Of a stretch of DNA of 39,824 bases, positions 1-39,824 are shown one piece after another. The stretch comes from Snowella sp. (GTDB lineage: Bacteria > Cyanobacteriota > Cyanobacteriia > Cyanobacteriales > Microcystaceae): positions 1 through 39,824 of the forward strand of contig QBMS01000011.1 of the NCBI GenBank assembly GCA_003249095.1. The letters are read 5' to 3'. A program made the position numbers and the translations under genes. Within the stretch, counting starts at the first letter, position 1, and each line of letters opens with the position of its first letter. The notes under the pieces were generated by a model that was not told the DNA's origin, did no database searches, and saw only the letters and a list, made by a program, of their open reading frames with translations.

Positions 1-37
1 GTTAAGTCCTTGTCTTGTAAGGATTTCATTCTAATAA

Positions 38-1492
38 TTAGACTGAACCAGTGCCGCGTTCCTCTGGATTAATAAAATTATCCAATTCTCGTTTTCCTTC
101 CCTATCTTCACCCGTAATTCGCATCACATATTTATAATTTTCCCTAACTAAATCTCCCGCTTCATTCGCGATCGCCTGACGCATTCTTTCAGCGTGTTCT
201 GTATCGACACAAAAAATAATCGTTTTCGAGTAAACATCTGTTTGTCGTAAAAAGTCCATTACCCTTTTAGCGACTGCCTTTGTACGGTCATCAATGACTA
301 AAGTTCGATCAAAATCTTTACGATTATATTCCCGATCATCAACTAATTTTCCTGATTTATCGCGCTTTCCTGCTTCGGGACGATAACCTTCTAAATCTAC
401 ATTTAAGCCAACTCTAATGACCTTATAGGGAGCTAAGAAACCATCATCAATCCCTTGTTTTAGAGAGTAAGTATAAATCGGATCGGAAAAATATTCAATA
501 TTAGAAATTTTGTCTGTTTCCTTGGGTGTTGCTGTTAAACCAATCTGAGTTGCTGAATTAAAATATTCTAAAATTTCTCGCCATTTACTATCATCCGCCG
601 CACTACCCCGATGACACTCATCAACAACAATTAAATCAAAAAAATCTGGGCTAAACTCTCGATAGGCATCAGGAGTTTCATTATAATTAACTAAACCATG
701 ATACAAAACCAAATAAATTTCAAAAGCTGTGTCAATTTTTTTATGTTTAATCACTGTCATTTTATTTTTAAAATGCTTAAAGTCACCTCGTTTTGTTTGA
801 CTAATTAATGATGTACGATCAGCCAAAAATAAGACTCTTTTTTTAACGCCATTTTTCCATAACCGATAAATAATCTGAAAAGCTGTGTAGGTTTTTCCCG
901 AACCTGTCGCCATGACTAATAAAATTCGCTCCTGTCCCTTAGCGATCGCTTCTACGGTGCGATTAATGGCAATCTGTTGATAATAACGAGGTTCTCGCCC
1001 TTTAGGGTCGAAAAAGTAATTAAAAGAAGCAATTTTGACCGATTCGACTGTTTCTAATCCTTTAAATTTTTTATATTTTTGCCAAAGTTCATCAGGACTC
1101 GGAAAAGCATCAAGACTTAATTCTCGTTCGATTAAGCTAGAAAATCCCGATTTATCATGCTCTAAAAAACCATCCCCATTAGAACTAAATGCCACAGGTA
1201 AATCTAAAATTTCAGCATAATCCAAAGCCTGCTGTATCCCATGCCCAACAGAAAACTTGTTTTTCTTCGCCTCAATAACCGCGATCGCAATGTTGGGTTT
1301 GTAATAAAGAATATAGTCGGCTTTCTTTCCTTTGCCTCGGTGAGTAAGATTTCCTTTGACGTAAATTCGACCATCGGTAAAATAAACCTGTTCACGAACT
1401 TGTTTACGAATATCCCACCCCGCCTTAACCAACGCAGGCAAAATATACTGTGTGCAAATATCTTGTTCCGAAAGGTCTCGTTTATCTGTCAT
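38..1492 (-). pseudogene. hsdR: Type I restriction enzyme R subunit (HsdR, EcoEI-like), 3'-truncated
   Basis: The R subunit of type I restriction-modification enzymes translocates DNA and cuts it. Residues 1-160 look like the HSDR_N nuclease domain, with D59 and E74-A-K76 as a PD-(D/E)XK-type centre. The helicase core follows: Walker A ATGSGKT (195-201), DECH (291-294), LTATP (319-323), and the start of the second RecA lobe (IIFCVDTEHAERM, near 435). The reading stops after 484 residues, just past NPEER, with the odd tail GTGSV. Helicase motifs V and VI and the C-terminal region, present in family members of roughly 750-800 residues, are missing. The break is abrupt in otherwise well-conserved sequence, which suggests an insertion or rearrangement near position 55. 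No hsdM or hsdS is in the window. The start ATG at 1492 fits the family N terminus. Likely inactive. Confidence 0.8.
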
Positions 1493-1612
1493 TATGTGGT
1501 TATTTTGTCTTCAGGAATAGTTAAGAATGGCTATAACTAATATCATTTTACGATAATTCTTTCTAAAATCAATGACTAATTTTTTGAATCTCCGATATCC
1601 TAATATTTTAGC

Positions 1613-1649
1613 GATCGCGTTTTAGATTCATTGTTAAGAAGAAGGCGAT
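1613..1649 (+). repeat. 37-bp direct repeat, copy 1 (upstream of PIN TA pair)
   Basis: This copy matches 2386-2422 at 35 of 37 positions in the same orientation. The two copies bracket the antitoxin-toxin pair. Its right end runs into a TATAAT hexamer, so it may contribute to the TA promoter. Both copies contain GATCGC/GCGAT segments related to HIP1, but the shared core (TTTTAGATTCATTGTTAAG) is not HIP1. Confidence 0.85.
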
Positions 1650-1654
1650 ATAAT
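1649..1654 (+). promoter_or_regulatory. Candidate -10 element (TATAAT) of the TA pair
   Basis: A perfect TATAAT lies 46 bases before the antitoxin ATG. No convincing -35 hexamer is seen at 16-18 bases upstream; TTGTTA at 1631-1636 is too close. Start-site position is inferred, not seen. Confidence 0.35.
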
Positions 1655-1700
1655 TTAAGAAACTCCATTCAAAATCAATCACCATAGGAACTTAGTAACA

Positions 1701-1919
1701 ATGGATGCTATCACCATTCCCGTTGACACCGAACTAGCCGAAGCCTATCGACAAGCAGACCAACAACAACGGCAGAAAATTGAAACCCTCCTCAATATTG
1801 CCCTCAAAAAAGCCGTAAATCCCAAACCTCTGCTCACTATCATGCAAGAAGCTAGTCAACAAGCGATCGCAAATGGCATGACTCCAGAAATACTTGAATC
1901 AATACTAGCAGATGAATAA
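1701..1919 (+). CDS. Small antitoxin-like protein paired with PIN toxin
   Basis: This 72-residue protein precedes a PIN-domain toxin gene and overlaps it by 8 bases, the usual layout of a VapBC-type TA operon. Residues 10-36 (ELAEAYRQADQQQRQKIETL) look helical and charged. The C-terminal part, with MTPEILESILADE, resembles small cyanobacterial antitoxins found before COG1569 PIN proteins. I see no clear AbrB or ribbon-helix-helix motif. An AGGAA at 1686-1690 lies 10 bases before the ATG and supports the start. The expected role is to bind and neutralise the PIN protein and repress the operon; this is inferred from position. Confidence 0.7.
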   Translation: MDAITIPVDTELAEAYRQADQQQRQKIETLLNIALKKAVNPKPLLTIMQEASQQAIANGMTPEILESILADE

Positions 1920-2331
1920 TTTTCGGATTGTTATTGATACTAATGTGGTTATCAGTGCCTTGATTTTTGGGAGTTCTAGCAGTATGAAGGCATTTACTCT
2001 TGCAAAATTAAGAGGTACTATTCTTATTTCCAATGATGTTTTATCAGAACTGATTAACGTATTAAGTCGCTCTAAATTTGACCGTTATATTACATCGGAA
2101 ATCCGAGAAGACTTTCTGGCTGGTTTAATGTTAGAAGCTGAAATTGTTCCAATTACCGAAAAGATAACTGCTTGTCGTGATCCCAAAGACAACAAGTTTT
2201 TAGAATTAGCCATTAGCAGCTACGCTGATTATTTACTCACAGGAGATCAAGACTTATTAGTGTTGCATCCTTTTCGCAATCTTCAAATTATTACAGTTAG
2301 CAATTTTCTAAACTATTTTGACAACAAATAG
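1912..2331 (+). CDS. PIN-domain toxin (COG1569-type putative TA toxin)
   Basis: PIN-domain ribonucleases of VapC-like modules cut RNA through a cluster of acidic residues that bind Mg or Mn. The 139-residue protein has the PIN layout: IDTNVVISAL (D9), a helix with E46 (LSELINVL), RDPKDNKFLELA (D93) and TGDQDLL (D112, D114). The RDPKDN and TGDQDL signatures are typical of the COG1569 branch, annotated as a putative toxin of a TA system. All key acids are present, so the toxin appears intact. The start ATG lies inside the last codons of the antitoxin gene, which suggests translational coupling. Confidence 0.88.
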   Translation: MNNFRIVIDTNVVISALIFGSSSSMKAFTLAKLRGTILISNDVLSELINVLSRSKFDRYITSEIREDFLAGLMLEAEIVPITEKITACRDPKDNKFLELAISSYADYLLTGDQDLLVLHPFRNLQIITVSNFLNYFDNK

Positions 2332-2385
2332 TACAAATTATAGATTACGATTCATAAGGCAAAAAACAATGAATTCTTTACGGGT

Positions 2386-2422
2386 GATCGCATTTTAGAT
2401 TCATTGTTAAGCAGAAGGCGAT
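2386..2422 (+). repeat. 37-bp direct repeat, copy 2 (downstream of PIN TA pair)
   Basis: Same orientation as 1613-1649, with mismatches at only two positions. It lies 54 bases after the toxin stop codon and just before the htpG terminator. The spacing between the copies is 773 bases, which is almost exactly the TA cassette. Confidence 0.85.
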
Positions 2423-2430
2423 CGCAAAAT

Positions 2431-2461
2431 AAAAAAAGAGACAAGGAAAACTCCCTGCCTC
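2431..2461 (-). terminator. Rho-independent terminator of htpG
   Basis: Read on the minus strand there is a 9-bp stem GAGGCAGGG / CCTTGTCTC (two G-U pairs) with a 6-base loop, followed directly by seven T. It starts about 33 bases after the htpG stop codon. Confidence 0.75.
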
Positions 2462-2493
2462 AATGACATTCTTCAAACTTAAAAAATTGATGT

Positions 2494-4470
2494 TTAGTTT
2501 TTAGTCAAACGAGTTAGAACAGAATTTGAGCGTTCAATAAAGCCCTTCATTCCTTCTGCGTCAAACCCTTTTTGAGCCATCACCGCCAAATCATAAACAT
2601 ATTGACAAAGATTTTTAGCCAATTCTCCCGAAGGTGAATCCCCACCACTCGTTTGCACAATACTACTTTGATTGAGTTCCATTATATTCTGAATGAGAGG
2701 ATGATTCGTATTGATCATCAAAATATGTTGCTCAGGGAAAGCCATACTTTGTTGAGTCATCATCGCCGTCATTTCCTGCATACGACGCATCGCTTCAGGT
2801 AACAGAATCATCGCAGGAGGAGTTCCCTGGGGATTATCGGATTTCAGAGCCTCGGTGCGAATGTTGACCCCTGGTTTATTGAGAGCTTTCTCGAATAATT
2901 CCTTGATCTGTTCACTACGGGTTTTATTCGTCGTGGGATCAATAATTTCGCTGGCTTTGTCTTCCTGTAAAAGATTTTTGTCCAGATCCGAATCCACACG
3001 GGAGAATTTTACATCTTTGTATTCCTGTTCGAGGAAAGGAATGAAGTAATTGGTATCAATAAAAGAGTCCATAAATAGAATCTCGATACCCTGGTTTTTG
3101 TAAAGCTCGACGTAGGTAGCTTGGGTTGCCTGATCGGTGCAATAGAAAACGCTATTTTCGTGATTTGCCTTATTGCGTTCCAAGTAAGCTTTTAGGGTCG
3201 TGTAACCTGCTTTTTCGTAGGGATTACCATCTTTATCGGTATTCACATCCTGCCAGGCATCGCCATCATCGGTTTGGACTTCTACGGTGGGAGTTTCAGC
3301 CACAGTCGGTTGATAGGTCGTGCGATAGAGGAGGATTTCTTCGACTTGTTGCTTAAATTTGTCGTCCTTGAGGGAGCCATATTTCACAAACGTGCCGATG
3401 TCTTCCCAACATCTGAGATATTCATCCGCATTTTCTGTGTAAAGGGCTTTCAGGCGATCGCCGACTTTCTTGGAAATATAATCGGCAATACGGCGCACGG
3501 TGCGGTGATTGGTTAAGGCACTGCGGGAAACGTTGAGGGGAATATCGGTACTGTCAATAACGCCGCGTAAAGGCATCAAAAAGTCGGGAATCACTTCTTC
3601 ACAGCGATCGCTGACAAACACCTGATTACAGAACAATTTAATTTGTCCCTTAGTCACATCCACATCGGGACGGAGTTTGGGGAAATAGAGAATACCGTTG
3701 AGTAGGAAAGGATAATCCGTATTCAAATGCACCCAGAGGAGGGGATCTTCTTGGAAAGGATAGAGATACCGATAAAGCTCTAGATAATCTTCTTTAGTGA
3801 GATTTTGGGGCGATTCTTTCCACAAAGCCCGTCGTTTATTGATCACTTCCCCTTCAAAGCGGATGGGAACAGACAGAAAATCTGAGTAGGTTTTAACCAA
3901 CTGACGGATACGGCTGGGTTCCAGGTATTCCTCTTCCTCGTCCATGATGGTCAAGGTAATGGTTGTTCCCACTTGAGTGCGATCAGATTCCGTTAATTCA
4001 AACTCAGGCGATCCATCACAAGACCAATGCACTGCTTTGGCATCAGCTTGATAGGACAAGGTATCAATTTCTACTTTCTTAGAGACCATGAAGGCAGAAT
4101 AGAAACCCAAGCCGAAATGACCGATTAAATCATTGGCATTTTTCTGGAATTTCTCGATAAACTCTTCTGCACTAGAAAAGGCAACCTGATTGATATATTT
4201 CTTCACTTCATCAGCCGTCATGCCGATGCCGTTGTCAGTAATCGAAAGCGTTTTATTAATTTTATCGACAACGAGGCTAATTTCAGGTTCAGGGACTTGG
4301 CCACCACCTTCTCCTGCAAAAGCCGCCATTTTTCGTTTGGAAATGGCATCTACGCCATTAGAAATCAATTCCCGTAAAAAAATCTCATGGTCAGTATAGA
4401 GGGATTTTTTAATAATGGGAAAAATATTCTCGGTGTGGATCGTAATATTGCCTTTTTCGAGTACTGTCAT
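2494..4470 (-). CDS. htpG: Molecular chaperone HtpG (Hsp90)
   Basis: HtpG is the bacterial Hsp90, a cytosolic ATP-dependent homodimeric chaperone; in cyanobacteria it is linked to heat, light and oxidative stress and to phycobilisome assembly. The protein has 658 residues, the usual length in cyanobacteria. The GHKL ATP-binding site is visible: E34 and N38 in RELISNGVDA, DNGIGM (79-84) and GHFGLGFYSAFMV (117-129). The canonical ELISNASDA motif reads ELISNGVDA here. Middle-domain signatures include PLRGVIDSTDIPLNVSRS, with the arginine that contacts ATP, near residue 310. The C-terminal dimerisation domain is complete. The gene stands alone and ends at a clear terminator. I find no CIRCE element in the 240 bases upstream. 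Confidence 0.98.
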   Translation of the reverse strand: MTVLEKGNITIHTENIFPIIKKSLYTDHEIFLRELISNGVDAISKRKMAAFAGEGGGQVPEPEISLVVDKINKTLSITDNGIGMTADEVKKYINQVAFSSAEEFIEKFQKNANDLIGHFGLGFYSAFMVSKKVEIDTLSYQADAKAVHWSCDGSPEFELTESDRTQVGTTITLTIMDEEEEYLEPSRIRQLVKTYSDFLSVPIRFEGEVINKRRALWKESPQNLTKEDYLELYRYLYPFQEDPLLWVHLNTDYPFLLNGILYFPKLRPDVDVTKGQIKLFCNQVFVSDRCEEVIPDFLMPLRGVIDSTDIPLNVSRSALTNHRTVRRIADYISKKVGDRLKALYTENADEYLRCWEDIGTFVKYGSLKDDKFKQQVEEILLYRTTYQPTVAETPTVEVQTDDGDAWQDVNTDKDGNPYEKAGYTTLKAYLERNKANHENSVFYCTDQATQATYVELYKNQGIEILFMDSFIDTNYFIPFLEQEYKDVKFSRVDSDLDKNLLQEDKASEIIDPTTNKTRSEQIKELFEKALNKPGVNIRTEALKSDNPQGTPPAMILLPEAMRRMQEMTAMMTQQSMAFPEQHILMINTNHPLIQNIMELNQSSIVQTSGGDSPSGELAKNLCQYVYDLAVMAQKGFDAEGMKGFIERSNSVLTRLTKN

Positions 4471-4716
4471 AATGGATCAAATTCTAAAATTACGTTCTTG
4501 TTAGAGGGTACGGTTGTCTATTCGTACTGCCCCCTATTATGGGCGATCGCAGTCCCTAAACGATTTGAGATTTTCCCTACCACTGGGATACGGTTTTCCA
4601 CACTAGCGCAGAAAAAGGGCTGGGATGGAAAGCGCGATCGTTGTTTTATAAAGCGCGCCAGTTTATCGCGATCGCAGATAAAGTAAAGTAGATAACTAGG
4701 AATACTCTTTTTGATA

Positions 4717-5778
4717 ATGAAGATTCAATCTCTCCACTTAAAGTACTTCAAAAAATTCCGAGAAAAGTTACTCGATTTTACTGACCCAGAAACTGGTTTG
4801 GCACGAGATCTTATTGTTTTAGTTGGAATGAATGGAGTTGGAAAAACAACTATTTTACAAGCGATCGCCGCTACTCTGGGGGTCGCTACTGGAAGGTTTG
4901 AACAACTTTCTCAGCTAGAATGGTCTGGATTTAACTATGAATTACTCAGTAGTAATTGGGGGAAATTTGAGCCAGAGGTTGCTTTACAAGTACAATTTTC
5001 TTCGTCAGAACTCAAAGCAATTAATGACTTTTATCAGAAATTACGAGAAATGAGACTTGATTATTTAATTAATCCTGATAGGAGAGACATTGTAACTCTA
5101 AAATGGAAAAATGGACGACCTCAAGCAAATAGTGATCGCGAATTTTTCCAATTTAAAGGACGAGAATATGCCAAACAACTTCATCGCTCTGAAGGTTCTC
5201 AAGTATTTGAAAAAGTTGGAGGAGTTCTCTGGTACACAGAACAGCGAACTTCAACTAGTTTAACTTCTGAGGATAGTGAAAATCCAATTGAAATTACTGA
5301 GGATATTTTACGAGATCGACTGTCTAAATGGCGGCAATTTCATCAATCTATTGAAACAGGTCGAATTACACAATTACGTCCAGGACAAAAAGACTTGTAT
5401 GCCGAAATTGAACGGGCGTATAAAACAGTTTTTCCAGAACGTAGTTTTGAAGGGCCTGTTCCACGAGAAAACATTGATGATATTTTGAGTGAACCTTGGT
5501 TTTATTTATACGATGGAAAAAATCAGTATGAAATTTCTGAAATGTCTGGTGGAGAACGTGCGATTTTTCCGATATTAATGGATTTTGCTAATTGGAATAT
5601 TCATAATTCAGTGATACTAATTGACGAAATTGAACTACATTTACACCCACCAATTCAACAAACTTTGTTAAGAGCTTTACCCAAATTAGGTCAAAATAAT
5701 CAATTTATTATTACAACTCATTCCGATTATATTGAGCAATTAATTCCTGAAGCACAGATTATTAGATTAGAGGTGTAA
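4717..5778 (+). CDS. AAA15/ABC-type ATPase, PARIS AriA-like sensor
   Basis: This 353-residue protein is an SMC/RecF/OLD-type ATPase: Walker A GMNGVGKT (37-44), ABC signature MSGGER (276-281), Walker B VILIDE (299-304), then HLHP and an H-loop TTHSDY (333-338). The lid region between 60 and 270 is specific to this group. It is followed at 2 bases by a DUF4435 TOPRIM gene. AAA15 plus DUF4435 is the composition of PARIS (AriA-AriB), where the ATPase multimer holds AriB inactive until a phage anti-restriction protein is sensed. I chose ATG 4717 because the family usually begins MKI; an in-frame TTG at 4711 has better spacing (8 bases) to AGGAA at 4698-4702 and would add two residues. It is transcribed divergently from htpG. 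Confidence 0.75.
   Translation: MKIQSLHLKYFKKFREKLLDFTDPETGLARDLIVLVGMNGVGKTTILQAIAATLGVATGRFEQLSQLEWSGFNYELLSSNWGKFEPEVALQVQFSSSELKAINDFYQKLREMRLDYLINPDRRDIVTLKWKNGRPQANSDREFFQFKGREYAKQLHRSEGSQVFEKVGGVLWYTEQRTSTSLTSEDSENPIEITEDILRDRLSKWRQFHQSIETGRITQLRPGQKDLYAEIERAYKTVFPERSFEGPVPRENIDDILSEPWFYLYDGKNQYEISEMSGGERAIFPILMDFANWNIHNSVILIDEIELHLHPPIQQTLLRALPKLGQNNQFIITTHSDYIEQLIPEAQIIRLEV
5771..5775 (+). promoter_or_regulatory. Ribosome binding site supporting GTG start of DUF4435 gene
   Basis: AGGTG overlaps the end of the ATPase gene and lies 5 bases before the GTG at 5781. It supports this non-ATG start and coupled translation of the pair. Confidence 0.5.
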
Positions 5779-5780
5779 TT

Positions 5781-6647
5781 GTGAGTGTTGTTAATGGTAA
5801 ATTTATTTTTTGTGAAGGAAAAGAAAAAAGTTATGATCGTGCATTGATTAACCAAATTTTAGACGGAATACCAGGAGTAACGATTATACCTTCGGGTGGC
5901 AAGTTTAACTTTTCTGGATTTATTGATGGTTATTTAGATTCTCAATCTAATATTAATCATCAAAACTATATTATTTTTCGAGATCGGGATTTTGACAAAG
6001 AACCATCCTCAAATATTGGCTTAATTCGACTGGGTAAATATTATCTAACCCATCGTGCTTGTGTTGAAAATTATTTTTTAGATGCTGATTTAATTGATAG
6101 CTATTGGCGAGAACAATATCGAGTAAAAAAAGAAGATCATCCTAGCTCTAAGTGGGGACATGGAAACTCCCCTGGAGTCGAGGTAATTTCGGAATGGATT
6201 GAATTAGCAGCAAGAAATTTAGCAGAATATCAAGCTGTCCGATGGTCATTAGGTAATTTGTCACAAAACATAGCAGGGCGATCGCAGATTAGAACAACCT
6301 GGACTGGAGGCAGTGGTCAACTTCCTTCCTCATTGGTTTTGGAAGATTGTAGAATTAAAGCAGGACAGTTAATTACTCAATTTAGGGAAGCTGTTGATAC
6401 TATAACGCCAGAAAAGTTTGAGGAAAACCTTGCTAAATATCAAGAGAAGTTTAATCAAGAAGAATTTTGAAGACAAAAACAATATTTAATTTGGTTTCAT
6501 GGTAAAGATATTCAAAGGCAAATGCAAAAACAAAAATCTCGATATATTTCCTTAAAAGATTTTTTTGAAAAATGGGCGATCTCAAAAATTGACATTAATC
6601 AGCATCCCGACCTCATGGAATTACAAGGTATTATTAAACAGCTATAG
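5781..6647 (+). pseudogene. DUF4435/TOPRIM effector, PARIS AriB-like, with in-frame TGA
   Basis: The open part (5781-6470, 229 residues) starts with GTG and carries a TOPRIM-like acid set: E12 in FIFCEGKEKS, D68 and D70 in IFRDRDF, and E96 in RACVENYFLD. These match DUF4435, the AriB effector of PARIS, which in studied examples cleaves host tRNA. A TGA at 6468-6470 ends the frame, but the same frame stays open for 58 more codons to TAG at 6645-6647. It encodes a coding-like tail with IWFHGKDIQRQM and YISLKDFFEKWAI, resembling the usual C terminus of the family. Total length would be 288 codons, close to AriB. A TGG or CGA to TGA change would explain it. The effector may be dead, read through, or active as a shortened protein; a sequencing error is also possible. 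Confidence 0.7.
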
Positions 6648-6662
6648 TCTTTTGCTAAAAAA

Positions 6663-9600
6663 TCAAATAACGGTTTGTCGATTCAGGGTAATCAATTTTT
6701 TAAAACTATCATTATCTAATTCCGTTAACCAAGATTCATCGGAACCGACTACCAGATTAGCAATTTTTTTCTTATCTTCAATCATTTGATCAATTCGTTC
6801 TTCCAGTGTCCCCAAGGTCACAAATTTATGGACAAAAACATTTTTTTTCTGACCAATCCGAAAAGCGCGATCAGTCGCTTGATCTTCCACCGCAGGATTC
6901 CACCAGCGATCAAAATGGAAAACATGATTTGCCTTGGTTAAAGTAATCCCTACCCCACCCGCTTTTAGGGACAGCACAAAGGCCGATGGTTCCGCTTCAG
7001 GATCTTGAAACTGGGTAATCATTTGTTCCCGTTTTTTCTGAGGAACTCCCCCGTGTAAATAATAGGTATTATAGTGAAGATTGTGTTTGAGATAACGCTG
7101 GATTGCTTCACCAATTTCCGTAAATTGCGTAAAAATCAATAAACTTTCCCCTTCGGCAATCACTTCTTCAAGCATTTCTCCCAAACGCTCTAATTTATGC
7201 GATCGCTCTGGTGTAAAATCACTCCCATCTTGCAAAAATTGTCTGGGATGATTACAAATCTGTTTGAGTTTCATCAAGGTCGATAAAATTAATCCCTTAC
7301 GTTGAATTCCCTCTGTATCTTCTAATTGCTCAATCACATCTTTAACGACTGCCTCGTAGAGAGAAGCCTGCTCTTTCGTTAAATTACAATATTGTTTATG
7401 TTCAATTTTATCGGGTAAATCCTTAATAATTTGTTTGTCAGTTTTTACCCGTCGTAGGATAAACGGTTGAACCAATTTTTTGAGAACGGTCGATTGAATC
7501 TGATTATTTTCTTTTTGGATAGGAATTTCAAAAGACTTCCGAAATTGAGCTTCTTTTCCGAGATAATTGGGATTAAGAAAATTAAAAATTGACCAGAGAT
7601 CTAATAATCGATTTTCCACAGGTGTTCCCGTTAAAGCCAATCGGTGGGTAGATTTTAAACTTAAAATTGCTTTCGTTTGCGCTGCCTTGGGATTTTTAAT
7701 ATTTTGAGCTTCATCAATCACCACTCTTTGCCAATTTAAGCTGTTTAATAATTTGCTATCTTTTCGAGCTAGGGTATAGGATGTAATCACCACATCCTGT
7801 TTTAAACTTGCGGTCTTAAATTCAGCTTCAGTTTGAATGCGATCGCTGCCGTGATGAATTATCACCTTGAGATGGGGAGCAAACTTTTCAATTTCTTTTT
7901 TCCAGTTGCCTACTACTGAAGTTGGTGCGATTAATAAAGTGGGTAAAATATCGGCTGAAGCTTCTCTTTCTTTTACTAAAGAAGCGATAACTTGTACGGT
8001 TTTTCCTAACCCCATATCATCGGCAAGACAACCATTTAATCCCAGTTTTTCGAGGTATTGAATCCATGAAACGCCTCGTTTTTGATATTCCCTGAGTGTT
8101 CCTTGTAATTGCTCAGGATCATCCATAATTTCCAGACAACTAGGATCATTTAATTTAGCAATCATTTCCGCTAAGGTTTCATCAGGCTCAATGTCCATTT
8201 CTTCCCCCATTTGGGAAGCTTTTTGGATCAATTCCATCAGGGTTAATTCCTGGGTTTCTCCCTGATTTTTTTGCCAAAATTCTAACATTTGCTGCATTTT
8301 CGCCTGGTCTAATTCCATCCATTGTCCTCGAAATTTGACTAAGGGCGTTTTGGCGTTGACTAGCTGTTGCCATTCTTCGGGCGTAATCGGTTGATCGGCG
8401 ATCGCCAATTCATACTGATATTGAATAATTTTATCTAATTGAAAATATCCTTTTCCAACAGAGGAAGGAGCCGCTTTTTTCGCAGAAGCCTTGAGACGAA
8501 CTTTTGCCCGTTGTCTGCCCTGGGGAGTCCACCAAGCAGGAATCATCACCTTATAACCCGCATCTTCCAAAACCCAGGCACTTTCTTTCAAAAAATTAAA
8601 CGCTTCCAATAAATTCAGCGAAAAACCAACGGGTTTATCCGTTTCCAAACCTTGCCAAACCTGGGGATAAATTCGGGCGGCATAACCTAAATTTAGTAGT
8701 AAATCCTTTTCAAAATCCTGACCAAACTGTTGCTGGAGAGCTTGTTTACTCTTCGTATTTAATTGCCAATAATCTTCTAATTCTAGTTTTAGGGAAGGGT
8801 CTTTTTTAAGGGAAACCACAAATTTGAGATACCAATCATCGGGATTTTGATCCGAAGCTTCCTGTAACTGAAAACCCAGATGGAATCTTGAATGATTTTG
8901 GGCGATCGCCAATTTTTGTTGCCAGCTTTGCCATTGCTTATATTCTTCTAGGGCATCACTATCTTTCCAAGGAGAATCGACACTTTGGGAATTGAGGCAA
9001 CCAACCAGAAGATTAGAGCCAAATACTTTTTTATCGAAAGCGGCTGTCGTCGGGGTATGAGTTACAATACTCTGGAGAAACGACTCAGAAAAATGCCGTA
9101 AAAGTGTTTCTTTATCATAAAATTCAATGTTTTTTGTAGAGTCATCTAAACCTGAATTACAGGCAAGGGGCATATAATCGATAAATTGCTGAATATTCGA
9201 TTCGTAGGTTTCGGAAATAATTTCCCAACCAGGATAAATTTCAAAGGAAGAAGTCACTTTTTTAGTGCCTTTTTTTTCAGCAATTTCTCGATATTTTAGG
9301 GCAGGAATATATTGATCTTTGAGTAAAATCTGCTTAAAGGATTGGGTGTAATGATACCAAAAGAGTAAATCTGAACCTAGTTGAATGTCTGACGTGGTGT
9401 AACGGCACAGAAAATTTAAGTCGTTGAGGACTTTTATGATTGACGTGACTTCATAACAGTCAATTTCCCACACTTTCCATTCGGTCGCTTCTAGCGGTTC
9501 AACTTCAAGATAACGAATGAGTTCTGAGGACGGCAAGGGTTCTGTTTCTGTGCTAGGAAGGATAAAGCATTTACTGTATATTTCCTGACTAAAACTGCCA

Positions 9601-9800
9601 TATTTGGGCGCGGGAATACCTAATTCTTCTTTCAAAAAAATCGCTAATTTATCGTTCGTTAATTGGTAAGGATAATAATTTTCTGATTGATTTTTTACTT
9701 TTTTAACAATAGTATCAGTTTCAACCCAGAGATAAAAGCCGCCAGATTGAACAAATTCGTCTGTTTCGTTGGGAATCCAAGTACCGTGAAGAATTTTCAT
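6663..9800 (-). CDS. SNF2-family DEAD/DEAH helicase with SNF2-associated domain
   Basis: Bacterial SNF2/HepA-like ATPases translocate on duplex DNA and remodel protein-DNA complexes. The 1045-residue protein has a long N-terminal region (1-500) of the bacterial SNF2-associated type. The helicase lobes follow: DDMGLGKT near residue 595, DEAQ near 697, [10 protein letters not shown] near 720, then [35 protein letters not shown] and [15 protein letters not shown] near 950-1000. The length is typical for cyanobacterial members. It starts 9 bases after the DUF445 gene on the same strand and is probably cotranscribed. It could act in DNA repair or transcription-complex recycling; no specific partner is visible. 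It is adjacent to, but convergent with, the PARIS-like pair, so I do not count it as part of that system. Confidence 0.92.
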   Translation of the reverse strand: [1045 protein letters not shown]

Positions 9801-9809
9801 AATGAATTA

Positions 9810-11051
9810 TTAAATCGGATTAGAAAAGAGAAAAAAGAAAGTTTGTAATAGTCCTACCAGGAAACCCAATACACCGCCTAAATTAACGATCGCCTGAAGT
9901 TCACTTTTAACAATACCTTGAATCGCCAACTCTAATTCTTCTGGAGAAGTCCCCGTAATACGAGCAATAATGACCTGATCAATAGAGAGAATGGGAATCG
10001 CTTGTTGGACAATTTTTTCTAAATCTTCCTCTAGATAACGCTCTAAAATTGCCGCTAATTCTTGACTAATTACTCCTAAAGATCCTGTAAAAGTAGAGGA
10101 TACTTGTAAACGGTTAATAATAATAATCGCTAAATTATCCCAATCAATGGATTTGCCAAAATCCTGTAAAAAATCGGCTCCACTATCTCGTATATAGGCA
10201 CGAACGGCATCTCCTGTGGTTTTACGCAGTTGATTAACCGTTGATAGGGGTAAATTTTGTAAAGAAAAACGATGTAACCCATTGCGTAGGCGACCCCGCA
10301 CTTCCAACGAAAGCATTAACTCTTTTAAGCGTGTATTAGCAACTTCTTTTTCTTCGATGCAAAAACTCCGCAAACGAATTAAGGTATTACGAACTCCAAA
10401 TAAATTGGCGACGACCCAATAGGTTCCACTGGTTTTTTCGCGGAATCCTTCATCAATCACTTGAATATTGCGGTCTGTGAGGAAGTCAATTAGGGCTAAA
10501 CGGAGGGTATTGGGCGGTAAAATACTTTCTAATAACCAATCTACAAATTGTCGGGATTGGACTTCTGAAAACTGAAAATCCAGTAGAATTTTTTCAAAGA
10601 CTTGATTAATTTGAGATTCTAAAAAATCTTCTCGACGGGAAAAAACTTTTAATAAGCGGGGCAGGGATTCACTGAACAAATCCCGTAAAATATTGGCAAG
10701 AATTTTTGCGGTTTTTTGCTCTTTATCACTACGAATTTGTTTGAGAGCTAAATTTAATAACCAGGTTAAAGCGGATTCTACTCGTTCGGTTTCTAAGAGT
10801 TTTTTGGCTAATCTTTGTAGTTCTTCGGGGGTTAATAAAGACCCCATAATGGTATCAGCAACTCTTTTGGCTAAACGGGGTTGATTGCGGGGAATTAAAC
10901 CAGGGGTAAAGGGAAGTTGGGCTTTACCTAGATAAATCGCTTTGTAGGGACGAAATAACATTTGAATGGCGATATCATTGGTAAAATAGCCAATAATTGC
11001 TCCAGCGATCGGTGGAACGACTAACGGCCATAACGTTGATAACTCTATCAT
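9810..11051 (-). CDS. DUF445 family membrane protein
   Basis: The protein has 413 residues. An N-terminal hydrophobic segment (about 8-25, [21 protein letters not shown]) leads into IQMLFRPY and the [15 protein letters not shown] stretch typical of DUF445. The long middle is amphipathic and helical. A second hydrophobic segment lies at the C terminus ([18 protein letters not shown]). The layout suggests a membrane-anchored hairpin with a large soluble helical domain. Function is unknown in the family. It lies between menG (69 bases upstream) and the SNF2 helicase gene (9 bases downstream) on the same strand, consistent with one operon. Confidence 0.88.
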
Positions 11052-11120
11052 TTCTTCAAATCTGAAAAATCAAACAAATTAAACAAATCAATTCTAGTTA
11101 AATTTTTTAACTTATAAAAA

Positions 11121-11831
11121 CTATTTTTCGGCAACTAAAACGCCCATTAATCCCCCCGCGATCGCGTAATGGACAACCTGGGAAAAACCCGCTTCATAGG
11201 CTAATGTTACTTGCTGACGACCCTTGGGAAAGCGTTCTAAACTGGGATAAATATAGGCATATTCTTCGGTAACTTGAAAATAATTAGCAGTAGGAACAAC
11301 AATTGTTTGTAAATACCATTGTTGAAAAAGCTGCATCCAATCCTGGCTCGGATGATGAAAATCAAGAATGGCAACCTTACCGCCTGGTTTTAAGACTCGG
11401 CGTAACTCTGATAAGGCAAGGGGAATATCCGTTACGTTTCTTAGCCCATATCCCATCGTAGCACAGTCGAAAATATCGGCTTCAAAGGGTAAATTGAGGG
11501 CATCGCCTTCTAACCATTCAATCGGTAAAGGGGGTGTTTGGCTAGAAATTCGTTGGGCTGCGATCGCGAGTAAATTAGCTGAAAAATCCAACCCAATGAC
11601 GTGGCCCTGGGAGCCGACCTTTTTGGCTAAAAGCTGGGTTAAATCACCGCTTCCACAACAAACATCTAGGGCTTTTTGACCCGATTTAGGATTACACCAT
11701 TTAACAGTCATCAATTTCCAAACCCGATGCTGGCCAAAACTCAGCCAGGCATTCAGTTGGTCATAAACAGGAGCAATACGGTCAAAAATCTCTTGTATTT
11801 CCGTCGCGGCAGGCGTGCTTGTTTGAGTCAT
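11121..11831 (-). CDS. menG: Demethylphylloquinone/menaquinone methyltransferase (UbiE/MenG)
   Basis: MenG transfers a methyl group from S-adenosylmethionine to the ring of 2-phytyl-1,4-naphthoquinol, the last step of phylloquinone synthesis for photosystem I. The 236-residue protein carries the UbiE/MenG signature YDQLNAWLSFGQHRVW (23-38), the SAM-binding loop LDVCCGSGD (55-63), the acidic end GLDFS (80-84), and the second family signature near 125 (CATMGYGLRNVTD). The C-terminal motif YAIAGGLMGVLVAEK is also typical. Cyanobacteria use this enzyme for phylloquinone (or menaquinone), not ubiquinone. It lies downstream of the SMR gene and upstream of DUF445 on the same strand. Confidence 0.95.
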   Translation of the reverse strand: MTQTSTPAATEIQEIFDRIAPVYDQLNAWLSFGQHRVWKLMTVKWCNPKSGQKALDVCCGSGDLTQLLAKKVGSQGHVIGLDFSANLLAIAAQRISSQTPPLPIEWLEGDALNLPFEADIFDCATMGYGLRNVTDIPLALSELRRVLKPGGKVAILDFHHPSQDWMQLFQQWYLQTIVVPTANYFQVTEEYAYIYPSLERFPKGRQQVTLAYEAGFSQVVHYAIAGGLMGVLVAEK

Positions 11832-11900
11832 CTATAGGGTTAGCTCAAGGGGTTTCATCGGGAATTACCCTTTTTCATTATCAGATGGGAGTGTCACAAA

Positions 11901-12233
11901 TTAATGGGAGGCAACCGATTTGGATAATAAATTGATTACCAAAACACCCACGACAATCAGCCCAATTCCTGCCTGAGCCGCGAAATCAAGCTGTTCTTGG
12001 AAGAATACTTTACCGATTAGGGTGATTAGTACCACTCCTGCGCCCGACCAAATCGCATAAACAATGCCAATGGCCATGGTTTTTAGGGTCAAACTTAAGC
12101 AATAGAATGCTGCGCTGTAGCAGACAATAACGATCAGGCTCGGTATCAATTTGGTGAAGCCTTCTGATGCTTTTAAGGAACTGGTGGCGATGACTTCGGC
12201 AACGATCGCAATTAACAAAATTAAGTAGGACAT
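11901..12233 (-). CDS. Small multidrug resistance (SMR/EmrE-like) transporter
   Basis: SMR proteins are dimers of four-helix subunits in the inner membrane that exchange cationic drugs for protons. I start at ATG 12233, which gives 110 residues, the family size; the longer reading from 12356 adds a low-complexity leader overlapping the upstream gene. Four hydrophobic segments are visible (3-20, 33-50, 57-78, 86-103). The membrane-embedded glutamate is E13 in IAIVAEVIATSSLKASEGFT, and the IVYAIWSGAGVVLITLIG signature is present. It could instead belong to the guanidinium-exporter branch; I cannot separate them by eye. Confidence 0.92.
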   Translation of the reverse strand: MSYLILLIAIVAEVIATSSLKASEGFTKLIPSLIVIVCYSAAFYCLSLTLKTMAIGIVYAIWSGAGVVLITLIGKVFFQEQLDFAAQAGIGLIVVGVLVINLLSKSVASH

Positions 12234-12243
12234 GGAAAATTTT

Positions 12244-12274
12244 TTTCTGCTATGTATTTTTCTGCTATGTATTG
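12244..12274 (-). repeat. Short tandem duplication (about 15 bp x 2) at phosphatase stop codon
   Basis: TTCTGCTATGTATT occurs twice head to tail. The right copy contains the stop codon of the upstream phosphatase gene, and the left copy lies between it and the SMR start. It looks like a replication-slippage duplication. Confidence 0.75.
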
Positions 12275-12909
12275 GGCAAACTGCGGAGATAGGGACTGAG
12301 ATGGGCGCGATCGCCGATAACGTGGAAAAAAGGGCCACGGTCACAGAGTTCCACAATACTCAACGCCGCAACGGGCAACATAAAGCGATCGCGATACCGA
12401 CCAATATCAATGCCCATAAGGTCACAGAGCATAATACGGATAGTGGCTTTGTGGGAAACCAGCAACACATTCCCCGATGAAAAACGGTCTTCGATTTCTT
12501 CTAATACCTGGGAACAACGACGGGCAATATCAATCCCCCGTTCTCCCTTGGGTGGTGCGTTCCAAGCGGGATCGGTCAACCAACGCACGTAGGAATCGGT
12601 AAATTTTGGGTAAATTTCATTCGGGTGCATCCCTTCCCATTCCCCATAGGCGACTTCTTTTAATCCATGTCGTAATTCCATCGGTAGATTGAGGCGATCG
12701 CTCAGGGGCTTGGCCGTTTGTACCGCTCGTTGCAAGGGACTCGTATAAATTGCTTGCCAGGGAAGATGACAATAAACCTCTGCAAAAGCCTCGGCCATTT
12801 CGATTCCTTGCGGTGTTAAACCAGGATCATTTTCGGGTGTACCACAATAGCCCCCCGTTGCACTATAGGCCGTTTGTCCATGCCGAAGAAAATAGAGTTT
12901 TAAGCCCAT
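12265..12909 (-). CDS. Histidine phosphatase family protein (copy B)
   Basis: This 214-residue branch-1 histidine phosphatase has the catalytic RHG motif at 9-11 (LYFLRHGQT), the second arginine in SPLQRAVQTA near 61, the catalytic glutamate in EVAYGEWEG near 88, and the late histidine in LLVSHKATIR near 155. Such enzymes remove phosphate from small metabolites. Cyanobacterial relatives include metal-independent phosphoserine phosphatases and CobC-like enzymes, but the substrate cannot be read from sequence. It is a tandem paralogue of the gene 25 bases upstream (over half of residues identical). Its stop codon lies in a 15-bp tandem duplication. Confidence 0.9.
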   Translation of the reverse strand: MGLKLYFLRHGQTAYSATGGYCGTPENDPGLTPQGIEMAEAFAEVYCHLPWQAIYTSPLQRAVQTAKPLSDRLNLPMELRHGLKEVAYGEWEGMHPNEIYPKFTDSYVRWLTDPAWNAPPKGERGIDIARRCSQVLEEIEDRFSSGNVLLVSHKATIRIMLCDLMGIDIGRYRDRFMLPVAALSIVELCDRGPFFHVIGDRAHLSPYLRSLPNT

Positions 12910-12934
12910 GCCAATCTAATTCACCGATTAACTA

Positions 12935-13573
12935 TCAAGTTCCAAACCGTTCTCTGAGGTCTTTGTCCAAATGAGCGCGATCGCCCATGACATGAATGAG
13001 CGGCCCATGTTCCGACATTTCCACAATACTGACCGAGGCAACGGGCATTCCAATGCGATCGCGATAACGCCCGATATCAATTCCTAGCAGGGAACCAAGG
13101 ATAATACGAATCGTGGATTTATGGGAAACAACGAGAATATTACCGCCATCAAAGGTTTGCTCAATTTCTTCTAACACTTCCGAACTGCGCCGCGCAATAT
13201 CAATGCCCTTTTCGCCGCCTGTGGGTGCATTCCAGCCTGGGTCAGCCAACCAGCGCACATAATCATCATGGAATTCCATATTGACCTCGGCAGGGGTTTT
13301 GCCTTCCCATTTTCCGTAGGCAATTTCTTTTAATCCTTCTCGACGTTGAATTTTTAAACCAATGCGATCGCTCAAGGGTTGGGCCGTGGCCATGGTACGC
13401 CGTAGGGGACTAGCAAAAATCGCCGCCCAATGCAGATCGTGGTAAGCCTGGGCAAACTGTTCGGCCATTTGATAACCCGCCTCTGTCAGATCAATATCAA
13501 CCCGTCCACAGTAGGTTCCTGTTTGACTCGAAGCCGTTTCACCGTGTCGCAGAAAGTAAAGTTTAAGACTCAT
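12935..13573 (-). CDS. Histidine phosphatase family protein (copy A)
   Basis: This 212-residue protein has RHG at 9-11 (LYFLRHGET), arginine in SPLRRTMATA, the catalytic glutamate in EIAYGKWEG and the histidine in ILVVSHKSTIR. It is the first gene of the minus-strand run that continues through copy B, the SMR transporter, menG, DUF445 and SNF2 with gaps of 9 to 69 bases. The DYVRWLADPGWNAP and GIDIGRYRDR stretches are shared almost fully with copy B, so the pair arose by tandem duplication. Regions around residues 20-30 and 75-85 differ most and could reflect different substrates. Confidence 0.9.
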   Translation of the reverse strand: MSLKLYFLRHGETASSQTGTYCGRVDIDLTEAGYQMAEQFAQAYHDLHWAAIFASPLRRTMATAQPLSDRIGLKIQRREGLKEIAYGKWEGKTPAEVNMEFHDDYVRWLADPGWNAPTGGEKGIDIARRSSEVLEEIEQTFDGGNILVVSHKSTIRIILGSLLGIDIGRYRDRIGMPVASVSIVEMSEHGPLIHVMGDRAHLDKDLRERFGT

Positions 13574-13705
13574 AGTGGGTTCTAGGCTTCAAAAATTAAC
13601 AATTAGAGTATATTATATCGGTTGAACCGTCAAAAATCTTTTTCGGTTGATAATCTTTTCTTTTAAATCCCGATAAAACAAACCTTAAAAAAGAATCTTT
13701 AAAGT

Positions 13706-14281
13706 ATGGTATTAACCCCTTCCACCATGTTAGCCTTGGGAACCCAAGCTCCTAATTTCCAATTACCTGATGTGGTTTCTGGTGATATTATTTCTCTCGA
13801 AACCTTTAAAATAAAAAAAGCATTGCTCGTCATGTTTATCTGTCGTCATTGCCCTTTTATTAAGCATATTCAAGACCATTTAGCCCAACTGGGAAAGGAT
13901 TATGCCAACACTCCTTTAGGAATTGTCGCAATCAGTGCCAATGATGCCCAAAAATATCCCGATGATGCCCCTGATCGCCTCAAAGAGATGGCAGAGGAAC
14001 TGGGTTTTACTTTTCCGTTCTGTTATGACGAAGGCCAAGCGATCGCCAAAGCCTACAGTGCGGCCTGCACCCCCGACTTTTTTCTGTTTGATGCCCAACG
14101 TCATTTAGTTTATCGGGGTCAATTAGATGACAGTCGCCCCAGTAATAATCTTCCCGTCACAGGAATCGATCTGCGTCAGGCGATCGCGTCGGTATTAGCC
14201 GATCAAACCATCAATTCCGACCAAAAACCGAGTATTGGTTGCAATATCAAATGGAAACCTGGTAACGAACCCAATTTTTAA
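13706..14281 (+). CDS. Thioredoxin-fold / peroxiredoxin-like protein (AhpC-TSA family)
   Basis: The 191-residue protein has the thioredoxin fold of the PRX-like group: G-APNFQLPDVVSG near 12-26, then VMFICRHCPFIKHI with the redox pair C46-R-H-C49, and the cis-proline region TPDFFLFD near 125. The family usually reads FICNHCPFV. It lacks a signal peptide, so it is probably cytosolic and acts as a thiol-disulfide oxidoreductase or peroxidase. A second start at residue 8 (MLALGTQAPNF) is possible. It is transcribed divergently from the phosphatase run. Confidence 0.88.
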   Translation: MVLTPSTMLALGTQAPNFQLPDVVSGDIISLETFKIKKALLVMFICRHCPFIKHIQDHLAQLGKDYANTPLGIVAISANDAQKYPDDAPDRLKEMAEELGFTFPFCYDEGQAIAKAYSAACTPDFFLFDAQRHLVYRGQLDDSRPSNNLPVTGIDLRQAIASVLADQTINSDQKPSIGCNIKWKPGNEPNF

Positions 14282-14424
14282 AATTTTAAGCCTAGAAAAA
14301 TAGGTTAATTAACCCCGAAATCATCCTGTTCCCCAAAAAAGCTCACCCCTGCCTAGCGTAACTTTTCGGTAAAGCAGTGAAATTAGTGTTATTAGTAGTT
14401 ATGGTAGACCATTAATCGTTCAAA

Positions 14425-15159
14425 ATGACTGATCTCTCTTCCTTATCCGTCCCTGACCCATCGGTAGATATCCAAGCATTCGCGACCCAATTTTTTGGGG
14501 AATCAGAAAAAAATCAACTACCACTCATTTCCAAGCTAGAAACCTTCGGGGAATCGGGTTGGGAGATTTTAAAAGAATTTTTGCAATCCCAAAAAGAAGC
14601 CGCCTCTCCTAATTTGGCAGTAGGGAAAGCCTATCAAACTCTGTATGCCATTGATAACGAGGCTATTCAGACTTTTTTGACCACCCATTTTCCCAAGGGT
14701 GTTGTTCCCCTCGCCTCCGCCCGTAATATTGATTACACGCCCCTGCAACAGGCTCTAGTCCAGAGAAAATTTGAGTTGGCCGACAACTTGACCCGCGAAA
14801 AACTCTGTGAATTAGCAGGGGACGGCGCGATCCAACGCAAATGGATTTATTTTACGGAAGTCACTGGATTTCCGAGTGAAGATTTAAACACGGTTAACGC
14901 GCTTTGGTGGGTACATTCGGAAGGTCGATTTGGCTTTTCGGTACAACGCAAGCTCTGGTTAGGCATGGGCAGGGATTTTGTCAAACTCTGGCCAAAAATT
15001 GGCTGGAAAGACGGTAACAGTTGGACGAAATATCCCAGGGGTTTTATTTGGGATTTGAATGCGCCCGTCGGTCATTTGCCTTTGTTAAATCAATTAAGGG
15101 GAGTCAGGGTAGCAGATTCGATTTTTTCCCACCCCGTTTGGTCAGAGCGTGGTTGGTAA
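14425..15159 (+). CDS. gun4: GUN4, Mg-chelatase regulator
   Basis: GUN4 binds protoporphyrin IX and Mg-protoporphyrin and stimulates the ChlH subunit of magnesium chelatase in chlorophyll synthesis. The 244-residue protein has both parts of cyanobacterial Gun4: an N-terminal helical repeat (about 15-95, ending in LASARNIDYTPLQQAL) and the GUN4 core (about 100-240). The core contains KLCELAGDGAIQRKWIYFTE, NALWWVHSEGRFGFSVQRKL, KLWPKIGWK and GHLPLLNQLRGVRVADS. The match to Synechocystis Gun4, as I remember that protein, runs end to end. The presence of the full N-terminal domain argues for true Gun4 and not one of the many GUN4-domain fusion proteins. Confidence 0.96.
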   Translation: MTDLSSLSVPDPSVDIQAFATQFFGESEKNQLPLISKLETFGESGWEILKEFLQSQKEAASPNLAVGKAYQTLYAIDNEAIQTFLTTHFPKGVVPLASARNIDYTPLQQALVQRKFELADNLTREKLCELAGDGAIQRKWIYFTEVTGFPSEDLNTVNALWWVHSEGRFGFSVQRKLWLGMGRDFVKLWPKIGWKDGNSWTKYPRGFIWDLNAPVGHLPLLNQLRGVRVADSIFSHPVWSERGW

Positions 15160-15209
15160 AAAGACTCGAAACGCCCACTAAATCCCCTAATTCTGGGGGA
15201 CTTTCAGCA

Positions 15210-15869
15210 CTAAGCAGAAAAAGCTCTTTCGATTGTCCAATGGCGTTCTGAGGATTGATAGACTTTGACATCGGAGAAACCGACGGTTTCCACAAAGGAC
15301 TGAATTTCCTCCAAGGTAAAGGCGGCCCCCAAAGAATCCCGAAAGAGTTGGGTTTGATGGGGGCTATATTCTGTCCCAATTTCTGCCACCATTGCATCGG
15401 CGATCACAGGACTATGGGGACGAAGTAAATCTCGTAATAACAAAAAACCCTGGGGTTTTAAAACTCGTTTTAATTCTTGAAAAAAAGGTAACGGATCGGG
15501 CAAATGGTGAATTAAACTATTAGAAATCACCCCGTCAAAAGAAGAAGATGGATAGGGTAACTGTTTGGCATCCATTAATTCTAATTGAATCTGGGTTTCT
15601 AGCTTGGCACTAACAACATTTTTTCTCGCGATCGCCAACATCGATTCTGCTAAATCAATTGCCACAATTTGCCATTCAGGACGGGCCTGAGCGATTAAAA
15701 TGGGGATACGTGCTGTTCCCGTTCCCAAATCCAAGACTTGAGCGATTCGTGAGCCTAGTTCAACCGTCCGTTGAGCAAAAACCGCATTAACCGCTAAAAA
15801 ATCCATCGAGTCGTATTCCAGGGCTTCCGCTTCCGTATCCATCACTTCAGGTTCAAGAATTCGTTCCAT
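15210..15869 (-). CDS. Class I SAM-dependent methyltransferase
   Basis: The 219-residue protein has the Rossmann SAM-binding loop VLDLGTGTARIP (45-56), the acidic residue in VAIDLAESML (about 74-83), motif II in DGVISNSLIHHLPDP (about 115-129) and LKRVLKPQGFLLLRDL. It belongs to the Methyltransf_11/25 group, and the substrate is unknown. It is convergent with gun4 (50 bases between ends) and divergent from the RNase H-like gene (43 bases), so regulation is probably its own. Confidence 0.88.
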   Translation of the reverse strand: MERILEPEVMDTEAEALEYDSMDFLAVNAVFAQRTVELGSRIAQVLDLGTGTARIPILIAQARPEWQIVAIDLAESMLAIARKNVVSAKLETQIQLELMDAKQLPYPSSSFDGVISNSLIHHLPDPLPFFQELKRVLKPQGFLLLRDLLRPHSPVIADAMVAEIGTEYSPHQTQLFRDSLGAAFTLEEIQSFVETVGFSDVKVYQSSERHWTIERAFSA

Positions 15870-15912
15870 TGACTTGCTATCTCCTGATTATTCCCTATTG
15901 TGTTAATCTACG

Positions 15913-17253
15913 ATGTCTAATCCTACCAGCCAAACGATCAGAGGTAATCTATTACCCATCATGTTATTTGCAGGGGAATCTCGCGGAGAACAAGGACAAG
16001 GGGCCGCCGCCGCCATTCTTCTGATGCCCAACGGCAAACGCTTCACCGTCAGTCAGATGTTGTCTTTCACGACCAATGAAGAAGCGGAATATCATGGATT
16101 AATCATTGGATTGCGTAAATCTATCCAGTTAGGCATTCAATCTATTGAAATCAAGGGAAACAGTGAGACTATTTTTAATCAGGTCAATGGACTCAGTGAA
16201 GTTAAAGCCGATAAATCCCGCTTTCTTTTTCGAGAAGTTTTAAGGTTAATGCGCCAATTTGATCGTGCCAGTGTGGAATGGATTTCCGCAGAACAAAATC
16301 GTTCAGCCCGTAAGGTCGTTCGTCGTTGCCTAGAAGAATCCATTGAACGGAATATCCCAGAGCATGGCGGGACTCAGAATCTGAGTTCTAGTTCTGAAGA
16401 AGTGCTTCGTTTAATTCAGTTAGGATCTCAAGCAACGGATGAGGATTATCTGAAAATTGGCAAAGAATTGGATCATTTTTCCCTCAAGACCCTGCCCGAA
16501 CTGCGTCCCTTGGTGCCGATCATGATTCAAGATATGATCGCTTTGCAATGGATGGGAGATGAAGAAGAACTCGCCCAAATGTATCGCTGGTATCTTCGGG
16601 GTTTACCGCCTGACATGGCTATTCGTCGCGTTAACCTGGAAAGACAAACCTACGAGATACCTGCGGACGAAAAACTGCCCTGGGAAGGCCAATTGCAGGG
16701 AGTGCATGATACCTTCGGGCATGATGTTTCCTACCGTCAAAATTCTCAGCTTTCTTTTCTTTCCCTTGGAGAAAATATTGATCTAGGTAATATAGAAGTG
16801 ATTGATGTAGGCAATGAAAATCAAGAGACACACCTAGTTGAACCTAAAGATTTTAATCAGGCCAGTAATCTTGACTCCCATTCAGCGATCGTGTCTCCCC
16901 TAGATACGTTGGAATCCATGTTTGCTTGGCCAGGACTGGGAGAAGGTTCGATTTCCATGCCCGTATCTTCTCCCTTAGAGCCATTGGAGGAATTTCCTCT
17001 GGATCAATTTCCCCCCCTAGCCCCAGTTGATGAGATAGAACAAAATCAAGATAATTTTGCGATCGCTCCCCCTGCCCCCAAGGATCGAAGTCGAGAAACT
17101 CTGCCCTCTGGCGATCGCATTCAACAGGTCATCTCGATGATTATGCACTTTTCAGAAGAGGAAAAATCGGCGTTGATGTACGAACTCGTTCAATTTCCTG
17201 AGCTAACCAATAAAGTTCTGACAGCGATCGCGGCCCAAGTTAAACGTCATTAA
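15913..17253 (+). CDS. RNase H-fold protein with lost catalytic aspartates plus C-terminal extension
   Basis: Residues 14-150 follow the RNase HI / reverse-transcriptase-like fold, but the active site is eroded. The first aspartate position (usually FDGASRGNPG) reads FAGESRGEQG with A20. The glutamate E59 (NEEAEYHGL) is kept. The second aspartate (usually GDS) is N83 in KGNSETI, and the last aspartate (usually ADxLA) is replaced in RSARKVVRR. Residues 165-260 form a separate helical domain (LIQLGSQATDEDYLKIGKEL, LAQMYRWYLRGLPPDMAIRR), followed by a low-complexity acidic linker and a helical C terminus near 395-446. It probably binds nucleic acid or protein without cutting. The next gene starts 13 bases later on the same strand. 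Confidence 0.8.
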   Translation: MSNPTSQTIRGNLLPIMLFAGESRGEQGQGAAAAILLMPNGKRFTVSQMLSFTTNEEAEYHGLIIGLRKSIQLGIQSIEIKGNSETIFNQVNGLSEVKADKSRFLFREVLRLMRQFDRASVEWISAEQNRSARKVVRRCLEESIERNIPEHGGTQNLSSSSEEVLRLIQLGSQATDEDYLKIGKELDHFSLKTLPELRPLVPIMIQDMIALQWMGDEEELAQMYRWYLRGLPPDMAIRRVNLERQTYEIPADEKLPWEGQLQGVHDTFGHDVSYRQNSQLSFLSLGENIDLGNIEVIDVGNENQETHLVEPKDFNQASNLDSHSAIVSPLDTLESMFAWPGLGEGSISMPVSSPLEPLEEFPLDQFPPLAPVDEIEQNQDNFAIAPPAPKDRSRETLPSGDRIQQVISMIMHFSEEEKSALMYELVQFPELTNKVLTAIAAQVKRH

Positions 17254-17266
17254 TCACCATAAACCT

Positions 17267-17767
17267 ATGAACTTAAAAGAACAACTGCAAGAAATTATCG
17301 ATAATTCTTCAAAATTTAATATTTCTCCTATCCTTATTGAAAAAGCTGTTTCTCCTGTTTTCGTAAAATTTGCTAAACCTTTACACAATGTTTATTATGT
17401 TTGGCAAACTAAAGGTGATGGTGAAGAAAAAGAGAAGTTCGTCATTACTGTTTTAGAGAATCGCGTCAATCCTAAACTGACTAAAAAGGTCATTTATGCC
17501 TTTCCAAGTATGGCGATCGCGGGAAATTTTTTAGAAGTTGATCCTCATACAGTCGATATTGTCGAAATTCCCGTTACTCATCTGTTCTTTCATACCTTCG
17601 GAACTCCTCCTGAAAAATTAAACAGTATTATTTTTGTCAAAAAAATAGGTAATAACTTAAAATTCCACGAAGTGAACTGTGACGAAATTAACAAAGCCGT
17701 ACAAGAAAAAATCAAAAAATTAAAACCCTTATTAGAAACTTTTGATCCGAATACTCGTTTGGTCTAA
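17267..17767 (+). CDS. Conserved hypothetical protein, 166 residues
   Basis: I do not recognise this protein. It is soluble, lysine-rich (KKVIYAF, KKIGNNLKF, KIKKLKP) and without signal peptide or membrane segment. It appears to be a compact alpha/beta domain with hydrophobic strands VYYVWQT, KFVITVLEN and SIIFVKKIG. It follows the RNase H-fold gene at 13 bases, so the two are probably cotranscribed and may work together. Codon use is like its neighbours. Confidence 0.75.
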   Translation: MNLKEQLQEIIDNSSKFNISPILIEKAVSPVFVKFAKPLHNVYYVWQTKGDGEEKEKFVITVLENRVNPKLTKKVIYAFPSMAIAGNFLEVDPHTVDIVEIPVTHLFFHTFGTPPEKLNSIIFVKKIGNNLKFHEVNCDEINKAVQEKIKKLKPLLETFDPNTRLV

Positions 17768-17858
17768 AAAGTATTTTTTAAGCTAAATTTCAGCCAAAAC
17801 TTTATTGAGTCTTTATACTAGATAAGCGCACTCTCCAACCTATCTGGGGCCGAATCCA

Positions 17859-19064
17859 ATGAACCTTTCTTTTAAACAGCTTGGTGCTGCCACCGTTTTA
17901 TTGCTTCTCGGAGGCGGTTTGGGGGTTTTTGGCACTCGTTATCTCTTTACGTCCTTGGACGCGGATACTGCTTCAACTTCCTCACCTGCGATCGCCACTT
18001 CTGCTAAAGTCTTTCCCTTTACTGCCCCAGAAACAAACCCCAATGATTTGAACTTTATTGCTAAGGCGGCCCAAAAAGTTGGCCCCGCAGTCGTTCGGAT
18101 TGATGCGGCTCGTCAGGTGAGCGATGGCGAAAATGATCCCTTTGATCAACCGTTTTTTCGGCGTTTTTTTGGGCAAGAAAGACCGATTCCCAAGGAAAAC
18201 AGGGAGCATTTAGAACGGGGAACGGGTTCAGGATTCATTCTGTCGGCGGATGGTCGCGTTTTGACCAATGCCCATGTCATAGAGGGGACAACCCAGGTGA
18301 AAGTCACGCTCAAGGATGGAAAAATCTATCAGGGGAAGGTGATGGGGGTTGATCCGATGACCGATATTGCGGTTGTTCAAATTCAAGCCCAAAATTTACC
18401 CACTGTTTCCATTGGGGAGTCGAATAAACTACAACCAGGAGAATGGGCGATCGCGATCGGCAATCCTTTGGGACTCGATAATACGGTGACAGTGGGAATT
18501 ATTAGTGCCTTGGGACGGTCTAGCGTCGAAGTTGGTGTTCCCGATAAACGAGTCAAATTTATTCAAACCGATGCGGCGATTAATCCAGGCAACTCTGGTG
18601 GCCCTTTATTAAATGCCCAGGGAGAAGTGATCGGAGTCAATACTGCCATTCGGGCCGATGCCCAGGGACTCGGTTTTGCCATTCCCATTCAAACCGCCCA
18701 ACGGGTTGCAGACCAACTCTTTAGTCGAGGAAAAATGGAACATCCTTACCTTGGCATTCAAATGGTGACGCTCACCCCTGAATTAAAACAAGAATTACTG
18801 ACACAAAAAGAGTTACCTTTCAAAATTGAAGCCGAGAAAGGAGTTTTAATCGTTCAAATTGCTAAAAATTCTCCCGCATCCCAGGCAGGATTAAAGCCTG
18901 GGGATATTATTCTTAAGGTGGGAGGAACGAACGTTGAAACGGCGACCGACGTTCAAGAACAGGTTGAATTTAGTAAAATTGGTCAAATTTTGCAATTAGA
19001 AATTGATCGGCAACAAAAAATACAAATGATTGCCATTCGTCCAGAAGCTTTTCCTGTACAGTAG
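17859..19064 (+). CDS. HtrA/Deg-family serine protease with PDZ domain
   Basis: Deg/HtrA proteases degrade or refold damaged proteins in the periplasm, lumen or at membranes. The 401-residue protein has an N-terminal membrane segment (about 9-26, GAATVLLLLGGGLGVFGT), then a trypsin-like domain with H139 (LTNAHVIEG), D169 (DPMTDIAVV) and S246 (INPGNSGGPL), all present. One PDZ domain follows (about 295-395; YLGIQM, SPASQAGLKPGDIILKVGG). Length and layout match the cyanobacterial HhoA/HhoB/HtrA trio; I cannot assign which member. It is a lone gene, convergent with higA. Confidence 0.95.
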   Translation: MNLSFKQLGAATVLLLLGGGLGVFGTRYLFTSLDADTASTSSPAIATSAKVFPFTAPETNPNDLNFIAKAAQKVGPAVVRIDAARQVSDGENDPFDQPFFRRFFGQERPIPKENREHLERGTGSGFILSADGRVLTNAHVIEGTTQVKVTLKDGKIYQGKVMGVDPMTDIAVVQIQAQNLPTVSIGESNKLQPGEWAIAIGNPLGLDNTVTVGIISALGRSSVEVGVPDKRVKFIQTDAAINPGNSGGPLLNAQGEVIGVNTAIRADAQGLGFAIPIQTAQRVADQLFSRGKMEHPYLGIQMVTLTPELKQELLTQKELPFKIEAEKGVLIVQIAKNSPASQAGLKPGDIILKVGGTNVETATDVQEQVEFSKIGQILQLEIDRQQKIQMIAIRPEAFPVQ

Positions 19065-19095
19065 TACCAACTCCTATGTTCAAAAACTATTTCTA

Positions 19096-19404
19096 TTAAA
19101 CAGAACCCTGATAAGCAGAAATTTTTTCTAATTCAAGGGCTTCCTTTTGTTGAGCATGATATAAATCCCAACGCAATTGCAAATTTAACCAAAAATCTGC
19201 TGAATTTCCAAAAAATTTGGCAAGTCTTAGGGCTGTGCTAGGAGTAATTCCGCGTCGTCCATTAATTAGCTCATTAATGCGCTGATAAGGGACATAAATT
19301 TGAGTAGCCAGTTGTCTCTGGGTAATATCTAAAGGTTCAATAAATTCTTTTAATAACATTTCCCCAGGATGGGTCGGTAAACGATGAGTCGGTACTCTAA
19401 CCAT
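19096..19404 (-). CDS. higA: HigA-family antitoxin (XRE HTH)
   Basis: HigA binds and neutralises the HigB mRNA interferase and represses the operon. From ATG 19404 the protein has 102 residues, with the hallmark HPGEMLLKEFIEPL (12-25), a helix-turn-helix (about 27-52, ITQRQLATQIYVPYQRINEL) and ALRLAKFFGNSADFWLNLQ, the classic VapI/HigA sequence. I chose 19404 over the upstream ATG because GAGGAG lies 8 bases before it. Gene order higB then higA is normal, but here only the 3' part of higB is left upstream, so the antitoxin seems to be an orphan. Confidence 0.92.
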   Translation of the reverse strand: MVRVPTHRLPTHPGEMLLKEFIEPLDITQRQLATQIYVPYQRINELINGRRGITPSTALRLAKFFGNSADFWLNLQLRWDLYHAQQKEALELEKISAYQGSV

Positions 19405-19410
19405 AAAACT

Positions 19411-19416
19411 CTCCTC
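19411..19416 (-). promoter_or_regulatory. Strong ribosome binding site of higA
   Basis: GAGGAG on the minus strand lies in front of ATG 19404 and decides that start. It overlaps the stop codon of the higB remnant, as expected for a coupled TA operon. Confidence 0.7.
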
Positions 19417-19582
19417 ATGAATGATAATCAATAATCTCAACGTCAGTAGAAGTATTGTTTTCTAGCCAAATAAAACAAATGCGGTACTGGGAATTAATCC
19501 GAATACTATGCTGACCTTGGCGATCGCCTTTAAGGATTTCTAAACGATTACCAGGAGGAATGCGTAAATCATTAAGTGAATG
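19415..19582 (-). pseudogene. higB: higB toxin remnant, 5' half missing
   Basis: The minus strand encodes 55 residues plus stop that match the C-terminal part of HigB/RelE toxins. HSLNDLRIPPGNRLEILKG is followed by GQHSIRINSQYRICFIWLEN and VEIIDYH, the standard order in HigB of about 92 residues. The first ~40 residues are absent. Going upstream, the frame meets the TGA that ends the pentapeptide-repeat gene, with no start codon before the HigB-specific part. The toxin is therefore broken at position ~19583. The stop codon sits in the higA ribosome binding site. Confidence 0.8.
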
Positions 19583-20824
19583 TCAGCGACCTAGCTTATT
19601 GGGAATCCCTTCACAGCCGCCAGGGATTGTTTTTCGAGTATTTTCTCCTCCCCAGGCACAACAATAGCAACGTTGTTCTTCGCTCATGTTTTTAACTCCC
19701 CTGAAGTTAGCATTTTCGATGACGGTTCCCGTTCTTTCTCCTGTTTCGTAATTGGGGTGATGACCGCGATCGCGGGGAGTGGCGGTTTCTAAGGAGCCGT
19801 AGAATAAACGAGTGCCTTTCAGGTCAGCATTTTCCAGATTTGCTTCATAAAGAACCGTGCGAGATAGGTTTGCTTTAACTAAATCGGTGTAACCTAAATT
19901 GGCGCGAATTAAATAAATATCACTCAGATCGACCCAGCGCAAATCCTGTTCGGATAGATCGGCGGCCACTAACATAACCCCTAAACTAATCACTCGTATG
20001 CCTTCCGCTCGATCTTCTTGATAACCCCCTAAACCATCAAAAATGGGACGACCAAGATAATGATCCCGCCGAATAGGAGTCAGTAGTTTGGATTGGGACA
20101 AAAAACGTAAAATTTTGGCTTTTCCGTTGGAATCCACACTGGATAAAATCGCGGCTGTCCTACCTTCCGCAAAGGCTCTTTCCTGGGGCCAATCTTCTAA
20201 CATTCCTTCATCGTTCAGTGCCAGATCAGAAATTCCTTGAAAATAAGCGTCAATGGTTTGTTGTTGGGTAATGCGATTTTGTTGAATGGTTAAATCCTTA
20301 GAAATGACGTATTGTTGCCAGGCGACATAAACCGCTAAGACAGCAATCATAATTTGACCCAAGGCTCCCACCCATTCAGCCCAGGAACCGAATTCATCGT
20401 ATTTAAAGGTATTTAGCCATTGACTAACGAGATCATAAAATCCGATATATTTCGCAATTCCCGCGATCGCCAAAATAAAACTCAGGCTACCGATCAGCGA
20501 TCGCCGTTCTTGAACCGTTAAATACCGCAGAATCCAGCTTTTAAATGAGGGTAAGATGACTTGAAGAGCTAACATTAGGGCCACAATTGCAGCAGTAAAC
20601 CCCAGCCAAGCAAGATTAAAAACTAAACCAATGGCCATTAAACCTACTGCGGTTAACAACAACCAGGGATCGGACGTTTCTACGGGTTTCGTCCAAAAAG
20701 GTTTGGAAAGCGATCGCGGGGGAATGGGAATCGGCAGGTTTTCAGCTAATGGGGGTTGAATGTTGGTAAGGCGATCGCGTTCCTGGCTGTTCAAATTAGT
20801 CTGAGAATCGGGTTCAAGAGTCAT
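19583..20824 (-). CDS. Pentapeptide-repeat membrane protein
   Basis: The 413-residue protein has three or four hydrophobic segments in the first 180 residues (LLLTAVGLMAIGLVFNLAWL, SLIGSLSFILAIAGIAKYIGF and the segment ending AVLAVYVAWQQYV). A soluble part follows, then pentapeptide repeats A(D/N)LXX (about 283-350; ADLSEQDL, ANLGYTDL, ANLSRTVL, ANLENADL). The repeats should form a right-handed quadrilateral beta-helix facing the cytosol. The C terminus has a CYCCAWGGENTRKTIPGGC stretch typical of a cyanobacterial subgroup. The role is unknown. The stop codon abuts the higB remnant. Confidence 0.9.
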   Translation of the reverse strand: MTLEPDSQTNLNSQERDRLTNIQPPLAENLPIPIPPRSLSKPFWTKPVETSDPWLLLTAVGLMAIGLVFNLAWLGFTAAIVALMLALQVILPSFKSWILRYLTVQERRSLIGSLSFILAIAGIAKYIGFYDLVSQWLNTFKYDEFGSWAEWVGALGQIMIAVLAVYVAWQQYVISKDLTIQQNRITQQQTIDAYFQGISDLALNDEGMLEDWPQERAFAEGRTAAILSSVDSNGKAKILRFLSQSKLLTPIRRDHYLGRPIFDGLGGYQEDRAEGIRVISLGVMLVAADLSEQDLRWVDLSDIYLIRANLGYTDLVKANLSRTVLYEANLENADLKGTRLFYGSLETATPRDRGHHPNYETGERTGTVIENANFRGVKNMSEEQRCYCCAWGGENTRKTIPGGCEGIPNKLGR

Positions 20825-21196
20825 ATCTTAATTATTTTAAGTAATTTTTGCAGGAGAGAATTACCTTCGCCCTTAATGAATTTTGCGATTGACCTTAATT
20901 AATTTCGTTTGATTTAATCGACGACCCTATTTTTTAAGCTTCTATCTTCTTTCAATGGTGCATTTTAAACGGCGATCGCGGTTCGGATTGAGAATTCAGG
21001 TTAAAAGGGCGATCGCATAATCCAACAAATTGAGCCAAAAATACCAATAACAGGAATTCATGGGCAACCCGAAAATATTCCTCAAACTTGAGGTTACCTT
21101 GTGTTTATCCTAAAATATTGCATTCCTTTCAGTTTCTTGCAACCCAAAAAGACTAGTCTAGTTTCTCACTAGGCTCTATTGTTTAAAATTTAAAGA
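20825..21196. other. Gene-free stretch between pentapeptide gene and tRNA-Ala
   Basis: AT-rich with two HIP1 sites (near 20972 and 21009). I see no coding region of useful length. It probably contains the promoter of the minus-strand pentapeptide gene and the 3' flank of the tRNA. A weak CTAGT/ACTAG hairpin followed by ACTAGTC and five T (about 21151-21180, minus strand) might end tRNA transcription. Confidence 0.5.
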
Positions 21197-21269
21197 TGGA
21201 GATATGCGGACTCGAACCGCAGACATCCTGCTTGCAAAGCAGGCGCTCTACCAACTGAGCTATACCCCC
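21197..21269 (-). tRNA. tRNA-Ala (anticodon UGC)
   Basis: A 73-base cloverleaf reads on the minus strand. The acceptor is GGGGGTA / TATCTCC (with two G-U pairs), the D arm is GCTC-AGTTGGTA-GAGC, the anticodon stem is CCTGC/GCAGG around loop TTTGCAA, and the T arm is TGCGG-TTCGAGT-CCGCA. The discriminator is A. The 3' CCA is not encoded as an extra; the gene continues with TCTTT. It is the only tRNA in the window. Confidence 0.97.
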
Positions 21270-21366
21270 ATTACGTCTTTGGCGAAGTGAACGATAACGA
21301 TTTCACTGCCTTTGCTATTATAATCATAGACTGCGAAAATAATCAAGTTTTTTTTTAGATTTGCCC

Positions 21367-22317
21367 ATGACCTATCTGGTGAGTAGTTTTTATAAGTTTG
21401 TCCGATTGACTAATCTTGAGCAAAAGAAAAAAGATTGGCAGGCCTATTGTCAGCAAAAAGAGATTAAAGGAACGATTTTGTTAGCTTCAGAGGGCATTAA
21501 CGCCACGATCGCAGGATTCCCAGAGGCGATCGTGGAAGTTTTAGCGTTACTCAAGACAGAAACCGAACTGAATGACCTAACAACACGGGATGCCTGGGCC
21601 GACAACTGCCCCTTTGAACGGATGAAAGTCAAAATTAAATCCGAAATTGTCACCCTTGCCCAACCCCAAGCCGACCCTACCGAGCGCGTTGGTCATTATG
21701 TAAAACCTCAAGACTGGAACGAATTAATCCAAGATCCAGAGGTTTTAGTCCTAGACACCCGCAACAACTACGAAGTCGAAACAGGGACATTTCAAGGAGC
21801 CACCAATCCCCACACCCATGCCTTTCGAGAATTCCCAGAATATGTCCAGCAAAATTTAGATCCTCAACGTCACTCTAAAATTGCCATGTTCTGTACGGGC
21901 GGTATTCGTTGTGAAAAAGCCTCGGCATTTTTACTGAGTCAGGGTTTTCAGGAAGTCTATCACCTCCAGGGCGGCATCTTAAATTACCTCTCAGAAATCC
22001 CTCCCGAAGACAGTCTTTGGCAAGGAGAATGTTTTGTTTTTGATCAACGCATAGCCGTCCAGCACGGATTAGCAGAAGGTACCTTCGATCTGTGTACTGC
22101 CTGTGGCCATCCCCTTTCCGAGCAAGAAAAGCGATCGCCCCAGTACCAAGCCGATATTTACTGCCCCCATTGTTTTCCCTTTTTAACCCCAGAAAAACGG
22201 GCCAAACAGGAACAAAAACAACGAACAAGCAACCTCAAAAAAATCCTTTCTGAGGATCAACCTCCGTCCTCAAATCTGGGAAGGGGAAGTAAAATGCCAG
22301 TCCCTCCTCCTTCCTAA
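21367..22317 (+). CDS. trhO: tRNA uridine(34) hydroxylase TrhO (YceA-type rhodanese)
   Basis: TrhO is an oxygen-dependent hydroxylase that makes 5-hydroxyuridine at the wobble position of some tRNAs. From ATG 21367 the protein has 316 residues: an N-terminal ferredoxin-like domain (SEGINATIAG near 42-51, DNCPFERMKVKIKSEIV near 80) and a rhodanese domain (VLVLDTRNNYEVETGTFQGA). The active loop is CTGGIR starting at C175, followed by CEKASAFLLSQGF and VYHLQGGILNYL. A C-terminal cysteine cluster (CTACGHPL, YCPHC) is also present. A TTG at 21361 would add two residues; I prefer the ATG. Confidence 0.95.
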   Translation: MTYLVSSFYKFVRLTNLEQKKKDWQAYCQQKEIKGTILLASEGINATIAGFPEAIVEVLALLKTETELNDLTTRDAWADNCPFERMKVKIKSEIVTLAQPQADPTERVGHYVKPQDWNELIQDPEVLVLDTRNNYEVETGTFQGATNPHTHAFREFPEYVQQNLDPQRHSKIAMFCTGGIRCEKASAFLLSQGFQEVYHLQGGILNYLSEIPPEDSLWQGECFVFDQRIAVQHGLAEGTFDLCTACGHPLSEQEKRSPQYQADIYCPHCFPFLTPEKRAKQEQKQRTSNLKKILSEDQPPSSNLGRGSKMPVPPPS

Positions 22318-22743
22318 ATTCAGTTTTGTAAAACCCTTAAAAATATCACACTTGTGAATTTGTCTGCATTTGAAGCCTGTAAACATCCGTTGTGGTAGGG
22401 GGCAATCATCAGCAAATTCATTTAAAGACTAAGGCTATTTTAGCAAATGCTAGAAAAATTTTAGATCTTATGGTAACTTTGAAAAGTAAACTTTTGGGCT
22501 TGAGCGTTCGGCCAGAGGCTTAAAATCCTTAGAAACTGAACTTAAGTTTGAGAATTAGTACTCAGTCACTTGATCTGAGTTTCTAATAAAAGCGTCAAAC
22601 CACAGGTTTAATGGTATGATTTTCCCTGAAAAGTTTTTTGTTTGAGTGAAATTCGATCCCCAATTTGTATCAATTGTTTTCAGGGTGGGCATTTTCGCTT
22701 GAATAAAATACAATAAAGAAAGACCTATTCACCCATAACAATA
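22318..22743. other. Gene-free stretch between trhO and the IS630-type gene
   Basis: No gene of normal size is visible. One plus-strand frame stays open for about 46 codons (22383-22523), but it has no recognisable homology and a poor start. An imperfect 10-bp inverted repeat closes a 43-base loop (22356-22366 with 22410-22419), and a 10-bp palindrome AACTTAAGTT lies near 22540. The last 60 bases are AT-rich and likely hold the promoter of the next gene. Confidence 0.5.
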
Positions 22744-23118
22744 ATGAAACCTTATTCCATTGACTTACGGCAAAAAGTGCTAGACGCGCACTTAAAAAAC
22801 CAGACCAGTATCAGAGAGATCGCGGAAAAATTTGGGGTGAGCGACAGCTTCGTCCGCAAATTACTGAAACGCCATCAGGAAACGGGGGGAATTGAACCCA
22901 AACCCCACAGTGGTGGTGCTTCCGCAAAATTGACCGAAGAACATTATGTTCTAGTCGAGAGCATGATCGCAGAAAATAACAACATTACTCTTGTTGTTCT
23001 GTGCAAGCAAATCGAAGCGAAAACGGGCATCAGGGTCAGTGTTCCTACGATGTGCCGTATTTTGCAAAAACTAAAACTGGGTAAGAACAAAAAATCGGCT
23101 CAGGCTGCCGAAGCCTAA
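22744..23118 (+). CDS. IS630-type OrfA: stand-alone transposase DNA-binding domain
   Basis: The 124-residue protein begins MKPYSIDLRQKVLDAHLK and has a helix-turn-helix (about 21-46, TSIREIAEKFGVSDSFVRKLL) and a second winged-helix-like part (SVPTMCRILQKLKLGKNKKS). This is the N-terminal half of IS630 transposases, which in many elements is a separate OrfA joined to the DDE OrfB by frameshift. Here it ends in AQAAEA-stop, and no DDE coding sequence follows in any frame before the next gene, nor do I see flanking terminal repeats. It is either a relic or a domesticated DNA-binding protein. The frame is intact, which slightly favours use by the host. Confidence 0.82.
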   Translation: MKPYSIDLRQKVLDAHLKNQTSIREIAEKFGVSDSFVRKLLKRHQETGGIEPKPHSGGASAKLTEEHYVLVESMIAENNNITLVVLCKQIEAKTGIRVSVPTMCRILQKLKLGKNKKSAQAAEA

Positions 23119-23292
23119 GTCTCGTTAATTTTTTTGGATTTAACGAACTTGTTTTCCCTGGGCGTTGCTTAACGGACAGGGTGAATCACCATTAACTCAG
23201 TCATTTAGAAGCATAAATTCTTCATGTTTTTAAATCTTGACCCTCTTATTGTTCCTGATTCATCCACTCTCACCAGCAACGCCTATGTTTTT

Positions 23293-23757
23293 TTAACGGG
23301 GAAAGCAGTGATAAATAAATAAATCCCCATCTCTTTGGGTTAATAGCTTTTCTGCTTCGTTCAAGCTGAGATCTTCTTTGCGCGGAAAGGGCGCGATTTG
23401 GGAATCACAGTTATAATAGACTTCACGGGACTCCTGATTTTTAAGAATACTGCTAGTACAACCGTTGTGGGTTGTTTTTTTGTTGGCTTCGATAAAAGCA
23501 TCTTCTCCTTTGGTATAGAGGGTAACCTTGCCATCGGTATATTTAACACTAGAGCCTGTTGCGACAGAGGTTAACTTCAGGATTTGACCCCGTTTTAGTT
23601 GGAGATTAACGGTGTTGCCCATAAATTCCGCCTGAAAAGTTTTGCCTCCCTTGCACCGATAAAGAACGGGAGTCTTGTTGTTTTGAGCGAGGCTAGGCAG
23701 TAAATTTAAGCTAAAAATGAACGATAAACCGTAAATAAGTAGGGAAAATTGTTTCAT
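23293..23757 (-). CDS. Secreted MliC-like (C-type lysozyme inhibitor domain) protein
   Basis: From ATG 23757 the protein has 154 residues and a signal peptide (MKQFSLLIYGLSFIFSLNLLPSLA, cut probably after SLA). There is no lipobox cysteine. The mature part begins with LYRCKGGKTFQAEF and continues to GSSVKYTDGKVTLYTKGEDAFIEA and C, which follows the MliC/PliC pattern YxCxxGxxF, SGxxY, LxxKGxxA. Such proteins inhibit lysozyme or, in free-living bacteria, have unknown envelope roles. A C-terminal extension of ~50 residues carries two more cysteines. An upstream ATG (23796) would put 13 residues before the signal peptide and is less likely. Confidence 0.72.
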   Translation of the reverse strand: MKQFSLLIYGLSFIFSLNLLPSLAQNNKTPVLYRCKGGKTFQAEFMGNTVNLQLKRGQILKLTSVATGSSVKYTDGKVTLYTKGEDAFIEANKKTTHNGCTSSILKNQESREVYYNCDSQIAPFPRKEDLSLNEAEKLLTQRDGDLFIYHCFPR

Positions 23758-24009
23758 GAGAGGGGAGATTATAGGAATAACTGGAAAGTCCAACAATTAT
23801 TTGGATAGACTAATAGGCCAATGGAGTGAACTCCAGCCTCTGTTGGAGTGTCGATCAATCTCTTCGGTTAGTGATTGTCACATATTTTTTGAAAAGATAG
23901 TGAAAAATGATTCATTTATAATTGGTATAAGCGATTCAAGCAGACGTTAGAAACTTAACCCCCCTTGGTAGGGTCTAATTTCTCAGTTATTGAAACAGCG
24001 TTTTTTCCT

Positions 24010-27000
24010 ATGACCAACTCCCCCCCCAATCCGCCCCCCGAAAGACGGGAACCTTCAGGTCATCCAGTCACGGTACGTTGGTTGACTCGGCCTTCTACTT
24101 TGATTTTTGGTGGGATTACGACGGTGGTGGCGATCGCGGGAGTGGTGGGAGTCCAACGCTTTGCTGCTGAGAAAATACCGCCCCTAGTGGAATCAGAATT
24201 AACGAAACTACTCAAGCGACCTGTCAAAATCGGTAAAGTTGAACAGCTTAATCTCAATCAAGTCCGTGTGGGGCCATCCACTATTCCTGCAACGGGAACT
24301 GATCCGAGTACGTTGTCGATTCCGTCGATGAATGTGACTTTTAATCCTTTGGGATTTTTAGTGGGTAAACCGATCGCCTTTAATGCGGAATTGATCGATC
24401 CAGTTCTTTCTTTGAAGCAAGACAAGCAGGGAAAATGGATCAAGTTAGACTTTCCCCAGGGCGGAGAGAAATTTAATTTGCCTGTCGATATTGAAGCCAA
24501 TATTACCTTGAAAAATGCCAAGGTTATTCTCCATCCCTATGCTCTAAAACAAGCGGTTCCCCTACACATCAACGGGACGCTAGGTTATCAAAATCGCCGT
24601 CAAACCCAACAACAACGGATTGAATATGATGTCGCGATCGCGTTTAATCAATCTCAGATGACTGCCCAGGGTCATAGCATTATTGAAACGGGGGAAAGCA
24701 AGGTCGCTTTATCCCTCAAAAAATTGAGTTTGCCCGAAATTACCGCTCTGATTCCTAATTTTCCCGCCACCGTCAACCAAGGAATCGGCAATGGAACCGT
24801 TAAAGTCGATCTGCCTTCCTTCCAACAGCTGGATCAAATGCAGACCCTGGGTAATCTCAATTTAAATAATTTGCAGGCCCAAGTAGATGCCTTTAAAGAT
24901 CCCATTCAGGTTAATTTGGCGATCGCCTTAGCAGGGCAAAAAGTAGTTATTCAACAGGGACAAGTTCAACTGGGTAAATTATCAACACAGTTAACGGGAT
25001 CGGTTGATTGGAAAAATGGTTATAATCTGGCAATCATCACGAATAATATCAGCATTAAAGATCTATTTAATACCTTTGCCATTAGAACAGGTTTAACCCC
25101 GAAAGGTAATATTCAAGGAAAATTTAAAGTTAGTGGTTCATTAAATAACCCGCTCGTTGCAGGAACGATTAAGAATAGCAATACTCTTGCTGTTGATAAA
25201 ATTAATATTCAAGCTTTTAACACCGATATTCGTGCCAGCTTAGATCAAATTATTTTTCAAAAAATTAGTATTAAACCCAGTAAAGGGGGTGAGGTGAGGG
25301 CCGTTGGGACGATTGGGATCAATCTCCTAAAATTTATCAAGAACCAGAAGCCCATCGAATGGCAAAAAATGCCTCTCTCCCTCGGTTTTCAGGCAAAATT
25401 ACCCACCGAAAAATTAATTACTCCCTACTATCTCCCTCCGCAAAATGTTAGTTTGTCAGCGATCGCGGCCACGGGAAAAATTAGTGGCACATTAGGAAAA
25501 GCGATAACTGAAATAAAATGGAATACGGAAAAGCCCGCTTCTGTGGCTCAAATTGCCGTTTCGGGAAAGGGAGAAATTGTTACTTTTAATCAAGATATTC
25601 TTCTTCGTAATACCATTTTAAAAACCAATAAAGGAAGACTTTTGGTTGATGCTAATGGTAATTTTGGGCGCAATCAATGGCAGGGCAATATTAAAGCCAA
25701 TCAGTTCATTTTAACGCCTTTTATTCGTTCATTTTGTGAGCAACAAATTATTCAAAATTGTCCTACGGCTTTTAAAACGCGACCCTTAATTGTGACCAAT
25801 GCGAATTTGAATTTAAGGGGACAATTCGATCGCTTTGAACCCGAAAGATGGCAAGGAGGAGGGAATATTGCGATTCAAGGAAAAACAGAAACCGTTGCGC
25901 TCAAGGGAAACTTAAATCAGGGAAATATTCAAGCCGATATATTCGCGAGAAGTTTACCGCTCAATCCCTATGTCGCCCAACTAACAATTCCTGTGACCGT
26001 GCAGAAAACTCAGATAAATCTGACAGGATCGCTAAAAAATCTGTTGGCGGGTTCGAGTATTAATGTCAGAGGATTTCAGGCGATCGCCGATGCTCAGTTA
26101 CAGGTTGCCAATAATCCTGTGCGTACCCAGGCGAGTCTTAATCAGGGTTTTCTGAAAACGGCGACTCATTTGGGGGCGTTAAATCTCAATAGTTTAGTGC
26201 CAAATCTGCCCGTATCTAGTCGATTAGTCCGAGGAAAAATCAATTTAGCGGGAAATATCACTGATTATGCTAATTTAAAACTAAAAACCCTCACAGGCAA
26301 TGCCAATCTCCAATTAGCTGTCGCAGATAGTCCTCTTAATCTTCGGGGTGAAATCATCCAGGGACAGTTAACCGCGATCGCCGATATCGGAAGAATCTCG
26401 CTCAAAAAAGTTTTACCCCAATTAACGGTTCCTGCCCAAATTACCCAAGGACGGGTGAATGTCATTGCTGATTTGGAAAGTGTTTTGGCCGCGAAACCGA
26501 ATTTAGCCAGTATTCAGGCGATCGCGGATATTCGAGGAACCGTTGATCGAATAGAAGTCAATACCAAAACGAATTTAATCAATAATCAGTGGAAAAGCCT
26601 GATCCAAGCCTCTAGTGTTGATAAAATTGCCGCATTACCTGGATTGTCCCCAGAAATGAGCCGCTTAATTACCTCTAGCCTCGCCGCGAAATTAAAATTA
26701 TCGGGAAGTATTAAAAATCTTTTAGAACCCAATGGGAACTTACCTATTCAAGCCGAATCCGTTTCCGTGCGATCGGGTAAAAAACAGTTACAAGCCCAGG
26801 GAACACTTTTATTAACCGATGTTTTGCGTCAACCAAAGCTCGGCCAGGTGAATTTAGCTCTCCAAGCCGAGGCGAACCTGAATGATCCGTTGATTAATCA
26901 AGTGATTCAGAAATCTTTAGTGAATATTAACGAACAAGTTCGACCTTCGGCGGTTGAATTAGGTGGAATTGCTAAATTTAAGGGAAATTTAAACGGAATT

Positions 27001-29940
27001 CAGGTCAAAAGCATTCGGGATGTGAATCTGTTGGGCAATCTTCAAGTGAATAATTTAGTCCTCAATGACCAGCAATTTGAACCCCGATTAACGGGAACTG
27101 TCAATTTTAGTCAAGGGGAAAAATTAGCTTTTAACTTAAGAGGAAAAGAGGATATTATTGCAGTTGCCCTAGAACCCTGTATTAATTGCATTTTTCCCTA
27201 TATTCCCGCTTCCTTTAGCTTCCGTCAAACCTACCAAACCTCAACGCCGATCATGGCAGAAGGTCAACGGCAAGGCGATCGCTTTGCGCTGAATATCCGT
27301 CAATTTCCCCTAGCGATCCTCAATTTCACCCCTGGTAAACTCTATAATATTCCAGGAAATTTAAAAGGAGAAATCAATGCTCAATTAAATATTAATGTTA
27401 AAAATTTAACAGGAAAAGGAACCCTTCAGATAGAGAATTTGGGAGTAGGAACCCTCGTTGCTGAATCTTTAAAAACAGAAATTAGTTACCAAAATAATTT
27501 TTTACAACTTAATAATACCGTCCTTCAATTAAATAATGCTTTGTATCGCCTCAGTGCGGGCTTAAATCTTAAAACCCAAGAAGTTCAAGCCCGTCTCAAT
27601 GTTGAAAAGGGCAGGGTTTATGAATTATTAGTAGGTCTGAGAATTTTTGATGTGGATTCTTTACTCAGAGTGTTGCAACTTAGACCCCAACCGACGGCGA
27701 TCGCCAAACAAATAGGCCCCATTGTTGTCGGAAATAAGGGTAATGATCTGGCAGATCAAGTGAATCTTTTGTACCAAATTGATAAAAAAGTTCGGGAATT
27801 AGCTCTGCAATATCAAGCAGGAGGCATTCCTAACGAATTAAAGATTGATGGTTTATTTGATACGGAAATAACTCTAGCAGGAACTCTCAATAATCCAACG
27901 GTTAATCTAAACTTTCAAGGAAAAAATTGGAGTTGGTATCCCCAAAGAGCCTTTGCGGATATTGTTCCTCCCTTGGGTTTAGTAATGACAGATACTCGAT
28001 TTGTTCCCATTCATCAAGTTGATTTACAAGCCCATTTATCCAATGGAATTTTAACCATTAAACCTTCCTTTATCCAGATTAAAAATTCTCTTTTTTCCGC
28101 AGAAGGAAACTTTTCTCCTAAAAAGACTTCAGCAATTTGGCAAATCGAAAATTTATCCCTAGATACTATTAGTAATTTTGTCCGTTTACCAGGGGAATTT
28201 GCAGGAGAACTGAATGCCCAGGGAAGTATCACAGGAACCTTTGATAAACCTGAACTACGAGGAGAATTTTCCTTTGTTAATGGAGCAATTAATGCTCGTT
28301 CTTTAGAGCAAAGGATCGCGGGTAATTTTAACTATACCGATGCAAGATTTCAGATTATCACAGACCAGGATTCCCCGCTATTTTTCTATGCCAGTGTTCC
28401 CTACCCCATTGATCCAACTCGGAGAAAATCCACTGATCAAGGAGATAAATTTGATAAGTTTGATCAATTTGAAGTCAAAGTTAAATTACAAAACTCAGCC
28501 CTAGAATTACTGGATGAATTGACTCAAGACCAACTCACCTGGATCAGTGGGGATGGGGAAGTTAATCTCTCCGCGATCGGTAAATTAGACCTAACCAATC
28601 AAGTTCGTCTTTATGACTTTCAAGCCCAAGGCACAGTCAATTTTAACAATGGTGTGATCAAAAGTCCTGTCCTACCCAGTCCTGTGACCTTAACGGGAAA
28701 AATTACCCTAAATAACAAACTCATTCGAGTAGAGCAGTTGGTTGGGAACTTTGCCCAAGGTCAGTTACTCGTCGCAGGGGATTTGCCCATTTTCCGACCG
28801 CAAAATACCCTTGAAAATCCCCTAAACCTAGTGATTAATAAGACTGCATTAGATATTAATCGTCTATATAAAGGTAATTTTGAAGGAAATGTTCGGGTTA
28901 AGGGAACCGCTTTTGCACCTGTTTTGAGTGGAGCGATTAAATTAGCGAATGGTCAAATATTTTTACCTGAAGAAGTCGCGACTGAACCCACGACATTTAC
29001 AAATCCCTGGTCTAAGCCGCGTCAAACAAAATCCCTGATTATTCCCCGCTTAGAAGATCTTCAGATCACCTTAGAAAATTTATTTATAGAGCAAACTCCC
29101 CTCTACGATTTCTCCTTTGGAGGTCAGTTAGCCTTAAATGGTTCCTTAGATAATTTAAGCAGGATTGAATCCCAGGGTTCGATTATCTTAAATCGAGGAA
29201 GAATCAGTTTTCTTGACACTCGTTTTTTATTAGAAAGACGCTATAAAAACGCGATTGTTTTTAAGCCAAATCAGGGGCTGTTTAATCCCAGTTTAGATAT
29301 AAAAATGCGGACGATTGTTTCAGAGCTTCCCCAGACCAGTCGTATTCGTTCTGCTGAAAGTAGCGAGATTCCCGATGATACCCTCAATCAAGTGGCACGG
29401 ATTGATATTAATTTAGGACTCAAAGGTTCTTTAAATCAATTATTACCGAATTTGAGTGGAGGTAATGCTGATATTTGTGGAATGAGGAATCGATTTAGAC
29501 CGATCAGAAAATCAGCAAATTTATCTGAAAGAAGATTAAAACGGTTGACAAACTGTTTACAAATTCTTGCTTCTCAAGAGGCAACAGATGCTCAATTATT
29601 ATCTAATCCAGTTATTCGATTGACCAGTAATCCTCCTCGGAGTCAAGGGGAAATTGTTAGACTATTGGGGGAACAACTACTGGTCGTAGCCGATGCAGTA
29701 CAGGGGAAAAATACCAGTCAATTACTCCAGTTTGGCATTACCCAATTAGCAATTCCGATGATTTTTCAAGGTTTGGTTTATGATGTAGAAACTTCCATTA
29801 GTAATGTGGTGGGAACAACGGATATTAGAATTGTTCCTTTCCTAGAAGCGATTTACGAAGTTGATAAAAATACTTACGTTCGGTTATCCTATGATTACAG
29901 TTTTAATGAAGTCAAAGTCCGCTATGAAAGACAATTTTAA
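24010..29940 (+). CDS. tamB: TamB/TIC236-like translocation and assembly module protein
   Basis: TamB-like proteins (DUF490, AsmA/bridge-like family) span the periplasm as a long hydrophobic groove and help move lipid or outer-membrane proteins between membranes; the chloroplast relative is TIC236. From ATG 24010 it has 1976 residues. A proline-rich start leads to one membrane segment (about 35-57, STLIFGGITTVVAIAGVVGV), then hundreds of residues of repeating beta strands with many short GN/NL repeats. The C-terminal TamB domain (about 1520-1976) contains LTGKITLNNKLIRVEQL, ARIDINLGLKGSLNQLLPNLSG split by loops, LLGEQLL and a terminal VRLSYDYSFNEVKVRYERQF. Length matches cyanobacterial members. 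A TTG reading from 23965 is possible but adds sequence before the conserved start. Confidence 0.93.
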   Translation: MTNSPPNPPPERREPSGHPVTVRWLTRPSTLIFGGITTVVAIAGVVGVQRFAAEKIPPLVESELTKLLKRPVKIGKVEQLNLNQVRVGPSTIPATGTDPSTLSIPSMNVTFNPLGFLVGKPIAFNAELIDPVLSLKQDKQGKWIKLDFPQGGEKFNLPVDIEANITLKNAKVILHPYALKQAVPLHINGTLGYQNRRQTQQQRIEYDVAIAFNQSQMTAQGHSIIETGESKVALSLKKLSLPEITALIPNFPATVNQGIGNGTVKVDLPSFQQLDQMQTLGNLNLNNLQAQVDAFKDPIQVNLAIALAGQKVVIQQGQVQLGKLSTQLTGSVDWKNGYNLAIITNNISIKDLFNTFAIRTGLTPKGNIQGKFKVSGSLNNPLVAGTIKNSNTLAVDKINIQAFNTDIRASLDQIIFQKISIKPSKGGEVRAVGTIGINLLKFIKNQKPIEWQKMPLSLGFQAKLPTEKLITPYYLPPQNVSLSAIAATGKISGTLGKAITEIKWNTEKPASVAQIAVSGKGEIVTFNQDILLRNTILKTNKGRLLVDANGNFGRNQWQGNIKANQFILTPFIRSFCEQQIIQNCPTAFKTRPLIVTNANLNLRGQFDRFEPERWQGGGNIAIQGKTETVALKGNLNQGNIQADIFARSLPLNPYVAQLTIPVTVQKTQINLTGSLKNLLAGSSINVRGFQAIADAQLQVANNPVRTQASLNQGFLKTATHLGALNLNSLVPNLPVSSRLVRGKINLAGNITDYANLKLKTLTGNANLQLAVADSPLNLRGEIIQGQLTAIADIGRISLKKVLPQLTVPAQITQGRVNVIADLESVLAAKPNLASIQAIADIRGTVDRIEVNTKTNLINNQWKSLIQASSVDKIAALPGLSPEMSRLITSSLAAKLKLSGSIKNLLEPNGNLPIQAESVSVRSGKKQLQAQGTLLLTDVLRQPKLGQVNLALQAEANLNDPLINQVIQKSLVNINEQVRPSAVELGGIAKFKGNLNGIQVKSIRDVNLLGNLQVNNLVLNDQQFEPRLTGTVNFSQGEKLAFNLRGKEDIIAVALEPCINCIFPYIPASFSFRQTYQTSTPIMAEGQRQGDRFALNIRQFPLAILNFTPGKLYNIPGNLKGEINAQLNINVKNLTGKGTLQIENLGVGTLVAESLKTEISYQNNFLQLNNTVLQLNNALYRLSAGLNLKTQEVQARLNVEKGRVYELLVGLRIFDVDSLLRVLQLRPQPTAIAKQIGPIVVGNKGNDLADQVNLLYQIDKKVRELALQYQAGGIPNELKIDGLFDTEITLAGTLNNPTVNLNFQGKNWSWYPQRAFADIVPPLGLVMTDTRFVPIHQVDLQAHLSNGILTIKPSFIQIKNSLFSAEGNFSPKKTSAIWQIENLSLDTISNFVRLPGEFAGELNAQGSITGTFDKPELRGEFSFVNGAINARSLEQRIAGNFNYTDARFQIITDQDSPLFFYASVPYPIDPTRRKSTDQGDKFDKFDQFEVKVKLQNSALELLDELTQDQLTWISGDGEVNLSAIGKLDLTNQVRLYDFQAQGTVNFNNGVIKSPVLPSPVTLTGKITLNNKLIRVEQLVGNFAQGQLLVAGDLPIFRPQNTLENPLNLVINKTALDINRLYKGNFEGNVRVKGTAFAPVLSGAIKLANGQIFLPEEVATEPTTFTNPWSKPRQTKSLIIPRLEDLQITLENLFIEQTPLYDFSFGGQLALNGSLDNLSRIESQGSIILNRGRISFLDTRFLLERRYKNAIVFKPNQGLFNPSLDIKMRTIVSELPQTSRIRSAESSEIPDDTLNQVARIDINLGLKGSLNQLLPNLSGGNADICGMRNRFRPIRKSANLSERRLKRLTNCLQILASQEATDAQLLSNPVIRLTSNPPRSQGEIVRLLGEQLLVVADAVQGKNTSQLLQFGITQLAIPMIFQGLVYDVETSISNVVGTTDIRIVPFLEAIYEVDKNTYVRLSYDYSFNEVKVRYERQF

Positions 29941-29982
29941 GTATGCTTAAGTAAGCTGTTAATCATCAAAAATGCACAGAGG

Positions 29983-30002
29983 CAAGGGGCTTAAGCCCCT
30001 TG
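29983..30002. repeat. Perfect 20-bp palindrome between tamB and the oxidase gene
   Basis: CAAGGGGCTTAAGCCCCTTG reads the same on both strands. It lies 43 bases after the tamB stop. As RNA it would form a strong GC-rich hairpin, but no T run follows, so it is not a standard terminator. It could be a protein-binding site, an mRNA 3'-end stabiliser or a dispersed repeat. Confidence 0.7.
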
Positions 30003-30038
30003 TTATCAAAGTTTAATACTGAAAAAATATCAAAATCT

Positions 30039-31379
30039 ATGACATCTCCACTTTTACCCTGGCCAGAAATTCAGCAAGCACTAATCGACCAGAATCTAAC
30101 CGTTATTAGCGATCGCGGTCAACTAGACAAACTTTCCTTAGACTATTTTCATTTTAGTCCCATTTTAGACCGTCAACTCCGAGACAAGCGGGGAAACCTG
30201 GTTGTTCGCCCAAAAACAGAAGCAGAGGTAATAATAGTCGCCCAAACCTGTGTTAACTATCGTATTCCTCTGACCGTTAGAGGCGCAGGAACAGGGAACT
30301 ATGGCCAATGTATCCCCCTCGACGGTGGCATTATTCTAGATTTGAGTCAGCTTAATCAAATTCTTGACTTGAAACCAGGGGTCGCTAGGGTCGAATCTGG
30401 GGTCAAAATGGGCAATATTGATAAAAAAAGTCAACCAATGGGTTGGGAACTACGGATGGCTCCTTCTACCTACCGCACGGCAACGATGGGCGGATTTATC
30501 GGTGGGGGCAGTGTGGGCATGGGGTCAGTCAATTACGGCTTAATCAGCGATCGCGGCAATGTGCAGGGCCTACGCATTGTCACCCTAGAGGATACTCCCC
30601 AAATTATTGAATTACGGGGCGACGACACCCAAGCGGTAATTCATGCCTACGGAACTAACGGTATTATTACCCAACTCCAAATTCCTCTGGCTCCTGTCTA
30701 TCCCTGGGCAGAATTAATCGTCACCTTTGATCATTTCAGTCAATCGGTAAATTTTGGTCAAGCATTAAGCGAGAGTAGCGGCATTGTCAAAAAACAAGTC
30801 GCTGTTCATGCCGCTCCCATGTCCCAATATTTTACGGCTTTAAAAGATTATCTTTCACCCCAAAAAGCCTGTGCATTATTAATGGTTTCTGAATACGATC
30901 TAGAAGCAGTTAAAGCTTTAATTCAAGAATATTCGGGAGAGATTACCTATCTCAAAAATACCGAAGAAGCGACCAAAAGTTATAATCTCTTAGAGTTTAA
31001 CTGGAACCATACAACTTTATTGGCTCGCAGTATTGATCCCAGTTTGACCTATTTACAAGTTTTTTATTGGACAGTGGAAAACGTTGAAAAACTCTATCAA
31101 TATTTTGGGGATGAGGTAATAATTCACTTAGAATTTATCCGAGTCAATGGTAAAGTTATTCCTGCGGGCTTGCCCCTGGTTCGTTTTACCACCGAAGAAC
31201 GCTTAAATGAAATTATTGCTTACCACCGCAACCAAGGAACGGGCATTGCCAATCCCCATGTTTATACCATCGAAGAAGGTGGATCGGGTCAGATTAATCC
31301 TGAGCAATTAGCCTTTAAAAAACAAGTTGATCCCTACGGTTTAATGAATCCAGGAAAAATGAAAGCTTGGTCAATTTAG
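30039..31379 (+). CDS. FAD-binding (PCMH-type) oxidoreductase, GlcD-like
   Basis: From ATG 30039 the protein has 446 residues. The N-terminal half is an FAD_binding_4 domain: NLVVRPKTEAEVIIVAQTC, RGAGTGNYGQ near 82-91, the GGIILDLSQLNQIL strand, VESGVKMGNID, and ATMGGFIGGGSVGMGSVNYG near 150-170, which binds the flavin pyrophosphate. The C-terminal part ends in DPYGLMNPGKMKAW, a typical motif of the family. Substrates of this group are 2-hydroxy acids, sugar lactones or similar; which one is not clear. An upstream TTG (30000) lies inside a palindrome and is unlikely to be the start. Confidence 0.88.
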   Translation: MTSPLLPWPEIQQALIDQNLTVISDRGQLDKLSLDYFHFSPILDRQLRDKRGNLVVRPKTEAEVIIVAQTCVNYRIPLTVRGAGTGNYGQCIPLDGGIILDLSQLNQILDLKPGVARVESGVKMGNIDKKSQPMGWELRMAPSTYRTATMGGFIGGGSVGMGSVNYGLISDRGNVQGLRIVTLEDTPQIIELRGDDTQAVIHAYGTNGIITQLQIPLAPVYPWAELIVTFDHFSQSVNFGQALSESSGIVKKQVAVHAAPMSQYFTALKDYLSPQKACALLMVSEYDLEAVKALIQEYSGEITYLKNTEEATKSYNLLEFNWNHTTLLARSIDPSLTYLQVFYWTVENVEKLYQYFGDEVIIHLEFIRVNGKVIPAGLPLVRFTTEERLNEIIAYHRNQGTGIANPHVYTIEEGGSGQINPEQLAFKKQVDPYGLMNPGKMKAWSI

Positions 31380-31524
31380 TTGATTCTCCGCTCAAAATTT
31401 AGCGTAAACAAAAGATTAAATCGGGATTAACGCCTTGAAGATGGAGGACTCTGAGTGCTAACTGCTTAAAAAAAATAACATCCAGTTTCCTAGAGGCTCC
31501 TCCTAATGCGATAATTTATCCAAT

Positions 31525-32274
31525 ATGCACAAAAACCATGAACTGAGCATACTTGAGGATCAATTAGAAGACCCCCTAGACCAATTAGATGCCGATGGAC
31601 TAGCGGAAACTCCCCCCCCTGATCCCGAAATGATGTTGACGCTTCTTGTCTCGACTGATGCGTCACAGAGGATGCTGGCCGCGAGAGCCTTTTGTGAACT
31701 TCAGGAAGAGCGGGCAATTCCCCATTTAATCCAGTTATTAGCGGATGTTTGTCCCCTGGTTCGAGTCAGCGCGGCCTATGCCCTGGGACGCAATACCCAT
31801 GTTGATGCCGTTTCTCCCCTGATTCAGCTTTTGGAAAATGATTGGAATGGCTATGTCCGTAAAGGCGTGGCCTGGGCCCTGGGCAATTGTCGCGATCGCC
31901 GTGCCTTGTATCCCCTGATCCATGCCCTGAGAACGGATATTTCGGCGGTACGTCTTTGGTCAGCGAGTAGTTTGGCCCAAATCGCAAGTTTGGGATATGA
32001 AGATGTGCTTGCCACCCTCCCTCCGTTGATTGAAGGTCTCAGACGGGATAGCATGGGGGCTGTGCGGAGTAATTGCGCCTGGGCGATCGGTCAACTCTGT
32101 CGAGAATTACCGTCTAATGTGGTCTATGCCACCGCGATCGATGCCCTATTGGAAGCATTAGTAGAAGATGAAGACTATGGGGTGAAAGAAGATGCAAAAT
32201 CCGCTTTATTGCGAGTGGGTGATCCTCGTGGACTACAAACCATTGAAGATTTAGAATTGGAAGGATTGATTTAG
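31525..32274 (+). CDS. HEAT-repeat protein
   Basis: The 249-residue protein has an acidic N-terminal segment (1-38, EDPLDQLDADGLAETPPPDPE) and then about six HEAT/PBS-lyase-type repeats, for example AIPHLIQLLADVCPLVRVSAAYALG, AVSPLIQLLENDWNGYVRKGVAWALG and PLIHALRTDISAVRLWSASSLAQ. These form an alpha-solenoid for protein binding. Similar proteins in cyanobacteria include phycobilin lyases (CpcE/F-type) and adaptor proteins; this one lacks any feature that proves lyase activity. Upstream there is a 145-base spacer without features. Confidence 0.86.
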   Translation: MHKNHELSILEDQLEDPLDQLDADGLAETPPPDPEMMLTLLVSTDASQRMLAARAFCELQEERAIPHLIQLLADVCPLVRVSAAYALGRNTHVDAVSPLIQLLENDWNGYVRKGVAWALGNCRDRRALYPLIHALRTDISAVRLWSASSLAQIASLGYEDVLATLPPLIEGLRRDSMGAVRSNCAWAIGQLCRELPSNVVYATAIDALLEALVEDEDYGVKEDAKSALLRVGDPRGLQTIEDLELEGLI

Positions 32275-32320
32275 ACAATTTGAGAGGAAACATTTAACGT
32301 TAGGGATCAAAAATTTAATA

Positions 32321-33265
32321 ATGATTGACCATGATCGTCTTTTTAAGGAATTAATCACGACTTTTTTTATAGAATTTATTGAGTTATTTTTTCCCAAAGT
32401 CACTCAATATTTGGATGCGGATTATCTAGAGTTTTTAGACAAGGAATTATTTACTGATGTCACCACAGGAGAAAAGCAGGAAGTTGATTTAATTGCTAAG
32501 GTTCGCTTTAAGGGACAGGAAACCTTTTTTCTGGTACATATTGAAGCTCAATCTAGCCCCCAAAAAGACTTCAATTATCGACTATTTAGCTATTTTGCCC
32601 GTTTACATCAACAGTATCGTTTACCTGTTTATCCCATTGTTATTTTTTCCTATGATCGCCCGAAAACGCCTGCTCCCCATCGTTATCAAGTCGGATTTAA
32701 GGATTTCAATGTCTTGGATTTCAATTATCGGGTCATACAACTTAATCGGTTACAGTGGCGAGACTTTTTAAATTCTCCTAATCCCATTGCCTCGGCTCTG
32801 ATGGCAAAAATGGCGATCGCTCCAGAAGATCGCCCCAAGGTAAAAGCAGAATGTTTAAGATTATTGGTTTCTCTCAAGCTTAACCCTGCCAAAATGCAGC
32901 TTATTTCTGGATTTGTGGATACTTATCTTTTACTCAATCCAGAAGAAGAACTACAATTTAATCAGGAACTCAGTACCTTTATTGAATCAACCCAAGAGGA
33001 AGTTATGCAACTCACCACCAGTTGGATGCGCCAAGGTTTAGAGCAAGGTTTAGAGCAAGGTTTATCCCAGGGAAAACGGGAAACCATCGAACGATTAATA
33101 CTCAAAAAATTTGGTGCGATCGCCAATCCTTACTTAGCAGCTATTGAATGCTTAGGGCTGGAAGAATTGGAATCATTAACCGATGTGTTTTTGGATTTTA
33201 ATACCATTCAGGATCTAGAAGAATGGCTTAATGCTCATACAGGTTTTAAACTTATTCCGCGCTGA
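32321..33265 (+). CDS. Rpn-family PD-(D/E)XK nuclease-like protein with DUF4351 tail
   Basis: The 314-residue protein starts MIDHDRLFKELITTFFIEFIELF, the usual start of this Rpn/YhgA-like group found in many copies in cyanobacteria. A PD-(D/E)XK core is visible: D56 in EVDLIAKVRF and E75-A-Q77 in FLVHIEAQ. The tail (about 225-314) has repeated QGLE units encoded by a 12-bp tandem repeat (33032-33067) and ends in a DUF4351-like region. Rpn proteins promote recombination by DNA cleavage; in cyanobacteria the role is unproven. The last 14 bases overlap the convergent HD-domain gene. Confidence 0.87.
   Translation: MIDHDRLFKELITTFFIEFIELFFPKVTQYLDADYLEFLDKELFTDVTTGEKQEVDLIAKVRFKGQETFFLVHIEAQSSPQKDFNYRLFSYFARLHQQYRLPVYPIVIFSYDRPKTPAPHRYQVGFKDFNVLDFNYRVIQLNRLQWRDFLNSPNPIASALMAKMAIAPEDRPKVKAECLRLLVSLKLNPAKMQLISGFVDTYLLLNPEEELQFNQELSTFIESTQEEVMQLTTSWMRQGLEQGLEQGLSQGKRETIERLILKKFGAIANPYLAAIECLGLEELESLTDVFLDFNTIQDLEEWLNAHTGFKLIPR
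33032..33067 (+). repeat. 12-bp tandem repeat inside the Rpn-family gene
   Basis: CAAGGTTTAGAG occurs twice exactly and a third time with the last three bases changed. It encodes Q-G-L-E units. It is in frame, so copy-number change would alter the length of the coiled tail without breaking the gene. Confidence 0.85.
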
Positions 33266-35771
33266 CTTTATGGGATTGATTCACTAACTCAACAGGTTCG
33301 GGAGATTCCAGAGCGGCCTTGGGATAAACAATGCGTTGATGATGGAACTGTTGCCAAACTCGCACAAAAACATCGGCAATAATCGGTAACTCCTCGTATT
33401 TCAGTCCACTATCCTTGAGTTGTTCATCCCGCCAACGGGCTTTGAAAATACGGTTAATCATGACGATCGCGGTTTCAGGAGTAGCATCTTTCAGCGATCG
33501 CAAGGCGGCTTCCGAACTATCGGCTAACATGACAATGCCCGTCTCTCTGGATTGGGGAATGGGGCCGTCATAGCGAAACCTGACTTCATCCACCAACTCT
33601 TGTCCCGATTTTTCAGCCGCTTCTTTGGCTTGATAATAAAAATAGGAAATTAATAATGAGCCTTGATGTTCAGGAATAAAATCGCGGACAACCTGGGGTA
33701 ATCCGTAGCGACGAGCCATTTCTAACCCTTCGGAAACGTGCTTTTTAATAATATCCACACTGACGTAGGGATCTTGAATGAGGTCATGCTTATTGGGGCC
33801 GCCCATCTGATTTTCGATGAAACCCAAGGGATCGTGCATTTTTCCAATGTCATGGTAAAGGGTTCCTGTTCGGACTAACTCCACATTACAGCGCAATTCC
33901 CGTGCCGCCGATTCCGCCAGACAAGCGACAAACAAGGTATGTTGAAAGGTTCCAGGGGCTTCCATTGCCAAGCGTTTGAGGAGGGGACAATTGGGATTCG
34001 CCAGTTCCACCAGTCGGATGGGGGTGACAACATCAAAAAACCGCTCTAAATAGGGAGAAATTCCGATCGCGACAATACTCCAGGCCATCCCCAAAAGTCC
34101 ATAAATAGCGGCACTAGGCAAAACAGCATACCAGACTGACGTTGCCGTTGTACTCAGAATCAGATAACCCACAAGATACACGCCACCCTGCAAAATCCCT
34201 ATTCCCGCTCCCAACAACGCCAAATCATCCCGCGATCGCAGTCTTCCTGCAATCAACGCCGCTATGATCCCACTGGCCAAGCCCCCCAGGGTATATTCCC
34301 AATTGACATTATCTGTCGCAAAAGTCGAAAGCCCACCGACCAGGATCACCTGGGAAACCGCTAAGGTCGGGCCATAGAAACTACTGACCAATAATCCCAC
34401 CGCAGGCAAATCAGCATAACGGGGATGAAGCAGAGACATAGCGGGGGTACTGATGCTCAACAAACAGAGCAAAATATGATCACGACGACGGAGCGGACGG
34501 TGAACCCGTTGACTAATGCCCCAAAAAATCAAAACTCCGACCGAAACTAATCCCGCCGAGAGTGCGAGGCCAGACCAGTTGGTTTGCCGTTGACTCAAGC
34601 CCAAGCCATCTAGTACCACAAATTGACTTTGCTCAATGGGTTGGCCCGCCTTAATAATCGGGTCTCCTTTTTTGATGGAAACCATTACGGGTTCAATGGC
34701 AAGGGCGGCTCGTTCCGCGTATCGCCTAGTTTCTTCCTTATCAATAGTTAAATTATGCCCCTCCTTTAGAAGAGCCAAGAGTACCTCCTGGGCAACATTG
34801 TCGGCATTTGTCGGTAACACGTTACGTAAATGAAACCGAATCGTTTCTGCTAAAAGTTCGGGAGAAATTCCTGGAGCTAGACCCTGAATCAAAATTCGAT
34901 CAAATACCTGGATAATGGTTTGTTCAGTTACTTTCCAAGTAGAGTCATTTAATTGCAAAGCCGTAACTAGGGTTTCAGGAGAGATTTGATCCACTCTCGC
35001 GATCGCCAATCGACTAATGACCTGGGCATATTGTTCGCGGGCTTTTTCTACCTTGAGAATTAAGGTTTTTAACTCTGCGTCCAATTTTTGAGTCGATTCG
35101 GTTTTCGAGGCGGATTGAGAAGACTCTTGGAGGAAATATCCTAAACGTTTACTAATTTTTTGAAGTTGGGGCGAGAGATCCCTGGAAGGAGTTGAAGATT
35201 GGAGCGTTTTGAGGAGGAGTTGCCATTGCTCTTCGGGACAATTACGGAGATATTGTTGGTCAGCTAAACTTAAGATATTGGTAGAAATAAACGGAAAAGG
35301 AGAGCCAATCCGTCTTAATTGGTTGATTTGATCTAACAACGCCCCTCGGTTTTGTTTCAGGGATTCAGTTAATTGATCATCTCGCTTTAAACGGGGAATA
35401 ATCCCTGCACGAACATCCTTTCGTCTGTCTTCTGTCGTTTTTTGATCGGTAAATTTTGCATCTTTGGGAGCCACTATGGTAATCGGAGAAATATTACCTA
35501 CCGCTAATTGGGGTTGATTATAAAAGCGATAACCAATCACTCCTGTCATAGAAACCACTGTGATGCCAAACATGACAGGGGAATGGATTTTTCGTATTTT
35601 GCGAGAACAGCAAACTTTCTGCAAAACGTTCGGTGCAGACTTATCGGTTTTAGGGAACGACGAAGGCTTAGGGGGAAGAAGACGCAACCAGAGAGGAGCT
35701 TTTGTCTGGTGATCCTTTGAATCGCGCCACCAGCCCTGTAGGGATTGATGGACAGTCTGAAACGGTTTCAT
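33252..35771 (-). CDS. 7TM-HD family phosphodiesterase (PgpH-like, c-di-AMP)
   Basis: PgpH proteins are membrane phosphodiesterases that hydrolyse cyclic di-AMP. From ATG 35771 the protein has 839 residues. A first membrane segment near 65-85 (PVMFGITVVSMTGVIGYRF) is followed by a large extracytoplasmic 7TMR-HDED domain (about 90-400). A seven-helix membrane block follows (about 400-585), then a cytosolic HD domain with H in FQHTLFVA near 608, HDIGKMHDP near 640 and H in FIPEHQGSLL near 700. All are consistent with an active metal site. The start at 35855 would add 28 residues without conservation. Its 3' end overlaps the Rpn gene tail to tail. Confidence 0.9.
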   Translation of the reverse strand: MKPFQTVHQSLQGWWRDSKDHQTKAPLWLRLLPPKPSSFPKTDKSAPNVLQKVCCSRKIRKIHSPVMFGITVVSMTGVIGYRFYNQPQLAVGNISPITIVAPKDAKFTDQKTTEDRRKDVRAGIIPRLKRDDQLTESLKQNRGALLDQINQLRRIGSPFPFISTNILSLADQQYLRNCPEEQWQLLLKTLQSSTPSRDLSPQLQKISKRLGYFLQESSQSASKTESTQKLDAELKTLILKVEKAREQYAQVISRLAIARVDQISPETLVTALQLNDSTWKVTEQTIIQVFDRILIQGLAPGISPELLAETIRFHLRNVLPTNADNVAQEVLLALLKEGHNLTIDKEETRRYAERAALAIEPVMVSIKKGDPIIKAGQPIEQSQFVVLDGLGLSQRQTNWSGLALSAGLVSVGVLIFWGISQRVHRPLRRRDHILLCLLSISTPAMSLLHPRYADLPAVGLLVSSFYGPTLAVSQVILVGGLSTFATDNVNWEYTLGGLASGIIAALIAGRLRSRDDLALLGAGIGILQGGVYLVGYLILSTTATSVWYAVLPSAAIYGLLGMAWSIVAIGISPYLERFFDVVTPIRLVELANPNCPLLKRLAMEAPGTFQHTLFVACLAESAARELRCNVELVRTGTLYHDIGKMHDPLGFIENQMGGPNKHDLIQDPYVSVDIIKKHVSEGLEMARRYGLPQVVRDFIPEHQGSLLISYFYYQAKEAAEKSGQELVDEVRFRYDGPIPQSRETGIVMLADSSEAALRSLKDATPETAIVMINRIFKARWRDEQLKDSGLKYEELPIIADVFVRVWQQFHHQRIVYPKAALESPEPVELVNQSHKVSAE

Positions 35772-36121
35772 GCTTGACAATGGGTAAGGACTGCTATAAA
35801 AACCGATGTCATTGGTGGCATAGGGGATTAAAAGACAATAAATCCTATTATCCAATGAAATTGATTCTTTTTTTTAATCTTATTTTTCAAAGCTTGATTA
35901 AATCAAAAAAGTAGTAGAGCAATTAAACGTCTATGGCTCTTGTTTGCAACCAATTTACTCCTTACCCACCCCACCACTCTAGCAATAGTTGGCATAAATT
36001 TCCAATGGTTCCTTGCTTCTTGATCATCGTTTTCGAGTAAAAAAGAGGTTAAATCCGCTTAGATTTAATTTTGTCTGGTCTTTTCTGGAATTGTCCCGAA
36101 AAATAAATTGATGACAAATGT
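35772..36121. other. Gene-free stretch between HD gene and the AraH-like gene
   Basis: AT-rich. Near the left end it should hold the minus-strand promoter of the HD-domain gene. A TTGATTAAATCAA near-palindrome lies near 35897. A 7-bp stem TTAAATC/GATTTAA (36049-36068) is listed separately as a candidate terminator. No coding region is visible. Confidence 0.5.
36043..36068 (-). terminator. Candidate AT-rich terminator downstream of the AraH-like gene
   Basis: On the minus strand a 7-bp stem TTAAATC / GATTTAA with a 6-base loop is followed after CCTC by six T. It lies about 55 bases after the stop codon at 36122. The stem is AT-rich, so the call is weak. Confidence 0.35.
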
Positions 36122-36967
36122 TCAGCCTTGAACATATTCGCCCTGGGAAATTAGGGGGACATTAGGGCGAGGTTGGATAACCAGGGGAGAGGCGATCGCG
36201 GTTGAAGAGGGTAAAGCATTTTCGGATAAAACCCCTGACCATTGACCCCAAAATTGACGAATATGCTCTGGAAACATCGGCTCTGGTTGAGTTAATCGCC
36301 AAGCTACGGGAATGCCCGTAAAACCGTGATAGGCTCCTGCTAATGCGCCCGTGAAAGGCAAAACCAAGGGATGCTTGATCAGGGCGGCTCGTTTAAGCGT
36401 CAAGTCAAAATGTTCGGGAGTATCCAGAAAAAAATAAAGAGATAGGGCGATCACAGAAGAGAAATCAGAAGATCCCAGAGTTTCAACAACTCTTTCGAGG
36501 GAATACCCTTCCTGAATGGCTCGTTTTATCCCGATTAAAGATTCTTCCCAAACAGTTCCCTGGGTAAAAGCCTGAAGGGAAGAAAGACAAACTTCAACCT
36601 TATTTTGAGATGGAAACTTTTCTCGCACAATCGAAGAAAGCACCTGACCCCAACCCAAAAGAGCTAGGGCATCATCGGGACTAATGAGTTGATTTTCACT
36701 TAAAATCCCTAGCTCATCTTGAAAACCCGTTAGATAATCATGGCGAAATAGGGCGGTAGGAATCAATGCAACAGGAAACTCTCTAGGGTTAGTTTGGGCT
36801 AAATTTTGCCATTTTTCTAGAGCAATATTTCCTGAATGACCAAGAGTATTAATAATTTCTGTCAAAATAGAATTCCTAACGGCGATCGCATCAGAATCCT
36901 GAGTTTGGGGAGTAAGGAAACTGCCATAGAGACATCCTTGGAAGCGATTTAATAACGATACATTCAT
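36122..36967 (-). CDS. Degenerate ADP-ribosylglycohydrolase-fold protein
   Basis: The 281-residue protein resembles the ADP-ribosylglycohydrolase (DraG-type) fold at its ends. LNRFQGCLYGSFL at 5-17 recalls the family start RFRGALLGLAVGDALG, and LPFTGALAGAYHGFTGIPVAW (about 200-220) recalls GALAGAYYGLEAIP. The metal-binding aspartates expected after the first motif and in the later D-x-D region are not visible, so it is probably not a hydrolase. Its ATG follows the TAG of the preceding membrane-protein gene directly, with no gap, which points to coupled translation. The exact role is unknown. Confidence 0.65.
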   Translation of the reverse strand: MNVSLLNRFQGCLYGSFLTPQTQDSDAIAVRNSILTEIINTLGHSGNIALEKWQNLAQTNPREFPVALIPTALFRHDYLTGFQDELGILSENQLISPDDALALLGWGQVLSSIVREKFPSQNKVEVCLSSLQAFTQGTVWEESLIGIKRAIQEGYSLERVVETLGSSDFSSVIALSLYFFLDTPEHFDLTLKRAALIKHPLVLPFTGALAGAYHGFTGIPVAWRLTQPEPMFPEHIRQFWGQWSGVLSENALPSSTAIASPLVIQPRPNVPLISQGEYVQG

Positions 36968-37342
36968 CTATTTAAAAACCCATTTCCAAAGGATATGTTT
37001 GGGGCCTGCTATTTGGATTTTTTTAACCTGATTTGCTAAACGAAACTGTTCCCTCGGTGAAATCCCTTGACCCAGGTAAAGACCATGCCAAATCAAGGTT
37101 GAAACCGTGACACCGATACAAAAAAGAAAACCGTAGGCAGGAAACAAATTAAACATCAAGCTATAGCGGACAGAAGCCCAGGTAAAATACTCGGTCATCA
37201 ATTGAATATCATCCCATAGTCGTCCTATTGCCCAGGGAGCTACCAACAACCAGGCGATCGCGGTGAGGAGCCAACGCCCATACAGGTGTAATAAATATAA
37301 ACGCTGAACAGGTTTAGCCAAATCAGAATCTACAATGGTCAT
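36968..37342 (-). CDS. Small conserved membrane protein
   Basis: The 124-residue protein has two or three hydrophobic segments (about 22-42, WRWLL-type TAIAWLLVAPWAIG, and 64-88, FNLFPAYGFLFCIGVTVSTLIW) and a basic C terminus (NQVKKIQIAGPKHILWKWVFK). No domain is recognised. It lies between the alpha/beta hydrolase gene (49 bases upstream) and the ADP-ribosylglycohydrolase-like gene (0 bases downstream), so the three are probably one transcription unit. Confidence 0.78.
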   Translation of the reverse strand: MTIVDSDLAKPVQRLYLLHLYGRWLLTAIAWLLVAPWAIGRLWDDIQLMTEYFTWASVRYSLMFNLFPAYGFLFCIGVTVSTLIWHGLYLGQGISPREQFRLANQVKKIQIAGPKHILWKWVFK

Positions 37343-37391
37343 AATGTCAGCAAAAATCCTTTAATTCCAACGGCAATGATTCAATGGTTTG

Positions 37392-38306
37392 TTAATGGCT
37401 AAAGTGCCGTGTTAACCAACTTTTTAAAATAGGATTAAATTTTTCGGGACATTCATCCTGGGGACAATGGCCGACTTCTTTTAATTCCACCAATTCAATC
37501 AAAGGATTTAGTTTAGCGAAAATGGGGGCCAATAGGGGCGGAACCATGCGGTCTTGGAGTCCCCAAATTAATAAGATGGGAATATCTAAGCGGGGAAGCA
37601 CCACCTTCGCAGACGGCGCGAAATTCGGCGATCGCACCGCATCAAATAAACGATAAAAAGTCCTATCGGCTCCTTGATCCTGGGCGGGAAGGGTTAAAAT
37701 TGCGATTAATTCTTCATTAACAGCATTTTGGTCAATATAGGCAACTCCCGCCCAACGCCGAATGACTGACGGTTGACGGAGAAACAGAAATAAATTTTTT
37801 AATAACCAGTGGGAGGCAAACAGACCTTCAATGCCCATCACAATCGGCTGTAACGGTTTGGGAATCGCTTCTTGACGTATGGCAACATCGGGCAAGCTCA
37901 ACATCGTAATACCCGCCACCATGTCGGGGTAGGTGTAGGCCACCGTTAGACAAACTAAAGAGCCGATGGAATTTCCCACCAAAATAACTGGCTCCTTAAT
38001 AAAAGTCCGCCAAAAATCATAGACTTGTCGCGCCCAGAGATAAACGCTGTACTGGGTATCGGCTTTCTTTGAACCGCCAAATCCGAGTAAATCCAAAGCG
38101 TAAACACTAGAATTTTGACTTAAATCAGGAATATTCTTTCGCCAATGTTCGATCGCTGCCCCAAATCCATGCAACAGGATCAGAGGTGGATGGGAAGCAT
38201 GATCGCGATCAGGGGGATGGAGAAAACTATAGCGAGTTTGCCAGCCCTGCCAGACCCAATCCCGTTGATGACCAATGCGTTTTTGCCAGGGAAGTGACTC
38301 TATCAC
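37392..38306 (-). CDS. Alpha/beta-fold hydrolase
   Basis: The 304-residue protein has the oxyanion motif LLHGFG (45-50), the nucleophile elbow GNSIGS with S113, an acid in WGLQDRMVP near 252 and the histidine in VGHCPQDECPEKF near 282, so the triad looks complete. The motif set and the WQTRYSFLHPP start are shared with plant and cyanobacterial alpha/beta hydrolases related to chlorophyll dephytylase and pheophytinase. That is a possibility only; general esterase is equally open. It is the first gene of a three-gene minus-strand group and is divergent from infC. Confidence 0.87.
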   Translation of the reverse strand: MIESLPWQKRIGHQRDWVWQGWQTRYSFLHPPDRDHASHPPLILLHGFGAAIEHWRKNIPDLSQNSSVYALDLLGFGGSKKADTQYSVYLWARQVYDFWRTFIKEPVILVGNSIGSLVCLTVAYTYPDMVAGITMLSLPDVAIRQEAIPKPLQPIVMGIEGLFASHWLLKNLFLFLRQPSVIRRWAGVAYIDQNAVNEELIAILTLPAQDQGADRTFYRLFDAVRSPNFAPSAKVVLPRLDIPILLIWGLQDRMVPPLLAPIFAKLNPLIELVELKEVGHCPQDECPEKFNPILKSWLTRHFSH

Positions 38307-38344
38307 AGCTTAAAATTTATAAATCTTTACATTTTTCTTATTTT

Positions 38345-38387
38345 ACAGGCAACTCTCTCGATCTTGAGAGCGATCGCTTAAGCCTGT
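38345..38387 (+). other. Two-tier hairpin upstream of infC
   Basis: An outer stem ACAGGC / GCCTGT encloses an inner CTCTC / GAGAG stem with a 6-base loop. It lies in the 221-base divergent spacer, about 140 bases before the infC start. It is followed by TTTCT, so a terminator-like or leader structure is possible. A -10-like TAGAAT at 38478-38483 lies between it and infC, which would place the hairpin outside the main transcript. Confidence 0.4.
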
Positions 38388-38527
38388 TTCTCCCCAATGT
38401 TAGGCTTTTTTTGCCCTGTGCTATCCCTTGTCAGAAAAATTAAAGAAAAATTAAGGCCGAAATTTCTAAAGACTAGGTAGAATAGCTATTAACTGATCAA
38501 ACAATTTATTCATTTATATTCACATCA

Positions 38528-39085
38528 TTGGTTCGAGATTTGCAAAACACACCCCTAATCGACAAAAAACGTAGTCAGCGCGATTTACCGAAAATTAATG
38601 AGCGAATTCGTTTCCCTGAAATTCGTGTCATTGATAGCGACGGTGCCCAATTAGGAATCCTGACTCCAGACGAAGCCATGAAGGTTGCAGAAGAAAGGGA
38701 GCTAGATCTGGTATTAGTCAGCGAAACGGCTGTCCCTCCTGTTTGTCGAATCATGGATTACGGCAAATACAAATTTGAACAAGAAAAAAAGGCCAGGGAA
38801 GCTAAGAAAAAGCAACACACGGCTGATGTCAAAGAAGTGAAGATGCGCTACAAAATTGATGAACACGATTATCAAGTGCGAATCAATCAGGCGGTACGCT
38901 TCCTCAAAGCTGGTGACAAAGTGAAGGTGACCATTACCTTTCGGGGTCGGGAAATTCAACATTCCCACTTAGCCGAAACTTTGCTCAAACGCATGGCATC
39001 GGATCTGGGTGAAGTTGCTGATGTTCAGCAGGCTCCTAAAAAAGAGGGTCGCAATATGATGATGCTACTCTCATCGAAAAAGTAA
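38528..39085 (+). CDS. infC: Translation initiation factor IF-3
   Basis: IF-3 binds the 30S subunit and checks start-codon choice. The 185-residue protein contains the N-terminal domain ([29 protein letters not shown]), the linker helix ([19 protein letters not shown], which is the IF-3 signature) and the C-terminal domain ([34 protein letters not shown]). I take TTG at 38528 as start because no in-frame ATG or GTG lies upstream and the first residues [21 protein letters not shown] fit cyanobacterial IF-3. Rare start codons in infC allow feedback by IF-3 itself. Unlike in many bacteria, rpmI and rplT do not follow. Confidence 0.97.
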
Positions 39086-39120
39086 TTGTCAATTTACCTG
39101 CTAAAAATTTTTCTAGGTAT

Positions 39121-39147
39121 GGGGCGAGTTTAATCGTCCCTTTTTTT
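39121..39147 (+). terminator. Rho-independent terminator of infC
   Basis: A 7-bp stem GGGGCGA / TCGTCCC (one G-U pair) with a 6-base loop is followed directly by seven T. It lies 35 bases after the infC stop codon. Confidence 0.9.
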
Positions 39148-39517
39148 ATTTATTCGCGATCACTACGTCCCATTGCGTCGATTTCTTCTAATAGGTTTTC
39201 TCTATCTAGAGCTTGCTGAAAAAAGCTGAAAGCCTTATAAGAAAAGAGACTTCAATCTGCTTAAACCTTGGTTAGTCGTGATTTTTATCTCTCAAATTCT
39301 GCGAGTATTTTGCCGTTTATTCTTCCAGTTAAGTAAACTAACAAATTCTCTGTTAGAGATGGTTTTTCCTCGTAGTTTCTATCTATCTTCTGCCTAGAGT
39401 GATAGAACAGCGATATCTTCTCTAGGGTGATTTTCTCCATTATATGTTAAGAGTAATCTTGCTTTGATTGTTCTTCTTGATGAACTAATTCTTGTTATAC
39501 TCTCATTGTCAAGACAG
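39148..39517. other. Spacer with gene debris between infC and the acyltransferase gene
   Basis: No intact gene. It holds the DUF29 remnant (39150-39209) and a minus-strand open segment (39394-39486) whose translation RRTIKARLLLTYNGENH resembles the helix-turn-helix start of an IS630-type transposase, then a stop. The sequence between them shows no coding frame. It reads like a decayed insertion sequence within or next to a DUF29 gene. Confidence 0.4.
39150..39209 (-). pseudogene. DUF29 gene remnant
   Basis: The minus strand encodes LDRENLLEEIDAMGRSDRE then stop. DUF29 proteins of cyanobacteria carry the conserved segment LDxENLIEEIESMGRSDKRxL about 40 residues from the start. Only this ~19-residue core remains. 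Upstream the sequence changes at about 39210 to what looks like the end of an insertion sequence (TTCAGCAAGCTC on the minus strand). Downstream it is cut just before the infC terminator. Confidence 0.5.
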
Positions 39518-39824
39518 TTAAGAGAGGAAGCTTTTAATTCCCTGACTATCTAATAATAATTGGTCTAATTCCTGTTGCATTTCCCTCACCACCCGTTGAT
39601 AACAGTCCTCGACATAATCGCGATCGCGGGCGGCCTTTTCTCCATAGCGATCAAAAATAATTGGGGGACAAACGCGAGTGTACATAGGAACAGGTAAAGG
39701 AAAATTGGGCAAGGGGCCGAGGGCGATTCCCCAGGGTAAACCGAAATAAATGGGGAAAACGATGGGATCGGTATCTAAAACCCAAGGCATTCCCAGATCA
39801 TGCAATTGTTTAGCCTGTTCATAA
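39518..39824 (-). CDS. Lysophospholipid/glycerol acyltransferase family protein, 3' end only
   Basis: The gene runs off the right edge; 102 codons are present. The frame is open from the edge (YEQAKQLHDLGMPWVLDTDP), so the TTG or ATG codons inside should not be taken as starts. The stretch IVFPIYFGLPWGIALGPLPN, PVPMYTRVCPPIIFDRYG and the DRDYVEDCYQRVVREMQQELDQLL tail match the C terminus of cyanobacterial lysophospholipid acyltransferase family proteins. The HX4D active site would lie outside the window. Confidence 0.75.
   Translation of the reverse strand, partial: YEQAKQLHDLGMPWVLDTDPIVFPIYFGLPWGIALGPLPNFPLPVPMYTRVCPPIIFDRYGEKAARDRDYVEDCYQRVVREMQQELDQLLLDSQGIKSFLS

Follow-up and report, generated by a model that had tools for sequence, protein, structure and literature searches.

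An intact higA antitoxin gene behind a 5'-truncated higB in a Snowella genome, probably the remnant of a decayed toxin-antitoxin module

An antitoxin gene that stands behind a toxin gene without a front raises the question of why the antitoxin is still there: whether it acts as an anti-addiction factor or a plain repressor, as an earlier note on this locus had suggested, or is simply what is left of a decaying pair. The locus lies in a stretch of 39,824 nucleotides from the cyanobacterium Snowella sp., a relative of Microcystis (assembly GCA_003249095.1, contig QBMS01000011.1, positions 1 to 39,824; hereafter the window), which is part of a 58.5-kb contig in a 4.6-Mb draft genome of 237 contigs. 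Three genes follow one another on the minus strand: a complete pentapeptide-repeat gene of 413 aa (19583..20824), a remnant of higB consisting of roughly its last 53 codons and the stop (19415..19582), and the complete antitoxin gene higA (19096..19404). Convergent with them, on the plus strand, is a gene at 17859..19064, which ends 31 nt from the higA stop and which we take, from its sequence features, to encode an HtrA-like serine protease. The pentapeptide-repeat protein appears to be of membrane type, judging from its hydrophobic N-terminal half. On the other side of the locus, an ORF at 22744..23118 (plus strand) resembles the N-terminal part of a transposase, presumably one of the IS630 type.

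The antitoxin gene runs from an ATG at 19404 to a stop at 19098..19096 and encodes a protein of 102 aa of the HTH_3/HigA family, which scores 107.8 bits against NCBIfam TIGR02607 (antidote_HigA; cut-off 47.7). A ribosome-binding-site-like GGAGAG, found by direct reading of the sequence (19409..19414, minus strand), ends 4 nt before the ATG, and the earlier note was right to call both the antitoxin and this site complete. The TTG start at 19440 in the ORF list is a mechanical choice; relatives and the ribosome-binding site favour the ATG. Of 64 positions conserved above 70% in 110 paired relatives, the protein matches 60; the residues that it has at the other four also occur in relatives, and neither the helix-turn-helix (HTH) region nor the conserved stretch around the recognition helix is damaged.

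The toxin frame (HSLNDLRIPPGNRLEILKG...VEIIDYHS, 19582..19418, minus strand; stop TGA 19417..19415) scores 50.2 bits against the HigB-like toxin profile Pfam PF05015 (cut-off 27, E 3.7e-13), but the match is confined to profile positions 42-91 of 91. In this subfamily a full-length HigB measures about 97 aa. In the window, HigB homology resumes 4 nt past the TGA of the pentapeptide gene, a stop codon that directly adjoins the remnant and is in frame with it, and extends over codons ~45-97; the start codon, the upstream control region and the first ~44 of ~97 codons are missing. This loss is close to the ~40 residues that had been claimed before, and the break does fall at the end of the pentapeptide gene. 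A profile of HigB residues 1-45 matched nothing in the six frames of the window at E up to 100 and scored 84-88 bits at three control loci, all three belonging to its training set. This speaks against a frameshift or a hidden N terminus, and neither an upstream frameshift supplying the N terminus nor an intact higB in the same operon, either of which the earlier note had taken as grounds for abandoning its reading, was found in the assembly.

Some full-length HigB queries do align weakly through the stop into the C terminus of the pentapeptide protein (tblastn, HMMER); the stretch concerned is conserved pentapeptide sequence in relatives. Homology between this C terminus and HigB N termini, considered as a cause of the junction, is weak and was taken as chance (p 0.21 on average against shuffles; below 0.05 in 20% of the 110 comparisons, which are not independent). 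The pentapeptide gene itself is not truncated, because sequence comparison finds the same C-terminal stretch and end point in relatives, where the stop codon varies (TAA in 12, TGA in 6 and TAG in 4 of the 22 genes examined, the window included). The pentapeptide loci of 29 relatives contain neither a pre-deletion arrangement nor an empty site, and within flanks of up to ~1.5 kb they have neither htrA nor TrhO as neighbours. The in-frame TGA has a C next to it, and a TGA followed by C is a leaky stop context. We found no evidence of a pentapeptide-HigB fusion made by read-through of this stop, and its probability is close to nil.

The junction could in principle have been produced by faulty assembly or sequencing, given that the genome is a draft in so many contigs and that the junction is known from one assembly. 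Yet it sits inside its long contig rather than at an edge, and similar 5' truncations are found in unrelated genomes, for example in Microcystis viridis FACHB-1342 when compared with M. aeruginosa LEGE 91341. We consider an artefact highly improbable.

The nearest guide to what such a remnant might still do is GraTA of Pseudomonas putida (PDB 6f8s), a HigBA-type system that has the toxin-first order and the HTH antitoxin in common with the Snowella locus. Among solved structures, a full-length HigB of the subfamily (the Microcystis copy L049) matches only GraT (E 6e-25). Unlike GraTA, the window has neither the operator region nor the start and N-terminal half of the toxin. Since GraT deprived of its 22 N-terminal residues is described as non-toxic (PMC6393540), no active toxin would be expected from a HigB remnant that has no start codon and has lost its N-terminal half. 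Among the features of a functional type II HigBA module, the window retains an HTH antitoxin adjacent to and downstream of the toxin, with 10 nt between the higB stop and the higA ATG; a complete HigB-like toxin ORF is absent, as is an operator and promoter upstream of the first gene, to judge from a conserved dyad that is missing here.

This dyad came to light in a survey of 164 higA loci: 84 from an order set (all higA hits of E 3.0e-30 or better in 388 genomes of the same order, themselves a sample of a larger group) and 80 kept of the 206 found in a set of genome contigs. After six duplicates had been dropped, 82 and 76 distinct loci remained. The intact loci, 110 in number, come from several phyla, and 99 of them, L159 included, carry just 5' of higB a 27-bp dyad close to TAGCATGATAACCGTGTTATCATGCTA, placed exactly 2 nt before the higB start used in 72 of the 99. 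Information content upstream of higB rises only across the dyad and at the coding start, and with a dyad matrix cross-validated between the two sets, 40/50 and 57/59 held-out loci beat every shuffled score. From its position and symmetry and by analogy with the autoregulation known for GraA (PMC6393540), the dyad is probably the HigA operator; it is unlike the central palindrome TAACGTTA given for GraA in that paper. Among the papers listed by literature searches for the dyad core and for studies of HigA operators in a cyanobacterial context, we found no description of it, which does not prove that there is none. The dyad matrix reaches no more than 5.4 in the window, whereas the lowest-scoring of the 99 carriers has 12.7. 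Among the 48 loci without a full higB, nine retain a clear dyad (score >15) and one a partial dyad (L158, 10.6). Most of the nine are cases of frameshift, stop or internal deletion, and in the 5'-truncated loci examined, the window included, the dyad has been lost.

These observations weigh on the proposal, made in the earlier note, that HigA has been retained as a plain repressor, a transcription factor acting on its own promoter or on others. The intact HTH and recognition-helix regions are what such a role would require. Nevertheless, a stand-alone autoregulated repressor would be expected to have its operator nearby or elsewhere in the genome, and the dyad carried by so many intact relatives was found in neither place: it is missing from the window, and a scan of the whole genome with the dyad pattern gave no sites at 0-1 mismatches and 12 at two, which is chance level (14 in the reversed control). 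This pattern finds 84/110 intact loci at up to one mismatch and 96/110 at up to two, and a diverged operator would escape it. The repressor proposal thus fares poorly, and we think it very unlikely. An internal higA promoter within the 3' half of higB was also considered and is not supported, as no sigma-70-like site in either direction scored above shuffles in a search that covers the retained 3' half. The excess of identical codons in this half is slight (0.97-1.11, versus 0.90-1.03 in codons 1-50, in the order set).

A different employment for HigA would be to guard against, or cross-regulate, other modules in the same genome. As the earlier note had advised, other higBA copies were sought, and three full-length HigB genes were found elsewhere (contigs C61, C33 and C122), all more distant and none clearly of the remnant's subfamily: compared with that subfamily's HigB from Microcystis, two are 56-57% identical and the third 32%. 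The existence of these three toxins, the nearest of them 57% identical to a same-subfamily HigB, gives the idea some footing. Against it, each has its own HigA nearby, 34-50% identical to the window HigA, and none of the three loci has the subfamily dyad (best scores 2.6-6.2), so that we attach very little weight to cross-guarding. The genome search found no same-subfamily HigB elsewhere in the assembly, and the window HigA is therefore without a same-subfamily partner there. A second decayed higBA was seen on contig C122 (L261, about 30479-30975), with two TGA codons in the HigB frame and an open HigA frame.

The survey also places the Snowella locus among its relatives. The 82 distinct loci of the order set comprise 50 with a full higB, 16 with a partial one, 4 with an early stop or frameshift in the match and 12 with none detectable. 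In the set of genome contigs, a full higB is present in 60 of the 76 distinct loci and missing in 16, three of which (L118, L136 and L153) have too little upstream sequence, less than 300 bp, for a verdict. The subfamily thus often loses the toxin while retaining the antitoxin, and the loss has a direction: 32 of the 82 order-set loci are without a full higB, whereas all 53 higB matches in the same order (E up to 2.6e-35) have higA as a neighbour, 11-129 nt downstream (median 19). A stop occurs within 3 of these 53 strong higB matches and, in higA, within the first ~95 codons at 5 of the 48 loci where higB is not complete. A preference of toxin-less higA genes for a co-directional upstream gene was not significant (17/19, versus 32/47 of intact loci; Fisher p 0.12).

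The neighbourhoods and breakpoints of the toxin-less loci vary. Some higB-less loci adjoin other antitoxin-like genes, read by eye; at L094 and L135, a small ORF resembling an XRE-type regulator, its type likewise judged by eye, replaces higB about 290 nt upstream of higA. The 5' breakpoints read in truncated higB genes lie mostly at codons 36-64 and hardly ever at 13-35 (L045, L050, L250, L251, L253, L062, L171, L208, L265, L266, L269 and L270 are among the loci concerned), a pattern noted post hoc in a protein whose N terminus is also its least conserved part. At L252 (genome G172) and L264 (G270), roughly 100 bp of extra sequence split higB near codons 38 and 47. In Microcystis viridis FACHB-1342 (L050), higB has a parallel 5' truncation at about codon 47-48, and M. 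aeruginosa LEGE 91341 carries an intact copy at the matching locus (L049); the alignment of the two breaks sharply at the truncation, and the higA side is 97% identical.

Divergence bears on how long ago the toxin may have been lost at the Snowella locus. The mean distance of the HigB remnant to intact HigBs falls at the 83rd percentile of the intact ones, that of HigA at the 38th, and the HigB-minus-HigA difference at the 88th. These values do not clearly point to faster decay of the remnant: its divergence is rather high, so that some decay may have taken place, yet it stays within what intact HigBs display, and measured against the divergence from known relatives the loss therefore appears recent. 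Other truncated remnants are mixed in this respect, L100 and L132 being highly diverged and L050, L171, L186 and L208 not. Divergence gives no evidence of relaxed or of purifying selection once the toxin was gone, and hence none of selective retention of HigA. The statement that an antitoxin was kept after toxin loss thus holds insofar as the toxin has been lost and HigA is intact; that it was selectively kept finds no support in a remnant at the 83rd percentile.

This last point touches the anti-addiction explanation, according to which an expressed orphan HigA would neutralise the HigB of incoming modules of the same subfamily and make the loss of the plasmids that carry them harmless. Several observations are compatible with it: the window HigA is intact, toxin-less higA genes recur among relatives, and HigA genes 60-74% identical to that of the window occur on cyanobacterial plasmids (in Synechococcus NIES-970, Stanieria and Chroococcidiopsis, among others), which would give such a factor plausible targets; phage records contain only more distant HigA relatives, below 60% identity. 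A model of this kind exists for other antitoxins, as set out in PMC2654758 and PMC7354431. However, antitoxins decay too, as the early higA stops in 5 of 48 loci that lack a complete higB attest, and the HigB remnant bears no clear sign of long retention of HigA after the toxin was lost. We regard the anti-addiction explanation as unlikely, though not negligible.

The account that we favour, and hold to be probable, is that the locus is a decayed type II higBA module of the GraTA-like kind, with an intact and probably unregulated antitoxin. The ancestral module would have been complete, with the toxin gene first. A deletion or rearrangement, an event that we infer from the observed position of the break, would then have removed the operator and promoter together with the first ~44 codons of higB, its other end lying just past the stop codon of the pentapeptide-repeat gene. 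The HigB frame left behind, devoid of a start codon and of its N-terminal half, would have no toxin activity. HigA, being intact, is predicted to be still able to fold, dimerise and bind a same-subfamily HigB. Because its own operator is gone, any expression of higA would come from read-through out of the pentapeptide gene and would escape autoregulation. What is left would most likely be a remnant of fairly recent origin, neutral or nearly so.

Orphan antitoxins are already known, and the window locus is an ordinary remnant of a decayed pair, of a kind common among its relatives. They have been described in number in Klebsiella pneumoniae (PMC7192599), where, as here, an intact antitoxin stands without a working partner toxin. 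By the criteria given in that study (a coding sequence for 50-150 aa and at least 75% identity over at least 50 aa to the antitoxin of a valid pair), the window HigA is an orphan antitoxin: it has 102 aa and, over residues 1-95, is 77.9% identical to the HigA of L048, a locus with a full HigB. In comparison with the orphan antitoxins described there, it belongs to another phylum, a remnant of its toxin can still be seen, and the operator that it has lost is recognisable. Chromosomal ccd(O157) of E. coli (Mine et al. 2009, as cited in PMC2654758) is likewise a chromosomal toxin-antitoxin locus in the course of degeneration, although of the ccd and not the higBA type. Both the anti-addiction and the remnant readings of orphan antitoxins are discussed in PMC7192599, PMC7354431 and PMC2654758.

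What is new is the conserved dyad 5' of intact higB genes of this subfamily and its disappearance from the window. A HigA freed of its operator and transcribed from a neighbouring gene might provide constitutive immunity against plasmid-borne HigBA of the same subfamily, which would account for the recurrence of the toxin-less class; we put this forward as a rather improbable conjecture. By itself, the window locus is one more decayed toxin-antitoxin locus. The dyad, for its part, gives a sequence test that separates an orphan repressor with an operator from an antitoxin cut off from it, and the asymmetry between toxin and antitoxin makes the subfamily tractable for testing whether such antitoxins are under anti-addiction selection or are the harmless half of a dying pair.
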